64,000 nt of DNA from Saccharothrix violaceirubra (GTDB lineage: Bacteria > Actinomycetota > Actinomycetes > Mycobacteriales > Pseudonocardiaceae). The stretch lies in the NCBI RefSeq assembly GCF_014203755.1, contig NZ_JACHJS010000001.1:3968001-4032000 (forward strand). Reading direction: 5' to 3'. The notes under the pieces were generated by a model that was given only the letters and a program-made list of their open reading frames with translations, was not told the DNA's origin and ran no database searches. A program made the translations under genes and the position numbers. Below, one piece after another: positions 1 to 64,000 of this stretch (position 1 is its first letter; each line of letters starts with the position of its first letter).

Positions 1-402
1 TTCTTCCCCGCCCTCGACGACTTCTGCCGACACAACAACGTCCGCCACGCCTTCGTCCCCGGCTTCATCGCCGGATTCAGCCAGGCCGACCTCGTCGCCA
101 CCTGCACCCCACCCGACGACCCCCACGCCCCCGTGTGGGACAGCATCCGCCTCGACCACGTCGAAGCACTCGGCTCCGGAACCCTCGCCTACGACCAGAC
201 CACGGACTCGGTCCACCCCCACATCCACGTCGCCGTCGGCCGCAAACACCACAACGCCACCGGACACACCAGCCACCTGCTGGCCGCCCACGTCCAGTTC
301 CTCACCGAAATGCTCATCGTCGAAGTCACCGACCCCGAACTCCACCGCCGCCGCAACCCCGACCTCTACGACGTCCCCCAACTCCACTTCCACCCACGCT
401 GA
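1..402 (+). CDS. PCC/DUF296-domain protein, C-terminal part (5' end outside window)
   Basis: This is the last 133 codons of a protein whose start lies upstream of the window. The visible part reads as a PCC (plants and prokaryotes conserved, DUF296) domain: a helix followed by AFVPGFIAGFSQADL, then the beta strands LGSGTLAYDQ and the typical PHIHVAVGRKHHNATGHTSH segment, where the family's conserved histidines lie, and LLAAHVQFLTEMLIVEV near the end. In bacteria these trimeric proteins are found alone or fused to other domains, and the role is mostly unknown; a DNA-binding role is known only for plant AT-hook members. The stop codon is at 400-402. The family call is firm from the motif order; the function is not. 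Confidence 0.72.
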   Translation, partial: FFPALDDFCRHNNVRHAFVPGFIAGFSQADLVATCTPPDDPHAPVWDSIRLDHVEALGSGTLAYDQTTDSVHPHIHVAVGRKHHNATGHTSHLLAAHVQFLTEMLIVEVTDPELHRRRNPDLYDVPQLHFHPR

Positions 403-827
403 CCACATGTGACGTCAAGACCCGCCATGTTGCATCCATGGTCGATGGTCATTGGCGTGATGGACCGAGTTGCATTCGCACAGTGTCGACCGAGGGCTTT
501 GGTCAAGCGATGTGTGACCTGGCCGAATCACTCCTGCACGAGGGAGGCGAGTCGTGCCCCTTGTCCATGCCGGTGGGGTCTGTCCGCCACCCTGACGACG
601 TCGGCACGGCCTGCGACACCGCCACCACCATCCTCGGCGCCACCGTGGCAGGACTGGACCTGCGGACCCATTGGAGGTCCGGAACCGGGATACGATGTGC
701 GACGAGCGCTGGAGGGCGCTACCGGGTCCGCGGGCAGGACAGAGTCCACCTCCATCACCGAGCGAGTCGCCGCAGTGACGATCTCTTTCGACCCGGACGC
801 GGACCACGGGGCAGCGAAGGAGACGTC
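403..827. other. 425-bp stretch without a supported gene
   Basis: The stretch between the PCC protein and the ankyrin gene has several overlapping open frames, but none has a ribosome-binding site, a domain I recognise, or a convincing protein composition. The translation near 560-700 (for example DDVGTACDTATTILGATVAGLDL in the ankyrin frame) is faintly protein-like and could be a decayed gene. I see no repeat or clear hairpin. It probably carries the promoter of the ankyrin gene. Confidence 0.5.
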
Positions 828-1889
828 ATGCCCGACCTTCCCGCGCGACCGAACCTGACCCAGTTGCGGCACCAGGCCAAGGATCTGCTGCACGCGGCGC
901 AACGTGGCGAGCGCGACGCGCTTGCCCGAATCCGGACGGTGTCCGATCGGGTCATCCTCGCCTCGGCGCAACTGGCCACCGCCCGCGAACACGGGTTCTC
1001 CAGTTGGGCCAAGCTCAAGCTTGAGGTCGACCGCCGCGACATTCTCAATTACCGCGACCTGTCCCGCCTGGCCGCGCTGTTGGCAGAGCATCCCGAGTCG
1101 GCCGCCACGAAGATGGAGCACTGGTCCGACCATCCCGAAGGCGCCGACCTGCTCGGCTACCTGGCCACGCTGCGATTTGACCACCGCCGTCTCGGCCTGC
1201 CCCACGACCTGTCCGGCACCGGCGCTGTCGCCAGAACGCTGATCGATGCCGGGGCACCGGTCGACGGGCGCCCCGGCGACAAGGAAACTCCGCTGATCAC
1301 CGCCGCCAGCTACGGCGATGCCGAGGTCGCCAAGGTCCTGATCGAGGCCGGCGCGGACATCGATGCCGTCTCCGCACCCGACTCCGGAGGAGTACCAGGC
1401 AGCACCGCGCTGAAACACGCGGCGGTCTTCGGCATGACCGAGGTCCTCGACCTCCTGGTGGCCGCCGGAACCCGCATCGACAGCCTGGAGATGGCCGCCG
1501 CAGCAGGAGACATCGGCGACTGGCCGCTGCACCGATCCCCCCTGCAAAGCCGGCTGCGAGCGCTGGTGTTCGCCGCCGACCACCAGCGCTTGGAGGTCAT
1601 CGACCAACTCGTCGCCGCCGGTACCCCGGTCAACCAGGCCGACGCCGAATGGCAGCGGCTGCCACTGCACATCGCCGCACGGAACGGCCGGCCCGCCAGT
1701 GTCCGACGGCTGCTCGCCCACGGCGCCGACCCCGACCTGCGCGACCCCCGACACCACCGCACACCGTTGCAGTGGTGCCGGCCGGAGAACCGCGACCTCG
1801 ACAGCCCGGGGCACGAGGAGGTGGACGCCCTCCTCCGGCCGCTCACCCGACACCAGGCCGCACCGACATCCCCATCCTCGGGTTCCTGA
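828..1889 (+). CDS. Ankyrin-repeat protein
   Basis: A 353-residue cytoplasmic protein. Residues 1-65 form the charged helical module (NLTQLRHQAKDLLHAAQRGE, then LATAREHGFSSWAKLKLEV) that often precedes ankyrin repeats in actinobacteria. Ankyrin repeats follow from about residue 130, with clear units TPLITAASYGDAEVAKVLIEAG, TALKHAAVFGMTEVLDLL and LPLHIAARNGRPASVRRLL. The ATG at 828 is chosen because GAAGGAGA lies just upstream and the N-terminal module starts right after it; the frame stays open further upstream but that part is not protein-like. Ankyrin repeats mediate protein binding, so a partner-binding role is likely, but no partner can be inferred from the neighbours. Confidence 0.87.
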   Translation: MPDLPARPNLTQLRHQAKDLLHAAQRGERDALARIRTVSDRVILASAQLATAREHGFSSWAKLKLEVDRRDILNYRDLSRLAALLAEHPESAATKMEHWSDHPEGADLLGYLATLRFDHRRLGLPHDLSGTGAVARTLIDAGAPVDGRPGDKETPLITAASYGDAEVAKVLIEAGADIDAVSAPDSGGVPGSTALKHAAVFGMTEVLDLLVAAGTRIDSLEMAAAAGDIGDWPLHRSPLQSRLRALVFAADHQRLEVIDQLVAAGTPVNQADAEWQRLPLHIAARNGRPASVRRLLAHGADPDLRDPRHHRTPLQWCRPENRDLDSPGHEEVDALLRPLTRHQAAPTSPSSGS

Positions 1890-2364
1890 ACCCGCGCCCC
1901 GAGGGGCCAAGCGGTTCTCGACGACCCTCACGGTGCGGGCCTGTCGTCTTCCCGCTCGCCGAGAGTGTCCGGCGGGGACGGTGCGGCGGTTCGGACCGGT
2001 TTCAGGGGCATGCCGACCGCCTCGATGTCGTCGACCGGGCGCGGCTCGGCGCGGGAGGGGATCTTGGTCGACGCCGGGTCCGGTTGCGACCGACAGCCGT
2101 GCGATGAGCAACTACGTCAGCCCCTCAGGTGGCCCGCCGGCACAGGCCTCGGCGTGGTGGCTTGGCCTCATCAGACTCACGGCGGCGTTGGAGGGCGCTG
2201 CCCGTAACCGGTCCACGAACTCAAACCCGTGGGGAGCGGGCTCGCTGGATCAGCAGGATCGCGGCCGCCACGGTGATGACGACGACGCCGTTGCCGAACG
2301 CCCACAGCACCGCGTGGTCGGCCGGGCCCGCGTCGTCCCGAAGTGGCGGTACTCCGATCGGCGT
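1890..2364. other. 475-bp non-coding stretch before the B12 riboswitch
   Basis: No gene is supported here. On the minus strand, a short frame ending at 2221 encodes DDAGPADHAVLWAFGNGVV followed by a hydrophobic run and RARSPRV, which looks like a single membrane helix with a basic tail. It would have to start from a GTG near 2314 or from inside the antisense of the riboswitch, without a good ribosome-binding site, so it is not called. The promoter of the cobalamin operon should lie near the right end. Confidence 0.45.
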
Positions 2365-2510
2365 GCCCGGTGTTAGCCTGCCTCGGCTCCTACAACTCCA
2401 TAGCCACCACCCTGACGGGGAAGCCGGTCGGAATCCGGCACTGTCGCGCAACCGTGGGTCGTCCCGCCTGAAAGTGGGACGACGAGTCGGGTCGCCGTCG
2501 GGTGGTCGAC
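2365..2510 (+). promoter_or_regulatory. Cobalamin (B12) riboswitch controlling the ECF operon
   Basis: The conserved core of a cobalamin riboswitch is readable: GACGGGGAAGCCGGT at 2414-2428, GAATCCGGCACTGTCGCGCA at 2431-2450, and CAACCGTG just after. It is followed by a variable hairpin (GTCCC...GGGAC, 2461-2480) and the B12-box-like GAGTCGGG near 2484. The end of the element is about 40 nt from the start codon at 2550, so control could be by masking the ribosome-binding site. In this class, adenosyl- or hydroxocobalamin binding lowers expression, so the operon should be on when B12 is scarce. Exact borders are estimates; the class is clear. Confidence 0.93.
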
Positions 2511-2549
2511 TGTCCAACCACTGTCGCGGAAGCAGGGGTGACGTTCGAC

Positions 2550-4952
2550 ATGCCTTGTCGAGCCTTGGTGTCCGGAGGCCGGTCCCTGACCGCTCTCCTC
2601 TGCGTCGTCGGCCTCCTCTCGGGTGCGACGGGGGTCGCGTCGGCGACCCTCGACGACGCCGCCGCCAACTCCCGGTGGCTCGCCGCGCGACTGTCCCCCG
2701 ACGGCACGCTGGAGAACCCGCTCGGCGGCGCGTTGCCCGACCACGGGCTCATGATCGACGTGTTGTTCGCGTTGACCGCGTCCGGGGAGCGCGCCCGCGC
2801 CGAGCCGATCGTCGGCTACCTCGACGGGCACGCCAAGGACTACTTCACGTGGGACGGGTTGGCGCCGGGCAGCGGTTTCGACGCGATCATCGTCGGCGGC
2901 GCGACGGCGAAGGTGCTCGTCGCCGCCCAGGTCGCGGGGCGCGATCCCCGGGCGTTCGGCGGGTACGACATGGTCGCCGAGACCCTCGCGACGATCCGCC
3001 GTTCGGGACCGGACATCGGGCGGATCAGCGACTACACCAAGAACCCCGACTTCGCGGACTTCATCGGCAACAACGCCAACGTCTTCGGGCAGGCGCTCGG
3101 CGTGGTCGGCCTGGCCGCCGCCGGTGCGAGCGACCGGCCGGCGATCGACAAGCTCGTGACGCAGCAGTGCGCCGAGGGCTACTTCCGGATCTTCTTCGCG
3201 CTGGTCCCGACCGACGAGACCGGCGACCACGTCACGCCGGACGGGCACAAGGTGTCCAGTTGCGACGAGGGCAAGGCGTTCGGCGTCTCCCCTCCGGACG
3301 GGGACGCCACGGCCATGGGCCTGTCCGCGCTGCTGGCCGCGCGGGCGACCGGCGAGCCGGGCCTGGACGAGCCGGTCTCGCGCGCGGTGGAGTGGTTGCG
3401 CGCCAACCAGAAGCCCGACGGCGGCTGGGGCGGCGGTGTGGGCACGGAGGCGGCCAACACCAACAGCACCGGGCTCGCGGTGCAGGCACTGGCGGCGGCC
3501 GGCGGCGCCGACGCGGCCGTGGTCGCCGGGACGGCGTTCCTGAAGTCCGCGCAGGTGTCCGCGGCCGATCCTGGCCCCGCGCTGACCGACCAGGTCGGCG
3601 CGATCGCCTACACCCCGGCCGACTACCAGGCCGCGCGCACGGGCGGCATCGTCGGCGTCGACACGTGGATCAGGGCCGGCGCGCAGGCGTCGCTGGGCTT
3701 GTCGCGGGTGTCGTTCCTGGACCTGGCCCTCGGCCGGCGGCCGAGCGACCCGCCGCCGGTCACCGCGTCACCGACCGTGCCGGCGCCTCCCCCGGCCCCG
3801 CCCAGGGCACCCGCGCCGGTCACCGTGATCCGCACGGCCGCACCGGCTCCGGTGGCCGCCGCGCCGCCCGCTACCCGGCCCGACACCGTCACCGGACGGC
3901 TGGCCGCCTACCTCGCCGGCGGGCTCGTCGGCGGCGACCACGTCGAGGTCGAGCAGGACGGCGGCCGGTTCGTCGACTACGACGCCACGGCCGACGTCGT
4001 GCTCGCCCTGCGGACGTTGGGCGGCCAGGACGAGGCCGTGGCCAGGGCGTCACGCTTCCTGCTGCGGCCGGAGTCGATCCGGGCCTACGCCCACGGCGAG
4101 CCCTACGAGACCGGTTCCGCCTATGCCGAGCCGCTGGCCAAGCTCTCGATCGTCGCCCGGTTCCTGCGTGCGGACGGCGCCCGTGACGTCGACGGCGTCG
4201 TGGACGAGACGACCCGGTCCCTGGCCACACGGGTGCGGGACGGGGATGTGGTCGACACCGGGGCCAACGGCACGCCGGACACCACGCGTCGGGCGTGGGG
4301 CATCACGGCCCGCACGGCGGCCGGGGCGGACGCTTCGGACGCACGCCGCGAACTCGCCGAAAGCCAGTGCGCGGACGGCCTCTTCCCTGTCGAACAACAC
4401 GGAAAGCCTTGTGCGAAGGGCGATCTCCGGGCGACTTCGGTCGCGGCCGTGGCGCTGAACTCCGGTCCGGAACCGTCGGCCGAGGTGACCGTCGCGCTCG
4501 TCCGCGCGGCCAAGGCGCTCACCGCGCGCACCGGTGACGACGGCCTGGTGGCCGGTCCCGACCGGCGACCCGACCTCGCGCTGAGCGCGGCGGCGGCGAG
4601 CGGCCGGCAGGCCGCCGGGCTGGACGCGAGCGACACCGCGCGGGCGTTGGCGCTGTTCGCCCGCGAGGACGGTGGTTTCGCGGCGGAACCCGGCGGGCCG
4701 TCCGACTTCGCCACCAGTCTCGCCGCCGCGCCGGGCGTCGCGGGCCGGTCGTGGACCGCGGTCGCCGGGGCGCCGGTGACACCGGCGCTGCGCCTCCCTC
4801 TCGACGAGGGCGGGGCCCGCGCGACCGTGCCCGTCGCCCAGGCCCTGCCGGTCTGGTTCCCGCCCGGCTTCGCCGCGTTCGCCCTGCTCGTCGCGGTCGG
4901 CTTCGGCCTGCGCCGGGCGGTAGTCCGCCGACAGGGGCGGGTCGCGTCGTGA
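2550..4952 (+). CDS. Membrane-anchored surface protein with two alpha/alpha-barrel (prenyltransferase-like) domains, putative B12-capture protein
   Basis: An 800-residue exported protein. The ATG at 2550 gives a signal peptide ending at TGVASA; a GTG at 2502 in the same frame lies within the riboswitch and is less likely. Residues about 30-400 form one prenyltransferase/squalene-cyclase-like alpha/alpha-barrel domain with the repeat helices GATAKVLVAAQVAGRDP, NANVFGQALGVVGLAAAG and NTNSTGLAVQALAAAGG. A Pro/Ala-rich linker (about 410-450) leads to a second, more diverged barrel (about 450-760) that repeats the QCADGLF and CAKGDLRATSVAAVAL motifs. The C-terminus has a hydrophobic helix (VWFPPGFAAFALLVAVGFGL) and a basic tail, a membrane anchor. 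Animal intrinsic factor and transcobalamin bind B12 with the same alpha6-alpha6 fold. First gene after the riboswitch and upstream of an ECF importer, so B12 capture is inferred. Confidence 0.85.
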   Translation: MPCRALVSGGRSLTALLCVVGLLSGATGVASATLDDAAANSRWLAARLSPDGTLENPLGGALPDHGLMIDVLFALTASGERARAEPIVGYLDGHAKDYFTWDGLAPGSGFDAIIVGGATAKVLVAAQVAGRDPRAFGGYDMVAETLATIRRSGPDIGRISDYTKNPDFADFIGNNANVFGQALGVVGLAAAGASDRPAIDKLVTQQCAEGYFRIFFALVPTDETGDHVTPDGHKVSSCDEGKAFGVSPPDGDATAMGLSALLAARATGEPGLDEPVSRAVEWLRANQKPDGGWGGGVGTEAANTNSTGLAVQALAAAGGADAAVVAGTAFLKSAQVSAADPGPALTDQVGAIAYTPADYQAARTGGIVGVDTWIRAGAQASLGLSRVSFLDLALGRRPSDPPPVTASPTVPAPPPAPPRAPAPVTVIRTAAPAPVAAAPPATRPDTVTGRLAAYLAGGLVGGDHVEVEQDGGRFVDYDATADVVLALRTLGGQDEAVARASRFLLRPESIRAYAHGEPYETGSAYAEPLAKLSIVARFLRADGARDVDGVVDETTRSLATRVRDGDVVDTGANGTPDTTRRAWGITARTAAGADASDARRELAESQCADGLFPVEQHGKPCAKGDLRATSVAAVALNSGPEPSAEVTVALVRAAKALTARTGDDGLVAGPDRRPDLALSAAAASGRQAAGLDASDTARALALFAREDGGFAAEPGGPSDFATSLAAAPGVAGRSWTAVAGAPVTPALRLPLDEGGARATVPVAQALPVWFPPGFAAFALLVAVGFGLRRAVVRRQGRVAS

Positions 4953-5145
4953 GAGGAGCCCGCAGTGGCACAAGCACCTCGATGAGCCGGACAGCCCACG
5001 CCGGCGGCACGGCGTCGAGGGGTCGGACCCCGCAGCGACACAGCGACAAAAGGACCCCGGAGCACGAACGGGCAACCACGTCCTCCCAAGCCCGTCCGGC
5101 AACCGACCACCCACCGGCACAACCAGCACCATCGGGGGTAGCACC

Positions 5146-6000
5146 ATGAGAAGAGTCCTGACCTTGCTCGCCACCGTCGTCGTGGCCGGCGTCGCGTTCG
5201 CGGCGCCCGCGTCGGCGATCGATCCGACCAAGGGCTACAACGGCATCTGCACCGGCGCCGACGCGCTGACCGGCGTCACGGTGGTGATCGACTTCCAGGA
5301 GCTGGACGGCAACGGCGGCACACCCGCGCCGACGATCACCCGCTGCTCCCCCAACCCGGTGCCCGGCAGCCAGCGCACGGGCATCAAGGCGTTGCAGGAC
5401 GCGGGCATCGCGGTGGCGGGCACCGCCCAGTGGGGTCTCGGGTTCGTGTGCCGGTTGGAGGGCCGCCCGGCGATCACCGAGACGCTGCCGCGCAACTCCC
5501 AGCCCACGTACAAGGAGGCGTGCGTCGTCACGCCGCCCGCCGACGCGTACTGGGGGTACTGGCACGCACCGGGCTCCGGCACGACCTGGACCTACAGCAG
5601 CTACGGCGCGGCCAACCGCAACGTGACGCCCGGCGGGTTCGAGGGCTGGTCGTTCTCGCTCAACAAAACCGCCTCCACCAACCCGGTGCCGGGCGTCACG
5701 CCGACCAACCCGGCCGTGAACTCCAACGCGCCCAGCGTGGGGCTGAGCATCGACGACGTCGACCGCAAGATCACCCTCGGCACGTCGACCTCGCTGACCT
5801 GGACGTCCACCCACTCGACCACGATCACCGCGCACGCCGTCTCGCCCGCGACCGGCGGCGGTTCCTGGTCGGGGGCGCTGGCCGTGCCCGGCGGCACGAA
5901 GACGATCACGCCGACGGCCAAGGGCACCTACACGTACACGATCAAGGCGGTCGGCACCGGGGGCACGGTGTACTCGACGGCCACGCTGACGGTCCAGTGA
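5146..6000 (+). CDS. Secreted transcobalamin beta-like (DUF4430-like) protein with C-terminal Ig-like domain
   Basis: A 284-residue secreted protein with a signal peptide ending ASA (MRRVLTLLATVVVAGVAF...). The mature N-terminal domain (about 25-180) has the strand GVTVVIDFQEL, a helix GIKALQDAGI, two conserved Cys regions (FVCRLEGRPA, YKEACV), then YWGYWHAPGS and GGFEGWSFSLN. The order strand, helix, strand, tryptophan-rich YW segment resembles the DUF4430 beta domain of transcobalamins, although the match is by pattern, not by search. Residues about 185-284 look like an Ig-like beta domain. Spaced 193 nt from the barrel gene, with GGGGGTA before the ATG. The next gene overlaps its stop codon and encodes a homologue. 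Likely role: covering or handing over cobalamin at the cell surface (inference). Confidence 0.78.
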   Translation: MRRVLTLLATVVVAGVAFAAPASAIDPTKGYNGICTGADALTGVTVVIDFQELDGNGGTPAPTITRCSPNPVPGSQRTGIKALQDAGIAVAGTAQWGLGFVCRLEGRPAITETLPRNSQPTYKEACVVTPPADAYWGYWHAPGSGTTWTYSSYGAANRNVTPGGFEGWSFSLNKTASTNPVPGVTPTNPAVNSNAPSVGLSIDDVDRKITLGTSTSLTWTSTHSTTITAHAVSPATGGGSWSGALAVPGGTKTITPTAKGTYTYTIKAVGTGGTVYSTATLTVQ

Positions 6001-6848
6001 TCCGACTCCTGTGCGCGGGCGCGGCGATGCTCCTCGTCGCCGCGCCCGCGCACGCCGTGGACCACTCGAAGGGCACCCCCGGGTTCTGCCCGACCGGCGA
6101 CGGCGTCACGGTCGTGGTCGACTTCCAGCAGCTCGGCGGGACCACGCTCGTGCGCTGTTTCCCCTCCACCGCACCGGGAACCGGCTTGGACGCGCTCAAG
6201 GGCGCGGGCTTCCAGATCGCCGGGGTGCAGCGCTGGGGCGAGGCGTTCGTGTGCCGCGTGGAGAACCGGCCCTCGGCGGTCGAGGAGGTCCCGATCGCCG
6301 GGGACGAGCACTACAAGGAGGCGTGCCTCGACACGCCGCCCGCCGCCGGGTACTGGTCCTACTGGCACGCGGGCAACAACTGCCCGTGGACCTACAGCCA
6401 GTGGGGCGTGAAGAACCGCGAGTTCGTGCCCGGCGGGTTCGAGGGCTGGTCGTTCTCGCTCAACGCCACCGCCGAGACCAACCCCGTGCCCCGGATCGCC
6501 CCCGTGCGGCCGGGCACCGAGGCCCGCGCGTGCGGCACGGCCGACGAACCGCCGCCGAACTCCGACGACGTCGAAGAGAAGCAGCGGCCCAAAGCACAGC
6601 CGGCGACCACCGCGGCACCGACCACGTCCGCGCCGTCCGGGTCCGCGTTGCCGCCGCCCAAGCCCCGCACCGCACCCGACCCCGCCGCCAACGTCGAGTT
6701 CGACGGCGGCGAGAACGCGCCGGACGTGGTCGCGGTCGTGAAGGAGCAGTCCGGCGCCTCCGACATCGCGCCGTGGGCCGCCGGCGGTGCCGTGGTGCTG
6801 CTCGCGGTCGCCGCGTACTTCACCGCACGCCGCCGGACGCGGAGATGA
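5997..6848 (+). CDS. Membrane-anchored transcobalamin beta-like protein, paralogue of the preceding gene
   Basis: A 283-residue protein beginning at the GTG that overlaps the previous stop (GTGA). The signal peptide is VIRLLCAGAAMLLVAAPAHA. The domain at about 25-165 is clearly homologous to the preceding protein: GVTVVVDFQQLGG, GLDALKGAGFQIAGVQRWGE, FVCRVENRPS, YKEACLDTPPAAGYWSYWHA and PGGFEGWSFSLN. Instead of an Ig-like domain it has a Pro/Thr/Ala-rich stretch and a C-terminal transmembrane helix (APWAAGGAVVLLAVAAYF) with a TARRRTRR stop-transfer tail. It is therefore held on the outer face of the membrane, as is the barrel protein. Translation is probably coupled to both neighbours. A role in B12 capture is inferred from riboswitch control and the neighbouring ECF genes. 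Confidence 0.8.
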   Translation: MIRLLCAGAAMLLVAAPAHAVDHSKGTPGFCPTGDGVTVVVDFQQLGGTTLVRCFPSTAPGTGLDALKGAGFQIAGVQRWGEAFVCRVENRPSAVEEVPIAGDEHYKEACLDTPPAAGYWSYWHAGNNCPWTYSQWGVKNREFVPGGFEGWSFSLNATAETNPVPRIAPVRPGTEARACGTADEPPPNSDDVEEKQRPKAQPATTAAPTTSAPSGSALPPPKPRTAPDPAANVEFDGGENAPDVVAVVKEQSGASDIAPWAAGGAVVLLAVAAYFTARRRTRR

Positions 6849-7927
6849 CCTGGCTGCTGCCCCGCGACCTGCACCCGGCCGCCTGGTGGGTGTGGGCGCT
6901 GGGCCTCGCGGTCGCGGCGAGCCGGACCACGAACCCGTTCCTGCTGCTGACCATCGTGGCGGTGGCCGGGTACGTGGTGGTGGCCCGGCGCACCGCGGCG
7001 CCCTGGGCGCTGGCGTTCCGGATGTACCTGGTGCTCGGCGCGGTGATCGTGGGCATGCGGGTGCTCTTCCGCCTGGTGTTCGGCGGCGCCGAGGGGTCGA
7101 CGGTCGTGCTGCGGCTGCCGGAGGTCCCGCTGCCCGCGTGGGCGGCGGGCATCCGGCTGTTCGGCGACGTGTCGGCCGAATCGCTGCTGGGCGGGTTCCA
7201 CGACGGGCTGCGGCTGGCGACCATGGTGGTGTGCCTGGGCGCGGCGAACGCGTTGGCGAACCCGAAACGGCTGCTCAAGGCGTTGCCGCCGGCGCTGTAC
7301 GAGATCGGGACGGCGGTGGTCGTGGCCCTGTCGGTGTTCCCGCAGTTGGCCGAGAGCGTGGTCCGGGTGCGCCGCGCCCGACGGCTGCGCGGCGGCGACG
7401 GCAGGCGTTTCCGGGCCCTGCGCGCGATCGTGGTGCCCGTGCTCGCCGACGCGTTGGACCGGTCGTTGCGGCTGGCGGCGTCGATGGACTCGCGCGGGTA
7501 CGGCCGGGCCGCGCTGGTCGAGACCGGCGACCGGGTGGCGACCGGGCTGTTGATGATCACCGGTCTGCTCGGCGTGTGCGTCGGCGTCTACGCCACCCTG
7601 GACGGGTCGACGCCGCGCTACCTGGCCGGGCCGGTACTGGTGTCGGGACTGGTCGTGGCGCTGGTCGGGTTCCGGTCCGCCGGTCGCCGGGTGCGACGGA
7701 CCCGGTACCGGCCGGACCGGTGGCGGGCCGCCGAGGTCGTGGTCGCGGCGAGCGGGGTCGCGGTGGCCGCCGTGCTGTTCGCGACGTCCACTGTGGACCC
7801 GACGAACCTGAACCCGTCGCTGGTCGTGCTGTCCTGGCCGACGCTGTCGTGGCCGCCGCTGATCGGCGTGCTGGTGGGCGTGCTGCCCGCGGTCCTGTCC
7901 CCCGCACCGGCCTTCGAGGACGCATGA
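6845..7927 (+). CDS. ECF transporter transmembrane (T) component, CbiQ/EcfT family
   Basis: A 360-residue integral membrane protein starting at an ATG that overlaps the previous stop (ATGA). It has hydrophobic helices at the N-terminus, a cytosolic region with the coupling segment RRARRLRGGDGRRF, and the family signature SMDSRGYGR, the Ala/Ser-x-x-x-Arg-Gly motif that docks the ATPases. Further helices follow at the C-terminus. EcfT proteins link the substrate-binding S component to the ATPase pair. Riboswitch control and the adjacent S gene make cobalamin the likely substrate, as predicted for the actinobacterial CbrTUV group. It is longer than a typical T component (about 260), with extra C-terminal helices. 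Confidence 0.9.
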   Translation: MTWLLPRDLHPAAWWVWALGLAVAASRTTNPFLLLTIVAVAGYVVVARRTAAPWALAFRMYLVLGAVIVGMRVLFRLVFGGAEGSTVVLRLPEVPLPAWAAGIRLFGDVSAESLLGGFHDGLRLATMVVCLGAANALANPKRLLKALPPALYEIGTAVVVALSVFPQLAESVVRVRRARRLRGGDGRRFRALRAIVVPVLADALDRSLRLAASMDSRGYGRAALVETGDRVATGLLMITGLLGVCVGVYATLDGSTPRYLAGPVLVSGLVVALVGFRSAGRRVRRTRYRPDRWRAAEVVVAASGVAVAAVLFATSTVDPTNLNPSLVVLSWPTLSWPPLIGVLVGVLPAVLSPAPAFEDA

Positions 7928-9510
7928 TCGAGTTCGACCGGGTCGGCTTCCGGTACCACGGCGCGCACGAGCCCGTGTTCGCCGACGTGACGTTGTCCAT
8001 CGGCGAGGGCGAACTGGTGCTGCTCGCGGGCCGCACCGGAGCGGGCAAGTCCACGCTGCTCGGCGCGGTCAACGGCCTGGTGCCGCACTTCACCGGCGGG
8101 CACCTGGACGGCACGGTGACGGTCGCCGGCGTGTCGACCCGCGACCACCCGCCACGCGAGTTCGCCCACCTCGTCGGCGTCGTCGGCCAGGACCCGCTCG
8201 CCGGGTTCGTGACCGACACCGTGGAGGAGGAACTGGCCTACGGCATGGAACAGCTCGGCCTGGCGCCGCAGGTGATGCGCCGCCGCGTCGAGGAGGCGCT
8301 GGACCTGCTGGGCATCGCGGACCTGCGACGACGGGCGTTGCGGACGCTGTCCGGCGGGCAGCAGCAACGCGTGGCGATCGGGTCGGTGCTCACGACCCAC
8401 CCGTCGGTGCTCGTGCTGGACGAGCCGACGTCCGCGCTGGACCCGACCGCCGCCGAGGAGGTGCTGGCCACGCTTGCCCGCCTGGTGCAGGACCTGGGCA
8501 CCACCGTGGTGCTGGCCGAGCACCGGATGGAACGCGTGGTGCCGTTCGCCGACCGGATGCTGTACGTGCTGGGCGACGGGTCCGTTGTGGACGGTCCGCC
8601 CGCCGAGGTGCTCGCGGGCACGGCTATCGCGCCGCCGATCGTGGAGCTGGGACGGCTGGCCGGGTGGAGCCCGTTGCCGCTGTCCGTGCGCGACGCCCGC
8701 CGGGTCGCCGGTCCGCTGCGCGGCCGGTTGCCGTCGGCACCCCGGCGTCCCACGCCTGCCCGGACGCCGCTGCTCACCGCGTCGGGCGTGGTCGTGCGCT
8801 ACGGACCGGTGGTGGCCGTGCGCGGCGTGGACCTCGACCTGGGCCCCGGAGTGCTGGCGCTCATGGGCCGCAACGGGTCGGGCAAGTCGTCGCTGCTGTG
8901 GGCGTTGCAGGGCTCGGGCCCCCGCCAGGGCGGCACCGTGCGGGTGGGCGGGGCGGACCCGAAGGCGTTGTCCGCCAAGCGGGCCCGCGCGCTCGTCGGG
9001 CTCGTGCCGCAGAGCGCGGGCGACCTGCTCTACCTGGACACGGTGGACGCCGAGTGCGCGGCCTCCGACACCGAGTCCGGGGCACCCGTCGGACGCTGCC
9101 GTGCGCTGCTGGAAGGCCTCGCGCCGGACGTCCCCGGCGATCGGCACCCGCGCGACCTGTCGGAGGGGCAACGGCTCGCGCTCGTGCTGGCCGTACAACT
9201 GACCGCCGCGCCGGGTGTGGTCCTGCTCGACGAGCCGACGCGGGGGCTGGACTACCTGGCCAAGGCCGCGCTCGCGCGGATGATCGCGTCGCTCACCGCG
9301 CAGGGGCGGGCGGTGGTCGTGGCGACGCACGACGTGGAGTTCGTGGCCACCGTCGCCGACCGGGTCGTGGTGCTGGCGGAAGGGGAGATCGTGTCGGACG
9401 GGCCGACGGGCGAGGTGCTGGGCTCCTCGCCCGCGTTCGCCCCGCAGGTGGCGAAGGTCCTGGGCGACGGGTGGCTCACGGTCGCGGACGTCGCGGAGGC
9501 GCTGTCGTGA
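7924..9510 (+). CDS. ECF transporter ATPase, two ABC domains fused in one chain
   Basis: A 528-residue protein with two complete ABC ATPase domains. Domain 1 (about 1-235) has Walker A GRTGAGKS at 36-43, signature LSGGQQQR and Walker B VLVLDEPTSALDP. Domain 2 (about 280-528) has GRNGSGKS at 315-322, a less usual signature LSEGQRLA and VVLLDEPTRGLD. Two-domain fused ATPases are common in actinobacterial ECF transporters and replace the EcfA1/EcfA2 pair. The ATG overlaps the stop of the T gene (ATGA). It powers import through the T and S components encoded on either side. Confidence 0.94.
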   Translation: MIEFDRVGFRYHGAHEPVFADVTLSIGEGELVLLAGRTGAGKSTLLGAVNGLVPHFTGGHLDGTVTVAGVSTRDHPPREFAHLVGVVGQDPLAGFVTDTVEEELAYGMEQLGLAPQVMRRRVEEALDLLGIADLRRRALRTLSGGQQQRVAIGSVLTTHPSVLVLDEPTSALDPTAAEEVLATLARLVQDLGTTVVLAEHRMERVVPFADRMLYVLGDGSVVDGPPAEVLAGTAIAPPIVELGRLAGWSPLPLSVRDARRVAGPLRGRLPSAPRRPTPARTPLLTASGVVVRYGPVVAVRGVDLDLGPGVLALMGRNGSGKSSLLWALQGSGPRQGGTVRVGGADPKALSAKRARALVGLVPQSAGDLLYLDTVDAECAASDTESGAPVGRCRALLEGLAPDVPGDRHPRDLSEGQRLALVLAVQLTAAPGVVLLDEPTRGLDYLAKAALARMIASLTAQGRAVVVATHDVEFVATVADRVVVLAEGEIVSDGPTGEVLGSSPAFAPQVAKVLGDGWLTVADVAEALS

Positions 9511-10349
9511 TGCGGATCGGGGTGCGGTCGGCGACGGTGCTCGCGCCGGCGTCGGCGGCCGGGCTGATGATGTTCGTATGGCCGTTGCTCGTCCGCGTGG
9601 AACCGCAGTCCATGCAGCACGGCCCGGACGCGCCGTTCGTGTTCATCGGCATCCTGCCGGTGCTGATCGTCGTGGTGCTGGCCGAGTTGTCCGAGGGCGG
9701 GATGGACTCGAAGGCGTTGGCATTGCTGGGAGTCCTGTCGGCGGTGAACGCGGCGCTGCGGCCGTTGGGCGCGGGCACGGCCGGGATCGAGACGGTGTTC
9801 TTCCTGCTGGTGCTGTCGGGTCGGGTGTTCGGCGCCGGGTTCGGGTTCGTGCTCGGGTGCACGTCGTTGTTCGCGTCCGCGCTGCTGACCGCCGGGGTCG
9901 GGCCGTGGCTGCCGTTCCAGATGATGTGCTCGGCGTGGATCGGGATGGGCGCGGGCCTGCTGCCCCGGCGGGTCACGGGCAGGGCCGAGATCGCGATGCT
10001 CGTGGGGTACGGGATCGTGGTCGCGTACCTGTTCGGGTTCCTGATGAACCTGTGGTTCTGGCCGTTCATCACCGGTGCCGAGGTGCCTTATCACGACGGC
10101 CACATCTCTTACGTGCCAGGCGATCCCGTGGGGGAGAACCTGCACCGGTTCGCGGTGTTCACGCTGCTGACGTCCACGGCCGGGTGGGACACCGGGCGGG
10201 CGATCACGAACACGGTCGCGATCCTCCTCCTGGGCCCGGCGGTGCTGGCGACGTTGCGCCGCGCGTCGCGGCGGGCATCGTTCGGGGTGCTGCCGACGTT
10301 CGGGAGCGGCGACCTGCCGGCCGCCGCTCCCCACCTCACGCGCAGGTAA
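9510..10349 (+). CDS. cbrT: ECF transporter S component, putative cobalamin-specific (CbrT-like)
   Basis: A 279-residue membrane protein with about six to seven hydrophobic helices, including SAAGLMMFVWPLL, FIGILPVLIVVVLAELS, GIETVFFLLVLSGRVFG and YGIVVAYLFGFLMNLWFWPF. The family pattern FGFVLGCTSLFASALLTAG, WLPFQMMCSAWIGMGAGLLP is typical of ECF S components of this type. The ATG at 9510 shares its A with the stop of the ATPase gene; a GTG one codon earlier is possible. The substrate assignment comes from the upstream cobalamin riboswitch and from the known association of this operon form with B12 (CbrT), so the symbol is by context. The last 14 bp overlap the 3' end of the convergent secreted barrel gene. 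Confidence 0.82.
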   Translation: MRIGVRSATVLAPASAAGLMMFVWPLLVRVEPQSMQHGPDAPFVFIGILPVLIVVVLAELSEGGMDSKALALLGVLSAVNAALRPLGAGTAGIETVFFLLVLSGRVFGAGFGFVLGCTSLFASALLTAGVGPWLPFQMMCSAWIGMGAGLLPRRVTGRAEIAMLVGYGIVVAYLFGFLMNLWFWPFITGAEVPYHDGHISYVPGDPVGENLHRFAVFTLLTSTAGWDTGRAITNTVAILLLGPAVLATLRRASRRASFGVLPTFGSGDLPAAAPHLTRR

Positions 10350-11340
10350 GTACCGGCGCGTCGTTGCGTCCACCGCTGTGCAGGTCGGCGAGCCCGACCC
10401 CGGCCAGGCCGAGGATCGCCTGGGCGGTCGCCCGGGTCGCGGTCGCCGGGTCGAACCCGGTGGCCTGGTAGGCGATCGCGCCCCGGTTCCCGACGGGTCC
10501 GGCGCAGCCGACCTGGAGGCCCTTGAGGAACTGCCGGGCCTTGACCGCGGCGACGGGCCGGTGGCCCTTGAGCGCCTGTGCCGCGAGCCCGGTGCTGTTG
10601 GCGTTGGAGTCGTTCGTGCCGACCGCGAATCCGCCGTCGGCGCGCTGCACGCTCACCAGCCAGGACAGACCCTGCCCGGCCTTGAGCGGACGGCCGACCG
10701 CGCGCAGGGCCTGCGCGACCATGGCCGTGGAGTCCACGTCGCTCACGCAGGGCGTGACGCCGAAGAACAGCGGGAAGCCGCCGTCCGGGCACTGCGTGCC
10801 GACCAGGAAGTCCACGGCGGTCGTCGGTGCGCCGGCGCTCGTGCGGTCCAGGGCCAGCAGCGCCAGGGACTGTGTGAACGCGTTGCTGTAGTCGCCCCAC
10901 GCCGACTGGTCGGAGAACCGGCCCGACGGCGTGAGCAGGGCGAGCAGCCCGGCCTCGAGGTCGACGCCGCCGAAGGCGGCCGGGTCGCGCCCGGTCACCC
11001 GGGCGGCGAGCAGGAGCTTGGCGTGCGGGCCCGCGTACGCCTCGCCGCCGGAGCCCACGTAGCCCGTGGTGATCTCCGGACGGGCCAGCCAGTCGATCGC
11101 GTCGTCCGCGTAGTCGTCCGCGGCCCGCGCGGCGGCGAACGCGAAGACCGCGTCGATCGTCAGCCCCTGGTCCGGGTAGGCGACACCGTCGTAGACGGTC
11201 TCGAAGCGTTCACCGTCGACGAGTTGCCGGGCCAGCCACCCGGCCGCCGCGTCCGCCGGGTCGTGCGTCGCCGACGCGACAGGGGTGACGAAGAGGGTCG
11301 ACGCGCACAGGAGTGCGACGACGCCGAGCATGCGTCTCAT
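10336..11340 (-). CDS. Secreted single-domain alpha/alpha-barrel protein, putative soluble B12 binder
   Basis: A 334-residue exported protein, homologous to the first barrel of the protein at 2550-4952. The start at 11340 is chosen because GGAAAGGAT precedes it and it gives a clean signal peptide (MRRMLGVVALLCASTLF...ASA). Shared motifs include AKLLLAARVTGRDPAAFGG, SNAFTQSLALLALD, TQCPDGGFPLFFG, DVDSTAMVAQALRAVG, NANSTGLAAQAL and GAIAYQATGFDPA. There is no membrane anchor, lipobox or sorting signal, so it should be released. A second cobalamin riboswitch lies directly upstream on the same strand. It converges on the ECF operon and overlaps the end of the S-component gene by 14 bp. A role in scavenging cobalamin or a precursor is inferred. 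Confidence 0.85.
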   Translation of the reverse strand: MRRMLGVVALLCASTLFVTPVASATHDPADAAAGWLARQLVDGERFETVYDGVAYPDQGLTIDAVFAFAAARAADDYADDAIDWLARPEITTGYVGSGGEAYAGPHAKLLLAARVTGRDPAAFGGVDLEAGLLALLTPSGRFSDQSAWGDYSNAFTQSLALLALDRTSAGAPTTAVDFLVGTQCPDGGFPLFFGVTPCVSDVDSTAMVAQALRAVGRPLKAGQGLSWLVSVQRADGGFAVGTNDSNANSTGLAAQALKGHRPVAAVKARQFLKGLQVGCAGPVGNRGAIAYQATGFDPATATRATAQAILGLAGVGLADLHSGGRNDAPVLTCA

Positions 11341-11354
11341 GGCAGATCCTTTCC

Positions 11355-11510
11355 CGCTCACCACGACAGGAGTTGATCGGCGCGGAGCGGGTGGTCGGGC
11401 TCGCCTTGCGGCACACCGTTGCGGGTCAGCGCCGGATTCCCACCGGACTTCCCCCGCGACCGCGCGTGTTCGGTTGTCCCGCACAGCCTGCCACCGGCGG
11501 GCGTGGCGTC
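11355..11510 (-). promoter_or_regulatory. Second cobalamin riboswitch, minus strand
   Basis: Read on the minus strand, the region contains GGGGAAGTCCGGTGGGAATC and CCGGCGCTGACCCGCAACGG (about 11456-11416), the core of a cobalamin riboswitch, followed by the B12-box-like GCGAGCCCGACCACC (about 11404-11388). It sits immediately upstream of the secreted barrel gene that starts at 11340, whose ribosome-binding site is within about 20 nt of the element. This shows that the soluble barrel protein is in the same B12 regulon as the ECF operon. Borders are approximate. Confidence 0.93.
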
Positions 11511-11536
11511 AAGTCCACCCCTTCGGCCGCACGACT

Positions 11537-11645
11537 CGCGAGTTATGCACTCAGACACCGCGAGTTGTACGTTCAGGCACCCCGAAATGTGCACTCGGGC
11601 CCGTGTTGTGCGTCCGGGTCCACCGCTCTCGGGAGTTGTGGGTGG
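11537..11645. repeat. 22-bp tandem repeat array (about 4-5 diverged units)
   Basis: Units of 22 bp follow head to tail: CGCGAGTTATGCACTCAGACAC at 11537-11558 aligned with the unit at 11559-11580, then more diverged copies at 11581-11602 and 11603-11645. The common core is a GCACTC(A/G)G(A/G)CAC segment. The same family occurs in the other orientation at 23401-23481. The array lies between the riboswitch-controlled barrel gene and the end of the peptidase gene and is not in a reading frame. Confidence 0.75.
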
Positions 11646-11681
11646 TGGCGGTGCGGGGCGCCGGAAGCCGAGGCCCCCGGG

Positions 11682-12752
11682 TCAGCGCTTCACCAGCTCC
11701 AGCACCCGGTCGACCGGCAGCCCCGGCGACCGACGCCCGTTCCGACCCGTCATGGGGCCGGCCGCGACGAGGGCGTTGAGCACGGCCTCCTCGACCGCCT
11801 GGACCACGGCCGTGAAGAAGTCGTCGATCCGGTTCCACGGGATGTGGCGCAACGTGTCGTAGCCGGGCTCGCCGCGCGGGAAGTCCGACGGGGACAAGGC
11901 GTTCCCCGTGGAAAACGCCAGGAAGATGTCGCCCGAGAAGTGGGAGCCCGCGGTGCCCGTGCGGGCCAGACCCAGGGGCACACGGCGGGCGAGGGCCGAG
12001 CACTGGCCGGGCAGCAAAGGCGCGTCCGTGGCCACCACGACGATCACCGACCCGGCACCCGGCGGCACCGACCAGTCGCCGTCGGCCATCGGGTTGTCGT
12101 CGGCCAGCGCTTCGCCCAAAGGCACGCCGCAGACCGTGAGTTCCTCGCGCGAGCCGAAGTTCGCCTGGAGGAACACGCCGACGGTGTAGGTGTCGGAGCC
12201 GTACTCCACCACGCGGGACGACGTGCCGCTGCCACCCTTGTACGCGTAGCAGTTCATGCCCGTGCCGCCGCCGACCGACCCCTCCTCGACCGGACCCGAC
12301 GACGCCGCGTCGATGGCCGCCACGGCGTGCTCCGGCCGGATGTGCGGGCCGTTGATGTCGTTGAGGTAGCCGTCCCACGTCTCGGCGACCACGGGCAGCA
12401 GCCACTGGTCGGCCACGGCCGGGTGCTCGCGGGCCACCCAGTCGATCACGCCGCGGTGGCACGGGCCGATCGCGTGCGTGTTGGTGATCAGCACGGGCAG
12501 CCGCAGCGCGCCGATCTCGTCCAGCAGCGCCGAGCCGGTCATCTCCCCGTTGCCGTTCAACGAGTACCGCCCGGCCGCGCACGGCACGTGCACGTCGGCC
12601 TTGCCGCGCGGCAGGATCGCGGTCACGCCGGTGCGCACCGAGTCGCCCTCGATCAGCGTGGTGTAGCCGACCTCGACGCCGGGCACGTCGGTGATCGCGT
12701 TGAGCGGTCCGGTCTCGCCGGGCAGCCGCAGGCCGAGTTCGCGTGCGCGCAT
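11682..12752 (-). CDS. P1-family (S58, DmpA-like) self-processing peptidase
   Basis: A 356-residue cytoplasmic enzyme of the P1/DmpA group, N-terminal nucleophile hydrolases that cut themselves and then release N-terminal residues from peptides, amides or beta-amino acids. Family landmarks are ITDVPGVEVGYTTL near the N-terminus, TNTHAIGPCHRGVIDW, EGSVGGGTGMNCYAYKGGSG and YTVGVFLQANFGSRE; the Gly-Ser in NFGSRE is the expected self-cleavage site with Ser as nucleophile. The late motif VVVATDAPLLPGQCSALARR is also conserved. Its start codon overlaps the stop of the upstream TetR gene (ATGA), so the two are one operon. The beta-aminopeptidase activity known in the family would fit the neighbouring beta-alanine-type genes, but that is inference. 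Confidence 0.9.
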   Translation of the reverse strand: MRARELGLRLPGETGPLNAITDVPGVEVGYTTLIEGDSVRTGVTAILPRGKADVHVPCAAGRYSLNGNGEMTGSALLDEIGALRLPVLITNTHAIGPCHRGVIDWVAREHPAVADQWLLPVVAETWDGYLNDINGPHIRPEHAVAAIDAASSGPVEEGSVGGGTGMNCYAYKGGSGTSSRVVEYGSDTYTVGVFLQANFGSREELTVCGVPLGEALADDNPMADGDWSVPPGAGSVIVVVATDAPLLPGQCSALARRVPLGLARTGTAGSHFSGDIFLAFSTGNALSPSDFPRGEPGYDTLRHIPWNRIDDFFTAVVQAVEEAVLNALVAAGPMTGRNGRRSPGLPVDRVLELVKR

Positions 12753-13357
12753 CAGGTCTCCAGTTCGCAACGGGTGGCGTCGGCCGCGTAGGCGACGAGC
12801 ATCGCCTCGGCCTGCTCGGTGGTGAACGTCGGCACGGCCTGCGTGATGTGCAGGCCGAGGCCGTCTTCCAGGGCGACGAGACCGCGGGCGATCGTCGTCG
12901 TGTCGCGGACCGGGTCGAACAGCCCGGTCGCGGTGCCGGCCTCCAGGATCGCGGTGTAGAGCGCGACCTGGCGCTCGTACAGCCGGATGTGCTCGGCGGC
13001 GTAGGCGGGGTCGCGGCGGGCGTACGCGCCGAGTTCGTAGATCAGCACGCACAGTTCGTCGTCCTGCCCGGTCGGCAGGCCCGCCCTGATCGTCACGACC
13101 AGCTTCCGCCGCGGGTCGGGCTCGGCGCGGGCCGCTTCCTCGCGGTCCACGCAGAACCGTTCGACGGCTTCGCGCTGCACCTCGTACAGCAGGTCGCCCA
13201 ACGTCGGGAAGTAGTACAGCACCGATCCCGTCGACATGTCGGCCTGCTCGGCGACGTCGCGCAGTCGCAGGTCGAGCACTCCCCGTTCGAGGACGGCCTG
13301 TCGGGCGGCGGTGATGAGTTCACCGCGCTTGAGGTGGGCGCGGCTCGGTCGTGGCAT
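12752..13357 (-). CDS. TetR-family regulator (BetI-like C-terminus)
   Basis: A 201-residue regulator. The N-terminal helix-turn-helix reads LRLRDVAEQADMSTGSVLYYFPTLGDLLYEV (about 29-60), the TetR consensus with LYYYF-type recognition helix. The ligand domain (IYELGAYARRDP...GLVALEDGLGLHI) resembles the BetI/TetR_C_6 type. It is divergent from the APC permease at 13488 and cotranscribed with the peptidase. The 130-bp divergent gap contains a perfect inverted repeat and a further half-site that are probably its operator, so it likely represses itself, the peptidase and the permease. Confidence 0.9.
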   Translation of the reverse strand: MPRPSRAHLKRGELITAARQAVLERGVLDLRLRDVAEQADMSTGSVLYYFPTLGDLLYEVQREAVERFCVDREEAARAEPDPRRKLVVTIRAGLPTGQDDELCVLIYELGAYARRDPAYAAEHIRLYERQVALYTAILEAGTATGLFDPVRDTTTIARGLVALEDGLGLHITQAVPTFTTEQAEAMLVAYAADATRCELET

Positions 13358-13439
13358 GCGAGGGATTCTTCAACTGATCATCAAAGAACGCAAGACGAAA
13401 CAGAAAGTTGCGTGATGGCTATTGACGTGGGTCACACCT

Positions 13440-13466
13440 GGTTCTTTGATGGCCACTCAAAGAACC
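13440..13466. promoter_or_regulatory. Inverted repeat GGTTCTTTGA-N7-TCAAAGAACC, likely TetR operator
   Basis: Two perfect 10-bp arms (13440-13449 and 13457-13466) are separated by 7 bp, 22 bp before the permease start. An extra half-site TCAAAGAAC lies at 13381-13389, close to the start of the divergent TetR gene. The arrangement is typical of a TetR regulator controlling both directions. Confidence 0.75.
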
Positions 13467-13487
13467 CGTAGGACCGAGGAGACCGCC

Positions 13488-14912
13488 ATGACGGACCCGC
13501 AGCCGTCCACACCGCCACCGTCCACTCCGGCCTTGCGCCGCGGTCTGAAAGTGCTCGGCACGCTGCTCATCACGCTGTCCGCCATCTCGCCGGCGTCCTC
13601 GGTCTTCATCATCGCGCCGGGCGTGGTGGCACAGGCGGGCAGCGGCGCGTTCTGGAGCTTCGCGATCGCCGGCGTGGTCGGCGTGTTCATGGCGTTCGTC
13701 TACGCCGAGCTGGCCTCGGCCTACCCGCTCAGCGGCGGCGAGTACGCGATCGTGGCCCGCACGCTGGGCCGACTGCCCGGCTTCGTCACGCTCGGCCTGC
13801 TGCTGCTCACCCAGTTGCTGATCATCGCGGTGATCGCGCTCGGCGTCGGCACCTACCTGGAGGTGCTGATCCCCGGCCTGTCCGCGCCGGTCGTGGCCGC
13901 GGTGACGACGGTGGCCGCGACGCTCCTGTCGATCTTCGACATCAAGGTCAACGCGTGGATCACCGGCGTCTTCCTGGCCATCGAGATGGTCGCCCTGGTG
14001 GTCGTCGCCGCGCTCGGCTTCCTCGACCCGGCGCGCGGTCTCGGCGACCTGGTCACCGCGCCGGTCGTGGCCACCGAGGGCGTGGTCGGACCGGCCTCGT
14101 TCGGGATCATCGCCGGCGCGGCGGCCGTGGCGATCTTCTCCTACAACGGCTACGGCTCGGCGGTCTACTTCGGCGAGGAGACGGACAACGCCCACAAGGG
14201 CATCGCCCGCGCCATCCTGTGGGCACTGGGCATCACCATCGTGGCCGAGCTGGTACCGGTGACCGCCGTGCTGCTGGGCGCCCCGTCCCTGCCGGACCTG
14301 TTCGGCGCGGAGAACATGATGAGCTACTTCGTCGGCGCCAAGGCCGGGTCGACGGTCAACACGGTGATCAGCCTCGCGATCGCGCTGGCCATCCTCAACG
14401 CCGTGCTGGCGATCATCCTCATCACCTCGCGCATGGTCTTCAGCACCGGCCGTGACTCCGCGTGGCCCGCATCGGTGAGCAAGGCGCTGGCCGCGATCCA
14501 CCCGAAGACCGGCACGCCGTGGATCGCCACGCTGGCCACGGGCGCGTTCGGCACCGCGTTGTGCTTCGCGGACAAGGACTTCCTGCTCGTCGTGACGGCC
14601 ACGTCCATCGTCGCGGTGTACGTCGCACTGTGCCTGGCCGTGCTCAACGGCCGCCGCAACGGCAGCACGAAGCACGCCGCGTACCGGATGCCGCTGTTCC
14701 CGGTCGCGCCGATCGTCGCGCTGATCGCCCTGGGCTACGTCGTGTGGCAGAACGCCCTGGACCCGGCCTTCGGCCGGCCCAGCCTGCTGATCACGGCCGG
14801 CATCTGCGTCGTGTCGGGCCTCTACTACGCCCTGGTGCTGCGCCGTCGCGGCAAGTGGGAGCTTCAAGGCCCGTCCGAGGACGAGGCGGAGGTCGACACC
14901 GCCACCCGATGA
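13488..14912 (+). CDS. APC-superfamily amino acid/amine permease
   Basis: A 474-residue polytopic membrane protein of the amino acid-polyamine-organocation superfamily, with about 12 hydrophobic segments. TM1 carries the typical break ISPASSVFIIAPGVV, and TM6-region SYNGYGSAVYFGEE is conserved. The long N-terminal tail is Pro/Ser/Thr-rich. The ATG at 13488 follows GAGGAGA and is preferred over in-frame codons nearer the operator. The substrate cannot be read from sequence, but the neighbouring aminotransferase and semialdehyde dehydrogenase suggest a beta- or gamma-amino acid or amine. It ends at a shared terminator with the convergent pucR-like gene. Confidence 0.9.
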   Translation: MTDPQPSTPPPSTPALRRGLKVLGTLLITLSAISPASSVFIIAPGVVAQAGSGAFWSFAIAGVVGVFMAFVYAELASAYPLSGGEYAIVARTLGRLPGFVTLGLLLLTQLLIIAVIALGVGTYLEVLIPGLSAPVVAAVTTVAATLLSIFDIKVNAWITGVFLAIEMVALVVVAALGFLDPARGLGDLVTAPVVATEGVVGPASFGIIAGAAAVAIFSYNGYGSAVYFGEETDNAHKGIARAILWALGITIVAELVPVTAVLLGAPSLPDLFGAENMMSYFVGAKAGSTVNTVISLAIALAILNAVLAIILITSRMVFSTGRDSAWPASVSKALAAIHPKTGTPWIATLATGAFGTALCFADKDFLLVVTATSIVAVYVALCLAVLNGRRNGSTKHAAYRMPLFPVAPIVALIALGYVVWQNALDPAFGRPSLLITAGICVVSGLYYALVLRRRGKWELQGPSEDEAEVDTATR

Positions 14913-14927
14913 CCTCCGGCAGGACCG

Positions 14928-14963
14928 CACCGCGTCTGTCTACACACGTAGACAGGCGCGGTG
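14928..14963. terminator. Bidirectional hairpin between permease and PucR genes
   Basis: CACCGCGTCTGTCTA (14928-14942) pairs with TAGACAGGCGCGGTG (14949-14963) across a 6-nt loop, 15 bp with one G-T pair. It sits between two convergent stop codons. No clear T-run is present, as usual in this GC-rich genome. Confidence 0.8.
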
Positions 14964-14968
14964 TCGGG

Positions 14969-16558
14969 TCAGGACCGGGGGTGCCGGGCGGCTTGGTCGT
15001 AGGCCAGCAGTGCCAGGTGCAACGACAGCCGGGTCTGCGCGTCGGCCAGGTCCCGGCCCAGCACGTCGGTCAGCCGCCCGAGCCGCGCGTACACGGCGGG
15101 CCGGCTCAGGTGCAGCTCCCGGGCGAGCACGGCCACGTTGCCGTGCGCCTCCAGGAACGCCCGCAGCAGGTCCAGCAGCCCCTCACGACCCCGGTGGCCG
15201 AGCAGGGGCTGGAGCTGCGACTCGGTGAACTGGTGCAGCCGCACGTCCGACCGCAGCGACCACAGCAGACCCCGCGCGCCCAGGTCCCGACTGCGGTAGA
15301 CGATCCGCTCCCCCGGCTCGCCCGCCACGGCCTCGGCCACGTGGACCGCCTCCTCCAACGCCGCCGACAGCCCGGTGATCCGGGTCGGCGGCACGGCGGC
15401 GGCGGCCACGGTGCCCGTCGGGAGCCGCCCGTCCAGCGCGGCGAGGAACGACCGCACGGCCGCCGGCTCGTCGTCCTCGCCCGAGCACGGGAACACGACC
15501 GCGATCCGGCCCGGCGCGACGACACCGGTCAACGCGGACCGGCCCTGGCCGCGGGCGGTCGCCGCCACGACGTCTACAGTGGACTGATCGGCGGCGGCCG
15601 ACGGCGGGCCAGGCACGCCCACCGCGAACACGATCACCGCGTACGCCCGACCGGCGCGCAGGCCCAGTGCCCGCAACCGCGCGCCCACCGACTGCTCGTC
15701 CGTGATCTGCCCGGTGAGCAGGTCACGCAGGATGCCGCCGTGCGCGTCGAGCGCGACGTCCCGCCCCTCGCCGTTGACCACGCGCAGGATCGCCAACGCG
15801 GCGGCGGCGCGTTCGAGCACGGCCGAGGACCGCTCGACGTCGGCCACGGTCATCGGCACGACCAGCCGACCCCACCGGCCCCGACGCGGACCGACCGGCG
15901 TGCACAGCCACCGCTCCGGACCGGCCACGGCCGTCTCGCCGCCGGCGACCGCCAGGCGCGACCGGGACTCCCAGTCGCGCAGCAGCTCGCCGGCGCGGGT
16001 CGTGCCGCTGAACGCGACGGCGTGGTGGGACAGGTCCTCCAGCACGACCGGGTGCCCGCCCAGCGCGCTGACCTGGTCCATGACCTCCTCGACCCGGGCG
16101 CCCTCGACGGTCAGCGTGGTGAACACGTCGTTGACCCGCTGGGTGAACCGCAGCCGCTCGTGCCCGACGTCGAGGATGCGGGCGTGCACGGCCTCGGTGA
16201 TCTCCACGAACCGGACCGTGCGGCGCAGTTCCACCAGCGGCAGGCCCAGCGTGCGGGCGGCGCGGACCAGGTCGTGCGGCAACGCGGGCAGCTCGGCGCC
16301 CAGTTCCACCACCAGGCCGCTCACCCCGGCCTCGTGCAGCCGGGTGACGTAGGCGGACAGGTCGACGTCCGGGTCCCCGGCCACGATGCCGGTGGACAGG
16401 AGCAGCTCGCCGCCCGACAACGTGCCCGCCACCTGCGAGATCTCGCTGACGTGCACCCAGCGCACCGGCCGGTCCAGGTGCTCCTCCCCCGCGCGCACGC
16501 GGGGGTCGCCCGCCTGCACGGCGGGTGTGGCCAGCACGTCCGCGACCGTGGGGTACAC
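14969..16558 (-). CDS. PucR-family transcriptional regulator
   Basis: A 529-residue activator-type regulator. Residues 1-125 are the PucR N-terminal domain ([41 protein letters not shown]). A central GGDEF-like region follows, and the C-terminal PucR helix-turn-helix reads [41 protein letters not shown] at 16558 is chosen since the domain begins immediately there; an upstream in-frame codon at 16633 would add 25 unlikely residues. PucR proteins control purine, GABA and other nitrogen catabolism, and in corynebacteria a member (GabR) activates gabTDP. Here it is divergent from a semialdehyde dehydrogenase and aminotransferase, the probable targets. Confidence 0.92.
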
Positions 16559-16674
16559 GCCAGGCGACTTTACACAGCGTCGGCGTCCGCGCCGGATCGA
16601 CGGCAGAGTGTCACTGGTCGCGCGTGCGTGCACGGGCGAGGCTGGGACGCACAGGTTCGACCGGAAGGAAGCGG

Positions 16675-18168
16675 ATGAGCAGCATCGTGGGCCACTGGAT
16701 CGACGGCACGGAGGTGACCGGCGACTCCGGACGCACCTCGGACGTCTTCGACCCGGCGACGGGCAAGCTCGCGCGGCGGGTCGCGTTGGCCGGCCCCGAC
16801 GAGGTCGAACGGGCGGTGGCCGCCGCGAGCGCCGCGTTCCCCGGCTGGCGCGACACCGCCCTGGCCCGCCGCACGCGCGTGCTGTTCGCGTTCCGGCAGT
16901 TGCTCGACGAGTCGGCCGACGCGCTCGCGGAGATCATCACCGCCGAGCACGGCAAGGTCCTGTCCGACGCGCGCGGCGAGATCGCGCGCGGCCTGGAGGT
17001 CGTCGAGTTCGCATGCGGCATCGGGCACCTGCTCAAGGGCGGGCACACCGAGAACGCGTCCACGGGCGTGGACGTGCACTCGCTGCGCCAGCCACTCGGG
17101 CCGGTCGCGGTGATCAGCCCGTTCAACTTCCCGGTCATGGTGCCGCTGTGGTTCGTGCCGGTCGCGATCGCGGCGGGCGACACCGTGGTGCTCAAGCCGA
17201 GCGAGAAGGACCCGTCGGCCGCGCTGTTCCTGGCCGAGCTGTGGCGGAAGGCCGGACTGCCCGACGGCGTGTTCACCGTGTTGCAGGGCGACAAGGTCGC
17301 CGTCGACGGACTGCTCGACCACCCGGCGATCAAGGCCGTGTCGTTCGTCGGCTCCACGCCCGTGGCCAAGTACGTCCACCAGCGCGCGAGCGCGGCGGGC
17401 AAGCGCGTGCAGGCGTTGGGCGGCGCGAAGAACCACATGGTCGTACTGCCCGACGCCGACCTCGACCTCGCCGCCGACGCCGCGATCAACGCCGGGTTCG
17501 GGTCGGCGGGCGAGCGGTGCATGGCGATCAGCGCGCTGGTGGCCGTCGGTCCGATCGCCGACCCGCTGGTGGCCGCGATCGCCGACCGGGCCCGCGCGCT
17601 GCGCACCGGCGACGGCCGACGCGGCTGCGACATGGGACCGCTCGTGACCGCCGAACACCGGGACAAGGTCGCGGGCTACATCGCCGCCGGTGCCGACGCC
17701 GGTGCGACCGTGGTCCTGGACGGCCGGGACGTCGTGCCCGACGCGGACGGCTCCGGCTTCTTCGTCGGCCCGACCGTGCTCGACCACGTCACGCCGGACA
17801 TGTCCGTCTACACCGACGAGATCTTCGGCCCGGTGCTGTCCGTGGTCCGCGTCGACACCTACGCCGACGCGGTGGCGCTGGTCAACGCCAACCGGTACGG
17901 CAACGGCACCGCGATCTTCACCCGCGACGGCGGCGCGGCCCGCCGGTTCGAGAACGAGATCGAGGTCGGCATGGTCGGCATCAACGTGCCGATCCCCGTG
18001 CCGGTGTCCTACTACTCGTTCGGCGGCTGGAAGGACTCGCTGTTCGGCGACACGCACGCGCACGGCGCCGAGGGCGTGCACTTCTTCACCCGCGGCAAGG
18101 TCGTCACGTCCCGCTGGCACGACGGCGGGCCGCGCGGCGTCGACCTCGGCTTCCCCCGCAACGACTGA
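16675..18168 (+). CDS. mmsA: CoA-acylating (methyl)malonate-semialdehyde dehydrogenase
   Basis: A 497-residue aldehyde dehydrogenase of the MmsA type. It begins with the typical [26 protein letters not shown], carries the NAD-site segment [17 protein letters not shown], the conserved [14 protein letters not shown] and the catalytic cysteine in [11 protein letters not shown] (about residue 282). The family oxidises methylmalonate or malonate semialdehyde to propanoyl- or acetyl-CoA without needing an active-site glutamate. Strong GGAAGGAAG precedes the ATG. With the aminotransferase 10 bp downstream it fits beta-alanine breakdown: transamination to malonate semialdehyde, then conversion to acetyl-CoA. 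Valine or myo-inositol degradation is less likely since no partner genes are present. Confidence 0.92.
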
Positions 18169-18178
18169 AGGACGGCAC

Positions 18179-19555
18179 ATGACGCGCACCGAACCCGGAC
18201 CCACGGCGACGCAGGCCCCGGCGGCGGACTGGGGACACCTGTGGCCGCACTTCACCCGGCTGTCCGCGCCGCGCACGCCCCTGATCACCCGCGCCGAGGG
18301 CGCCTACCTGTACGACGAGCGCGGGCGGCGGATCCTCGACGGCCTGTCCGGGCTGTTCGTCGTGCAGGCCGGGCACGGTCGCCGCGAACTCGCCGAGGTG
18401 ATGGCCGAGCAGGCAGCCGAACTGGCGTACTTCCCGGCGTGGGGTTACGCCACACCGCCGCAGATGGAGCTGGCCGACCGCCTCGCCGCCGCCGCACCCG
18501 GCGACCTCGACCGCGTGTTCTTCACGACCGGCGGCGGCGAGGCAGTGGAAAGCGCGTGGAAGGTGGCCAAGCAGTACTTCAAGCTGACCGGCCGCCCGCT
18601 CAAGCACAAGGTGATCAGCCGGGCCGTCGCCTACCACGGCACGCCGCAGGGCGCGTTGGCGATCACCGGCCTGCCCGCGATGAAGCAGCAGTTCGAACCG
18701 CTGACACCGGGCGGTTTCCGGGTGCCCAACACGAACTTCTACCGGGCACGCGAGCACGGCGACGACCTGGAGGCGTTCGGCCGCTGGGCGGCGGACCGGA
18801 TCGAGGAGGCCATCCTCTTCGAGGGTCCCGACACCGTCGCGGCCGTCGTGCTGGAGCCGGTGCAGAACTCGGGCGGCTGCCTGACCCCGCCGCCCGGGTA
18901 CTTCCGGCGGGTGCGGGAGATCTGCGACAAGTACGACGTGCTGCTGGTGTCCGACGAGGTGATCTGCGCGTTCGGCCGGCACGGGACCACGTTCGCGTGC
19001 GAGAAGTTCGGCTACCAGCCGGACATCATCACGTGCGCCAAGGGCATGAGTTCCGGCTATGCCCCGATCGGCGCGATGATCACCACGGCCCGCGTGGTGG
19101 AGCCGTTCCTGCGGGACAAGGTCGCGTTCCCGCACGGGTACACGTTCGGCGGCCACCCGGTGGCGGCGGCCGTGTCGCTGGCCAACCTGGACCTGTTCGA
19201 GGCCGAGGGCCTCAACCGGCGGGTGCTCGACAACGAGGGCGCGTTCGGCGACACCCTGCGCAAGCTGCTCGACCTGCCGATCGTGGGCGACGTGCGCGGC
19301 GACGGCTACTTCTGGGCCGTCGAACTGGTGAAGGACAAGAACACCCGGCAGACGTTGGACTTCGACGAGCGCGAGCACCTGATCCGCGGTTTCCTGCCCA
19401 AGGCGTTGTTCGACAACGGGTTGTACTGCCGCCCGGACGACCGCGGCGACCCGGTCGTGCAGGTGGCGCCGCCGCTGATCTGCGGCCAGGCCGAGTTCGA
19501 CGAGATCGAGCAGATCCTGCGGCACACGTTGACGGAGGCGGCGAAACTGATCTGA
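18179..19555 (+). CDS. Class III omega-aminotransferase (beta-alanine:pyruvate type)
   Basis: A 458-residue PLP enzyme of aminotransferase class III. Key features are GLSGLFVVQAGHGRRELAE, the PLP-binding FFTTGGGEAVESAWKVA, AYHGTPQGALAITG, the aspartate of VSDEVICAFGR, and the Schiff-base lysine in DIITCAKGMSSGYAPIGA. The pattern resembles omega-amino acid:pyruvate transaminases rather than GabT or ornithine transaminase. It follows the MmsA gene by 10 bp with GAAGG before the ATG, so they are one operon. The most coherent function is beta-alanine (or a related omega-amine) plus pyruvate giving malonate semialdehyde plus alanine, feeding MmsA. Substrate not provable from sequence. Confidence 0.9.
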   Translation: MTRTEPGPTATQAPAADWGHLWPHFTRLSAPRTPLITRAEGAYLYDERGRRILDGLSGLFVVQAGHGRRELAEVMAEQAAELAYFPAWGYATPPQMELADRLAAAAPGDLDRVFFTTGGGEAVESAWKVAKQYFKLTGRPLKHKVISRAVAYHGTPQGALAITGLPAMKQQFEPLTPGGFRVPNTNFYRAREHGDDLEAFGRWAADRIEEAILFEGPDTVAAVVLEPVQNSGGCLTPPPGYFRRVREICDKYDVLLVSDEVICAFGRHGTTFACEKFGYQPDIITCAKGMSSGYAPIGAMITTARVVEPFLRDKVAFPHGYTFGGHPVAAAVSLANLDLFEAEGLNRRVLDNEGAFGDTLRKLLDLPIVGDVRGDGYFWAVELVKDKNTRQTLDFDEREHLIRGFLPKALFDNGLYCRPDDRGDPVVQVAPPLICGQAEFDEIEQILRHTLTEAAKLI

Positions 19556-19616
19556 TTCCCGACAACCGTCGCACGCGCACGGCTAATCTCCCCCGTATGG
19601 AATCGAGGGGGATGCG

Positions 19617-20042
19617 ATGAGACGGTTACCGGTCCTGCTGCTGCTTCTGCTGGCCGCCGCCGGGTGCGCGATGGTGACCGACCTGACGGACCTCGCCACG
19701 AGGTTGGAGAACGAGGGCTACACGGTCGTCCGGGTGCACCACGACGTCACCAACGCCGTGGACACCCTCACCGTGGAGGTCAAGAACGCGGTGACCTCCG
19801 CCGGGGAGAAAGACCCGGCGGAGGTCGCCTGGACGAAGTACACCGGCGAACTCGACGAGCTGGTGGTGCGGCTGGACGGCCGGGAGTCCACCTACTCCGC
19901 GATCGAGCTGGAACGCCGGTTCGGGCCGCGTGACGAGCAGTCGTCCAGCACGGTACCGATCGTCCTCGCGGTCCTGTTCGTGGTCGGCTGTGTGGTGACG
20001 GCCGTGGTCGTCGTGGCCGCCAAACGCGACCGGGCGTCCTGA
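19617..20042 (+). CDS. Small lipoprotein with C-terminal membrane helix, unknown function
   Basis: A 141-residue protein with a lipoprotein signal (LLLLLLAAAGC, Cys at residue 17), a soluble segment of about 90 residues (TRLENEGYTVVRVHHDVTN, DTLTVEV) and a C-terminal hydrophobic helix VPIVLAVLFVVGCVVTAVVVV ending in AKRDRAS. Being tethered at both ends to the membrane is unusual. A TAATCT element at 19584-19589 looks like a -10 box, and a 7-codon frame (ATG at 19597) overlaps the start in ATGA fashion. No family recognised. Its stop is next to the stop of the convergent PLDc_N-type gene. Confidence 0.72.
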   Translation: MRRLPVLLLLLLAAAGCAMVTDLTDLATRLENEGYTVVRVHHDVTNAVDTLTVEVKNAVTSAGEKDPAEVAWTKYTGELDELVVRLDGRESTYSAIELERRFGPRDEQSSSTVPIVLAVLFVVGCVVTAVVVVAAKRDRAS

Positions 20043-20043
20043 A

Positions 20044-20403
20044 CTACTTGTCGTCCCGGGACTCGCGGGCCTTGCGCCGCTGCTCCTCGGCACGTTCGCG
20101 GCAGCGGCGCAGGAACTCCTCGTCGGACTCCCGGTCCGCGGCGGCGAACCGCCCCGGCCGGTCGTACTCCGGGAACGACCGCGCTTCCCGCTCGTAGGCC
20201 CGCGACCGCACGCCGACCCGTGGCGGTCGTCCCGCGACCAACCACGCGATCGAGCCGACCAGCGGGAAGAACAGCACGATGAGCAACCACGCCACCTTGG
20301 GCAGGTGCCGCGTGTCACCGTCGTCGGTCGTGATGACGTCGACCACGCAGAACAACCACAGCCCGAGCATGAGCAGCCCGAAAGTGCCACCGAGATAAGG
20401 CAT
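20044..20403 (-). CDS. Small membrane protein with PLDc_N domain
   Basis: A 119-residue protein. Two hydrophobic helices (GTFGLLMLGLWLFCVVDVI and WLLIVLFFPLVGSIAWLVAG) flank DGDTRHLPKVAW, the exact layout of the phospholipase D nuclease N-terminal (PLDc_N) domain seen in many short actinobacterial proteins. The charged C-terminal tail (REARSFPEYDRPG...EEFLRRCRERAEEQRR) is cytoplasmic and helical. There is no catalytic HKD motif, so it is not a phospholipase. The ATG at 20403 is preferred over the upstream arginine-rich extension. Function unknown. Confidence 0.82.
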   Translation of the reverse strand: MPYLGGTFGLLMLGLWLFCVVDVITTDDGDTRHLPKVAWLLIVLFFPLVGSIAWLVAGRPPRVGVRSRAYEREARSFPEYDRPGRFAAADRESDEEFLRRCRERAEEQRRKARESRDDK

Positions 20404-20520
20404 TGCCGACCATCCCCCCGGATGTCCACCGCGTCGGCCGACGCGGGCGGGAGAACGGTAGCGCACCCCGTCACGCAGGGTCGCGCGGCGCACACCACCG
20501 GCAACCCCAGGGGGCGGCCT

Positions 20521-21063
20521 TCAGCGCGCGGCCAGCCACCCGATCAGCAGGAACGTCCCGTACACCAGCACGAGCGGCCCCAACCACAGGTCGGGCCGCG
20601 TCCGGGCCCGGCTGTCGCCGTCCGGCACGGCGGACTCGGCGTTCACGACCGCCGCCTTCATCTCGTTCTGCAACCGGTCCCCCGACAGCACGGTCGCCAA
20701 CGACCGGCTCGCGATGATCGGCCGGTGCACCCGCCCGTCGCGCAGCCTCAACTCCAGCGCGCCGTCGGCCTCGACCGACTCCACCGCGGTCCACGGAATG
20801 CTGGTCCGACTGAGCCAGTTCACGACGACGAGTCCGCGTTCCCGGATCTCGATCCGGGGATGTGGACCGACGAGCAGGATGAACCACAGGAAAAGAGTCA
20901 TGACCGACACGAACCTCACCTGGTCTCCGAACCCGGCTCCCGCCGGCGGATCCAGCAACAGGTAAAGCGTGCCCGCGACCGTACCGACGGCGGCGACACA
21001 GCCGAAGATCACCTCCGACCGTCGACGCACGACCGACGAAACCGGCCCCAGTTCCCTGCCCAC
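20521..21063 (-). CDS. Membrane protein with PH-like domain
   Basis: A 180-residue protein with two N-terminal helices (VIFGCVAAVGTVAGTLYLLL and FVSVMTLFLWFILLVG), a beta-rich cytosolic segment HPRIEIRERGLVVVNWLSRTSIPW followed by VESVEADGALELRLRDGR, and a C-terminal helix. This is the pattern of bacterial PH-domain (low-molecular-weight antigen 6-like) membrane proteins. GTG at 21063 is chosen because AAGGAGG lies 5 nt upstream; an ATG six codons earlier would have that Shine-Dalgarno inside the coding region. Function unknown. Confidence 0.78.
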   Translation of the reverse strand: MGRELGPVSSVVRRRSEVIFGCVAAVGTVAGTLYLLLDPPAGAGFGDQVRFVSVMTLFLWFILLVGPHPRIEIRERGLVVVNWLSRTSIPWTAVESVEADGALELRLRDGRVHRPIIASRSLATVLSGDRLQNEMKAAVVNAESAVPDGDSRARTRPDLWLGPLVLVYGTFLLIGWLAAR

Positions 21064-21287
21064 GGCACCCTCCTTCTTCATTCGGGAGTCTCACGCAGGA
21101 ACATGACGAAACGGACACGAGTCGTCATGAAGTCCTTTTAGGACACAACCGCGAGCCTCGCTCCCTGCCGTCGACTCTCGCGTACGGGTGGAAGGTCGCG
21201 GTGGACATGCGACGGTCGGGGCCGGGCCGAACGCCGAGTCCTCACATCCGGATGCTTCCCGTCGGGCGGATCCCGGTGTGGACAGAG

Positions 21288-21323
21288 GCCGGTGGCCGCG
21301 TGGGGAGACACGCGGCCACCGGC
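21288..21323. terminator. Strong hairpin downstream of the DUF418 gene
   Basis: GCCGGTGGCCGCGT (21288-21301) pairs perfectly with ACGCGGCCACCGGC (21310-21323) over an 8-nt loop. It lies 13 bp beyond the stop of the minus-strand DUF418 gene and about 225 bp before the start of the next minus-strand gene. Confidence 0.82.
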
Positions 21324-21335
21324 AGGGGGAAGGGC

Positions 21336-22520
21336 TCAGCGGGCTTCCGCCTTGCGCCAGGCGGGACGGCGGGCGTTCGTGACCCAGCGGAGGACCCATT
21401 CCGCCGGGCCGTACTGGTGGTGGCGCAACCACCAGGCGCTCGCCGCCACCTGACCCGCGAAGACGAGCACCGCGAGCCCCATCGTGGCCGCTGGGGAGAA
21501 CGAACCGGCCAGGCCGAAGCCGACGCCGGTGAACAGGACGAGCCCGACGACGGACTGGCCCAGGTAGTTGGTCAGCGCGATCCGGCCGGCCGGGGCCAGG
21601 GTGTCGCGCAGGAACTCCGTGCGGGGGCTGTGCATCATCCGGAGCAGGGTCGCGACGTACGCGGCGGTCAGCAGCGGCGCGGTCGCGACGCTCGCGGCGG
21701 ATGCCAGACCCGTACCGGCCCCACCGCCCAGCGCGAAGGCCAGGCCGCCGGCGATGCCGATCGGGTAGCCGATCAACTGGAGGCGGCGCAGGATCGGCTC
21801 GTCGCCCCGGACGTTCGCGAGCAGGCGGCGCCGACCGGCGACCATGCCGAGCAGGAACAGCGCCAGCGAGGCCGGCCCCTGGAACGAGACGGCCTGCGCG
21901 ATCAGGAGCACGAGGCCACCGAGGTTGTGGTCGATCACGTCGCCCCAGCCGCCGAGCATGGCCTGGGTGGCGTGCGCGCCGTTGGCCAACGCCTCGGCCT
22001 CGCCGGGCAGGTAGGTCGAGCTGTCCACGAACAGGCCACTGGCGACCATGATCAGCAGGACCACGCCGTACACGATCGCGGCCACACGCAGCGCCGTGCG
22101 GTCGCTCGCGTTGCGCATCCAGAACAGGACCAGGCAGGCCACGGCGTAGGTGGTGAGGACGTCACCGCCATAAAGGAACGCGGTGTGCAGGGCACCCAGG
22201 ACGAACAGTCCGCCGATCCGACGCAGCATGCGGGGCCCGAACGCCGCTCCGGCCCGCTTCGCCGCCTCCAACTGGAGGGTGAAGCTGTAGCCGAACAGGA
22301 ACGAGAAGAGCATGTAGAACTTCATGTCGATGAACACCGAGGACAGGCCGCGCACGAAGTTGTCGAAGACCGACGAGTACTCCGGGTCCGTCACCAGGTT
22401 CCCCGGGTAGCCCGAGGACATGAAGGTGATGTTGACGATGAAGATCCCCAGCAGTGCGAGCCCGCGTACCGCATCCAGGTCCTGGACCCGGTTCCGGATG
22501 GCGGCGACTGATGCCGTCAT
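21336..22520 (-). CDS. DUF418-family membrane protein
   Basis: A 394-residue polytopic protein. The N-terminus RVQDLDAVRGLALLGIFIVNI is the classic DUF418 opening (related to acyltransferase 3/heparan acetyltransferase-like membrane enzymes), followed by FDNFVRGLSSVFIDMKFYMLFSFLFGYSF. The C-terminal DUF418 domain is evident from GRIALTNYLGQSVVGLVLF and HHQYGPAEWVLRWVTNARRP. About ten helices are visible. Biochemistry of DUF418 is not established; some members sit beside transport or lipid genes. It is divergent from a TetR gene with a large dyad operator between them, so TetR repression is likely. Confidence 0.9.
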   Translation of the reverse strand: MTASVAAIRNRVQDLDAVRGLALLGIFIVNITFMSSGYPGNLVTDPEYSSVFDNFVRGLSSVFIDMKFYMLFSFLFGYSFTLQLEAAKRAGAAFGPRMLRRIGGLFVLGALHTAFLYGGDVLTTYAVACLVLFWMRNASDRTALRVAAIVYGVVLLIMVASGLFVDSSTYLPGEAEALANGAHATQAMLGGWGDVIDHNLGGLVLLIAQAVSFQGPASLALFLLGMVAGRRRLLANVRGDEPILRRLQLIGYPIGIAGGLAFALGGGAGTGLASAASVATAPLLTAAYVATLLRMMHSPRTEFLRDTLAPAGRIALTNYLGQSVVGLVLFTGVGFGLAGSFSPAATMGLAVLVFAGQVAASAWWLRHHQYGPAEWVLRWVTNARRPAWRKAEAR

Positions 22521-22543
22521 GAGCGTGTTCCCCCGACTCGAGT

Positions 22544-22576
22544 TAGTGTCCCGAGGATACTATCCCATGGACACTA
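22544..22576. promoter_or_regulatory. 33-bp dyad, likely TetR operator between DUF418 and tetR
   Basis: TAGTGTCC (22544-22551) and GGACACTA (22569-22576) are mirror arms around 22560, and inside them GGATA-C-TATCC (22555-22565) is a perfect palindrome with the same centre. Thirteen of sixteen arm positions pair. It lies 23 bp from the DUF418 start and 19 bp from the TetR start, well placed to repress both. Confidence 0.8.
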
Positions 22577-22595
22577 TCTAGCGGAAGGCACTGTC

Positions 22596-23348
22596 ATGGA
22601 TCACCCCGAACTGCCGCCCGACCTGGGCAGACTGTGGCGCGTCCCGCCACCGAAACGGCTGGGGAGGCGGGCCGAGCTGGACGTCGACCGGGTCGTGCGC
22701 GCCGCCGTGGAGCTGGCCGACCGGGACGGCGTCGACGGCGCGACGCTCCAGAAGGTCGCGCAGGAGCTGGGCTTCACGAAGATGTCCCTGTACCGGCACA
22801 TCGGGTCGAAGGAAGAGCTGTTCGAGCTGATGGTCGACCACGCCACCGGTCCCGCCCCGGACCTGGGCCGCACGGGCTGGCGTGCGGGCGTCCGGGACTG
22901 GGCGACCGCCATGCGGGCCCGGTTCACCGAGCACCCGTGGATCACCGACGTGCCGATCTCCGGCCCGCCGCGCGGGCCGAACGCCATCGGATGGATGGAC
23001 GCCCTCCTGCACGTGCTGCGCGACAGCGGCCTCGACCTGGGCACCCAGGCGGGCGTGATGACGCTGGTCAGCGGTCACGTCCGCAACGCCCTGCTGCTGA
23101 CCCGCCAACTGGAGGCCGGCCGGCACGGCACCGGCCGGAGCCAGGCCGAGGTGGAGCGGGACTACGGCCGGGCGCTCGCCGCGCTGGTCGACCCGGCCCG
23201 CTTCCCCGACGCGGCACGCCTGTTCGCCGCCGCGGTCTTCGAACCACCGCCCGGACCTCCGGTGGACCCGGCCGACCACGACTTCGCGTTCGGCCTGGAC
23301 CTGATCCTCGACGGTGTCGCCGCGGCCGTGGACCGGGCCGGCGGCTGA
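22596..23348 (+). CDS. TetR-family regulator
   Basis: A 250-residue regulator with a TetR HTH (ATLQKVAQELGFTKMSLYRHIGSKEELFELM, about 50-80) after an N-terminal arm containing RLWRVPPPKRLGRRAELDV. The C-terminal domain (WRAGVRDWATAMRARFTEHPWI...) is of the TetR_C_1 type found in actinobacterial TetR proteins. It is divergent from the DUF418 gene, with the shared dyad between them, so it probably represses itself and that gene. Ligand unknown. Confidence 0.9.
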   Translation: MDHPELPPDLGRLWRVPPPKRLGRRAELDVDRVVRAAVELADRDGVDGATLQKVAQELGFTKMSLYRHIGSKEELFELMVDHATGPAPDLGRTGWRAGVRDWATAMRARFTEHPWITDVPISGPPRGPNAIGWMDALLHVLRDSGLDLGTQAGVMTLVSGHVRNALLLTRQLEAGRHGTGRSQAEVERDYGRALAALVDPARFPDAARLFAAAVFEPPPGPPVDPADHDFAFGLDLILDGVAAAVDRAGG

Positions 23349-23400
23349 CCCCCGGGCCGGTCGGGTGCCACCCGGCCGGCCACCGGGCCGAACGCGTGGC

Positions 23401-23481
23401 CCAGGGTGCGCGAACGCGTATTTCGGGGTGTCCGAGTGCGTATCTCAGGGTGCCTGAGTGCGTATTTCGGGGTGTCGGAGT
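23401..23481. repeat. 22-bp tandem repeat array (3.5 units)
   Basis: Three contiguous 22-bp units, GCGTATTTCGGGGTGTCCGAGT at 23416-23437 followed by close variants at 23438-23459 and 23460-23481, plus a partial unit from 23401. The reverse complement matches the array at 11537-11645 (shared GCACTC(A/G)G-CAC core and CCGAAAT). It lies between a TetR stop and the 3' end of a sugar permease gene, outside any reading frame. Confidence 0.82.
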
Positions 23482-23495
23482 GGAGGACTCGCGCG

Positions 23496-24260
23496 TCAGC
23501 CGTTGAGGCCGGACTCCGTGGCGCCGCGCACCAGGTGGCGTTGCAGCAGCACGAACACCAGCACGATGGGCATGATCGACACCGCGGCGGCGGCGAACAG
23601 CAGGGTGACCTTGGGGTTCTGGGACGTCAACAGGCCGCTCAGCGCCACCTGGACCGTCCACGTCGACGAGTCCTGCGCGATCACCAACGGCCACAGGAAC
23701 TGGTTCCAGCTCGCGATGAAGTCGATCACCGCGACGGCCGCGAAGTACCCCTTCGAGTTCGGCACGACGATCCGGCGGAACACGCCCCACCGCGACAAGC
23801 CGTCCAATCGGCCGGCGTCCTCGAGCGCGGCGGGGAAGTCCACGAAGTACTGCCGGAACAGGAAGACGTTCAGGGCGCTGAACAAGCCCGGCACCACCAG
23901 CCCGCGCAGGTCCGACACCCAGCCCAGGCTCGACACCACGACGAAGGCGGGCAGGAACGTCACCGCCGTCGGCACCATCAACGTCGCGACCACGGCGTAG
24001 AACACGAAGGACGCGTGCCGGTACGGCACCCGCGCCAACCCGTAGCCCGCCATGGAGCACAGCACCAGTTGGCCCGCGGTCTGGAGCACGGCCACCACGG
24101 TCGAATTCAGCAGGCTGCGCGTGAAGGACAGTCCGGTGTCGGTGAACAAGGCCGTCACCGTCGACCACCCCGTGCCCAACCCCGAACGCACCAGCACCAC
24201 GAAGGGCAGCAGGAACAGGACGGACGCGACGAGCAACGCCACCCACCGCAGGACCCTCAT
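23496..24260 (-). CDS. Carbohydrate ABC transporter permease (MalG-like)
   Basis: A 254-residue inner-membrane protein with six helices. The EAA loop DAGRLDGLSRWGVFRRIVVPNSKGY identifies it as a binding-protein-dependent permease, and FLPFVVLVRSGL, MVPTAVTFLPAFVVVSSLG and FRQYFVDFPAALEDAGRLDG place it in the MalG/UgpE (CUT1) group. It overlaps the upstream permease by ATGA. The operon has no ATPase gene, so a shared ATPase such as an MsiK-like protein encoded elsewhere must energise it, as is common in actinomycetes. Confidence 0.92.
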   Translation of the reverse strand: MRVLRWVALLVASVLFLLPFVVLVRSGLGTGWSTVTALFTDTGLSFTRSLLNSTVVAVLQTAGQLVLCSMAGYGLARVPYRHASFVFYAVVATLMVPTAVTFLPAFVVVSSLGWVSDLRGLVVPGLFSALNVFLFRQYFVDFPAALEDAGRLDGLSRWGVFRRIVVPNSKGYFAAVAVIDFIASWNQFLWPLVIAQDSSTWTVQVALSGLLTSQNPKVTLLFAAAAVSIMPIVLVFVLLQRHLVRGATESGLNG

Positions 24261-25144
24261 CCGCGCCTCCGCAGGACCCGACCCGACAGCAGCGTCACCA
24301 ACGCGATCACGCCCGCCAGGACCACCGCGCCGGCACTGCCCCGGCCCAGGTCCTGGGCACCCGAACCCAGCGAGTTGTAGTACAGGTAGACCAACGGCGG
24401 CCGGGCGAACGGCGGATAGCCGCGCGAATCGCCGAGGACGTTGTAGAACTCGTCGAAAGCCTGGTAGGCGTTGATCAGGTTCAGCGTGAACACCGCTACG
24501 AGCGCACCACGCAGGCCCGGCAGGGTCACGTGCCGGAAGGTCTGCCACGGGGACGCGCCGTCGGTCCACGCCGCCTCGTACAGGTGCTTCGGAATGCGTT
24601 GCAGCGCCGCGAGCAACAGGATCATGAAGAAGCCCAGTTGCAACCACAACCGCACGGTCACGAGCACGACCCAGTACAGCGGCGGGTCCACCTGACCCAC
24701 CCACGCCACCGGCGCCACGCCGAACCAGCCGAGCACGGTGTTCGCCACGCCGGAGTCCACTCCGGAGAACAGCGCCATCTTCCACACCAACGCGGCGACC
24801 ACGTACGAGCACGCGAAGGGCAGGAAGAACACCGAGCGGAAGAACGCACGGGCCACCTTCACCCGGTCCACCAGGAGTGCGAGTCCCAGGGAGAGCGCCA
24901 TGGTCAACGGGATCACGAACGCCGCGAACACCGTGAACGTGCCGATGCTGTCCAGGAAAGCGCGGTCGGACAGCACGGCCGCGTAGTTCTCCAGACCGAC
25001 GAACGACGTCGGCGTCACGGTGTTGCGCGCGTCGAACAGGCTCAGGTACGCGCTCCACCCGATGGGCAGGTAGGTGAAGAGCAGCAGCCCCACCGCGAAC
25101 GGGCCGACGAACAGCCAGAACGCGAGCGTGCTCCGCCGGTTCAC
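24257..25144 (-). CDS. Carbohydrate ABC transporter permease (MalF/UgpA-like)
   Basis: A 295-residue permease with six helices and the EAA motif YEAAWTDGASPWQTFRHVTLPGL. The N-terminus LAFWLFVGPFAVGLLLFTYLPIGWSAYLSLFD is typical of the MalF/UgpA CUT1 group. The GTG start at 25144 overlaps the stop of the binding-protein gene (GTGA), and its own stop overlaps the next permease start. Together with the lipoprotein it forms an importer for an unidentified sugar or glycerol-phosphate-like compound. Confidence 0.92.
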   Translation of the reverse strand: MNRRSTLAFWLFVGPFAVGLLLFTYLPIGWSAYLSLFDARNTVTPTSFVGLENYAAVLSDRAFLDSIGTFTVFAAFVIPLTMALSLGLALLVDRVKVARAFFRSVFFLPFACSYVVAALVWKMALFSGVDSGVANTVLGWFGVAPVAWVGQVDPPLYWVVLVTVRLWLQLGFFMILLLAALQRIPKHLYEAAWTDGASPWQTFRHVTLPGLRGALVAVFTLNLINAYQAFDEFYNVLGDSRGYPPFARPPLVYLYYNSLGSGAQDLGRGSAGAVVLAGVIALVTLLSGRVLRRRG

Positions 25145-26373
25145 CGCCGCCCGATCTCGCGCCGCGCCGTCTCCACCGCCGCCCGCAGCTCGCCGGACGC
25201 GTCGGCCCCGGACCGGGCGATGCGGGACACGGCGTCCGACAGGGCCGTGTTCGCCGCGGCCGGCCAGCGCGGCGGGCTCGCGATGCGACCGCCCGACGTC
25301 ACGAAGCCGACGATGTCCTTGCCCGGACCCGAATCCAAGGACTTCGACGCCAGGCTCGCGCGGGCGGGCAGGTGGGCGCCGAACGCGGTCGCGAACTCGG
25401 TCTGGTACTCGGTCTTCTCGACCCACAGCCATTTCACGTACGCCTTGGCCGCTTCCACGTCGGCACTGCGGGAGTTCACCATCGCGCTGAACGCGCCCAC
25501 CGGCACGGACTCCGCCCCCGCGGCGTCCAACCGGGGGAACGGCAGCACGCCGACGTCCGAGCCGTGCGCGGCGGTGATCTTGGGCAGGTTCCACAGGCCC
25601 GTCCACTGCATGGCGACCAGGCCGTCGACGAACGCGCCGGGGTCGGCCCAGTCGGTGGGCGCACCGAGCAGCAGACCGCCGCCCTCGTGCAGGGCGCGCA
25701 GCTTCCCGAATGCCGTGGCGGCACGCGGGTCGTCGAACCCGGGACCGTTCCCGTCCGCCGACAGGAAGTCCAGTCCGGCCGACCAGAGCAGCGGGCCGGT
25801 CAGCACGGCCACGCCGCCGTCGTTGCCCGCGAACAGGCCCCGCACACCGCCGGTGTTCAGGCGGGCGGCGGCGTCGACCAGTTCGTCGAGCGACCGGGGC
25901 GGCGCGACGCCGGCCTTCGCCAGCAGGCTCGGCCGGTAGTAGAGCACCTGGGTGTCGATGGCCTGCGGGATGCCGTAGAGCCTGCCGTCGACGGTCTGGG
26001 CTTCCAGCAGCGTGCGCACGAAGTCGTCGCGGGTGTCGCCGAGCAGGTCGTCCAGCTCGACGACCTGCTTCTGCCGCACCCAGTCGACCTTGACCTGCGC
26101 CTCGAACACGTCCGGCACCGCGCCGTTCTGGAGCGCGGTCAGGAGTTTGGAGTCGTAGTCGCCGGGGTTCCACTGCACCTCGACCTTGGCGTCCGGGTAC
26201 GCGGCGGCGTAGCGGCGCACGGCGTCCTGCACACCGTCTTCCCCGTACGCGTGATACCAGTGGCGCAACGTCCCGTCCGCCGATCCGCCGCGCCCGGTGT
26301 TCGTGCCGCACGCCGCGAGCCCCAGCAGACCCGCGACGGCCAGGAACGACCGCCGGTTCACCCCCGTGCCCAT
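25141..26373 (-). CDS. Sugar ABC transporter substrate-binding lipoprotein
   Basis: A 410-residue extracellular solute-binding protein, family 1 (CUT1). The N-terminus VNRRSFLAVAGLLGLAACG combines a twin-arginine-like motif with a lipobox (LAAC), so it is probably exported by Tat and lipidated. The mature part shows the family features TLRHWYHAYGEDGVQDAV, VEVQWNPGDYDSKLLTALQNG, PDVFEAQ and the late WTGLWNLPKI and FSAMVNSRSADVEAAKAYVKWL segments. It heads an operon with two permeases. A beta-helix protein and glycosyltransferase nearby suggest a glycan-derived substrate, but this is only context. Confidence 0.92.
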   Translation of the reverse strand: MGTGVNRRSFLAVAGLLGLAACGTNTGRGGSADGTLRHWYHAYGEDGVQDAVRRYAAAYPDAKVEVQWNPGDYDSKLLTALQNGAVPDVFEAQVKVDWVRQKQVVELDDLLGDTRDDFVRTLLEAQTVDGRLYGIPQAIDTQVLYYRPSLLAKAGVAPPRSLDELVDAAARLNTGGVRGLFAGNDGGVAVLTGPLLWSAGLDFLSADGNGPGFDDPRAATAFGKLRALHEGGGLLLGAPTDWADPGAFVDGLVAMQWTGLWNLPKITAAHGSDVGVLPFPRLDAAGAESVPVGAFSAMVNSRSADVEAAKAYVKWLWVEKTEYQTEFATAFGAHLPARASLASKSLDSGPGKDIVGFVTSGGRIASPPRWPAAANTALSDAVSRIARSGADASGELRAAVETARREIGRR

Positions 26374-26651
26374 CCCGACCCCTCTCCCCCGTGCGGATCA
26401 CCCGTCGGCCCATCGAAGCGCGGTCGTCGAGCGCCTGTCGACCATTCCCACCAGCCGGACCCGAGCCTGCCGGCCGGCACCAAGATCCGCTCGACGGCGG
26501 CGGGAGCGGGTGGGGATTCCCGATTGTCCGGTGGGCACGGCACATCCGAAGGCCCACGGGGAAGGTGCGGGCCGGGCTCGGGCACGCGGAGGAGCGGCTG
26601 GGCAGGGCCAGGGCGGGACGGCCGAGAGGCAGGGGCGGGTCGTCGGCGCGG

Positions 26652-27470
26652 TCAGCCGGACCTGCGGCGCCGGTAGGCGCGCTGTTGGCAGGCCCGCGAG
26701 CAGTAGGCACGCGGCCGTCCCGAGGCCGGCTGTTCGACCGGACCACCACACGTCCGGCATGTTTCATCACGCTTTTCATCACGCTGCTTGATCAGCAGTT
26801 CGATGCCGTCGAGCACGCGCGCCAACCCGAACCCGAAGGTGTCCAACGGGTCGTCGAAGCCGCCGTCGCGCCAGAGCGCGGACAGCGTCGGATAGCGGTC
26901 GAGGTGGGCGTACAGGGAGTGGCGCGCACCCCACCACCGCTCGTGGTCGACCCCGCTCGCCCGCTCGGCCTCGACGGTCTCCAGCAGCACCAACGCCTCC
27001 GCCTCGACGAACCGGCCGACCAGCCCCGCGGCCGCGACGACCTCGGCGGGCGCGAGCGCGGTGCCGGCGAGGACCGCGAGCATCCGCTCGTAGGCCACGA
27101 TCCCGTTCGGGCCGGGCAGTCGCCGCGGGCCGCGCACCTGGGCCAGCCACGGATGCCGGCGGTGCACCTCCCACATCCGCCGGGCGCACGCGGTCAGCCC
27201 GGCCCGCCAGTCGCCCTCGGGCAGCGGTCCGGCGGACTCGGCGAGCACGGCGTCGCGCATGAGGTCGACCAGGTGGTCACGACCGGGCACGTGCCGGTAC
27301 AGGGACATGGCCGTGTAGCCCAGGCGTTCGGCGACCTTGCGCATCGACAGCCCGTCCAGACCCGACTCGTCGGCCACCTCGACGGCCGCCCGCACGATCC
27401 GGCCCACGTTCAGCCCCGGGCCGCCGCCGTCGCCCCACAGCAGGTCGACCGCCAGATCTTCTTGCGCCAC
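26652..27470 (-). CDS. TetR-family regulator with C-terminal zinc-ribbon-like motif
   Basis: A 272-residue regulator. Residues about 20-62 are the TetR HTH (LSMRKVAERLGYTAMSLYRHVPGRDHLVDLM), followed by a TetR_C_1-type ligand domain. The last 35 residues, CRTCGGPVEQPASGRPRAYC then SRACQQRAYRRRR, hold a C-x2-C...C-x3-C pattern like that of FPG/IleRS-type zinc ribbons and may bind zinc. GTG start with GAGGTG upstream. It is divergent from the beta-helix gene, with a perfect palindrome between them, so repression of that gene is likely. Confidence 0.88.
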   Translation of the reverse strand: MAQEDLAVDLLWGDGGGPGLNVGRIVRAAVEVADESGLDGLSMRKVAERLGYTAMSLYRHVPGRDHLVDLMRDAVLAESAGPLPEGDWRAGLTACARRMWEVHRRHPWLAQVRGPRRLPGPNGIVAYERMLAVLAGTALAPAEVVAAAGLVGRFVEAEALVLLETVEAERASGVDHERWWGARHSLYAHLDRYPTLSALWRDGGFDDPLDTFGFGLARVLDGIELLIKQRDEKRDETCRTCGGPVEQPASGRPRAYCSRACQQRAYRRRRSG

Positions 27471-27483
27471 CGCACACCTCCGT

Positions 27484-27498
27484 GTTTATAGTATAAAC
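27484..27498. promoter_or_regulatory. Perfect palindrome GTTTATA-G-TATAAAC, likely TetR operator
   Basis: The 15-bp perfect palindrome is strikingly AT-rich for this genome. It lies 13 bp upstream of the TetR GTG and 32 bp before the beta-helix GTG. A related imperfect copy GGTTTAT-GTC-GTATACC follows at 27500-27516. The element probably overlaps the promoters in both directions. Confidence 0.78.
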
Positions 27499-27530
27499 TG
27501 GTTTATGTCGTATACCTCCCAGGAGTCTCC

Positions 27531-29183
27531 GTGACCGACTTCCACGTGTCCCCGACCGGGGACGACGCGAACCCGGGCGACGCCGGCCGGCCGTTCGCCA
27601 CGCTCCACCGGGCGGTCGAGGCCGCCGGAACGATCACCGGGCAGGTAGTCGTGCACCTCGTCCCCGGAACGCACTTCCTCGCCGAACCCCTGGTGTTCGG
27701 CGAGAACTCCGGACCGATCCGCATCGAGGGGCGGGACGCGGTGCTCAGCGGCGGACGGGTGGTCGACGCATGGCGCGAGCGCGACGGCGTGTGGTCGGCC
27801 GATGTCGGCGGACTCGACACCCGCCACCTCGCCGCGGACGGACGCCGGGTCGAGCGGGCCGCGATCCCCGGCATCCCCGGCACCGCGAGCGCGAACGACA
27901 CGGGTTACGTCACGGACGCCGTACTCGACTGGCGGCCGGGCGTCGAGTTCGTCTTCCGGGGCGTCTACCCGTGGACCGAAGCCCGCTGCCCCGTGGCCGA
28001 GGTCGTGCGCGACGGCGACACCACCCGGATCACCATGGCGCGGCCCGCGTTCGACCGCGCGAAAGAGCTGTACAACGCCACCTGGTACGGCAACACGCTG
28101 TCCGGCCCCGGTCTGCCGACCGGCGTCGAGAACGACCCGTCGTTCCTCACCCCCGACACGTTCGCGCTGGACCGGTCACGCCCCGGCCACCACGTGCTGC
28201 ACTACTTCCCACTGCCCGGCGAAACTCCGCACGTGGTCGCCGCGGCCCTGGAGACGCTCGTGCACGCCGTCGGCGCACGCGACCTCTCGTTCCACGGCGT
28301 GACCTTCGCCGACAGCACGTGGCTGTATCCCGTCGGCGACAACGGTTTCCTGCACTACCACGGCAACGGGCACTACGTCGACGGCCCGATCGAGACCGTC
28401 GTCCTGGCCGAGGACGAGGCGTGGCTGACCGTCCCCGGCCGGTCGCGGCAGATCCCCGCCGCCGTACTCGTCGAGGACGGCACCGGGGTCGTGTTCGAGG
28501 ACTGCCGCTTCACCCGCCTGGGCGCCACGGCCCTGGGCGCGACCGGCGGCACCGGCCTCGAGGTCCGCCGGTGCCGCTTCGACGCGCTCGCCGCGTCGGC
28601 CGTCGCCCTGACCGGCACCCGCGACGCGGTGGTGACGGACAACGTCGTGCGCGGGACCGGCCTGGACCACTCCGGTTCGCCGGGCGTGGCGCTGCTGGAC
28701 ACCACCGACTGCACGATCGCGCACAACGAGATCACCGACGTGCCGCACTGCGGGATCGTCGTCGGCCCCGGCCGGGGCACGCGGGTCCTGCGCAACCACG
28801 TCGCCGACAGCATGGGCGTCCTGGCCGACGGCGGCGGCATCTACCTGTCCGGACCGCAGGGCGACTCGCACGACGACGGTGCCGTGATCCAGGGCAACGT
28901 CATCGAGAACACCCGCACCCCGTACAACTTCGCGCTGTACACCGACTACGGCGCCGCGTGGGTGACCGTGGCGGACAACGTCGTCTTCCGCGCCGACAAC
29001 AGCGCGACCCTGACCCCCAGCCCGCCGCTGCGCGAGGTGGTCTACCGCGACAACTTCTGGCACAAGGAACCGTCCGGCGCGGTGCCCGAGGGCGTCACCT
29101 ACACGGGCAACGTGGTCCTGTCCGACGAAGCCGAACTGCTCGCCGCCACGGTCGACCTCCGCACGCGGGCAGGCGTCCGCTAA
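27531..29183 (+). CDS. Right-handed parallel beta-helix repeat protein, possible glycan-active enzyme
   Basis: A 550-residue protein with GTG start behind AGGAG. The first part (FHVSPTGDDANPGDAGRPFATLHRAVEAA) is the typical opening of pectate-lyase-like and GH141-type beta-helix proteins, then QVVVHLVPGTHFLAEPLVFG. From about residue 300 the beta-helix repeats are clear: VEDGTGVVFEDCRFTRLGAT, GLEVRRCRFDALAASAV, DAVVTDNVVRGTG, DCTIAHNEITDVPHCGIVV, TRVLRNHVADS. There is no signal peptide, so it should act in the cytoplasm, perhaps on oligosaccharides brought in by the neighbouring ABC importer. Specific activity unknown. Confidence 0.85.
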   Translation: MTDFHVSPTGDDANPGDAGRPFATLHRAVEAAGTITGQVVVHLVPGTHFLAEPLVFGENSGPIRIEGRDAVLSGGRVVDAWRERDGVWSADVGGLDTRHLAADGRRVERAAIPGIPGTASANDTGYVTDAVLDWRPGVEFVFRGVYPWTEARCPVAEVVRDGDTTRITMARPAFDRAKELYNATWYGNTLSGPGLPTGVENDPSFLTPDTFALDRSRPGHHVLHYFPLPGETPHVVAAALETLVHAVGARDLSFHGVTFADSTWLYPVGDNGFLHYHGNGHYVDGPIETVVLAEDEAWLTVPGRSRQIPAAVLVEDGTGVVFEDCRFTRLGATALGATGGTGLEVRRCRFDALAASAVALTGTRDAVVTDNVVRGTGLDHSGSPGVALLDTTDCTIAHNEITDVPHCGIVVGPGRGTRVLRNHVADSMGVLADGGGIYLSGPQGDSHDDGAVIQGNVIENTRTPYNFALYTDYGAAWVTVADNVVFRADNSATLTPSPPLREVVYRDNFWHKEPSGAVPEGVTYTGNVVLSDEAELLAATVDLRTRAGVR

Positions 29184-29225
29184 TCCCGTTGCGCACCGCC
29201 CTCCGAAGTGACCAGGGTGGGCCGG

Positions 29226-30315
29226 ATGAAGATCCTTTTCGTCACGCTGACCGGCCACGGACACGTCACGCCCACCCTGGCCCTGGTGGCGGAACTGGTG
29301 CGGCGTGGTCACCACGTCGACTACGCGACGAGCCACGTGGACGCGGTGGCCGCCGCCGGTGCCACCCCGGTCCCCCTGCCCGCTCCGGGCCCGTTCGACC
29401 CCGCGGGCGCGGACGTCGTGCCCCGGTGGTTCCGCCACTACTTCGCGGCGATGCGCGCGACCCACCCGATCCTGCTCGACCACTGCCGGCGCGACCGGCC
29501 CGACGTGATCTGCCACGACGCCACCAACTGGCCCGCCCGGATCGTGGCGCGGCAGCTCGACGTCCCGGCGGTCCGGTGCGTGCCGCACTTCGCGTCGAAC
29601 GCGTCGTTCAGCCTGATGTCGCCCGACCTGGTGGCACACCTGGCCGACGACTGTGCCGCGTTCGCCGCCGGACAGGGCGTCGACCTCACCCCGGCGGACA
29701 CGCTGGACTCCCCCGAGGCCGTCAACCTCGTCCTGGTGCCGCGGGAGTTCCAGCCCGCCGGGGAGACGTTCGACGACACGTTCCACTTCGTCGGCCCGCT
29801 CCTGGGCGACCGGGTCGACGAGCCCTGGACCCCGCGCCACCCGGACCTGCCGCTGCTCTACGTGTCGCTGGGCTCGATGATGACCGACGCGGCCCTGTAC
29901 CGGGCGTGTGTCACGGACTTCGCCGACGGCGCATGGCAGGTCGCCCTGCACGCCCGGACGACCGACCCGGTTCCGTCCACTGTGGACGTCCGTGACTGGT
30001 TCCCCCAGCCGGCGGTCCTGCGGCACGCACGGGCGTTCGTCACCCACGGCGGGATGAACTCGACCATGGAGGCCCTGTACCACGGCGTGCCGCTGATCGT
30101 GCACCCGCTGCCCCCCCGAGCAGGAGGCGAACGCCGACCACATCCGCGCTTTGGGCCTGGGTGAACGCTTGGCGGACCCGGCCGACCTGCGCGCGGTGGT
30201 GGACCGGGTCGCCGCGGACCCCTTGATCCGCCACCGCGTGGACCGGATGCGGGACGCCGTCCACGCGGCGGGCGGCGTCGGACTCGCGGCGGACCTGGTC
30301 GTCGGCCGCCGCTGA
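29226..30315 (+). pseudogene. GT1-family (UDP-glycosyltransferase/MGT-like) gene interrupted by a frameshift at a C7 run
   Basis: From the ATG at 29226 the frame encodes a GT-B glycosyltransferase: MKILFVTLTGHGHVTPTLAL at the N-terminus, an acceptor-domain His/Asp region, then LPLLYVSLGSMM and the nucleotide-sugar signature FVTHGGMNSTMEALYHGVPL. At 30111-30117 seven C residues follow, and the frame then gives PRAGGERRPHP and stops at 30164. Dropping one C restores PPEQEANADHIRALGLGERL and a normal C-terminal helix to the stop at 30313-30315 (length 363). The gene is therefore either inactivated by a single-base insertion, subject to slippage, or affected by a sequencing error in the C run. 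It follows the beta-helix gene by 42 bp. Confidence 0.85.
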
Positions 30316-30344
30316 GTCGCAGGTGCTGAGTCGCAGGTTCCGGG

Positions 30345-31136
30345 TCACCGGTTCCAACCGGTGCAGCGCCACCGGTCGATGTCGGGCCAGGAGGCGATCA
30401 GCGCGTCGGCGAGCGTGCCGCCGAAGGCGACCGTCGACTCGTGGGAGGCGAAGCAGATCCAGTCGAGGGTCTCGTCGCACCAGACCTTCTCCACGCCCTC
30501 GTACCACGGCACGAACAGGTCGAGGTCGATCACCCGGCCGTCCGAACGGTTGCCCTCGTCCAACTCGACGACCCGACCCGAGCCCAGGCCGCGCAAAGCC
30601 CGGAGCACCAACTCTTCGCCCGGACCGTCCCACATCGCCTCGACGCGCAACACCAGCACGTCCGCCGGCGGGTCGTCGACGATCGGATACCAGACCTGGT
30701 CCCGCAGCCCCCACCGCGACACCAACCGGTCGGTCCAGAGCGAGAACTCCTCGACGCTCAACACGCGCCGGTAAGGCAGCGGCGCCACCGGCTCGTCCGA
30801 CGTCGACCAGTCCCGGACCGCCTCCCGGAACAGGAGGCGTTCCGCCTCCTCCGCCGCCACCGCGACGCGATCGGTCCCGTGGGTGGGCGCCCGGAAAGCG
30901 GCGGCGGTCAACGCGGCGGCGAGGGCGCGGGGTTCGGGGAGGTCGTCCGGGTCGAGCCTCTCGACCTCGTGCGGGATCTCGGCTGCCAGCACGTCCAGCG
31001 GGAACGCCCGCTCGTGCTCGACGCGGTACCGGCCGTGGGGAGAGCGCACGCCCATCGACTCGCCGTGGCGCACCACGTCGTCGTGGCACGCTGCCAGGTG
31101 GCGACGCGCCGCCGTGTGCAGCGACCGGGAATCCAT
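30345..31136 (-). CDS. Conserved hypothetical protein
   Basis: A 263-residue cytoplasmic protein with no domain I recognise. It starts MDSRSLHTAARRHLAACHDDVVRHGES; in the middle LFREAVRDWSTSDEPVAPLPYRRVLSVEEF, and near the C-terminus DETLDWICFASHESTVAFGGTLADAL, where DWICYASHE-like wording suggests a SMI1/KNR4-type or similar small beta fold, but the likeness is weak. No signal peptide or membrane helix. It ends close to the glycosyltransferase stop on the other strand. Confidence 0.72.
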   Translation of the reverse strand: MDSRSLHTAARRHLAACHDDVVRHGESMGVRSPHGRYRVEHERAFPLDVLAAEIPHEVERLDPDDLPEPRALAAALTAAAFRAPTHGTDRVAVAAEEAERLLFREAVRDWSTSDEPVAPLPYRRVLSVEEFSLWTDRLVSRWGLRDQVWYPIVDDPPADVLVLRVEAMWDGPGEELVLRALRGLGSGRVVELDEGNRSDGRVIDLDLFVPWYEGVEKVWCDETLDWICFASHESTVAFGGTLADALIASWPDIDRWRCTGWNR

Positions 31137-31181
31137 TCCATGATCGTGCACAGGGCGACCGGCCCCGGACAAGCGGATTCG

Positions 31182-31215
31182 GTCCGGGGCAGACCCGCGA
31201 GGGCCTGCCCCGGAC
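31182..31215. terminator. Hairpin downstream of the CHRD gene
   Basis: GTCCGGGGCAG (31182-31192) pairs perfectly with CTGCCCCGGAC (31205-31215) around a 12-nt loop. It lies 7 bp past the stop of the minus-strand CHRD gene. Confidence 0.78.
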
Positions 31216-31222
31216 GTCGGCC

Positions 31223-31705
31223 TCAGCTCCGGAGCTGGCCGCGCACCGCGCCGTTGGGGTACGCGGCGTTGTGCACGTTCACGTAGAACCGACCGGGGTT
31301 GCGACGGAGTTCCTGGGCCAGGTCGCGGTCCACGTCGACACACCCGGAGACCGAGCCGGACGTCGGGGCCGGGAGGGTGACCTCGACCGGTCCCGCCTGG
31401 CCGATCCGGCCGCGGTGGATGTGCGCGGCGGTCGGCGCGTCGACCCGGCGGACCAGCAGCGCCACACAGACCTGGTCACGGTGGACGACCACCTTGGCGT
31501 AGCCGACGCCGTCCGGGTCACCCGGTCCGGGTACTTCGTTCGGGCCTGACAGGTTCGCTTCGTGCGTGCGTCCGCCGCCCAACAGGCTCAGGTCCAGATC
31601 CAGGTCGACGTCCAGGAGCGGATCGGCCGACGCCGCCGCCGGTGCCAGACCTCCCAGCGCCAACGCCGCGATCACGGGAACCACGAGCCGCAATGCTGCC
31701 TTCAC
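31223..31705 (-). CDS. Secreted CHRD-domain protein
   Basis: A 160-residue exported protein. GTG at 31705 is chosen since GGAGG lies 6 nt upstream and it gives a clean signal peptide (VKAALRLVVPVIAALALGGL...ASA); an ATG nine codons earlier is possible. The mature protein holds one CHRD domain: EANLSGPNEVPGPGDPDGVG, AKVVVHRDQVCVALLVRRV, AAHIHRGRIGQAGPVEVTLP and the C-terminal FYVNVHNAAYPNGAVRGQL. CHRD domains are secreted beta modules of unknown function in bacteria, named after chordin. Two conserved Cys may form a disulfide. Confidence 0.9.
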   Translation of the reverse strand: MKAALRLVVPVIAALALGGLAPAAASADPLLDVDLDLDLSLLGGGRTHEANLSGPNEVPGPGDPDGVGYAKVVVHRDQVCVALLVRRVDAPTAAHIHRGRIGQAGPVEVTLPAPTSGSVSGCVDVDRDLAQELRRNPGRFYVNVHNAAYPNGAVRGQLRS

Positions 31706-31846
31706 GACCAACCTCCACGGAATGCGATCCATCGGTCACCCGAGGTTCGCACCCGACGGAGGTTTCCGGTTCACATGTCCACACGATGTGCTGACAGCAC
31801 GGCATTCCACCCGGCACGATCGCCGGAAGAGTCCTATAGGGACGGC

Positions 31847-32722
31847 TCAGCGACCGATGGCGGCCAACACCGCCGACGCGATCGTCTCGTGCCCGGCGGG
31901 GGTGGGGTGCACGTCCTCGTGCGCGCAGAAGTACGTCAGCGTGCACACCTTCGCGACCGGGTCGGGCACCGGGCCGTACGCGGTGTCCACCGAGGCGCCG
32001 TCGAGCGGGTCGTAGCCGCCGGTCACGGCCGTGACGTCGACGAACTTCGCGCCGATCTTCCCGTACTCGGCGGACAGGGCCGGGTTCAGCACGTCGCGGA
32101 ACAGCGGCACGGACGTCCGCGCGAGCGCCTGCCCGTCGGGCAGGCGTGCCGACACCCACGCCCCGAGGAACACGTCCGGGTAGGTCAGCCCCACGATCGG
32201 GGCATCGCCGGCGGCCTCGCGCAGCGCGGTCAGGATCGCGGCCAGGTTGGTCCGGACGTCCTCGATGCCTCGCGCGACGCACCCCAGGACATCGGGTCCG
32301 GCGACGCACGCGGACAGGTCGTTGCCCCCGATCACCACGGTCACCAACCCCACCCGCCCCCGGTTCGCGCGCAACTCCCGCACCGCCGCGTCGAGCTGCG
32401 TCGCCGCGGGCTCCGGCGCGTCGACCGCCCGGTTCGCGACCGCGCACCCCGTGTCCTGACGGACCTGCGCGGACGTCGCCCCGCTGCACGCCACGTTGAC
32501 CAGCCGGAACCCCGCACGCCGGCCGACGAGGTACGCGAACCCGTCGGCGGACGACCCCGCCGGGTTGCCCACGTCGGCGGGCCGGTAGCCGGTGGCGTAC
32601 GAGTCCCCCACCGACACGTACACCTGTTCGGCCGAGGTCGACGTGACGACGGGCTCGTCCACCGGCCCGCCGGTACACGCCGCCAGCACCACCGACACCC
32701 CGACCAGTACCGCCACCCGCAC
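31847..32722 (-). CDS. SGNH/GDSL-family lipoprotein esterase
   Basis: A 291-residue secreted hydrolase. The signal VAVLVGVSVVLAACTGG ends in a lipobox Cys, so it is tethered to the membrane. Block I YVSVGDSYATGYRP supplies the catalytic Ser; block III VTVVIGGNDLSAC supplies the Gly/Asn of the oxyanion hole; block V DVHPTPAGHETIA supplies Asp and His. Six Cys in the mature part suggest disulfides, as in the Streptomyces-type SGNH lipases. GTG start with GGAGGTG upstream. The substrate may be a lipid or an acylated glycan. Confidence 0.93.
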   Translation of the reverse strand: MRVAVLVGVSVVLAACTGGPVDEPVVTSTSAEQVYVSVGDSYATGYRPADVGNPAGSSADGFAYLVGRRAGFRLVNVACSGATSAQVRQDTGCAVANRAVDAPEPAATQLDAAVRELRANRGRVGLVTVVIGGNDLSACVAGPDVLGCVARGIEDVRTNLAAILTALREAAGDAPIVGLTYPDVFLGAWVSARLPDGQALARTSVPLFRDVLNPALSAEYGKIGAKFVDVTAVTGGYDPLDGASVDTAYGPVPDPVAKVCTLTYFCAHEDVHPTPAGHETIASAVLAAIGR

Positions 32723-32996
32723 GCCACACCTCCGTTAGGTGATCTTCTCCGGACCCAGCGTACCCACCGGCGATCAGTCCACTATGGAGTGACACCGCCG
32801 CACCCGTCCGACGGGCCGCCGGGTACCGGAGCCGGCCGCGCGGGGACCGGTCTCCTTGCCTGTAAAGGGCTTCCCACCTGGTGGAAGGGCAATTATTTTC
32901 GCGCGTCGCAAAATTGACCCGCCCGGACCGGGCTCCACATCCTTGGCCTCGGGGAACAGGTTTCCCCGGTTCCCGGTCGACGATGTTGGAGTTGTC
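32723..32996 (+). promoter_or_regulatory. Leader region of the organosulfur-type operon
   Basis: The 274-bp region before the FMN monooxygenase has an AT-richer section (CAATTATTTTCGCGCGTC around 32890, unusual in this genome) and a hairpin formed by CTTCCCACC...GGTGGAAG near 32870-32887. No known riboswitch class, including SAM types, could be recognised. The ATG at 32997 lacks a strong Shine-Dalgarno. The region probably holds promoter and operator. Confidence 0.45.
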
Positions 32997-34325
32997 ATGT
33001 CCGAACGGCAGTTGCACCTCAACGCCTTCCTCATGGGCGTCGGTCACCACGAGGCCGCCTGGCGGCACCCGCGCACGGACCCGTCCCGGCTCGACGACGT
33101 CCGCCACTACGCGAACCTCGCGGTGATCGCCGAGCGCGGCACGTTCGACTCGGTCTTCCTCGCCGACGGGGTCCAGCTCTTCGGCGACGTCCGGCACAGC
33201 ATCGCCGCCGGGTTCGAGCCGCTCACGCTGCTGACCGCGCTCGCCGGCGCGACCAGCGGGATCGGGCTGATCGCCACCGCGTCCACCGGGTTCAGCGAGC
33301 CGTTCAACCTGGCCCGCTCGTTCGCCTCGCTCGACCACATCAGCGGTGGCCGCGCCGGGTGGAACATCGTGACCACGGCCGGGGACCGGGCCGCGCAGAA
33401 CTTCAACCGGGACGCCAACGCCGAGCACGGCGAGCGCTACCGCCGGGCGGCCGAGTTCCTGGACGTCGTGACCGCGCTGTGGGACAGCTGGGAGGACGAG
33501 GCGCTCGTCGTGGACCCGGCGTCGGGCGTGTTCGCCGATCCGGACAAGGTGCACGAGATCAACCACCGGGGCGACTTCTTCCGGGTGCGCGGTCCGCTCA
33601 ACGCCACCCGCGGCCCGCAGGGCCACCCGCTGCTGGTGCAGGCCGGGTCGTCGGAGGACGGCAAGGCGTTCGCCGCCGCGCACGCCGAGGCCGTCTTCAC
33701 CGCGCAGCAGACGTTCGAGGAGGGCGTCGCGTTCTACGCGGACCTCAAGGGCCGCCTCGCCGCCCACGGCCGCACCCCCGACCAGCTGGTCGTGCTGCCC
33801 GGCATCGTGCCCGTCCTCGGCTCCACCGAGGAGGAGGCGGCCAGGCTCAACGACGAACTCGACGACCTGATCGTGCCGACCCGCGCCGTGCACCAGCTGT
33901 CCGAGCTGATCGGCTTCGACCTCACCGACCACCCGCTCGACGAGCGCCTGCCACCGTTCCCGCCGGTCACCCGGATCAACGGCGCCAAGAGCCGGTTCGA
34001 GCTGGTCCGCGACCTGTCCGAGCGCGACGGCCTCACGCTGCGCCAACTGCTGCGCCGGCTCGGCGGCGGACGCGGCCACCAGGTCGTCACCGGCACGCCC
34101 GAGGCGATCGCCGACCACATCGAGACCTGGTTCCGCGGCGGCGCGGCGGACGGGTTCAACATCATGGCCCCGTTGCTGCCCTCCGGCCTGGAGGAATTCG
34201 TGGACCACGTGGTCCCGATCCTGCGCCGACGTGGCCTGTTCCGCACCGAGTACACCGGCACGACCCTGCGCGAGCACTACGGCCTGGCCCGGCCGCGCAG
34301 TCGCTACTCCGCGCTCTCCGTCTGA
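32997..34325 (+). CDS. FMN-dependent monooxygenase, NtaA/SnaA/DszA family
   Basis: A 442-residue flavin monooxygenase of the luciferase-like superfamily. It opens RQLHLNAFLMGVGHHEAAWRHP as NtaA/SnaA/DszA enzymes do, followed by AERGTFDSVFLADGVQL, FEPLTLLTALAGATSGIGLI and the typical RAGWNIVTT and GHPLLVQAGSSEDGKAFAA. These enzymes use reduced FMN from a separate reductase to cleave C-N or C-S bonds in chelators, sulfones or sulfonates. First gene of a six-gene operon with an SsuABC-like importer and a flavoprotein/ferredoxin pair, suggesting use of an organosulfur compound. Substrate not determined. Confidence 0.9.
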   Translation: MSERQLHLNAFLMGVGHHEAAWRHPRTDPSRLDDVRHYANLAVIAERGTFDSVFLADGVQLFGDVRHSIAAGFEPLTLLTALAGATSGIGLIATASTGFSEPFNLARSFASLDHISGGRAGWNIVTTAGDRAAQNFNRDANAEHGERYRRAAEFLDVVTALWDSWEDEALVVDPASGVFADPDKVHEINHRGDFFRVRGPLNATRGPQGHPLLVQAGSSEDGKAFAAAHAEAVFTAQQTFEEGVAFYADLKGRLAAHGRTPDQLVVLPGIVPVLGSTEEEAARLNDELDDLIVPTRAVHQLSELIGFDLTDHPLDERLPPFPPVTRINGAKSRFELVRDLSERDGLTLRQLLRRLGGGRGHQVVTGTPEAIADHIETWFRGGAADGFNIMAPLLPSGLEEFVDHVVPILRRRGLFRTEYTGTTLREHYGLARPRSRYSALSV

Positions 34326-34354
34326 CCATCCCCACCACGACAGGAACAACTGCC

Positions 34355-35362
34355 ATGACCTCCACCCGTAGGGACTTCCTCGCGCTGAGCCTGCTCGGCC
34401 TCGCCACGGCGGCCGTCGGCTGCGGCACGGCGGCCGGCGGTGGCGGCGAGGAGACGAAGACGCTGCGCTACCAGGGTTCCGTCGGCCAGGTGACCCCCGC
34501 CGAACTCGCCGCCGACCTGGGCTACCTGGGCGATATCAAGCTGGAGTGGGTCGGCAACACGATCAGCGGCCCGCAGGACATCCAGTCCGCCGCCACCGGC
34601 CAGATCGAGTTCGGCGGCGCGTTCAACGGCGCGGTCGTCAAGCTCGCCGCGGCGGGTGCCCCGATCCAGGCCGTGATCGGCTACTACGGCGTCGACAAGG
34701 ACGCCTACAGCGGGTTCTTCGTCGCGGAGGACTCCCCCATCCGCTCGCCGCGCGACCTGATCGGCAAGAAGGTCGGCATGAACACCCTCGGCGCGCACTC
34801 CGAGGCCATGCTCGGCATCTACCTCCAGCGCGCGGGCCTGAGCCGGGAGGAGATCAAGGGCGTCGAGGCGCTGGTCGTGCCGCCGGTCAACACCGAGCAG
34901 TCGTTGCGGCAGAAGCAGATCGACGTCGGCGTGCTCGGCGGCGTGTTCCGGGACAAGGCGTTGGCGGCGGGCGGCATCCGGCCGTTGTTCACCGACTTCG
35001 AGCTCCAGGGCGCGTTCACGGCGGGCTCGTACGTGCTGACCAAGAAGTTCATCCAGCAGAACCCGAACACCGTCCGCACGTTCGTGACCGGTGTCGGCAA
35101 GGCGCTCGACTGGACCCGGGCCACGCCGCGCGACCAGGTGGTCGCCCGGTTCACCGAGATCGTCAAGAAACGCGGGCGCAACGAGGACACGGCCACGCTC
35201 CAGCTCTGGAAGTCGTTCGGCGTGGCGGGCACGGGCGGCCGGCTCGACGAGAAGGACTTCTCGATCTGGCTGGACTGGCTGTCCGGTCGCGACGAGGTGA
35301 AGAAGGACTCGGTCAAGACGGCCGAGATCTTCACCAACGACTTCAACGGGGCCAAGTCGTGA
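34355..35362 (+). CDS. ABC transporter substrate-binding lipoprotein (SsuA/TauA-like)
   Basis: A 335-residue periplasmic-type binding protein, NMT1/THI5-SsuA group. The N-terminus STRRDFLALSLLGLATAAVG then Cys is a Tat motif plus lipobox. The mature chain shows the expected pattern: DIQSAATGQIEFGGAFNGA, SPRDLIGKKVGMNTLGAHSE, and the second-lobe VNTEQSLRQKQIDVGVLGG. Such proteins bind sulfonates, taurine, nitrate or pyrimidines. Lies 29 bp after the monooxygenase and overlaps the ATPase gene by GTGA. Export by Tat is likely. Confidence 0.9.
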   Translation: MTSTRRDFLALSLLGLATAAVGCGTAAGGGGEETKTLRYQGSVGQVTPAELAADLGYLGDIKLEWVGNTISGPQDIQSAATGQIEFGGAFNGAVVKLAAAGAPIQAVIGYYGVDKDAYSGFFVAEDSPIRSPRDLIGKKVGMNTLGAHSEAMLGIYLQRAGLSREEIKGVEALVVPPVNTEQSLRQKQIDVGVLGGVFRDKALAAGGIRPLFTDFELQGAFTAGSYVLTKKFIQQNPNTVRTFVTGVGKALDWTRATPRDQVVARFTEIVKKRGRNEDTATLQLWKSFGVAGTGGRLDEKDFSIWLDWLSGRDEVKKDSVKTAEIFTNDFNGAKS

Positions 35363-36165
35363 CCGCCCGCATCACCCTGGACGGGATCACCAAGACGTTC
35401 CCGGTCCGGGACAAGGGCGTCCGCTCCGAGCTGACCGCGCTCGCGGGCATCGACCTGGACGTGGCGGCGGGCGAGTTCGTCGTCATCGTCGGGCCCAGCG
35501 GGTGCGGCAAGTCCACGCTGCTCGACCTGCTCGGCGGCCTGACCACGCCCACGTCCGGGCGCATCCTGGTCGACGGCGAGCCGGTCACCGGTCCGGGCCT
35601 GGACCGGGGCACGGTGTTCCAGCAGTACGCGCTGCTGCCGTGGCGGACCGCCCAGGGCAACGTGGAGTTCGGGCTGGAGGCCGTGGGCGTGCCGCGCCGT
35701 GAACGCGCCGAGCGCGCCCGCGAGTTCCTCGACCTGGTGGGCCTGGGCGGGTTCGAGCACCGGCACCCGCACGAGCTGTCCGGCGGCATGCGCCAGCGCG
35801 TGGCCATCGCCCGCAGCCTGGCCTACGACCCGGGCGTGCTGCTGATGGACGAGCCGTTCGCCGCGCTGGACGCGCAGACCCGCGAATCGCTCCAGGACGA
35901 GCTGCTGCGCATCTGGGAGCGCACCGGCAAGACGATCGTGTTCATCACCCACGGCATCGAGGAGGCGGTGTACCTGGGGCAGCGGGTCGCCGTCCTCACG
36001 TCGCGGCCCGGCCGGATCAAGCAGGTCGTGCCGATCGACCTCGGTTCGCGCACGGACACCGTCGACCTGCGGTCCAGCACGGAGTTCGCCCGGCACCGAC
36101 ACGAGATCTGGACGCTGCTGCACGACGAGGTGGCGCGCGCACAGGAGTGGGAGAAGACGGCATGA
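35359..36165 (+). CDS. ABC transporter ATPase (SsuB/TauB-like)
   Basis: A 268-residue ATPase with Walker A GPSGCGKS (45-52), Q-loop VFQQYALLPWRTAQGNV, signature LSGGMRQRVAIARSL, Walker B VLLMDEPFAALDAQTR and switch His in FITHGIEEAV. The LLPWRT Q-loop wording is characteristic of the nitrate/sulfonate/taurine group. GTG overlaps the preceding stop and its own stop overlaps the permease start, giving tight coupling with the binding protein and permease. Confidence 0.95.
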   Translation: MTARITLDGITKTFPVRDKGVRSELTALAGIDLDVAAGEFVVIVGPSGCGKSTLLDLLGGLTTPTSGRILVDGEPVTGPGLDRGTVFQQYALLPWRTAQGNVEFGLEAVGVPRRERAERAREFLDLVGLGGFEHRHPHELSGGMRQRVAIARSLAYDPGVLLMDEPFAALDAQTRESLQDELLRIWERTGKTIVFITHGIEEAVYLGQRVAVLTSRPGRIKQVVPIDLGSRTDTVDLRSSTEFARHRHEIWTLLHDEVARAQEWEKTA

Positions 36166-37004
36166 GCACCGTGGTCCTGGAGAAGCCGGAAGCACCGGCG
36201 GCGGTCCCGCCCCGACCCGTCGATCGCAGCGCTTTCCACGCGTTGCCCGGCCTGCTGGCGAAGGTCGTCCGCAAGACCGTCGCCGTGGTCGTGCTGCTCG
36301 TGGTGTGGGAGGTGGCGCCCCGGCTCGGTCTGGTCGACGCCACGTTCCTGCCGCCGTTCTCCGAGGTCGCGGTGGCCTGGTGGGAGCTGCTGCTCAACGG
36401 CCAGTTGGCCAGCAACACCGAGGCCAGCCTGGTCCGCTCGCTGTCCGGGTTCGGGCTGGCGGTCGGCACGGCCGTGCCGCTGGGCCTGCTGATCGGCTGG
36501 TACCGGCCGCTGGCCGACCTGCTGACCCCGCTGCTGGAGCTGTTCCGCAACACCGCCGCGCTCGCCCTGCTGCCGGTCTTCGTGCTGCTGCTGGGCATCG
36601 GCGAGACGTCCAAGATCGCGATCGTGTTCTACGCCTGCGCGTGGCCGGTGCTGCTCAACACGATCAGCGCGGTGCGCGACGTGGACCCGACGCTGCTGCG
36701 GCTGGCCCGGTCGCTGAACCTGCCGCCGCACCGGCTGTTCCAGAAGGTGATCCTGCCCGCGTCCGTGCCGACCGTGTTCACCGGCATCCGGCTGGCGGGC
36801 GCGGTGTCGATCCTGGTGCTGGTGGCCGCCGAGATGGTCGGCGCCAAGGCGGGTCTGGGCTTCCTGGTGAACTCCGCGCAGTTCAACTTCGCCGTGCCGC
36901 AGATGTACGCGGGCATCGTGACGATCTCCGTGATCGGCCTGCTGTTCAACCTGCTCCTCGTGTCGCTGGAGCGCCGCTTCACGTCGTGGAAGGGGAACCG
37001 GTGA
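36162..37004 (+). CDS. ABC transporter permease (SsuC/TauC-like)
   Basis: A 280-residue permease with about six helices after a cytosolic N-terminal arm (EKPEAPAAVPPRPVDRSAF). It contains FLPPFSEVAVAWWELLLNGQL, typical of SsuC/TauC, and an EAA-like loop LRLARSLNLPPHRLFQKVILPASVPTVFTG. It works with the two preceding proteins. ATGA overlap at its start and GTGA overlap with the flavoprotein at its end. Confidence 0.93.
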   Translation: MSTVVLEKPEAPAAVPPRPVDRSAFHALPGLLAKVVRKTVAVVVLLVVWEVAPRLGLVDATFLPPFSEVAVAWWELLLNGQLASNTEASLVRSLSGFGLAVGTAVPLGLLIGWYRPLADLLTPLLELFRNTAALALLPVFVLLLGIGETSKIAIVFYACAWPVLLNTISAVRDVDPTLLRLARSLNLPPHRLFQKVILPASVPTVFTGIRLAGAVSILVLVAAEMVGAKAGLGFLVNSAQFNFAVPQMYAGIVTISVIGLLFNLLLVSLERRFTSWKGNR

Positions 37005-38542
37005 TCACGGCGGACGTCCTGGTCGTCGGCGGCGGTCCGGCGGCGACCTGGGCGGCACTGGACGCCGCGCGGGCCGGTGCGGACGTCGTGCTGGCGGACA
37101 AGGGGTACTGCGGGACGAGCGGCGCCACGGCCTCGGTCGGCACGGGCGTCTGGTACGTGCCGCCGGACCCGGCCGCGCGCGAAGCCGCGATGGCGAGCCG
37201 TGAGGCGCTCGGCGGCTACCTGGCGGACCGGCGGTGGATGGGCCGGGTGCTCGACCAGACCTACGCCAACGTCGCCGACCTGGCCGCGACCGGGCGCTAC
37301 CCGTTCCCGGTCGGTCCGGACGGCGCACAACTGCGCACCGGGTTGCAGGGACCCGAGTACATGCGGCGGATGCGCGTGCTGGTCCGCCGGGCCGGGGTGC
37401 GCATCCTGGACCACAGCCCGGTGACCGAGCTGCTCGTGGACGACGACGGCGCCGTGGCGGGGGCCGCCGGGTACCGCAGGCAGGAGCACGAGGACTACGC
37501 GGTACGGGCGGGCGCGGTCGTGCTCGCCACCGGCGGGTGCGCCTTCCTCAGCAAGGCGTTGGGCTGCGACGTGAACACGGGCGACGGCGCGTTGTTCGCC
37601 GCCGAGGCCGGTGCCGAGCTGTCGGGCATGGAGTTCTCCAACGCGTACGGCATCGCGCCCGAGGGCACGTCGGTGACCAAGACCGCGTTCTACTCCTACG
37701 CCACGTTCTACCGCGAGGACGGCGGCGTGCTGGAAGGCGCGGGCAGTCAGCGTGGCCGGTCGGTGATCGCACGGACGTTGCTGACCGGCGAGAAGGTGTA
37801 CTGCCGGCTCGACCTGGCCGACGACGCGGCGCAGCGGGCGATGCGCCTGGCCCAGCCCAACTTCTTCCTGCCCTTCGACCGCCAGGGCATCGACCCCTTC
37901 ACCGACCGGTTCGCGGTGACGCTCCTGCTGGAGGGCACGGTGCGCGGCACCGGCGGCATCCGCGTCGTGGACGACGGGTGCGCGACCACCGTGCCCGGCC
38001 TGTACGCGGCGGGGGACGCGGCGACGCGCGAGGAGATCTGCGGCGGCTTCACCGGCGGCGGCAGCCACAACGCGGCGTGGGCGATGTCGTCGGGCACGTG
38101 GGCCGGCCGGGCGGCCGCGGCTTACGCGCGTTCGCTGGGTTCGTGGTCAGCCAGGCGCACCGCGCGGCCGGTCGGCGGCGCCGGGTTGCGGCCGACCGGG
38201 AAGCCGGTCGACGGGCACCGCGAGGTCGTGCGGGCCGTCCAGGACCAGGTCATGCCGTACGACAAGAACTACCTGCGGCACGGCGACGTGCTGTCCCACG
38301 CGGTGAAGGAACTGGACGACGTGTGGGTCGACGCGCGGCGCACGCTGCACGGCGACGTGGTCCGGTCACGCCAGGCCGCCGCCATGGTCGCGCACGCCCG
38401 GTGGATGTACCGGTCGGCGCTGGCCCGCACGGAGACCAGGGGCATGGCCAAGCGGCTGGACTTCCCGGCGCAGGACCCGGCCCAGCATCACCGGATCGTG
38501 ACCGGCGGCCTGGACGAGGTGTGGACGGCGGTGGGGTCGTGA
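37001..38542 (+). CDS. FAD-dependent oxidoreductase of the fumarate reductase/APS reductase alpha type
   Basis: A 513-residue flavoprotein. The N-terminal dinucleotide fold reads ADVLVVGGGPAATWAALDAA with the acidic VVLADKG after it; GTSGATASVGTGVW, VVLATGGCAFLSKALGCDV and TVPGLYAAGDAATREE then GGFTGGGSHNAAWAM complete an FAD domain of the succinate dehydrogenase/fumarate reductase/AprA family. A helical C-terminal domain follows. The paired ferredoxin gene downstream (GTGA overlap) mirrors AprA-AprB of adenylylsulfate reductase, but the protein is shorter than AprA (about 600) and the AMP-sulfate site cannot be verified. Likely it accepts or donates electrons in the organosulfur pathway. Confidence 0.86.
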   Translation: MITADVLVVGGGPAATWAALDAARAGADVVLADKGYCGTSGATASVGTGVWYVPPDPAAREAAMASREALGGYLADRRWMGRVLDQTYANVADLAATGRYPFPVGPDGAQLRTGLQGPEYMRRMRVLVRRAGVRILDHSPVTELLVDDDGAVAGAAGYRRQEHEDYAVRAGAVVLATGGCAFLSKALGCDVNTGDGALFAAEAGAELSGMEFSNAYGIAPEGTSVTKTAFYSYATFYREDGGVLEGAGSQRGRSVIARTLLTGEKVYCRLDLADDAAQRAMRLAQPNFFLPFDRQGIDPFTDRFAVTLLLEGTVRGTGGIRVVDDGCATTVPGLYAAGDAATREEICGGFTGGGSHNAAWAMSSGTWAGRAAAAYARSLGSWSARRTARPVGGAGLRPTGKPVDGHREVVRAVQDQVMPYDKNYLRHGDVLSHAVKELDDVWVDARRTLHGDVVRSRQAAAMVAHARWMYRSALARTETRGMAKRLDFPAQDPAQHHRIVTGGLDEVWTAVGS

Positions 38543-38880
38543 TCGAACTCGTGTCGGCCCAGCGGTGCATCGCGTGCGACAAGTGCGTGAAAGTGTGCCC
38601 TACCAACGTGTTCGACCTCGGCGCCGACGGCATTCCGGTGATCGCGCGGCAGGACGACTGCCAGACGTGTTTCCAGTGCGAGGCCAACTGCCCGGTCGAC
38701 GCGCTGTTCGTGGCGCCCACGACCGCACCGTTGCCCGTGCCGCCGACCGTCGACGACCTCGGCGGCCTGCTGGGCGGCTACCGCGCGCAGATCGGCTGGG
38801 GTCGGGGGCGCACACCCGGCGCGGCGCGGGCCGTCGGCCCGCCCCTGGGACCGACCGGTCGGTCGTCGCTCCTCGCGTGA
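38539..38880 (+). CDS. Ferredoxin with two [4Fe-4S] clusters (AprB-like partner)
   Basis: A 113-residue protein with two classical cluster motifs, CIACDKCVKVCP (C-x2-C-x2-C-x3-CP) and CQTCFQCEANCP, in the first 50 residues. The C-terminal tail (PTVDDLGGLLGGYRAQIGWG) is Pro/Gly-rich, resembling the AprB tail that wraps the alpha subunit. It overlaps the flavoprotein stop and is the last gene of the operon. It should carry electrons to or from the flavoprotein. Confidence 0.92.
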   Translation: MIELVSAQRCIACDKCVKVCPTNVFDLGADGIPVIARQDDCQTCFQCEANCPVDALFVAPTTAPLPVPPTVDDLGGLLGGYRAQIGWGRGRTPGAARAVGPPLGPTGRSSLLA

Positions 38881-39033
38881 CCCACTCTGGGTCGTATCGG
38901 AAGTCCCGTTCGGCCCAGTCGCCCCGATATCGAAAGACTGACCCCTATCACCTAACGCCACTCACCCGAACAGACCAGTAACCACACCCGTTCGCACTCG
39001 ATTCCTTCCCGTGAGTACACGACGCGGAAGGAC

Positions 39034-41124
39034 GTGAGGGCGTTGAGACCCAGGCTTCTCGGATTGGCGACGGCGGCGGCGGTGCTCGCCGGCGGCACGC
39101 CGGCGTTCGCGGTCGACGGCAACCTGCCCGGCGGCACCAGCATCTCGGTGGACGTGACGGGCCCGGCGGCGGGCACGGTCGTCCCGCGCGGACCGGTCAC
39201 GGTCACCGGCACGGCCGCGGTCGGCACCGGGGTGGCGGTCAAGGACACGGCGCTGACCTACGTGGTCGACGTGTCCGGCAGCACCCAGAACGGGTGCGCG
39301 GGCGGGACGATCCTCTCCTGCGAGAAGAGCGCGGTGGCCAACCTGAACACCGTCGCGGCGGCCACCGACAGCGTGGTCGGCGCCGTCGGCGCGGTCGTGT
39401 TCGGCTCGGCCGCCGCGACGGTCGACGTGAGCCCCGCGCCCGGTGACCAACTCCTGACCACGCCGGGCGCCGACGACAACGGCAACGGCGTGCGCGACGT
39501 CCAGGAGGCCGTCGGCTCGGCGGTGACCGGCGGCGTCACCCAGTTCACCGGCCGCAGCTTCGGCTCGGGCACCAGTTTCGTGCCCGCCGTCCAGGCGGCC
39601 GGGACCGTCACGGCCGCGCAGACAGAGGCACACAAGCTCGTGCTGTTCCTGTCCGACGGGTTCGCGTCCGGCGACGTGACCGGCCTGGCGGGTGCCGTGC
39701 CCGCGAACGTCGACTACCTGACGTTCGCGGTCGGCCCCGGATCGGCTTGCAACGGCGGCGACTACAACGCCTCGCTCCAGGCCATCGCCGACCTGACCGG
39801 CGGCACCTGCACGCCCGTGCCCGATCCGGCGAACCTGCCCGGCGTGGTGCCGGGCGTGATCGCGTCCAAGCTCACCGAGCTGACCCTGAGCGTGGACGGC
39901 GGCGCACCGTCGCCGGTCACGAACGTCACCGCCGGGTTGCCGAGCACCGGGCCCGCGCAGGTCTCCTACTCCGTCGACACCGGGTTCCTGGAGTCCGGCA
40001 CGCATGAGCTGTGCGTGACCGCACGCGGCACGGACGGCGGCGGCGCCGGGTCCGTGGCCGACTGCACGACCGTGGTCGTGAACGACCCGCCGACCGTGGT
40101 GCCCGGTGGCCCTTACGCCGGGCAGGAAGGCGGTGCGGTCTCGCTGGCCGGCACCGTGACCGATCCGGACGGGCCGTCGCTGTCGACGTCGTGGACGGCG
40201 ACCCCACTGTCCGGTGTGGACTCCGGCGCGACGTGCGTGTTCTCCGCGCCGAACGCCCTGAACACGACGGTCACCTGTGACGACGACGGCGTGTGGACGT
40301 TGTCGTTGAGCGCGAACGACTCCCTGCACCCGGCGGTCGTCGCGACCACGACGTTGAGCCTGACCAACGTGGCTCCGCAGGTGGGCATCTCGGCGCCGGC
40401 GGACGGCACGCTCGTGCCGCGAGGTGCGCCCGTGACCGTGACCGCGCCGTACAGCGACGTGGCCGCGCACGACACGCACACGTGCACCGTGGACTTCGCC
40501 GACGGCTCCGGGCCGGTGCCGGGGACGGTCGCGTCGGGCACGTGCACGGCCACCCGCTCCTACAGCACGGTGGGCGCGCACAACGTGCTGGTGACCGTGA
40601 CGGACGACGACGGTGGCGCGGCGACCGCGACGGTGAAGGTCGTGTCGTACGTGCGTGCCGAAGCGTGGAGCCTGAGTTCCAGCGGACTGCTGTCGGTCTC
40701 GAAGCGTCCACACGCGACCTGTCCACCGTCGTCCGACCTGACCACGCAGACGGTGAACATCCTCGGACTGGGCTCGGTCAAGGCGCTGCACGCCGACTGC
40801 GCCCTGGACGTGCGTGACGGCCGGACCGACGCGGGTGCGGAGGTCTCGTCGGCGTCCCTGCTCGGCGGCGCGGTCACCGTGTCCGACATCGAGGTGAACT
40901 GCACCGCGGACGGGTCCGGCCTGGCGGGCTCGTCGCGCGTCGGGACGCTCAACGGGCAGCAGATCGGGACCACGCCGCGAACGATCGGGATCCCGGGCGT
41001 GGCCACCGTGCACCTCAACCAGGCCGTGGTCGGACCGAACGGCCAGTACGCGCACTACGCGGTCCGGGTGGTGACGCTGCTGGGCCAGGAGATCGTCCTG
41101 TCCGGGTGCCGCATGGGCTTCTGA
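39034..41124 (+). CDS. Secreted VWA/PKD-domain protein with choice-of-anchor P-like C-terminus
   Basis: A 696-residue exported protein. The GTG at 39034 gives signal peptide RPRLLGLATAAAVLAGGTPAFA; a TTG at 39043 has better spacing to GGAAGG and is a real alternative. Residues about 70-285 form a VWA domain with MIDAS motif DVSGST (about 79-84) and LFLSDG. Ig/PKD-like domains (about 290-540) follow (VNDPPTVVPGGPYAGQEGG; VTVTAPYSDVAAHDTHTCTV). The C-terminal region (VRAEAWSLSSSGLLSVSKRP and onward) matches the pattern of choice-of-anchor P family proteins. Probably a cell-surface adhesion or protein-interaction protein. Confidence 0.85.
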   Translation: MRALRPRLLGLATAAAVLAGGTPAFAVDGNLPGGTSISVDVTGPAAGTVVPRGPVTVTGTAAVGTGVAVKDTALTYVVDVSGSTQNGCAGGTILSCEKSAVANLNTVAAATDSVVGAVGAVVFGSAAATVDVSPAPGDQLLTTPGADDNGNGVRDVQEAVGSAVTGGVTQFTGRSFGSGTSFVPAVQAAGTVTAAQTEAHKLVLFLSDGFASGDVTGLAGAVPANVDYLTFAVGPGSACNGGDYNASLQAIADLTGGTCTPVPDPANLPGVVPGVIASKLTELTLSVDGGAPSPVTNVTAGLPSTGPAQVSYSVDTGFLESGTHELCVTARGTDGGGAGSVADCTTVVVNDPPTVVPGGPYAGQEGGAVSLAGTVTDPDGPSLSTSWTATPLSGVDSGATCVFSAPNALNTTVTCDDDGVWTLSLSANDSLHPAVVATTTLSLTNVAPQVGISAPADGTLVPRGAPVTVTAPYSDVAAHDTHTCTVDFADGSGPVPGTVASGTCTATRSYSTVGAHNVLVTVTDDDGGAATATVKVVSYVRAEAWSLSSSGLLSVSKRPHATCPPSSDLTTQTVNILGLGSVKALHADCALDVRDGRTDAGAEVSSASLLGGAVTVSDIEVNCTADGSGLAGSSRVGTLNGQQIGTTPRTIGIPGVATVHLNQAVVGPNGQYAHYAVRVVTLLGQEIVLSGCRMGF

Positions 41125-41132
41125 GCCGGTCC

Positions 41133-41164
41133 GGTGGTGCGGTCGCTCCCCCGGCCGCACCACC
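41133..41164. terminator. Hairpin after the VWA/PKD gene
   Basis: GGTGGTGCGG (41133-41142) pairs perfectly with CCGCACCACC (41155-41164) over a 12-nt loop, 8 bp after the stop codon. Confidence 0.8.
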
Positions 41165-41247
41165 GTTCGGTGCCGTGACGGGATCATCCCGGACGCGGTA
41201 ATCGCACCCGTTCCCGCGCACCACGCCCGTCGCTAGCGTTGAGCGGC

Positions 41248-42129
41248 ATGCTGGTACTGGTCGCAGGTTCTTCCGGACTGATCGGGAACGCGGTGGTGGC
41301 CGACCTCAGGGACGCGGGGCACGAGGTGCGCAGACTCGTCCGCCGTCCGGCCGAGGCCGACGACGAACGAGAGTGGGACCCGCCCGGCGACGTCGTCGCG
41401 GCCGACGCGCTGACCGGGGTCGACGCGGTGGTCAACCTGTGCGGGTCGGCCATCCGGGGGCGGTGGAACGCCAAGGACAAGCGGACCGTGCGGGACAGCC
41501 GGATCCACGCCACGCACGTGCTGTCCAAGGCGATGGCCGCGGAGGGGGTGCCGTTGCTGCTCAACGCGTCCAGCGTGAGCTACTACGGCAACACCGGCGA
41601 CGTGGCCGTGGACGAGAGCGCCGGGTCGGGCGACGGGTTCCTCGCCCGCATGGTGATCGACTGGGAGGGCGCGACCGCGCCGGCCCGCGAGGCGGGCGTC
41701 CGCGTGGTGACCATGCGGACGGGTCTGGTGCTGTCGCGCGACGGCGGCCTGCTCAGCCAACTGCGCCCGATGGTGCGCCTGGGGCTGGGCGGGAAGCTGG
41801 GCGACGGTCGGCAGTACGTGTCGTGGATCAGCGTGGCCGACGTGGTCGCCGCGATCCGCTTCCTGTTGACGGACAGGGGGTTGAGCGGCCCGGTCAACCT
41901 GTGCGCGCCGGATCCGGTCACGAACGCCGAGTTCACCAGGGCGTTGGGCCGCGCCCTGCGCCGACCGGTGTTCATGACCATGCCGAAACCGGTCGTGCGG
42001 ATGGCGTTCGGCGACGCGGCCGACGAGCTGGCGTTGAACAGCCTGCGCGTCGTGCCGACCGCGTTGCTCGACGCCGGTTTCCGGTTCCGCCACAGGGAGT
42101 TCGCCGCGGCCTTGGCCGACGTCCTCTGA
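41248..42129 (+). CDS. TIGR01777-family SDR epimerase
   Basis: A 293-residue NAD(P)-binding protein of the TIGR01777 (YfcH-like) group. The fold opens MLVLVAGSSGLIGNAVVADL, with the GxxGxxG nucleotide motif. Diagnostic segments are VVNLCGSAIRGRWNAKDKR, LLNASSVSYYGNTGD and VRVVTMRTGLVLSRDGGLL, GGKLGDGRQYVSWISVADV. A DUF1731-like C-terminal motif (ALLDAGFRFRH) is present. The ATG at 41248 is preferred over a TTG three codons earlier. Substrates of the family are not known. Confidence 0.93.
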   Translation: MLVLVAGSSGLIGNAVVADLRDAGHEVRRLVRRPAEADDEREWDPPGDVVAADALTGVDAVVNLCGSAIRGRWNAKDKRTVRDSRIHATHVLSKAMAAEGVPLLLNASSVSYYGNTGDVAVDESAGSGDGFLARMVIDWEGATAPAREAGVRVVTMRTGLVLSRDGGLLSQLRPMVRLGLGGKLGDGRQYVSWISVADVVAAIRFLLTDRGLSGPVNLCAPDPVTNAEFTRALGRALRRPVFMTMPKPVVRMAFGDAADELALNSLRVVPTALLDAGFRFRHREFAAALADVL

Positions 42130-42135
42130 CGACAC

Positions 42136-42162
42136 GCGGCCCCGGGGGTCTCCCGGGGCCGC
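42136..42162. terminator. Bidirectional hairpin between epimerase and PPOX genes
   Basis: GCGGCCCCGGG (42136-42146) and CCCGGGGCCGC (42152-42162) pair perfectly over a 5-nt loop, between two convergent stop codons. Confidence 0.87.
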
Positions 42163-42175
42163 GCTCCGCACATTT

Positions 42176-42694
42176 CTAGGCGGCGAGCCGGTAGCGCGTC
42201 TGGGCGTGCGGTGCCTTGCCGAAGGCCAGCACCTTGCCCGGCTCGATCCGCAGCAGCACGGCCGGGTGGCCGGCGACCTGCGCGACCCCGTCGACCAGTT
42301 CGAGGTTCCAGCTGTTGTCGCCGCCGTACTTGCGGTCGAACGCGTCCACGGCGACCTTGAGCAGGTCGGGGTCGGTGATCACGGTCGCGGCGCCCTCGAC
42401 GACCACGTCCAGGCCGCTCATCCACTCGTTGTTGCCGGTGGTGGCGACGACCTTGTCGCTGTGCTCCAGGTTGCGCATCTTCTGCTCGAAGGCGGCGGTG
42501 CTGAAGTAGAGCGCGTTCTCGTGCCACACCGCGACGACCGGCGTGACGTGCGGGCGCCCGTCCCGGCGGATCGTCGTCAACCAGAACAGTTCGGCCCCTT
42601 CCAGCAGGGCCAGCGTGTCCGCCCACGGGGTGGGCTCGATGCCGGGGTCGCTGAATCGCACGTCGAGTTCCGCGACGGGCTGGCTGGTCGACAT
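42176..42694 (-). CDS. Pyridoxamine 5'-phosphate oxidase-family (flavin/F420-binding split-barrel) protein
   Basis: A 172-residue split beta-barrel protein. FWLTTIRRDGRPHVTPVVAVW and ALYFSTAAFEQKMRNLEHSDKV are the standard PPOX-family strands that hold flavin or F420, and DVVVEGAATVITD follows. The length and form resemble actinobacterial F420- or FMN-dependent oxidoreductases of the PPOX class rather than true PdxH. The ATG at 42694 follows AAAGGGAGA. The physiological substrate is unknown. Confidence 0.88.
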   Translation of the reverse strand: MSTSQPVAELDVRFSDPGIEPTPWADTLALLEGAELFWLTTIRRDGRPHVTPVVAVWHENALYFSTAAFEQKMRNLEHSDKVVATTGNNEWMSGLDVVVEGAATVITDPDLLKVAVDAFDRKYGGDNSWNLELVDGVAQVAGHPAVLLRIEPGKVLAFGKAPHAQTRYRLAA

Positions 42695-42866
42695 GGTTCT
42701 CCCTTTCACCGAGGACGGAACCTGTTGTCGGGCAACGAACTTCCGTGACCGAGGCTAGTGCCGCCCGTCGTGGGCCGACAACGCGATCGCGATCAGAACC
42801 GCTGTCGGGTCCGATAAGCCGGCACCGATAGGGTCGCCACGACTCCGCGCGCAAAGGACCATCGCA

Positions 42867-43595
42867 GTGGAAAATGTGGTGCAGGTCAGGGGCGTGTCGC
42901 ACCGGTACCGGGGTGCGATCGCACTGCACGAGGTCGACGTCGACCTCCGACCCGGGGTGACCGCCGTCCTCGGGCCGAACGGGGCCGGGAAAAGCACGTT
43001 CCTGGGAGTGCTGTCGACCGCACTGCGCATTCAGCGCGGCTCGGTCGATCTGGGCGGAATCGACAGCGTCCGCGATCGCCGCCGCTACCGGGCCGGGCTC
43101 GGGTTCCTCCCGCAGTCGTTCACCCTGCCCACCAACCTGACCGTGCGGGAGTTCCTCGGGCTCACGGCCTGGCAGCGGCTGGTGCCCAGGGCCGGGCGCG
43201 CTGCCGCCGTCGAGGCCGCCCTCGACGCGGTCGACCTGGCCGGGCGGCGGGACGAGCGGATCTCGGCCCTGTCGGGTGGCATGCACCGCCGGGTCGGGAT
43301 CGCCCAGGCCGTAGTCAACCACCCGCGACTGCTGCTGCTCGACGAGCCGACGGTCGGTCTCGACCCCCGCCAACGGCGCGGCCTGCGTGAACTCGTACCG
43401 ACCCTGGGCGCGGACCGGGCGGTCGTGATCAGCACCCACCTCACCGAGGACGTCGCCGCGATGGCCGACCGGGTACTGGTGCTCGCCGAGGGCGCGGTGC
43501 GGTTCGACGGCACCGTCCACGAGTTCACGGCCGGGCGCGGACGCGTCGCCGCGCACCTGGACGCCGCCTACGAAGCCCTGGTCGGCGAGTCGTGA
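42867..43595 (+). CDS. ABC transporter ATPase
   Basis: A 242-residue ATPase, with Walker A GPNGAGKS (36-43), signature LSGGMHRRVGIAQAV, Walker B LLLLDEPTVGLDPRQR and switch His in VISTHLTEDV. The histidine in LSGGMHRR and the overall wording place it among daunorubicin/CcmA-type exporter ATPases. GTG start behind AAGGA. It overlaps the following membrane-protein gene by GTGA, so the three genes at 42867-45411 are one translationally coupled unit. Confidence 0.94.
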   Translation: MENVVQVRGVSHRYRGAIALHEVDVDLRPGVTAVLGPNGAGKSTFLGVLSTALRIQRGSVDLGGIDSVRDRRRYRAGLGFLPQSFTLPTNLTVREFLGLTAWQRLVPRAGRAAAVEAALDAVDLAGRRDERISALSGGMHRRVGIAQAVVNHPRLLLLDEPTVGLDPRQRRGLRELVPTLGADRAVVISTHLTEDVAAMADRVLVLAEGAVRFDGTVHEFTAGRGRVAAHLDAAYEALVGES

Positions 43596-44839
43596 CCCCG
43601 CTGCTCATCGCGCTGCGCCGGGGCAGCGCGCCCGTCGCCGTCCCGGTCATGGCACTGCTGGGGTTGTTCGCCGGGACCCGCGAGGACACGATCGTGGACT
43701 GGGGTTGGGCATCGGGGCAACTCCAGCAGCACGGCGTCCTGCTCGTGCCGCTGACCGCCGCGCTCGCGGCCTGGGACGTGTCCCGCGACCGCCGGTCCGG
43801 CTCGCCTGCGCTCACGCGCACCTATCCACGTCCGTCGGTGCGGTGGGTGCTGCTGAACTGCGTCGGTGCGTTCCTCGCGGGGCTCGTCGGCTGGGCGGTC
43901 ACGCTGGGCATGGTGGCGACGAACGTACGCGGCACCGGCGGGCCCTACTGGTCGGTGGTCCTGTTGGGGCCGTTCACCTTCGTCGCGGCCGTGCTGTGCG
44001 GAGCGGTCGCCGGCCGGTACCTGCCCCGGCACCTGGCCGCGCCGCTCACCGCCGTCGCGGTCTGGCTCGGACTGGCGTTCGGGTCGACCAGTGCCGACCC
44101 GGTGCTCGCCCGACTCAGCGGCGTCGACCGGGAGTGCTGCGACGTCGCGTCGCAGCCGGTGGCCGCCACGGTCGCCGGGCAGTGGCTGTGGTTGGCCGCG
44201 TTGGCGGTGGCGGCCCTGGCCGTCCTTCTCACGCCACGCCAAGCGGGTGTGGCGGGTGTGGCCGCGCTGGCGATGGCGGCCGTCGCGGTGGTCACGATCC
44301 GGGGCACCGACGCGCGGCTGACCGAGCCGAGGACGGCGACCGCCGAGTCCTGCGGCACCCGTGCCGAGGTGACCGTGTGCCTGTGGCCCGAGCACGCCGC
44401 GGACGTCGACGCGTGGCTCGCCGCCGCGACCCGGTACCGCAGCCTCTTCGCCGACCTCGGCGACCAACCCCGGCTGTACCTGGAGTACGGCCTGCGCCCG
44501 GCCCAGGACGTGCCGCGCCTGGGCCCCGTGCGACCGGGCATGTCGGAGGACGACCTCGTGACCGCGCTCGCCCGTCGCCTGTTCCCGACACCGCCGGCCT
44601 GCGCGGAGATCGAGGGCGGTTCGAAGCCCTACCCCGCCGCCGACGCCGACGCGTTGCTGAGCGGTTGGCTCGCCCGGCGGATCCGTCCCGGCGCACCCGC
44701 CGACCGCTTCGTGCCGCCCGACCAGGTCGCCCTGCTCGACCGGCTCACCGGCAGCCGGCCCGAGGACCAGCGCCGGTGGTACGCCGACCTCGTCCGCGCG
44801 CACCGCGACTGCACCACCCCGGCACCGGAGTCGCCGTGA
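43592..44839 (+). CDS. ABC-associated membrane protein with extracytoplasmic C-terminal domain
   Basis: A 415-residue protein with about six helices in the first 240 residues (PVAVPVMALLGLF, VRWVLLNCVGAFLAGLVGWAVTLG, VVLLGPFTFVAAVLCGAVAG, WLWLAALAVAALAVLLTP) followed by about 165 soluble residues. That soluble part contains two Cys (AESCGTRAEVTVCLWP) that could form a disulfide outside the cell. It is encoded directly after the ATPase gene and is probably the permease half of the exporter. No named family recognised. Confidence 0.8.
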   Translation: MTPLLIALRRGSAPVAVPVMALLGLFAGTREDTIVDWGWASGQLQQHGVLLVPLTAALAAWDVSRDRRSGSPALTRTYPRPSVRWVLLNCVGAFLAGLVGWAVTLGMVATNVRGTGGPYWSVVLLGPFTFVAAVLCGAVAGRYLPRHLAAPLTAVAVWLGLAFGSTSADPVLARLSGVDRECCDVASQPVAATVAGQWLWLAALAVAALAVLLTPRQAGVAGVAALAMAAVAVVTIRGTDARLTEPRTATAESCGTRAEVTVCLWPEHAADVDAWLAAATRYRSLFADLGDQPRLYLEYGLRPAQDVPRLGPVRPGMSEDDLVTALARRLFPTPPACAEIEGGSKPYPAADADALLSGWLARRIRPGAPADRFVPPDQVALLDRLTGSRPEDQRRWYADLVRAHRDCTTPAPESP

Positions 44840-45411
44840 CGGTCGCGTGGCTGTGGCTGCGCCTGCACCGGTGGCCGACGCTGGTCGCGATCACGGTGGC
44901 GACGGCGGCGGTCACCCTGCTCGTCGGTGACGAACGCGTGCCGCTGCCGTCGTTCGCGGACGTACGCCGACTCGGTGTCCCGTTGGGACACCTCATGCCG
45001 CTGCTCCTGGCGAGCGCGGTCGGCCTGCACAGCCGGGCACCGACGCGACTGTTCCTGGTGACGCCGCGACCGGCTCGCCCGCAGCGGGCGGTCCTGGCCT
45101 GCGTCCTGGTCGCGACCGCGTCCGTCGCGGGGGTGGCGGGGGCCGATGACGCGGTGCCGCGCAACATCCTCGGTCTGAGCGGCCTGGCCCTGGCCACGGC
45201 GGTCGCGGCCGGCGCCACGCGCAGCTGGACGCTGCCCCTGTGCCATGCCATGGCCTGTGTGCTGTTCGGTTCGCGGATCGGGCCGGGCGGACCGCGGTGG
45301 TGGGCGTTCACGATCGCGCCGGCGGGCGACCGCGTCGCCTGGGCCGTGGCACTGGCCTGCGGTGCGGCCGGGACACTGCTGTTCGTGGTGCGCGGACCGC
45401 GCGCCGAGTGA
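44836..45411 (+). CDS. Small polytopic membrane protein, third member of ABC operon
   Basis: A 191-residue hydrophobic protein with about four to five helices (TLVAITVATAAVTLLVG, LMPLLLASAVGL, VLACVLVATASVAGVAG, WAVALACGAAGTLLFVV). The GTG overlaps the previous stop. It resembles a reduced version of the preceding membrane protein and may be a second permease subunit. No known domain. Confidence 0.78.
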   Translation: MTVAWLWLRLHRWPTLVAITVATAAVTLLVGDERVPLPSFADVRRLGVPLGHLMPLLLASAVGLHSRAPTRLFLVTPRPARPQRAVLACVLVATASVAGVAGADDAVPRNILGLSGLALATAVAAGATRSWTLPLCHAMACVLFGSRIGPGGPRWWAFTIAPAGDRVAWAVALACGAAGTLLFVVRGPRAE

Positions 45412-45462
45412 CCCGGTCGTCGCTTCGACGCGGCCGGCGGTGATCTCGTGGTCGACCCCACG

Positions 45463-45492
45463 GCGAGTCGCGTTGACGGAACCGCGACTCGC
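45463..45492. terminator. Hairpin after the three-gene ABC operon
   Basis: GCGAGTCGCG (45463-45472) pairs perfectly with CGCGACTCGC (45483-45492) over a 10-nt loop, 51 bp after the last stop codon of the operon. Confidence 0.75.
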
Positions 45493-45623
45493 GGAACAAT
45501 GCGGTACGGCCATCGGCCGCGACGGGATCACCACCGGACGACCGGTGGAATCCCTCGGTCGACAAGAGAATCGCCGAATACGAGGAATACGAGCAGCGCA
45601 GGACGAACGGGATTGGGTTGTCC

Positions 45624-46502
45624 GTGAACAATGCCCCACTCGACGTCGACCACCTCGCCGACCGCTTCGCCGACGTGGCCGAGTCGATCGCCGAGGGGGT
45701 CGGGGGAACCCCGACGCTCGGCGAGTTCCTGGAGGTCGTCGGCTGGTCGGTGCCCTCGGACCTGCCGTACCCGTTCGAGGTGGCCGCGACCGTCAACGGA
45801 CGTCGGTACGTGCCGGCAGACGCGTCGCGCGTACCGGAGTTGGCCGACGACGTGTTCGCGGACGCCCGGTCGGCGTTGGCCGACCTGCCGGCCGACCCCG
45901 ACGCGGTGGCCGAGGTGTTGACCCTGGTCCTGGCCGCCGGTCGGGTACCGCTGGCCGACCTCGACCCGGCGAGGCTGCGCCGGTTGACCCCGGTGACCAA
46001 GCGGGCCGCCCGGCCGAAACCGGGCGACCTGCTCGCGATCCCGGTGTCGGACGGGTACCGCGTCGCCGTGGTGATCACGCGCAACCGGTTCGGCACGGCG
46101 CTCGGGCTGTTCGACGGGGTGACGTCGGACGGTCGGGCGCACGCCCGGGTCCTGGCCGCACCGCGCCGGTTCCCCGTCTACACCGAGGAAAGCCTGGTCA
46201 AGAGCGGTCGCTGGCGGGTCGTGGGCCACGACGAGGGACTGCTCGCGCTGTTCCCCGACTCCCCCGAGGTCTACCACGAGCCCGGCTCGCCGGTGACCGG
46301 CGAGTTCGGGGCGGCCGAGTCGGCGGACGGCCGACTGCGGCTGGTGGACCGGGACGAGGCCGTGGCCGCGGGGTTGAGCGCCGGTGGCCTGGGTGCCGGG
46401 ACCTACCGGCAGACCATGCCCGGCGCGCGCCTCCAGACCGTGCTCACCGACGAGTCCGCGCTTACCGACGAGTCCGGGCCAACCGACGAGTCCGGGAGCT
46501 GA
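45624..46502 (+). CDS. Hypothetical protein with TDES-repeat tail, possible Imm26-like central part
   Basis: A 292-residue cytoplasmic protein. GTG at 45624 is chosen; a TTG two codons earlier is possible. The N-terminal half is helical and acidic (VDHLADRFADVAESIAEGVG). The middle (AARPKPGDLLAIPVSDGYRVAVVITRNRFGTALGLFDG) resembles the KPGD-x-AIP opening of Imm26-type immunity domains, but this is a pattern match only. The C-terminus ends in three near-identical TDES units encoded by an 18-bp tandem repeat. The last 41 bp overlap the 3' end of the MFS gene on the other strand. Upstream neighbours are the ABC operon; no toxin gene is visible. Confidence 0.72.
   Translation: MNNAPLDVDHLADRFADVAESIAEGVGGTPTLGEFLEVVGWSVPSDLPYPFEVAATVNGRRYVPADASRVPELADDVFADARSALADLPADPDAVAEVLTLVLAAGRVPLADLDPARLRRLTPVTKRAARPKPGDLLAIPVSDGYRVAVVITRNRFGTALGLFDGVTSDGRAHARVLAAPRRFPVYTEESLVKSGRWRVVGHDEGLLALFPDSPEVYHEPGSPVTGEFGAAESADGRLRLVDRDEAVAAGLSAGGLGAGTYRQTMPGARLQTVLTDESALTDESGPTDESGS
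46446..46499. repeat. 18-bp tandem repeat (3 units) shared by two antisense genes
   Basis: Three copies of ACCGACGAGTCCGSGSNN (46446-46463, 46464-46481, 46482-46499). On the plus strand they encode the TDES tail; on the minus strand the first units encode the arginine-rich RTRR end of the MFS protein. Expansion of such repeats would change both proteins at once. Confidence 0.8.
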
Positions 46503-47805
46503 TCCCGAGCGCCACGACCAGGCCGGCCGCCGCGACCGCGAACGTCCACCGCGTGCCGCGGGCCACCTGGTCGGCGAGCGTCACGTCGTGGGCCGTGGCG
46601 GCGAACACCGCGCCCATGACCGACGCACCGGTCGTGAGGCCGAGGTTGCGGGACAGGGTGAGTAGGCCGGACACCACACCGCGCCGAGGTCCGGGGACGT
46701 CGCGCAGCACCGCCGTGTTGTTGGCGGCCTGGAACACCGCGTACCCGGCGGTGATCGTCACCAGCGACGCCACGTAGCCGACGACCCCGGCCCCGACCGG
46801 GAGCAGGGCCAGGGCCGTCGACCCGGCCACCATGGCGACCAGTCCCGCGAGCACGGCCGTCCGCGTGCCGACGCGGTCGGTGAGGCGGCCGGCCGGCACA
46901 CCCGCGAGGGCGGCCACCACCGGTCCGGTCGACATGGCCAGGCCGACCCACGCCGGTGCGAGGCCGAGCGCGGTCCCCAGGTGGAACGGGCCGACGACCA
47001 GCGTCGTCATTACGACCGCCGAGACCACCGCGCCCGACGTCAGACCGGCGGCCAGGCCCGGCTCGCGCAGGCCGGCCAGGGCGACCAGCGGCGCGGCCAC
47101 CCGGTTCTCGACCACGACGAACGCGACCAGGCCGACCGCCGCCACCAGCAGCGACGGGACCTGGTGGCGGTCCAGGGTGACGGCCGAGGTGTAGGCGCCG
47201 AGCGTGACCGCCAGCAGCACCAGGCCCGGGAGGTCGAACCGGGGACGATCCGGCATCGACGGCCGCGGCAGCGTGCGGGCCGCGAGGACGAACCCCACGA
47301 CACCCAACGGCACGATGGCCAGGAACAGCATCCGCCAGCCGAACGCCGAGATCAGCACGCCGCCCAGCGACGGGCCGGCGGCCGTGCCGACGGCCGACAT
47401 CGTGCCGAGCAGTCCCATGGCCCGGCCGGTGCGGTCCGCCGGGACCACCTCGGCGACGAAAGCCATCGTCAACGCCATCATGGCGGCGGCGGCGACGCCC
47501 TGGACCGCCCGTGCGGCGATCAGCCACGGCAGGGTCGGCGCGAGCCCGCACAGCAGCGTGCCCAGCGTGAACACGGCGACGCCCGTCAGCAGGAGTCGGC
47601 GTCGGCCGACCAGGTCGCCCAGGCGGCCCGCGCCGACCACCGCCGTCGTGGTGGCCAGCAGGTAGGCGATCACCACCCACTGCACCGCGTCGAACGACGC
47701 GTCGAACGCGGTGGCCAGCGTCGGCAGGCCGACGTTCGCGATCCCGACCGCGGCGGAGGGCAGGAGCATGGACAGCGACAGCGCCACGAGTGTCGGATTG
47801 CGCAC
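46462..47805 (-). CDS. MFS exporter, DHA2-type (14-TM like)
   Basis: A 447-residue major facilitator protein. Motif A is GRLGDLVGRRRLLLTGVAVFTLG, motif B-like GVAAAAMMALTMAFVAEVVPADRTGRAMG and motif C region AVGTAAGPSLGGVLISAFGWRMLF are clear. The helix pattern is of the EmrB/QacA drug-exporter group, though short. GTG start with GGGAGGT. The C-terminus (SSRTRRLARTRR) is Arg-rich and encoded within the 18-bp repeat. It is divergent from a LysR gene, with an inverted repeat between them, so it is probably induced by an effector of that LysR regulator. Confidence 0.93.
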   Translation of the reverse strand: MRNPTLVALSLSMLLPSAAVGIANVGLPTLATAFDASFDAVQWVVIAYLLATTTAVVGAGRLGDLVGRRRLLLTGVAVFTLGTLLCGLAPTLPWLIAARAVQGVAAAAMMALTMAFVAEVVPADRTGRAMGLLGTMSAVGTAAGPSLGGVLISAFGWRMLFLAIVPLGVVGFVLAARTLPRPSMPDRPRFDLPGLVLLAVTLGAYTSAVTLDRHQVPSLLVAAVGLVAFVVVENRVAAPLVALAGLREPGLAAGLTSGAVVSAVVMTTLVVGPFHLGTALGLAPAWVGLAMSTGPVVAALAGVPAGRLTDRVGTRTAVLAGLVAMVAGSTALALLPVGAGVVGYVASLVTITAGYAVFQAANNTAVLRDVPGPRRGVVSGLLTLSRNLGLTTGASVMGAVFAATAHDVTLADQVARGTRWTFAVAAAGLVVALGISSRTRRLARTRR

Positions 47806-47819
47806 GGCGGACCTCCCGG

Positions 47820-47850
47820 GGATCGGATACCGGGAACGTAGGTCCGATCC
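47820..47850. promoter_or_regulatory. Inverted repeat GGATCGGA-N15-TCCGATCC, likely LysR operator
   Basis: Two perfect 8-bp arms (47820-47827 and 47843-47850) centred 30 bp upstream of the MFS GTG, in the divergent gap with the LysR gene. The spacing is in the range of LysR recognition sites. Confidence 0.62.
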
Positions 47851-47917
47851 GGATGGTCCGGAACGCGCGAAGACCGCAACGCAGCTGTGCGCGCGACGCC
47901 GTGTGACCATGGGCGCC

Positions 47918-48799
47918 ATGGCCCGACCCGATCTGAACCTCCTGGTCACGCTGGACGTCCTGCTCGACGAGGGCAACGTCACGCGGGCCGGCGAACGGCT
48001 GTCGCTCAGCCCGTCCGCGATGAGCCGCGCGCTGGCCCGGCTGCGTCGCGCCACCGGGGACCCGCTGCTCGTGCGGGCCGGGCGCGGGCTGGTGCCCACC
48101 CCCAGGGCGCTCGAACTGCGCGACCGGGTGCGGGAGCTGGTGCGCGGGGCCGAGGAGGTGTTGAGCCCGGCCCGGCCCTCCGAGCCGGCGACGATGACGC
48201 GGACGTTCGTGCTGCGGGGCGGCGACGGGTTCGTGGAGGCGTTCGGGCCCGGTCTGGTCGCCGAGGTGGGGCGGGTGGCGCCGGGGGTGCGGTTGCGGTT
48301 CCTCCGCCGGTCCACAAAGGACTTCGAGCCGTTGCGGGACGACGTCGATCTGGAGATCGCCGTGGTGGAGGACGTTCCGCCGCCGGACGTGGTGGGGCGT
48401 CCGCTGTTCACGGACCGGTTCGTCGGGGTGGTGCGGGAAGAGCACCCGTTGGCATGCCCGGTGACGGTCGAGGGGTACGCCTCGGCCCGGCATGTGCACG
48501 CGTCGCGCCGCGGGAGCGTGGACGGATTGGTGGACTTCGCGTTGCGGCCCACCGGGCACCGGCGGGCGGTGGTGACCGTGGTCGACGGGTTCACCGCGGC
48601 GTTGGCGTTGGCCAGGGCTTCGGACCTGGTGGCGACCGTGCCCGAGCGGCACACCGCACCGGCGCGGGCCGGGATGCGGACGTTCCCGCTGCCGTTCCCG
48701 GCGCCCGAGGTGACGGTGTCGCTGCTGTGGCACGCCCGGGTGGACGTGGACCCCGCGCACCGGTGGTTGCGCGAACTGGTGGCCGACGCCTGCTCGTGA
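47918..48799 (+). CDS. LysR-family regulator
   Basis: A 293-residue regulator. The N-terminal wHTH reads DLNLLVTLDVLLDEGNVTRAGERLSLSPSAMSRALARLRRATGDPLLVRAGRGLVPTPRA, typical of the NodD/LinR-like group (PLLVRAGRG, TPRAL). The effector domain follows (FVLRGGDGFVEAFGPGLVAEV). ATG at 47918 is chosen; another ATG three codons upstream is equally possible. It is divergent from the MFS exporter, its likely target. Its stop abuts the convergent LigD stop with no gap. Confidence 0.92.
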   Translation: MARPDLNLLVTLDVLLDEGNVTRAGERLSLSPSAMSRALARLRRATGDPLLVRAGRGLVPTPRALELRDRVRELVRGAEEVLSPARPSEPATMTRTFVLRGGDGFVEAFGPGLVAEVGRVAPGVRLRFLRRSTKDFEPLRDDVDLEIAVVEDVPPPDVVGRPLFTDRFVGVVREEHPLACPVTVEGYASARHVHASRRGSVDGLVDFALRPTGHRRAVVTVVDGFTAALALARASDLVATVPERHTAPARAGMRTFPLPFPAPEVTVSLLWHARVDVDPAHRWLRELVADACS

Positions 48800-50638
48800 T
48801 CAGGGCAGCGCGGTGCGCCCGGCGACGGCGGCGAACAGGTCGCCGTGCTCCGCGACGCGGTCGAGGACGTCGTCGGCGGTGAACACCAGGTCCTCGGGAT
48901 CGCGGCACGCGTGGACCTCGTCCCAGGTGACCGGGGTCGACGCGGTCGGTTCCGCACGGCCGCGCAGGGAGTAGGGCGCGACCGTGGTCTTGGCCGGGTT
49001 GTTCTGGCTCCAGTCGATGAAGACCTTGCCCTTGCGTTGTGCCTTGGCCATGGTCGCGGTGACCTGTCGCGGTGTCGCGGCGGTGAACTTTCCGGCGATC
49101 GCCTTGGCGTAGGCGGTGGGCGCCATGGGGTCCGCGGTCCTGATGCCCGCGTAGACCTGCAAGCCCTTCGAGCCGGACGTCTTGGCGACGGGGACGAGGC
49201 CGTCCGCCGTCAGCTCGGCGTGCAGTCTTTCGGCGACCCGGCAGCACTCCACGACGGTGGTGTCCGGCCCCGGGTCGAGGTCGAAGACCAGGCGGTCGGG
49301 GAGCCTGACGTCATCGACCGTCCACTGTGGAACATGCAGTTCCAGGGCCGCCAGGTTCGCGGCCCACACCAGGGCGGGCAGACCGTCGACGAGCGCGTGT
49401 TCGACCGTGCCACTGGCATCGCTGGGGAGCACGACGGTGGTCAGCCAGTCCGGTGCGCCTTCACCGGCGTTGCGCTGGAAGAAGTTCTCCCCGCCGACGC
49501 CTTCCGGGAAGCGCAGGAACGTGACCGGACGGCCGCGCAGGTGTGGCAGGAGGAAAGGCGCGACCCGTGAGTAGTAGTCGATCACCTCGCCCTTGGTGAA
49601 GCCGTCGGGGTAGAGGGTCTTGTCCAGGTTGGACAGTTTCAGCGTGCGGTCGCCCACGCGGACCGTGACACGGGTTTCGGCGGGTTTCGACGGCATGATC
49701 ACCTCGTCCGGGGTGCGGTCGTCACGGAGGCCGCGCCACGAGGTCCCGCGCAGTCGGCCGGCTCCCCGCGTGCGGTGGCGGAACCGGACCTCGCCGACCA
49801 GGACCGGCTCGACCCAGCGGGCGCCGCGGTCGGCGGGCGGCACGGGGAACGGTGGCGTGGCGCGTTCCAGCCCGGCCAGGCGGTCCCGCAACCGGGCGCG
49901 TTCCCGGGTGTCGAAGCCGGTGCCCACGTCGCCGACGTGGACCAGGTCGCCGGACGCCGGGTCGTACGCGCCGAGCACCAGGCCGCCCACGACCCCGGCG
50001 AACGACCCCCGACCGGGGTGCCACCCGCACACCACGACCTCGGCCGTCCGCGTGAACGGGTGCTTGCGCCAGTCGTCGGAGCGTTTTCCGGGCAGGTAGC
50101 GGGAATCCCGCCGCTTCGCGACCAGTCCCTCGTACCCCTCGGCCGCCGCGCGGTCCAGCAGGTCCTCGACCGGGCCGGACAGTGCGGGCACCACCGCCAC
50201 CCGGTCGTCGGGCAGCGGCAGGTCCAGGAGCAGTCGGCGACGCTCGTCGTAGGGCAGGTCGAGCGACGACGTGCCGCCGAAGGCGAGGAGGTCGAACGCC
50301 AGGAACCGCACCGGGAACTCCTCGACCGACTTGCCCTTCCGAAAGCGCCCCCGCCGCTCCTGGAGCAGTTCGAAGTCGGCCCGGCCGTCCCGCCAGACGA
50401 CGATCTCCCCGTCGAGGACCAGGTCGCGCCCGACCTCCGCCGCGCCGACCAGGGCGCGGAACTCGCCGGTGAAGTCCAGGCCGTTGCGACTGGTCAGAAC
50501 GGTGTCCCCGCCCACGCCGACCCGCAACGCCGCCCGGTAGCCGTCGAACTTGTACTCGTAGGCCCACGCCTCGCCGACGGGCAACCGCCCACCGTCGTCC
50601 ACGGCGAGCATGGGCGCGACCCACGCGGGCACCGACAT
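48800..50638 (-). CDS. ligD: LigD: ATP-dependent DNA ligase fused to a NHEJ polymerase domain
   Basis: A 612-residue two-domain enzyme. Residues 1-300 are the ligase: nucleotidyl lysine K30 in EYKFDGYRA, then VLDGEIVVW, LAFDLLAFGG, EGLVAKRRDSRYLPGKRSDDW, and the OB-fold (VVGGLVLGAYD, RLAGLERATPPF). Residues about 315-612 are the primase-polymerase: KLSNLDKTLYPDGFTKGEVIDYYS, GENFFQRNAGEGAPDWL, the metal-binding DLDPGPD and KTSGSKGLQVY. The order LIG-POL differs from the mycobacterial POL-PE-LIG, and there is no phosphoesterase domain. Such proteins act with Ku in end joining; no ku gene lies in this window. Confidence 0.95.
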   Translation of the reverse strand: MSVPAWVAPMLAVDDGGRLPVGEAWAYEYKFDGYRAALRVGVGGDTVLTSRNGLDFTGEFRALVGAAEVGRDLVLDGEIVVWRDGRADFELLQERRGRFRKGKSVEEFPVRFLAFDLLAFGGTSSLDLPYDERRRLLLDLPLPDDRVAVVPALSGPVEDLLDRAAAEGYEGLVAKRRDSRYLPGKRSDDWRKHPFTRTAEVVVCGWHPGRGSFAGVVGGLVLGAYDPASGDLVHVGDVGTGFDTRERARLRDRLAGLERATPPFPVPPADRGARWVEPVLVGEVRFRHRTRGAGRLRGTSWRGLRDDRTPDEVIMPSKPAETRVTVRVGDRTLKLSNLDKTLYPDGFTKGEVIDYYSRVAPFLLPHLRGRPVTFLRFPEGVGGENFFQRNAGEGAPDWLTTVVLPSDASGTVEHALVDGLPALVWAANLAALELHVPQWTVDDVRLPDRLVFDLDPGPDTTVVECCRVAERLHAELTADGLVPVAKTSGSKGLQVYAGIRTADPMAPTAYAKAIAGKFTAATPRQVTATMAKAQRKGKVFIDWSQNNPAKTTVAPYSLRGRAEPTASTPVTWDEVHACRDPEDLVFTADDVLDRVAEHGDLFAAVAGRTALP

Positions 50639-50709
50639 GCCACCCTCCGGACCGGACTTTCCCCCTCACCAGGAATCCGAAGGTAACCCGGACCCGGACG
50701 TCACGCCCG

Positions 50710-52326
50710 TCAGGCGACGCCGAGCTGTCGCAGCCCGACTTCGGACTCGACGATCCTCGGCAACAGCTCGGAGAGGTCCGGGCCGTAGGGCAGCCGTTCC
50801 GCCGCGAGGGCGCGGATCAACGCCTTCGCGTCGTAGGCGGGCAAGAGGCCGACCAGGCGGCGGGCCTCGTCGAGGTCGCCGCCCCGCGCGGCGAGGTGCG
50901 CGCGGAACACCGTCACGTACCGGTCGACCGGTGGCGGCAGGTCGGACGGCACGCGGTCGAGCAGGTCGGCGGCGTGGTCCGGTCGGTCGAGGTCCAGCGC
51001 GGCGGCAGCGGCCTCGACCAGCGCGACCGTGGTCGCGGCGGGCACCTCCAGTTCCCCGTACCACTCGGCGGCTTCCTCGGCCGCGTCCAACCGCCCCTGC
51101 GTTTGGCCGAGGTTCTCGCACACGTGGGCGACGTGGCGGGCATGGTCGCCGCGGGCGCCGAACTGCTCACCGCGCGTCTGGTACGAAGGCGGAGTCGCAC
51201 GGCCGATCGCGTCCAAGGCGTCCCGTGCGATCGCGAGCAGCCCCGGCACCTCCTCGGGCGCGAACTGGGGATGGGCACCGGCACTCGCTCCGATCGCGAC
51301 CCCCGCGGCGAGGTTGGGCAGGTGGTAGGTGAAGAAGTACGGCCTGCCCACCATGTCTTCCGCCCAGCGGCCGAGCGCGGCCTCCCGCTCGGCCTCGTCC
51401 GCCCGCAGCAGCCTCTTCAGGTCGGCCAGGTGACGTTTCGAGCGCAGCTCGTGGCGTTCGAGCGGGCTCACGACGACACCCACGAACAGGTACAGCACGG
51501 CGGACCCCAGCCCGAAGTGGGCCGGCTGCGTCAGGCCGACCAACAGGAACGGCAACCACAGCGCCCCTCTGATGGCGGCACTCGCACACGTCGTGCAAAG
51601 TTCCAGGAACCGAACTCTCAGCTTCCTGACAACACGATGCGCCGCGTAGGCGGCCAGGAAGTACACGAGCGGGACCAAGCCCCACGTCGTGATGCCCCAC
51701 CACTCGACCACGCGCGCGCCGATCGGACCGGCGGCGACGGCGAAACCCATCAGGACCAGCCCGATCTCCACGGCGCGCAGCCCATGTCGTCGCCCGCGCA
51801 GCACACCCCACCTGTCGACCTCGTGGTCGAACAGCAGCTTCCCCATCAGCAGCGCGCCGAGCACGCGCGCCACCCACTGCCAGCCGGAGGCGTCCGGCAG
51901 GGGCACCGCGAACACCAGGACCAGGGGAAGCAGACCCAGAGCGCAACCCACGTACCCGAACGCGCGGTTGACCCACGCCGCCGGGCTCCGGCGGCCGGAC
52001 ACCGTCTCCCGCAGGAACCAGCCGACCGCCAACGGCACGACGAACCCGGCGGTCGACACCGGGTCGGACGCCGCGGCGACGGCGATCACCAGGCCGACCG
52101 GGGAAAGCCGCGCCAGACCCAGGACCAGGCCGAGCGCGACGAGGACGCCCGGCGGCAGCCCGCGCAGTTCGTCGCGGAACGCCAGAGCCGGGATCGCGAC
52201 GAGCACGCCGACATACCTGGTTCGTCCGGGGGCGGTGAAATCGACGCATGTGAGGAAGAGCGTCGCCGCGATCAGCAGCGCTGCCGCGACGGGTGTCGGG
52301 GCCGGCGACCCGGCGAGGAATTCCAC
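50710..52326 (-). CDS. Large membrane protein with C-terminal helical (TPR-like) domain, unknown
   Basis: A 538-residue protein. The first half has about eight to ten hydrophobic helices (AAALLIAATLFLTCVDF, VLVALGLVLGLARLSPVGLVIAVAAA, FGYVGCALGLLPLVLVFAVP, WGLVPLVYFLAAYAAH, ALWLPFLLVGLTQPAHFGLGSAVLYLFVGVVV). The second half is soluble and helical, with units such as HVAHVCENLGQTQGRLDAAEEAAEWYGEL and LEVPAATTVALVEAAAAALDLDRPDHAADLLDRVPSDL that look TPR-like. GTG start. No family recognised. It may be a membrane scaffold or sensor; no partner is adjacent. Confidence 0.75.
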   Translation of the reverse strand: MEFLAGSPAPTPVAAALLIAATLFLTCVDFTAPGRTRYVGVLVAIPALAFRDELRGLPPGVLVALGLVLGLARLSPVGLVIAVAAASDPVSTAGFVVPLAVGWFLRETVSGRRSPAAWVNRAFGYVGCALGLLPLVLVFAVPLPDASGWQWVARVLGALLMGKLLFDHEVDRWGVLRGRRHGLRAVEIGLVLMGFAVAAGPIGARVVEWWGITTWGLVPLVYFLAAYAAHRVVRKLRVRFLELCTTCASAAIRGALWLPFLLVGLTQPAHFGLGSAVLYLFVGVVVSPLERHELRSKRHLADLKRLLRADEAEREAALGRWAEDMVGRPYFFTYHLPNLAAGVAIGASAGAHPQFAPEEVPGLLAIARDALDAIGRATPPSYQTRGEQFGARGDHARHVAHVCENLGQTQGRLDAAEEAAEWYGELEVPAATTVALVEAAAAALDLDRPDHAADLLDRVPSDLPPPVDRYVTVFRAHLAARGGDLDEARRLVGLLPAYDAKALIRALAAERLPYGPDLSELLPRIVESEVGLRQLGVA

Positions 52327-52390
52327 AATCCGATCTCGACGGAACCGGCCCCGCTGTTACACGGCGTCACCCGTACATCGCAACGCGTGG

Positions 52391-52780
52391 TCAGGTCGTC
52401 CGCACGACTGTCTCGTGGAAGTCGCCGCAGAACAGGTGTGGGATCGGCGGCTTGCGCCAGAACGAGAAGAAGCAGTACCGCCACTTGAGCGGGTATTCGT
52501 TCGGACCCAGCGGGGCGACGGACACGGAGATCGTCTCGTCGCACCGGGGCTGGATGGACTCGTCCCAGCCCTTGTCGCCGATCCGGTACCGGATGTGCTG
52601 CGTGCCGCACCGGTGGTCGGTGATGACGAACGAGTTGGGGCCGTGGGCGGGATCGCTGTCGCCCGGGTTGTAGCGGACCTCGAAGGTCTTCGTCGGGTCC
52701 GGGGCGGCCTGGGCCACGGCGGGGGTGAGCAGTGCCGCGACACCGATCACGGTCGCGGCTAATCGGGCGGTGGAAGACAC
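52391..52780 (-). CDS. Small secreted protein, unknown
   Basis: A 129-residue exported protein. GTG at 52780 is chosen since AGGAGG lies upstream and the signal peptide (VSSTARLAATVIGVAALLTPAVAQAA) starts there. The mature part (TFEVRYNPGDSDPAHGPNSFVITDHRCGTQHI then IQPRCDETISVSV) has four Cys and is beta-rich. No domain recognised. It stands alone between the membrane protein and the SDR gene. Confidence 0.75.
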   Translation of the reverse strand: MSSTARLAATVIGVAALLTPAVAQAAPDPTKTFEVRYNPGDSDPAHGPNSFVITDHRCGTQHIRYRIGDKGWDESIQPRCDETISVSVAPLGPNEYPLKWRYCFFSFWRKPPIPHLFCGDFHETVVRTT

Positions 52781-52865
52781 TCTGGAACCTCCTGGGAACC
52801 GGAAAGGCACCGGGTGCCCGATCCGCGTCGGAACCACACCGGGCCGTCTCGTTTCGGGACCGCCT

Positions 52866-53603
52866 TCACCACGGGATGACCTGGTCCAGGGAGTCCGGGC
52901 CGCGGAAGGTGCCCGTGGGCCCGTCGGCGGGGATCGTCGCGAGCAGGACCGGGACGGTGGCGCCGTCGGCCGGGGTGCGGTCGCCGCGCGGAAAGGACGC
53001 GGCGGCGTTGCCGTCGGTCGGCACGAGGCCGGGACTGGTGGCGTTGACCTTGATGCCGTCGGCGCGCAGGGCGTGGGCGTAGATCAGGGTCAGCGCGTTG
53101 AGCGCCGCCTTGGACGAGCTGTAGGCGGGCAGGTCCCGGGTCGGGAACGGGCTGTCCAGGTCGCCGAGGAGCCCGAGCGACGCGAGTCCGCTGGACATGT
53201 TGACGATCCTCGGATTGGGGGAACGACGCAGCAGGGGCACGCACGCCGCCGTGACGGTCACGACGCCGAAGACGTTGACCTCGTACGCCTCGCGCAGGTG
53301 CGCGGCGGTGAGGTCGGCGATCCCGACACCCCACTCGACCACGACCCCGGCGTTGTTCACCAGCACGTCCAGCCGGCCCGTCTCGGCCTCGATCCGCGTG
53401 ACGGCCGCCGCGACCGACGCCGGATCGGTCACGTCGAGCCGCACGGACCGGACGTCCTCCAGCCCCTCGGCGGCCACCCGGCCGCGTTGCGGATCGCGGG
53501 CGCCGAGGTAGACGGTGAGCCCCCGCTCGGCGAGCCGGCGGACGATCTCCCGGCCGATCCCCTTGTTCGCGCCGGTGACGAGCGCGACGTCGTTCGTGTG
53601 CAT
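52866..53603 (-). CDS. Short-chain dehydrogenase/reductase
   Basis: A 245-residue classical SDR. The cofactor motif is VALVTGANKGIGREIVRRLAE (TGxxxGIG), the structural motif LVNNAGV, and the active site is NMSSG...(S) with YSSSK (Tyr-x3-Lys). The wording NVFGVVTVTAACVPLLRRS and the short C-terminus resemble actinobacterial carbonyl reductase-like SDRs. It is divergent from a LysR gene across a 69-bp gap, the likely regulator. Substrate unknown. Confidence 0.93.
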   Translation of the reverse strand: MHTNDVALVTGANKGIGREIVRRLAERGLTVYLGARDPQRGRVAAEGLEDVRSVRLDVTDPASVAAAVTRIEAETGRLDVLVNNAGVVVEWGVGIADLTAAHLREAYEVNVFGVVTVTAACVPLLRRSPNPRIVNMSSGLASLGLLGDLDSPFPTRDLPAYSSSKAALNALTLIYAHALRADGIKVNATSPGLVPTDGNAAASFPRGDRTPADGATVPVLLATIPADGPTGTFRGPDSLDQVIPW

Positions 53604-53672
53604 GCCCCCACCCCAGCCGTTCCGGCGCCCGGAGGCCAGGACCGGTCGGGTGCCGCCCCATACCCTGGCGGT

Positions 53673-54536
53673 ATGGAGATCCGCGAGCTGCGCTACTTCC
53701 GCGCGGTGGCCGAGGACCTGAACGTCACCCGCGCGGCGAAGCGGCTCGGCATCGCCCAGCCGCCGCTGTCCCGGGCACTGCGGCAGTTGGAACGTCGGCT
53801 GGGTGTCGCCCTCTTCGAGCGCACCGGGCACCGGCTGACGCTGACCCGTGCCGGGGAGACCCTGGTGACCGAGGCGACCGCCGTCCTCGACGCCCTCGAC
53901 GCCGCGGTACGTCGGACGCGGCGGGCGGGCCTGCCGGCGGACGGGCTCGTGGTGGCGGTCCATCCGGGAGTGGCCACGGAGTTGGTGCACCGGGTCCGCG
54001 AACGGTTCCGCGGCGAGCCGGACGTGCCCACGATCAGGGTCGCGCCGGGCGGGTTAGGCGAGCAGGCCGACATGGTGCGCGACGGGCGGGCGGACGTGGC
54101 GATCGCGGCCTGCGTGGACGACCGGGGTCTGGACACCGAGCCTCTGCGCACCGAGCCACGGGTCGCCGCGCTCGCCTCGGGGCACCGCCTGGCCGGGCGC
54201 GACGTCCTCACGAACGCGGACCTGGCCGCCGAACCGACGCCCCGGTGGCGCGACCGGCCGGGTGACGGCCCGGTGGTGCGCGACGGCGCCGAACTGCTGG
54301 AGGTGGTCGCACTCGGGCAGGCCGTGGCGCTGGTGCCCGTCTCGGTGGCCACGCGCAACGTCCGGCCGGACGTGACCTACCGCCCGGTGGCGGACGCGGC
54401 GCCGTACCGGACCTTCCTGCTCTGGCCGGCCGGCAGCCGGTCGCCCCGGATCGCCCGGTTCGTCCGCGCCGCGCTGGACCTCGCCGGTCCGTCCACTCCG
54501 GAAGTGCTTGCGCGAGAGGCGAATCCGATGTCATGA
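53673..54536 (+). CDS. LysR-family regulator
   Basis: A 287-residue regulator opening MEIRELRYFRAVAEDLNVTRAAKRLGIAQPPLSRALRQLERRLGVALFERTGHRLTLT, a textbook LysR wHTH (BenM/CatM-like wording). The effector domain is shorter than usual. It is divergent from the SDR gene, the presumed target. A DUF6745 gene begins 42 bp downstream. Confidence 0.95.
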   Translation: MEIRELRYFRAVAEDLNVTRAAKRLGIAQPPLSRALRQLERRLGVALFERTGHRLTLTRAGETLVTEATAVLDALDAAVRRTRRAGLPADGLVVAVHPGVATELVHRVRERFRGEPDVPTIRVAPGGLGEQADMVRDGRADVAIAACVDDRGLDTEPLRTEPRVAALASGHRLAGRDVLTNADLAAEPTPRWRDRPGDGPVVRDGAELLEVVALGQAVALVPVSVATRNVRPDVTYRPVADAAPYRTFLLWPAGSRSPRIARFVRAALDLAGPSTPEVLAREANPMS

Positions 54537-54578
54537 TCCGTTCATGACGACGCGAAAGGGCGGTAGCGCCCTCGGCCT

Positions 54579-55754
54579 ATGAGCCGCCGGCGCCACTTCG
54601 GCGCTGAGAACATCGAACCAACCCCCGTCAGTCTCGCCAAGGGCCACTTCGACAGTTGGTGGCGTGCCGTCGCGTTGTGCGACGAGTGGCGGACTCACGC
54701 GATGGCCACCGGGCCGGCGGACCGTTCCGCCGCCGAGGCCGCGATCTCCACCCTGTACCGGCGTGCGGGCGCCGAACCACCCGTCTTCATCTGGGTCGAC
54801 TCGCCGCGCGCGGCGTTGGACCTCGTGCCACCGGGCCCGATCCGATCCTTCTACGACTACCCGCGGGGCGTGGCCAACGACATCGCCGACCGGTTGACCG
54901 GACTGCGGTGGCGGTCCGCGCGGTGGGACTCGTCGGTCTGGTGGGGGGCGCGTCCACCCCAGGACGCCCTGGAGTTGTTGTCGACCGGGAGTTCCCCCTT
55001 CACGGTGGCACGGTCGCACCTGCTGCGGCCGTTGGGCGACCTGGTACGGGGTCGGATCGCCGGCTACGTGCGCGCGGAACTCGGCGACACCGTCGGGTTG
55101 TGCTGGTACGGCCAGCAGGAGGCCGACTGGCTCGCATGGTTCTCGGTGCTCGAAGTGCTCCGGGAGCGTGCGGTCCACCCGGAGGTGATGGCCGGGTTGG
55201 AGCCGTGGGCCGTGCTCGCGCGGTCGTGCGGGTGGTGGTGGCCGCGGAACGGCCGCTGCGTGATCTCGGAACGCCCGACGGCGATCCATGTCGATGCGGG
55301 CGGGGAACCGTTGCCGCACAACGCTTTCGGACCGGCCATCGAGTACGCCGACGGCTTCGCGGTGTACGCGTGGCACGGAACCCGCGTCCCGGCGTGGGTG
55401 ATCGATGACCCGACACCGGACCGGATCGCGGCCGAGCGCAACGCCGAGGTGCGTCGCTGCGCCGTGGAAAACCTGGGCTGGCAGGACTTCCTCGACGGCG
55501 GCGGGTTGACGCTCGTGGCCACCGCACCGGATCCCGGTAACGCCGGGAACCTGCTGAGCCTCTACGACCAACCCGTGCACTGGGGTCGCAACCAGCGCCT
55601 GCTCGTGGCCGTCAACGGTTCCGTCGAGCGCGACGGGACACGTCGCCGGTACGGCCTGCGTGTACCGGGCTGGTTCGACGACCCGGTCGACGCCGCCGCC
55701 TGGACCTACGGGCTCACGGGCGACCAGTACGCCCTCCTCCTCCGCCGGACCTGA
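54579..55754 (+). CDS. DUF6745-family protein
   Basis: A 391-residue cytoplasmic protein. The C-terminal half has the DUF6745 pattern: NGRCVISERPTAIHVDAGGE, LPHNAFGPAIEYADGFAVYAWHG, RVPAWVIDDPTPDRIAAERN and EVRRCAVENLGWQDFL. The N-terminal half is helical and tryptophan-rich (FDSWWRAVALCDEWRTHA, WRSARWDSSVWWG). Function unknown. It is 15 bp before a small gene, and both end at a strong terminator, so they are one unit. The ATG at 54579 has no strong Shine-Dalgarno. Confidence 0.82.
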   Translation: MSRRRHFGAENIEPTPVSLAKGHFDSWWRAVALCDEWRTHAMATGPADRSAAEAAISTLYRRAGAEPPVFIWVDSPRAALDLVPPGPIRSFYDYPRGVANDIADRLTGLRWRSARWDSSVWWGARPPQDALELLSTGSSPFTVARSHLLRPLGDLVRGRIAGYVRAELGDTVGLCWYGQQEADWLAWFSVLEVLRERAVHPEVMAGLEPWAVLARSCGWWWPRNGRCVISERPTAIHVDAGGEPLPHNAFGPAIEYADGFAVYAWHGTRVPAWVIDDPTPDRIAAERNAEVRRCAVENLGWQDFLDGGGLTLVATAPDPGNAGNLLSLYDQPVHWGRNQRLLVAVNGSVERDGTRRRYGLRVPGWFDDPVDAAAWTYGLTGDQYALLLRRT

Positions 55755-55769
55755 ACGCCGAAGGTGACC

Positions 55770-56228
55770 ATGAGACTGTCCGAACTGCTCGACCTGACCT
55801 CTCTCGACGTCCTGGACCACGTGGCACGCGAGATCGCGGTCCCCGTCGTCGACGGCCCGCACGCCCAGGGCGACCTGCTGGTGCTGCCGTACGACCTGGT
55901 GTCGTCGGTGGTGCGCATCGCCGGTGGACTGCGCGAGGTTCCGCGCGCCGGCGTGGAGCTGGTGCGCGGCGCCGCCGGCGGCAACCCGCACACGCTGACC
56001 GCCGACGAGAACTCCACCCGCTGGACGCCGGGTGTCCACGACCCGCTGGGCCTGGCCGTGGCCTACCTGGAGAACGCCACACCCGCCTACCTGATCCACC
56101 CCGAACACGGCGCCACGGGCTTGGCGCCGGGCCGTTGGCTGGTGCGCCGCCAGCGCGAGTACGTGCCATTGCGCCGCCGGGTCGGCTCCCTGCCGTTCGG
56201 GGGCGGGAGCGTCCTGGTCGCGGATTAG
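55770..56228 (+). CDS. Small protein paired with DUF6745, unknown
   Basis: A 152-residue soluble protein following the DUF6745 gene by 15 bp, with GAAGG before the ATG. It reads MRLSELLDLTSLDVLDHVAREIAVPVVDGPHAQGDLLVLPYDLV and later DPLGLAVAYLENATPAYLIHPEHGATGLAPGRWLVRRQREY. No family recognised, but the pairing with DUF6745 may be functional. The operon ends at the hairpin at 56238. Confidence 0.78.
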   Translation: MRLSELLDLTSLDVLDHVAREIAVPVVDGPHAQGDLLVLPYDLVSSVVRIAGGLREVPRAGVELVRGAAGGNPHTLTADENSTRWTPGVHDPLGLAVAYLENATPAYLIHPEHGATGLAPGRWLVRRQREYVPLRRRVGSLPFGGGSVLVAD

Positions 56229-56237
56229 GCCCGTTCT

Positions 56238-56271
56238 CCGGACCGGATGCCCAGGTGGACATCCGGTCCGG
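56238..56271. terminator. Hairpin after the DUF6745 operon
   Basis: CCGGACCGGATG (56238-56249) pairs perfectly with CATCCGGTCCGG (56260-56271) over a 10-nt loop, 9 bp after the stop. Confidence 0.85.
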
Positions 56272-56426
56272 AATGATCACCACCCCTGGCGTTCATCCGG
56301 TGCCCCGAACCGGGCACGGAAAGAGCGAAAAGGGGTTTCGCTGTGGCGGTGGATTATTTCCACGGTGACAGGGGCGGCACCGGTGGCATGTATGACCGGA
56401 ATCCGGTTACGGGTGTGCCGACCCGA

Positions 56427-56460
56427 TGGTGCGGCGGACCGGTTCCGGTCCGCCGCACCA
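56427..56460. terminator. Hairpin downstream of the ricin-type lectin gene
   Basis: TGGTGCGGCGGACC (56427-56440) pairs perfectly with GGTCCGCCGCACCA (56447-56460) over a 6-nt loop, 5 bp past the minus-strand stop at 56466. Confidence 0.85.
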
Positions 56461-56465
56461 CCCGC

Positions 56466-57005
56466 TCAGTACCAGCCCTGCTGGGGTGCGCCGTTGCAGT
56501 CCCAGAGCTGGACCTTCGTGCCGTTGCCGCCCGCGTTGGCGTCCGCGTCCAGGCAGCGCCAGGAGAAGTCGTTGACGAATCGGGACGTGCCCGACTCGCC
56601 GTACTTGTACCAGCGCTGCTGAGCCGAGCCGTTGCAGTCCCAGATCTGCACCTTGGTGCCGTTCCCGCCGTTGTTGGCGTCGGCGTCCAGGCACTTGCCC
56701 GACCAGCGGATGTGGATCGTGTAGTAGCCGTTGCCGACCGACCTCAGCTCCCAGGACTGCTGCGACGTGCCGTTGCAGTCCCAGAGCTGGACCTTCGTGC
56801 CGTTGTTCGGCAGCGTGTTCGCGTCGGCGTCCAGACAGCGCCCGTTCAGCCGGGTCTTGATGCTGCCCCAGGCCAGTGCGCCGACCTCCGGCGTCCCGGC
56901 CGTCGGCCCTTCGTCCACCGCCGCGGCGGCCGAAACACCGGTCGTCACGGCCGACAGCGTGGCCGCCGCGAAAAAGGTGGCGAGCACCTTCGCTTTGATT
57001 CCCAT
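56466..57005 (-). CDS. Secreted ricin B-type (CBM13) lectin
   Basis: A 179-residue exported protein. The ATG at 57005 gives signal MGIKAKVLATFFAAATLSAV...SAAAA. The mature part is one ricin-B beta-trefoil with three repeats, each ending C-L-D-A-D-A and Q-x-W: LNGRCLDADANTLPNNGTKV, GKCLDADANNGGNGTKVQIW and WRCLDADANAGGNGTKVQLW, with QQSWEL, QQRWYK and QQGWY. It probably binds extracellular polysaccharide such as xylan or galactosides. There is no linked catalytic domain, which is unusual since such modules are commonly attached to glycoside hydrolases. Confidence 0.92.
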   Translation of the reverse strand: MGIKAKVLATFFAAATLSAVTTGVSAAAAVDEGPTAGTPEVGALAWGSIKTRLNGRCLDADANTLPNNGTKVQLWDCNGTSQQSWELRSVGNGYYTIHIRWSGKCLDADANNGGNGTKVQIWDCNGSAQQRWYKYGESGTSRFVNDFSWRCLDADANAGGNGTKVQLWDCNGAPQQGWY

Positions 57006-57186
57006 TCGAGCCCCCAATATCCGACCGGAAAGGACCGGGGCGAACCGCCCGTAATCCCCCGGTGGCCGGCGATTGCGGGGAGAACATTCCCCCAGCCGAA
57101 CAGCGTTTCGATACCCCCGATCGGGTGACACAACGTGCTATGGCACGGGGAATACCCTTCGAGCGAAATTCGAGCGGGATGACGGA

Positions 57187-57930
57187 CTATTTCCGGTCGG
57201 CCAACCAGGAATCGAACGTGGTCGGCGCGAGGTGGGCGTCGGGTCCGGGCAGCAGGGCGTTGCCGGACATGTCCAGGCCGTACGTGGCCGACCAGGTGGG
57301 CACGAACTTCACCTCCCGGCCGCGCGCGGCCAGCGTGCGCCGGGCCATGTCGATCAGGTCCTGGGTCTCGGGGCCGGCGACGTCGCGGTGGCGGCCCAGA
57401 GGCGTGCCCGTCACGATGCCGGCCAACACGTCGGCCACGTCGGCGGGGGCGATCGGCTGCACGAGCAGCGGCGCGACGGTCACGACACCGTCCTGCTCGA
57501 ACCAGCCGCTGACCATCTCGGCGAAGTCGTGGAACTGCGTCACCGGCACGATGGTCCACGGCACCCCGCCGGCCTCGATCAGCCGCTCCTGCTCGCGCTT
57601 GCCCGCGTAGTGCGCGTTTCCGGGCACCCCGGCGATGCCCACAATGGACAGCAGCACGTGGTGGCGGACACCGGCACGTTCCTCGGCGGCCAGCAGGTTG
57701 GCCGTGGCGGCACCGAAGTACGACACGACCGACTCACGGTCGCCGGCGGGCGCGTTCGTCGCGTCGAGCACGGCGTCCACACCGGTCAACGCGTCGTCGA
57801 GCCCCTCCCCTGTCAGCAGGTCGACACCCAGCGACCTGCTGATCCGCACGACCTCGTGACCGTCGCGTTCGAGCACGGCGGCGGTGAGCCGGCCGATGTT
57901 GCCGGTGGCCCCGGCGACTGCGATGCGCAT
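57187..57930 (-). CDS. NmrA-like NAD(P)H-binding protein
   Basis: A 247-residue atypical SDR. It opens MRIAVAGATGNIGRLTAAVLERDGHEVVRISRS (GxxGxxG), followed by VDAVLDATNAP and ATANLLAAEERAGVRHHVLLSIVGI and KREQERLIEAGGVPWTIVPVTQFHDF, typical of NmrA/HSCARG-type oxidoreductases. ATG at 57930 behind GGGGAAGG. It is divergent from an Rrf2 gene across a gap with two palindromes, a common pair in actinobacteria and proteobacteria; the Rrf2 protein is the likely repressor. Confidence 0.92.
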   Translation of the reverse strand: MRIAVAGATGNIGRLTAAVLERDGHEVVRISRSLGVDLLTGEGLDDALTGVDAVLDATNAPAGDRESVVSYFGAATANLLAAEERAGVRHHVLLSIVGIAGVPGNAHYAGKREQERLIEAGGVPWTIVPVTQFHDFAEMVSGWFEQDGVVTVAPLLVQPIAPADVADVLAGIVTGTPLGRHRDVAGPETQDLIDMARRTLAARGREVKFVPTWSATYGLDMSGNALLPGPDAHLAPTTFDSWLADRK

Positions 57931-57967
57931 GGCTTTCCTTCCCCTCGGTACGCCACCCACCCTATCT

Positions 57968-57984
57968 CGGACTAAAAAAGTCCG
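57968..57984. promoter_or_regulatory. Palindrome CGGACT-A5-AGTCCG, likely Rrf2 operator
   Basis: Perfect 6-bp arms around an A5 centre, 24 bp before the Rrf2 GTG and 38 bp from the divergent NmrA-like start. A second dyad TATC-CGC-GATA lies at about 57988-57998. Both fit binding sites for the adjacent Rrf2 regulator. Confidence 0.72.
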
Positions 57985-58008
57985 CAATATCCGCGATACA
58001 CTGCGGCC

Positions 58009-58473
58009 GTGAAACTGCCCGTGAGCACCGAATGGCTGCTGCACTGCGCGACTACGCTGGCCCAGCTCGAACCCGGCGCGACCGCGTCGGCGGCCAGGCT
58101 CGCGGAGTACTACGACCTGCCCGCCGCCGCCCTGGCCAAGCAGTTGCAGGCGTTGGTGCGCGCGGGCGTGCTGGCCGCGACGACCGGTCCCCGGGGCGGC
58201 TTCCGACTCGGCCGACGACCCGAGGACGTCACGCTGCTCGACATCGTCGAGGCGGTCGGCGGCGCCGCTTCCCCCTACGAGTGCCGGGAGATCCGCCAAC
58301 AGGGCAAGGGCGCGCTGCCGCCGGAGACGTGCCGCGACGCGTGCGTGCTGGCCGTGAAGATGCACGAGGCCCACCAGGCGTGGCGGACGAGCCTGGCCGC
58401 GACGACGCTCGCCGACGTCCTCACCTCACTGCCCGAGTGGGCCGTCGGCCGCACGCGGTCGAAGCTCGGCTGA
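58009..58473 (+). CDS. Rrf2-family regulator
   Basis: A 154-residue regulator with winged helix (LPVSTEWLLHCATTLAQLEP, ASAARLAEYYDLPAAALAKQLQALVRAGVL, GPRGGFRLGR). Three cysteines (YECREIRQQ...PPETCRDACVLA) in the region that carries the Fe-S or redox-sensing Cys of IscR/NsrR relatives suggest it may sense redox or electrophiles, but the spacing differs from the classical cluster. GTG start. Divergent from the NmrA-like reductase. Confidence 0.9.
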   Translation: MKLPVSTEWLLHCATTLAQLEPGATASAARLAEYYDLPAAALAKQLQALVRAGVLAATTGPRGGFRLGRRPEDVTLLDIVEAVGGAASPYECREIRQQGKGALPPETCRDACVLAVKMHEAHQAWRTSLAATTLADVLTSLPEWAVGRTRSKLG

Positions 58474-58556
58474 GACAACGGTCGAACGGCGCCGCCGCGG
58501 ATGCCCGGCGGCCCCGGGTGGCGCCCCCTGCCCCGACCAGCAATGTCCACAGTGGA

Positions 58557-59468
58557 CTAGGCGGCCTCTTTGGCTTTGCCCTTGCGCGTCAGACGCAGTC
58601 CGATCCAGGTGCACAAGAGCACGACCGCCGCGATGATCCCGGACGCGACGAACGCCTCGGCCCAGCCGGGCCGGATCGGCAGCGGGGTGACCTGCCACTC
58701 CTTGGCCGGACGGCGGATGCGGACCTGTGCCACCGACTTCGGCGGCCCGCCCACGTCGGCCGAGGTGAACTGGGAGTGGTGCAGCTCGACGATCTCGCGG
58801 GTCGACAGGATCATCACCTGGCACGACTCCACGGCACCCAGGTACCACCAGTCCGGTTCGCACCGGGTCGCGCGGGCCTGGTCCGTCGCCTCGGGCGGAC
58901 GCACGTCCGCGGGACGTTTGTGCTCCGACAGCACGCCGTTGACGAAGAAGGCGCTGTAGGCGACCGGCACCAGGAGTGCGCACGCGATCCGCTCGAACAG
59001 GCGCAGCCGCAGCGCTTTGCCCTCCAAGCTCACGACGCGGGGCGGTCGCAGCTCGTAGGTGACCACGGCCAGCCGCACGGCCGACAGCACGATCCCCACC
59101 ACGAACGACAGGGTCAGGAACGCGAACAGCCAGTCGGGCACGCCGGTGTGCTCCCGTGCCGGCCGATAGGCCAGGGGATAGTCGTCGACCCGGGTCATCT
59201 CCAGCTCGTGGCCCACGTCGTCGGGGCCGATCCCGTGACGGAACCGGTGGGTCCGCCCGTCGATCGTCGCCCGGCAGTCGGTGACCAGGCCGAGGAACTG
59301 CCACTGCCGGTCGCAGGCGTCGACCTTCGCGACCGCTTCCGGCTCCGACCGGTCCTTGCCGGGATCGTCCAGGCCGCCGAGGACGAAGACCAGTCCGTAC
59401 AGGCACAGGAGAAGCAGCGGGGCCACTAATCGGCGGCGGCGATGCCACGGCCGCTTCACGTCGTCCAC
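58557..59468 (-). CDS. Membrane protein with two extracytoplasmic loops, unknown
   Basis: A 303-residue protein with about four helices (LVAPLLLLCLYGLVFVLGGL, WLFAFLTLSFVVGIVLSAVRLA, IACALLVPVAYSAFF, AFVASGIIAAVVLLCTWIGL). Two similar external loops hold paired cysteines: DACDRQWQFLGLVTDCRA and TRCEPDWWYLGAVESCQV, so the protein looks like an internal duplication. GTG at 59468 is chosen; another GTG lies three codons downstream. No family recognised. Confidence 0.74.
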   Translation of the reverse strand: MDDVKRPWHRRRRLVAPLLLLCLYGLVFVLGGLDDPGKDRSEPEAVAKVDACDRQWQFLGLVTDCRATIDGRTHRFRHGIGPDDVGHELEMTRVDDYPLAYRPAREHTGVPDWLFAFLTLSFVVGIVLSAVRLAVVTYELRPPRVVSLEGKALRLRLFERIACALLVPVAYSAFFVNGVLSEHKRPADVRPPEATDQARATRCEPDWWYLGAVESCQVMILSTREIVELHHSQFTSADVGGPPKSVAQVRIRRPAKEWQVTPLPIRPGWAEAFVASGIIAAVVLLCTWIGLRLTRKGKAKEAA

Positions 59469-59583
59469 CAGACCGGACCGTAGCGGAGCGTCGGTGCGCG
59501 CCGAGGTGGTTTCGTCCGGATGGCGCGAGTCGCACGGTCGGACACCGTGGAACGCGCGTCCAGGGCCGCCGCCGAGGAGGCAG

Positions 59584-59633
59584 GTGCCCCTCCCCGTGCG
59601 ATGTGCCGGAGGCAACCGCACGGGGAGGGGCAC
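59584..59633. terminator. 17-bp perfect hairpin after the dpp-type operon
   Basis: GTGCCCCTCCCCGTGCG (59584-59600) and its exact reverse complement (59617-59633) enclose a 16-nt loop. It lies about 50 bp past the stop of the last permease gene and before the unrelated membrane protein gene on the same strand. Confidence 0.88.
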
Positions 59634-59683
59634 TCAGGGGTTCCGGCCTCGCCGACCACGGCTTTCGCGGTGGTTCGTCGCTG

Positions 59684-60511
59684 TCAGGCCCGGCGGTCGG
59701 CCAGTTGGCGTGCGCGCGGGTCGACCAGTGTGCGCAGGCCCGATCCCGCGAGGTTGAGCAGGAACACGAACAGCGCGATGGTCAGGCCGGGGAACAGCAC
59801 CATGGTCGGGTGGTCGTGCAGGTACGTCCGGCCGTCCGAGACCATGTTGCCCCACGTGGCCGTCGGCGGTGAGATGCCCAGGCCCAAAAAACTCAGCGAG
59901 CCGTCGATGAGCATCGCGCCCGCCGAAAGCAGCACGCACTGCACCACCGCGAGCGGCAACGTGTTCGGCAGGACGTGCACGGCCAACGTCTTCCACGGTC
60001 CCATGCCCGCCACGCGTGCCGCCTTGACGTAGGCACGCGTGGTCAGGCCCAGCACCCGACTCCGGATCACCCGGGCCGTGTACGGGGTGAAGATGATCGT
60101 CACGGCCAGCAGCTCGCTGAGCATGCCCGGTCCGACCACGACCGCGAACACGATCGCCAGGATGATCGACGGGAACGCCATCCACGCGTCCACGACCCGC
60201 ATGATCACCGTGCCCGCCCGGGTGAAGTAGCCCGCGACCAGCCCGATGAACGTGCCCAGCGTCGCCGCGCACACCGTGATCAGCAACGTCATCCCGATCG
60301 ACACCCGACCGGCCGACGCCCACCGGGCGAACAGGTCGCGGCCGTACTTGTCCGTGCCCATCGGGTGCTCGAACGACGGCGACAGCAACCGGTTCACCGG
60401 GTCGGGCGCGTCCGGGTCCGGCAGCAGCAGCGGCAGCACGAGCACCAGCAGCGTGATCAGGCCGAGCAGCCCGCCGACGACCAGCAGCTTCCGGTTCCGA
60501 CGTCCGGTCAT
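59684..60511 (-). CDS. Peptide/nickel-type ABC transporter permease (DppC-like)
   Basis: A 275-residue permease. It carries the N-terminal OppC-type start (RKLLVVGGLLGLITLLVLVLP), the diagnostic HPMGTDKYGRDLFARW and the EAA loop YVKAARVAGMGPWKTLAVHVLPN. It overlaps the upstream permease by ATGA. Last gene of the SBP-DppB-DppC operon. Confidence 0.94.
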   Translation of the reverse strand: MTGRRNRKLLVVGGLLGLITLLVLVLPLLLPDPDAPDPVNRLLSPSFEHPMGTDKYGRDLFARWASAGRVSIGMTLLITVCAATLGTFIGLVAGYFTRAGTVIMRVVDAWMAFPSIILAIVFAVVVGPGMLSELLAVTIIFTPYTARVIRSRVLGLTTRAYVKAARVAGMGPWKTLAVHVLPNTLPLAVVQCVLLSAGAMLIDGSLSFLGLGISPPTATWGNMVSDGRTYLHDHPTMVLFPGLTIALFVFLLNLAGSGLRTLVDPRARQLADRRA

Positions 60512-61452
60512 GACACCCGCACCTTCGGGTCGACCAGCGCGTACGCCAGGTCGACCAGCAGGTTCACCAGCACGAACAGGAACGCCACGAACATGACCCC
60601 GCCCTGGATGAGTGGGAAGTCCCGGGCGTACACGGCGCCGAGCAGCATCGTGCCCAGACCCGGGATGACGAAGATGCTCTCGATCACCACGACGCCGCCG
60701 ATCAGCGAGGCGAAGTTGAGCCCGGCCGTGGTGAGCACGGGCAGCATCGAGTTGGGCAGCACGTGCCGCACCATGATCCGCCGCTCGTGCACGCCCTTGG
60801 CCCGCGCGGTGCGCAGGTACGACCGGGACAGCTCGCCCAGGACGCTCTCCTCCATGGTGATCGTGAGGAACGCGGTCTGCCCGATCACCAGCACCGCCAG
60901 CGGCAGCGCCAGTTGCGCGATCGCCGTCGGCGGGTCCTCGAAGAACGGGGTGTACCCGCTCGTCGGGAACCAGCCGAGGGTGAGCGCGAACAGGTAGATC
61001 GCCAGCAGCGCCAACCAGAACTCGGGCAGCGCGAGCCCGAACTGGGCGGCCCGGCCGACGAACCGGGCCACCCGGTTGCCCGGCGACACCGTGGCCCACG
61101 TGACGATCAGGACCGTGAGCAGGAAGCTGATCACGATGCCGAGCACGGCGAGGGTCAGGGTGGGCGCCAGGTGGTCGAGGATCATCTGCGGCACCGGCAG
61201 CTGGTACTTGATCGACGTGCCGAAGTCGCCGGTCAGCACGTTGCCCAGCCAGGTCAGGTACTGCTCGTGCAGCGGTCCGGTGAGACCGAGGTCCCGGCGC
61301 AGCCTGTCGAGCTGCGCCGGATCGGCCTTGGTGCCCAGCAGGACCTGGGCGGGGTCGCCCGGGATCGACCGCAACAGGAAGAACAGCACGGTACCGACGA
61401 CGAACAGCACGACCACCAGATCGCGCAACCGGCGCAGGACGACCACCGCCAT
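60508..61452 (-). CDS. Peptide/nickel-type ABC transporter permease (DppB-like)
   Basis: A 314-residue permease with the conserved opening LRDLVVVLFVVGTVLFFLLRSIPGDPAQVLLG, then LGLTGPLHEQYLTWLGNVLTGDFG and the EAA loop YLRTARAKGVHERRIMVRHVLPN. Six helices. The ATG at 61452 is 6 bp past the stop of the binding-protein gene. Confidence 0.95.
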   Translation of the reverse strand: MAVVVLRRLRDLVVVLFVVGTVLFFLLRSIPGDPAQVLLGTKADPAQLDRLRRDLGLTGPLHEQYLTWLGNVLTGDFGTSIKYQLPVPQMILDHLAPTLTLAVLGIVISFLLTVLIVTWATVSPGNRVARFVGRAAQFGLALPEFWLALLAIYLFALTLGWFPTSGYTPFFEDPPTAIAQLALPLAVLVIGQTAFLTITMEESVLGELSRSYLRTARAKGVHERRIMVRHVLPNSMLPVLTTAGLNFASLIGGVVVIESIFVIPGLGTMLLGAVYARDFPLIQGGVMFVAFLFVLVNLLVDLAYALVDPKVRVS

Positions 61453-61458
61453 GCCGGT

Positions 61459-63039
61459 CTACCTCGCCAGCCACACGTCGGCGAACTCCATGCCCCAACC
61501 GTCATAGCCGCGCACCTTCGCGCTGAAGGCCACATAGGACTTGGCGCTGTACAACGTGATCGTGGGCAGGTTCGCCGCGGTGAACTTCTGGATGTCGTCG
61601 ATCGCGGCCTTCTGCTCCTCGGGCGTGCGCGCGGCGTTGTACTTGGTGAGCAACGGCGCGAGCTTGTCGCGCGGGTAGCCCATGTTGTCCAGGCCCTGCA
61701 CGTTGTCGCTGTAGGACGGGACCGGCGGGTTGGCGTCGTCCATCAGCGCCAGCACGTCCCAGCTGTCGGGCTGGGTGTTCTTGCGACCCATCAGCGTCGC
61801 GAAGTCGTAGCTGTCGATGGTGGCGTTGACACCGATCTTCTTCAGCGCGTCCTGGATGATCACCAACGCGTCCTTGAACTGCGGGAACTCGTCCGTGGTG
61901 ATCATGCGCACGGTCTGGTCCGGCTTCAGGCCGGCCGCGGCGAACAGCTCCTTGGCGCGCTGCGGGTCGCTCTGGTCCCACTGGCTCTTCGCGGCGTCGG
62001 AGTACATCGCCTTGTTGCTCTGCGCGGCGAACGCGCCGTTGCTCGCGGACACCAGGTCGGGCACGCCCTGCGACGCCATGACCGCCTTCTTGTCCACGAT
62101 CAGGTTCATCGCCTCGCGCGCCTCGGGCTTGCTGAAGATCGACCCGGCGTTGTGGTTGAGCGCGACGTACTGGATGTTCGCCGCGCCCTCGACGCCGATC
62201 TTGAGCGTGCTGTCGCGCTTGACCTGGTCGTACTGGTCGTGCGACGGCTCGGCGACGTCGAACAGGCCGGTCTGGAGGCCGTTGAGCACGGCGTCGGAAT
62301 CAGCGACGATCTTGTATGTGATCGTGTCCAGGTACGCGTTCTTGGCACCCGCGTAGCCGCTCGACTTCCCGGGCGGCGCCTGGTACTTGTCGTTGCGCTC
62401 CAGCACGATCTCCTGGCCGGGCGTCCACGACTTGACCTTGTACGGCCCGGTGCCGATCGCGTTGTCGCGGCCGATGCCGGTGGGCCCGGCGGCCTTGATG
62501 TCCGCTTCCTTCCGGATGCCCGTGCCGTGGCTGGTCGCGACGAGCGCGACGAGGTTGAACGGCGCGGTGAGGTCGACCTGGACGGTCTGCTCGTCGGGTG
62601 CGGAGATCTCCTTGAGCACGGGCTTGAGCGACCCCGCGTAACTGCCGTTCTCCACCCAGTAGCGCAGGGACGCCGCCGCGTCCGCCGCGCGCAACGGCGT
62701 GCCGTCGGAGAACACGATGCCCTTGCGCAGGGTGAACGTGAAGCCCAGGCCGTCGTCGCTCTTCTTGTACGATTCCGCCAGCACGGGCTGGGGCTGGTAG
62801 CCGGCGTCGATCGTGACGAGCTGCTCGAACACCTCGTGTCCGACGTAGGTCGTACCGGCGTTGGTGTTGCGGACCGTGTCCAGCGAACCGGGGTCCTGGG
62901 CGAGCCTGACTGTCAGGTTGCCGCCGCGCACGGGTGGACCCGCCTCGTCAGCGGACTTGGTGGCCGGCGTGGCACAGGCGGTGAGTACCAGCCCGGCCGC
63001 GACGAAAGCGGCTATCCCGGTGAAACGACGTGACTGCAT
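61459..63039 (-). CDS. Peptide/nickel-type substrate-binding lipoprotein (family 5)
   Basis: A 526-residue SBP. The ATG at 63039 follows GAGGAG; the lipobox LVLTACA places Cys at about residue 21. Family-5 features are GGNLTVRLAQDPGSLDTV, LAESYKKSDDGLGFTFTLRKGIVFSDGTPLRAADAAASLRYW and AIGTGPYKVKSWTPGQEIVLERNDKY, with LNLIVDKK-like VDKKAVM. It delivers oligopeptides, nickel-chelates or similar to the DppB/DppC pair. Divergent from a DppD-like ATPase gene, an unusual split of the locus. Confidence 0.95.
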   Translation of the reverse strand: MQSRRFTGIAAFVAAGLVLTACATPATKSADEAGPPVRGGNLTVRLAQDPGSLDTVRNTNAGTTYVGHEVFEQLVTIDAGYQPQPVLAESYKKSDDGLGFTFTLRKGIVFSDGTPLRAADAAASLRYWVENGSYAGSLKPVLKEISAPDEQTVQVDLTAPFNLVALVATSHGTGIRKEADIKAAGPTGIGRDNAIGTGPYKVKSWTPGQEIVLERNDKYQAPPGKSSGYAGAKNAYLDTITYKIVADSDAVLNGLQTGLFDVAEPSHDQYDQVKRDSTLKIGVEGAANIQYVALNHNAGSIFSKPEAREAMNLIVDKKAVMASQGVPDLVSASNGAFAAQSNKAMYSDAAKSQWDQSDPQRAKELFAAAGLKPDQTVRMITTDEFPQFKDALVIIQDALKKIGVNATIDSYDFATLMGRKNTQPDSWDVLALMDDANPPVPSYSDNVQGLDNMGYPRDKLAPLLTKYNAARTPEEQKAAIDDIQKFTAANLPTITLYSAKSYVAFSAKVRGYDGWGMEFADVWLAR

Positions 63040-63285
63040 TACGGCTCCTCGACGCCTGGTTTCCGCAGGTCGGTGGCCGCCGAACGTAGTCCGCCCCCGA
63101 GAGGTCGCACAGACGCCGATGTCGGCTTTTCTGTCACTGACGCGAGATCGACAAACCTCTGCCGCCACTGTGGACAGACAGGCCCTCCGACCCGCAGACT
63201 GCCCGGCAACCCTTGTACGACGGGGTGTTCGCGGTACAGAATCACCGAATCCCGGCCGTTGCGGTCGGCGGGAGGGATGACACCC

Positions 63286-64000
63286 ATGTCGCTATTGGAG
63301 ATCGACAGGCTGTCCGTGGGGGTCCCGGGCGACGGGACGGACACGGAACTCGTCCACGAACTCACGCTCGGTCTCGATTCGGGACAGACGCTGTGCGTGG
63401 TGGGCGAGTCGGGCAGCGGAAAGACCGTGACGGCCCTGTCGGTCATCCGGTTGCTGGAATTCGTCACGCCGGTGCGGACCACCGGTGAGGTCCGGTTGGA
63501 CGACGTGGACCTGACGGGGTTGAACCCGAACGTGATGCGCACGTACCGGGGACACCGGATCGGCATGGTGTTCCAGGAGGCCATGGACTCCCTCAACCCG
63601 GCGCAGCGCGTCGGCGTCCAACTCGTCGAGGCTTACGCGTCCGGTCGCCGCGACAAGCGCGCCCAGGCGCGGGCGCTGGACCTGTTGCGGGAGGTCGGCT
63701 TCACCGATCCCGAGCGGGTCGCGGACCTGTACCCGCACCAGATGTCCGGCGGGATGCAGCAGCGCGTGATGATCGCGATGGCCCTGATGGCGGGCCCGGA
63801 CCTGCTGCTGGCGGACGAGCCGACCACGGCGTTGGACGTGACGACGCAGGCCGAGATCCTGCGGTTGTTCCGCGATGTGCAACGCGAACACCGCATGGCG
63901 TGCGTGTTCATCACCCACGACATGGGTGTGGCGGCGGAGATCGCCGACCGCATCGCGGTGATGTACGCGGGCCGCCTGGTCGAGGTGGGACCGGCCGCGG
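63286..64000 (+). CDS. Peptide/nickel-type ABC transporter ATPase (DppD-like), 3' end outside window
   Basis: The first 238 codons of an ATPase. Walker A GESGSGKT (40-47), Q-loop MVFQEAMDSLNPAQRVG, signature MSGGMQQRVMIAMAL, Walker B LLLADEPTTALDVTTQ and switch His in FITHDMGVAAEIADRI, the DppD/OppD wording. The ATG at 63286 is 10 nt after GGAGG; an in-frame ATG at 63277 is too close. It is divergent from the SBP gene, so the ATPase genes are on a separate transcript from the permeases. A DppF partner is expected downstream of the window. Confidence 0.94.
   Translation, partial: MSLLEIDRLSVGVPGDGTDTELVHELTLGLDSGQTLCVVGESGSGKTVTALSVIRLLEFVTPVRTTGEVRLDDVDLTGLNPNVMRTYRGHRIGMVFQEAMDSLNPAQRVGVQLVEAYASGRRDKRAQARALDLLREVGFTDPERVADLYPHQMSGGMQQRVMIAMALMAGPDLLLADEPTTALDVTTQAEILRLFRDVQREHRMACVFITHDMGVAAEIADRIAVMYAGRLVEVGPAA

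Follow-up and report, generated by a model that had tools for sequence, protein, structure and literature searches.

A putative split, transcobalamin-like clamp encoded beside an ECF importer in the actinobacterium Saccharothrix violaceirubra

Analysis of a 64,000-nucleotide window (the whole stretch of DNA studied here) from the one-contig 7.35-Mb genome of Saccharothrix violaceirubra revealed a cluster at 2392-11479 in which four exported proteins resembling the two halves of transcobalamin (TC) are encoded together with an ECF importer. A two-part TC-like clamp beside the importer is well supported because predicted structure, a profile chain leading from the beta proteins through DUF4430 to the TC beta domain, toroid-beta fusions, gene order, and riboswitches all point to it. 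The cluster is likely to encode a split and duplicated bacterial transcobalamin feeding the ECF importer, with B12 probably clamped outside the cell and then imported. The closest relatives of the window proteins were found in Umezawaea, Actinosynnema, Saccharothrix, Amycolatopsis, and Lentzea. The features of the cluster are as follows:

2392-2545, plus strand: riboswitch 1, AdoCbl/cobalamin, leader of the toroid-beta-ECF operon (RF01482, 49.6 bits, E 6.9e-7)
2550-4952, plus strand: exported, C-terminally anchored two-toroid protein, 800 aa (A2 profile, hydropathy)
4869-4925, plus strand: putative transmembrane helix near the C-terminus of the 800-aa chain (19-residue segment starting at residue 774; hydropathy averaging 1.88)
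5146-6000, plus strand: secreted beta protein, 284 aa (E 3.1e-79 with the A1 profile, in which this protein is itself one of the 97 rows)
5997-6848, plus strand: anchored beta protein, 283 aa
6765-6821, plus strand: putative transmembrane helix near the C-terminus of the anchored beta protein (19-residue segment starting at residue 257; helix 258-282 in the model)
6845-7927, plus strand: EcfT, CbiQ-like transmembrane component (PF02361, 47 bits, cut-off 25)
7924-9510, plus strand: fused EcfA-EcfA' ATPases (PF00005, two stretches, E 7.6e-46)
9507-10349, plus strand: EcfS substrate-specific component (PF07155, E 6e-4, below cut-off)
10336-11340, minus strand: secreted single-toroid protein, 334 aa, convergent to the operon (AlphaFold model, N-terminal hydrophobic stretch)
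11369-11479, minus strand: riboswitch 2, cobalamin, leader of the secreted toroid gene (RF00174, 30.2 bits, E 1.3e-4)

The operon runs from riboswitch 1 through the anchored two-toroid chain, the secreted and anchored beta proteins, EcfT, EcfA-A', and EcfS, and the secreted single-toroid gene faces it from behind its own riboswitch. The operon overlaps noted in the preliminary description of this DNA hold from 5997 onward, where each gene overlaps its predecessor by a few bases, such that these genes are probably translated together. Hydropathy analysis placed a hydrophobic stretch at the N-terminus of each of the four exported proteins and at the C-terminus of only 2550-4952 and 5997-6848, in agreement with the earlier proposal of two anchored and two released chains; a weak hydrophobic stretch (mean 1.64) was also found at residue 112 of the 800-aa chain. 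The cluster carries no BtuF-type gene (PF01497), also as first described, and the six PF01497 genes of the genome lie outside it, none of them <100 kb from the seven riboswitch places. Beyond the second riboswitch, a peptidase S58 family gene and a TetR-type regulator (11685-13357, minus strand) displayed no visible link to B12.

The two cobalamin riboswitches had been predicted from the sequence and were upheld, albeit with scores below the Rfam cut-offs. No Rfam match at gathering score was present anywhere in the window, and both elements were recovered only at a relaxed threshold, riboswitch 1 against a cut-off of 50 bits and riboswitch 2 against 31.5 bits (E 2.2e-5 in the whole-genome search, also below cut-off); the remaining five rows of the relaxed window search had E-values of 0.36 or worse. 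Among 14 sampled out of 62 named related loci, a cobalamin-type riboswitch over cut-off was located on the same strand and <=200 nt upstream of the toroid match in eight (L079, L084, L087, L096, L111, L114, L116, and L126) and in none of the other six (L080, L099, L101, L104, L118, and L122). RF01482 occupied the equivalent place before the toroid genes of L087, L096, L111, and L114 with 50.4 to 54.1 bits, and in a five-sequence alignment of riboswitch 1 seven of the 39 predicted pairs were changed on both sides at least once. The last hairpin predicted for riboswitch 1 contains a Shine-Dalgarno-like AGGGG (2534-2538), 11 nt ahead of the start codon at 2550, and the CAGGGG at this hairpin is invariant in the alignment, which suggests that riboswitch 1 may control translation.

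Five other cobalamin riboswitches, making seven places in all, were identified in the genome upstream of genes for CbtA, MetE, ribonucleotide reductase, and CobN, and upstream of a gene run that encodes both a CobB/CobQ-type amidotransferase and a corrin methylase. The B12 regulon of the host is ordinary, B12-synthesis genes included. Such riboswitch-linked genes (CobN, the amidotransferase, the corrin/porphyrin methylase, and the cobalt transporter subunit CbtA) would also suit a salvage role, in which unfinished corrinoids or other cobamides such as cobinamide are captured in place of finished cobalamin, and the TC beta domain binds cobinamide (PMC5599065), as does CbrT. This alternative is nevertheless considered unlikely, given that the riboswitches and the fold do not discriminate between the ligands and nothing specific for precursors was found.

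The preliminary description had placed two toroids in the 800-aa protein and one in the secreted protein, and both assignments are borne out. The A2 profile matched residues 13-219, 250-401, and 427-642 of the 800-aa chain (each E 1e-21 to 1e-23) and the rest of the second toroid (residues 680-739) with E 0.033 only, consistent with two alpha/alpha toroids at about residues 13-401 and 427-743, the latter degenerate toward its end. The secreted toroid, with no anchor by hydropathy, gave an AlphaFold model of mean pLDDT 94.5 with the alpha/alpha toroid of TC/intrinsic factor-type carriers. TC was among its Foldseek matches (E 2.6e-5), although class II terpene cyclases and glycan-active (alpha/alpha)6 enzymes ranked higher. 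The toroid profile matched no TC among PDB sequences, and two of the fused relatives gave PF01122 matches that stayed under its cut-off of 25 bits (18.4 bits and E 0.0011 at best). That the toroids are exported enzymes related to the cyclases or glycan-acting proteins heading this ranking, with only the beta proteins or neither kind binding B12, is highly improbable: the class II DXDD acid motif (positions 201-204) was found in none of 89 aligned toroids (DVDS, DGDA, and DLRA in the window toroids), toroid and beta domains are fused in one chain in some relatives, and cobalamin riboswitches directly precede toroid genes.

D176 and N224 of TC, which we take to be corrin-contacting residues, align with toroid D203 and N246, each kept in 89/89 aligned toroids (94/148 and 93/117, respectively, in a wider set), and the N224-x-x-S-T-x-L-A-x-Q stretch of TC aligns as well. 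The TC cobalt ligand His173 aligned to S200, with Ser in 85 of the 89 toroids; this ligand is also missing from intrinsic factor and haptocorrin of most species (PMC11107200).

The anchored beta protein comprises a beta-grasp domain (about residues 25-160) followed by a low-complexity stalk and the C-terminal helix, and the secreted one a TC-beta-like domain with a C-terminal tail. By eye, this tail looks Ig-like and takes the place of the anchor. A hairpin follows the helix of the beta-grasp as in the C-terminal domain of TC-type carriers. Of five cysteines in 5997-6848 (residues 31, 54, 86, 110, and 129), four are invariant in 97/97 rows and one is kept in 96/97, which suggests that they may form disulfides.

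The claim that both beta proteins are DUF4430-like stood at the level of profile homology, but not as a Pfam match. Pfam detected nothing in either protein (PF14478, DUF4430, was absent at E up to 1) and nothing useful in five relatives; PF14478 was found nowhere in the genome at E up to 0.001, and PF28005, an accession shown for some relatives, had no match in the Pfam library searched. By hhalign, a beta-family profile built from 37 of 39 diverse rows aligned with 21 DUF4430 domains (probability 86, E 4.9e-6) along a colinear stretch that begins at the helix and reaches the last strand, compared to a best E of 0.013 among 60 column-shuffled controls and 0.78 for the reversed control. DUF4430 in turn aligned with the TC beta domain of three mammalian sequences (E 7.5e-8; best of 30 shuffles 0.0088). 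TCN proteins are described as ending in a DUF4430 domain (PMC4350170). The direct comparison of beta family and TC beta was no better than shuffles (E 0.16; best of 30 shuffles 0.037), and in sequence terms the family is tied to the TC beta domain through DUF4430 only. PDB sequence searches with the beta profile or a fused relative displayed no match to TC, and among the best 60 of 166 matches to one DUF4430 domain there was likewise no TC, only short ankyrin matches. The chain 3u7z is presumably a DUF4430 protein.

The importer had been described as a CbrT-type ECF system. A T component with PF02361 over cut-off, two ATPase domains, and an S component form the ECF set; a CbrT identity of the S component is at most putative, as the EcfS sequence had no match up to E 10 and its 46-row profile one unrelated row (E 8) in a set of solved chains that may not include CbrT. 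PF12822 was detected in 30 of the 46 aligned sequences (best E 3.5e-12), the window EcfS itself not being one of them. A match to the window S component was present in 78 of the 246 genomes sampled from the phylum. A cobalt importer of the CbiMNQO kind, with a CbiQ-type T component named 'Cobalt transport protein' in PF02361, ATPases, and a B12 riboswitch of the sort that also controls cobalt transporters (PMC3766115), is very doubtful, as neither EcfS nor its 45 aligned relatives match CbiM, carrying PF07155 and PF12822 instead, and the host already has a riboswitch-linked CbtA. To our knowledge, exported toroid or beta proteins have no role in cobalt ECF systems, which also counts against a cobalt importer.

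A survey of related genomes, as had been suggested for toroid and beta genes, importer, and riboswitches, showed that the S family and the clamp mostly travel together. The A1 profile at first identified a beta gene in 17 of the 246 sampled genomes of the phylum, an underestimate since, of 20 S loci first counted as lacking a beta gene, 17 proved to have one. Sixteen stretches retrieved with the beta profile included an S component in 13, a toroid in 12 (absent from L037, L039, L040, and L047), and a cobalamin riboswitch over cut-off somewhere in seven; of the three stretches with no S, L042 and L047 are short contigs and the genome of L043 has one about 12 kb off. Toroid and then beta domain share one ORF in four of the 16 (L034, L035, L036, and L043), and among the named relatives of these fusions are Euzebya and Nitriliruptor, with repeats of the cell-wall-binding or S-layer kind. 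Toroid, T, A-A', and S genes accompany the beta gene in 41 of the 62 named loci; seven have T, ATPases, and S with no toroid, seven a toroid with no ECF gene, three an incomplete ECF set, and four neither toroid nor ECF gene (L125, L129, L130, and L140). The order DUF4430-T-AA-S-toroid was conserved in five of 16 DUF4430 stretches (L071-L073, L075, and L076), a cobalamin-type riboswitch of up to 115.7 bits was present in eight of the 15 included in the RNA scan (all except L078), and L032 and L122 contain both kinds of beta protein within one cluster.

Centered on the S component, 82 places were compiled from 84 match rows by leaving out two overlapping G032 rows; two DUF4430 places in genomes with no S match also fell outside this survey. 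A beta gene lay <=15 kb from S in 37 of the 82 at first pass, and among 20 fetched from the other 45 places, 17 had a beta gene and 13 of these a toroid as well. Neither was detected in L151, L154 (cut by a contig end), and L164, which are possible clamp-free users of the same importer.

Other architectures were observed alongside. L037 (6608-9661, minus strand) and L039 (6617-9862, minus strand) carry T, both ATPases, and S in one ORF of 1018 and 1082 codons, respectively, an apparent one-chain ECF importer, and L040 (7037-10075, minus strand) has ATPases and S in one frame of 1013 codons with no T match; in all three the beta protein is just upstream of the ECF frame. Large PQQ_2 beta-propeller-like proteins occur beside DUF4430 genes in L073 (6951-9491, plus strand), L076 (6759-9359, plus strand), and L063 (6910-9000, minus strand; this protein also carries DUF4430), and a weak propeller match was found beside a DUF4430 gene in L070 (10927-13083, minus strand). 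By analogy with BtuG, also a propeller, they could possibly represent a convergent third capture module.

The functional idea is not new. Burroughs et al. (2007; PMC1796856) described a transcobalamin-like SLBB clade with members from low-GC Gram-positives, planctomycetes, and some euryarchaea; these occur either alone or toroid-fused, with anchors, paired paralogues, and CbiO/CbiQ operons, and B12 scavenging was predicted for them. The clade was reported mostly from genomes lacking B12 synthesis, and the animal carriers were derived from it. The window shares with this clade and PF14478 an exported or anchored beta-grasp, the frequent second paralogue, and an operon with CbiO/CbiQ-type genes (PMC1796856). 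New here are actinobacterial sequences under Pfam detection, toroids on their own chains, both halves doubled with two chains each, riboswitch control, and the presence of synthesis genes in the host; the main text of PMC1796856 does not use the word 'riboswitch' and names actinobacteria for ComEA only. No experiment on a bacterial transcobalamin was recognised from titles and the starts of abstracts in a literature set thin in subscription papers. The NCBIfam families SCO2321_fam (NF053823) and SCO2322_fam (NF040672) cover the same two protein kinds under names with no function, and the window proteins score well below their cut-offs (89, for the 800-aa protein, and 132.6 bits against 300 for SCO2321_fam; 32 and 23.4 against 85 for SCO2322_fam).

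Compared to animal transcobalamin, haptocorrin, and intrinsic factor, the toroid and beta-grasp halves are alike, as is the toroid-first order of fused relatives, whereas in the window the halves are on separate chains, lack the His cobalt ligand, have membrane anchors, and are associated with a riboswitch and an ECF pump where the animal proteins rely on endocytosis. ECF-CbrT of Lactobacillus delbrueckii (PMC5997447) is likewise an ECF importer with no BtuF, for cobalamin, the putative substrate here. It differs in its nrdJ-cbrS-cbrT-pduO gene cluster (PMC5997447), whereas the window S component, with no match in a solved-chain set that may not include CbrT, is accompanied by four exported proteins. 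BtuG of Bacteroides captures B12 at the surface ahead of the transporter (PMC6143338), as putatively occurs here, but is a seven-bladed propeller working with BtuB in contrast to a toroid-beta clamp.

In the proposed split transcobalamin, low cellular coenzyme B12 would cause both riboswitches to permit expression of toroid proteins as alpha halves and beta proteins as beta halves of the clamp, with one anchored and one released chain of each. By analogy with TC, the corrinoid would be bound first by the beta domain and then covered by the toroid, and would itself hold the halves together. The anchored partners would retain the loaded clamp at the membrane and hand its corrinoid over to the S component, through which T and A-A' would drive it inward. 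That each half exists in an anchored and a released copy suggests that capture takes place within the wall space and that loaded clamps stay at the membrane. A split system needs no new chemistry, since separately made TC halves assemble once cobalamin is added (PMC5599065), the beta domain binds first with alpha closing on it, and lone halves also bind (PMC11107200). Animal carriers need proteolysis for B12 release (PMC11107200), and thus the bacterial clamp would be expected either to hold B12 less tightly or to open through the action of the S component. A tentative and somewhat doubtful extension is a ligand-gated split receptor in which free and anchored halves meet only when glued by the corrinoid; the released toroid and beta proteins would then be a protein 'cobalophore' held at the membrane and offered to S only when loaded, empty halves would diffuse on, searching, and the doubled toroid chain would hold two clamps per anchor.

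The split, duplicated clamp places a transcobalamin-type carrier, best known from animals, in many actinobacteria with a clear importer and riboswitch context. Its naturally split form means that the closure of two domains on cobalamin can be studied chain by chain, and the finding suggests a function for two NCBIfam families that have none as well as how Gram-positive bacteria with no linked BtuF could capture B12.
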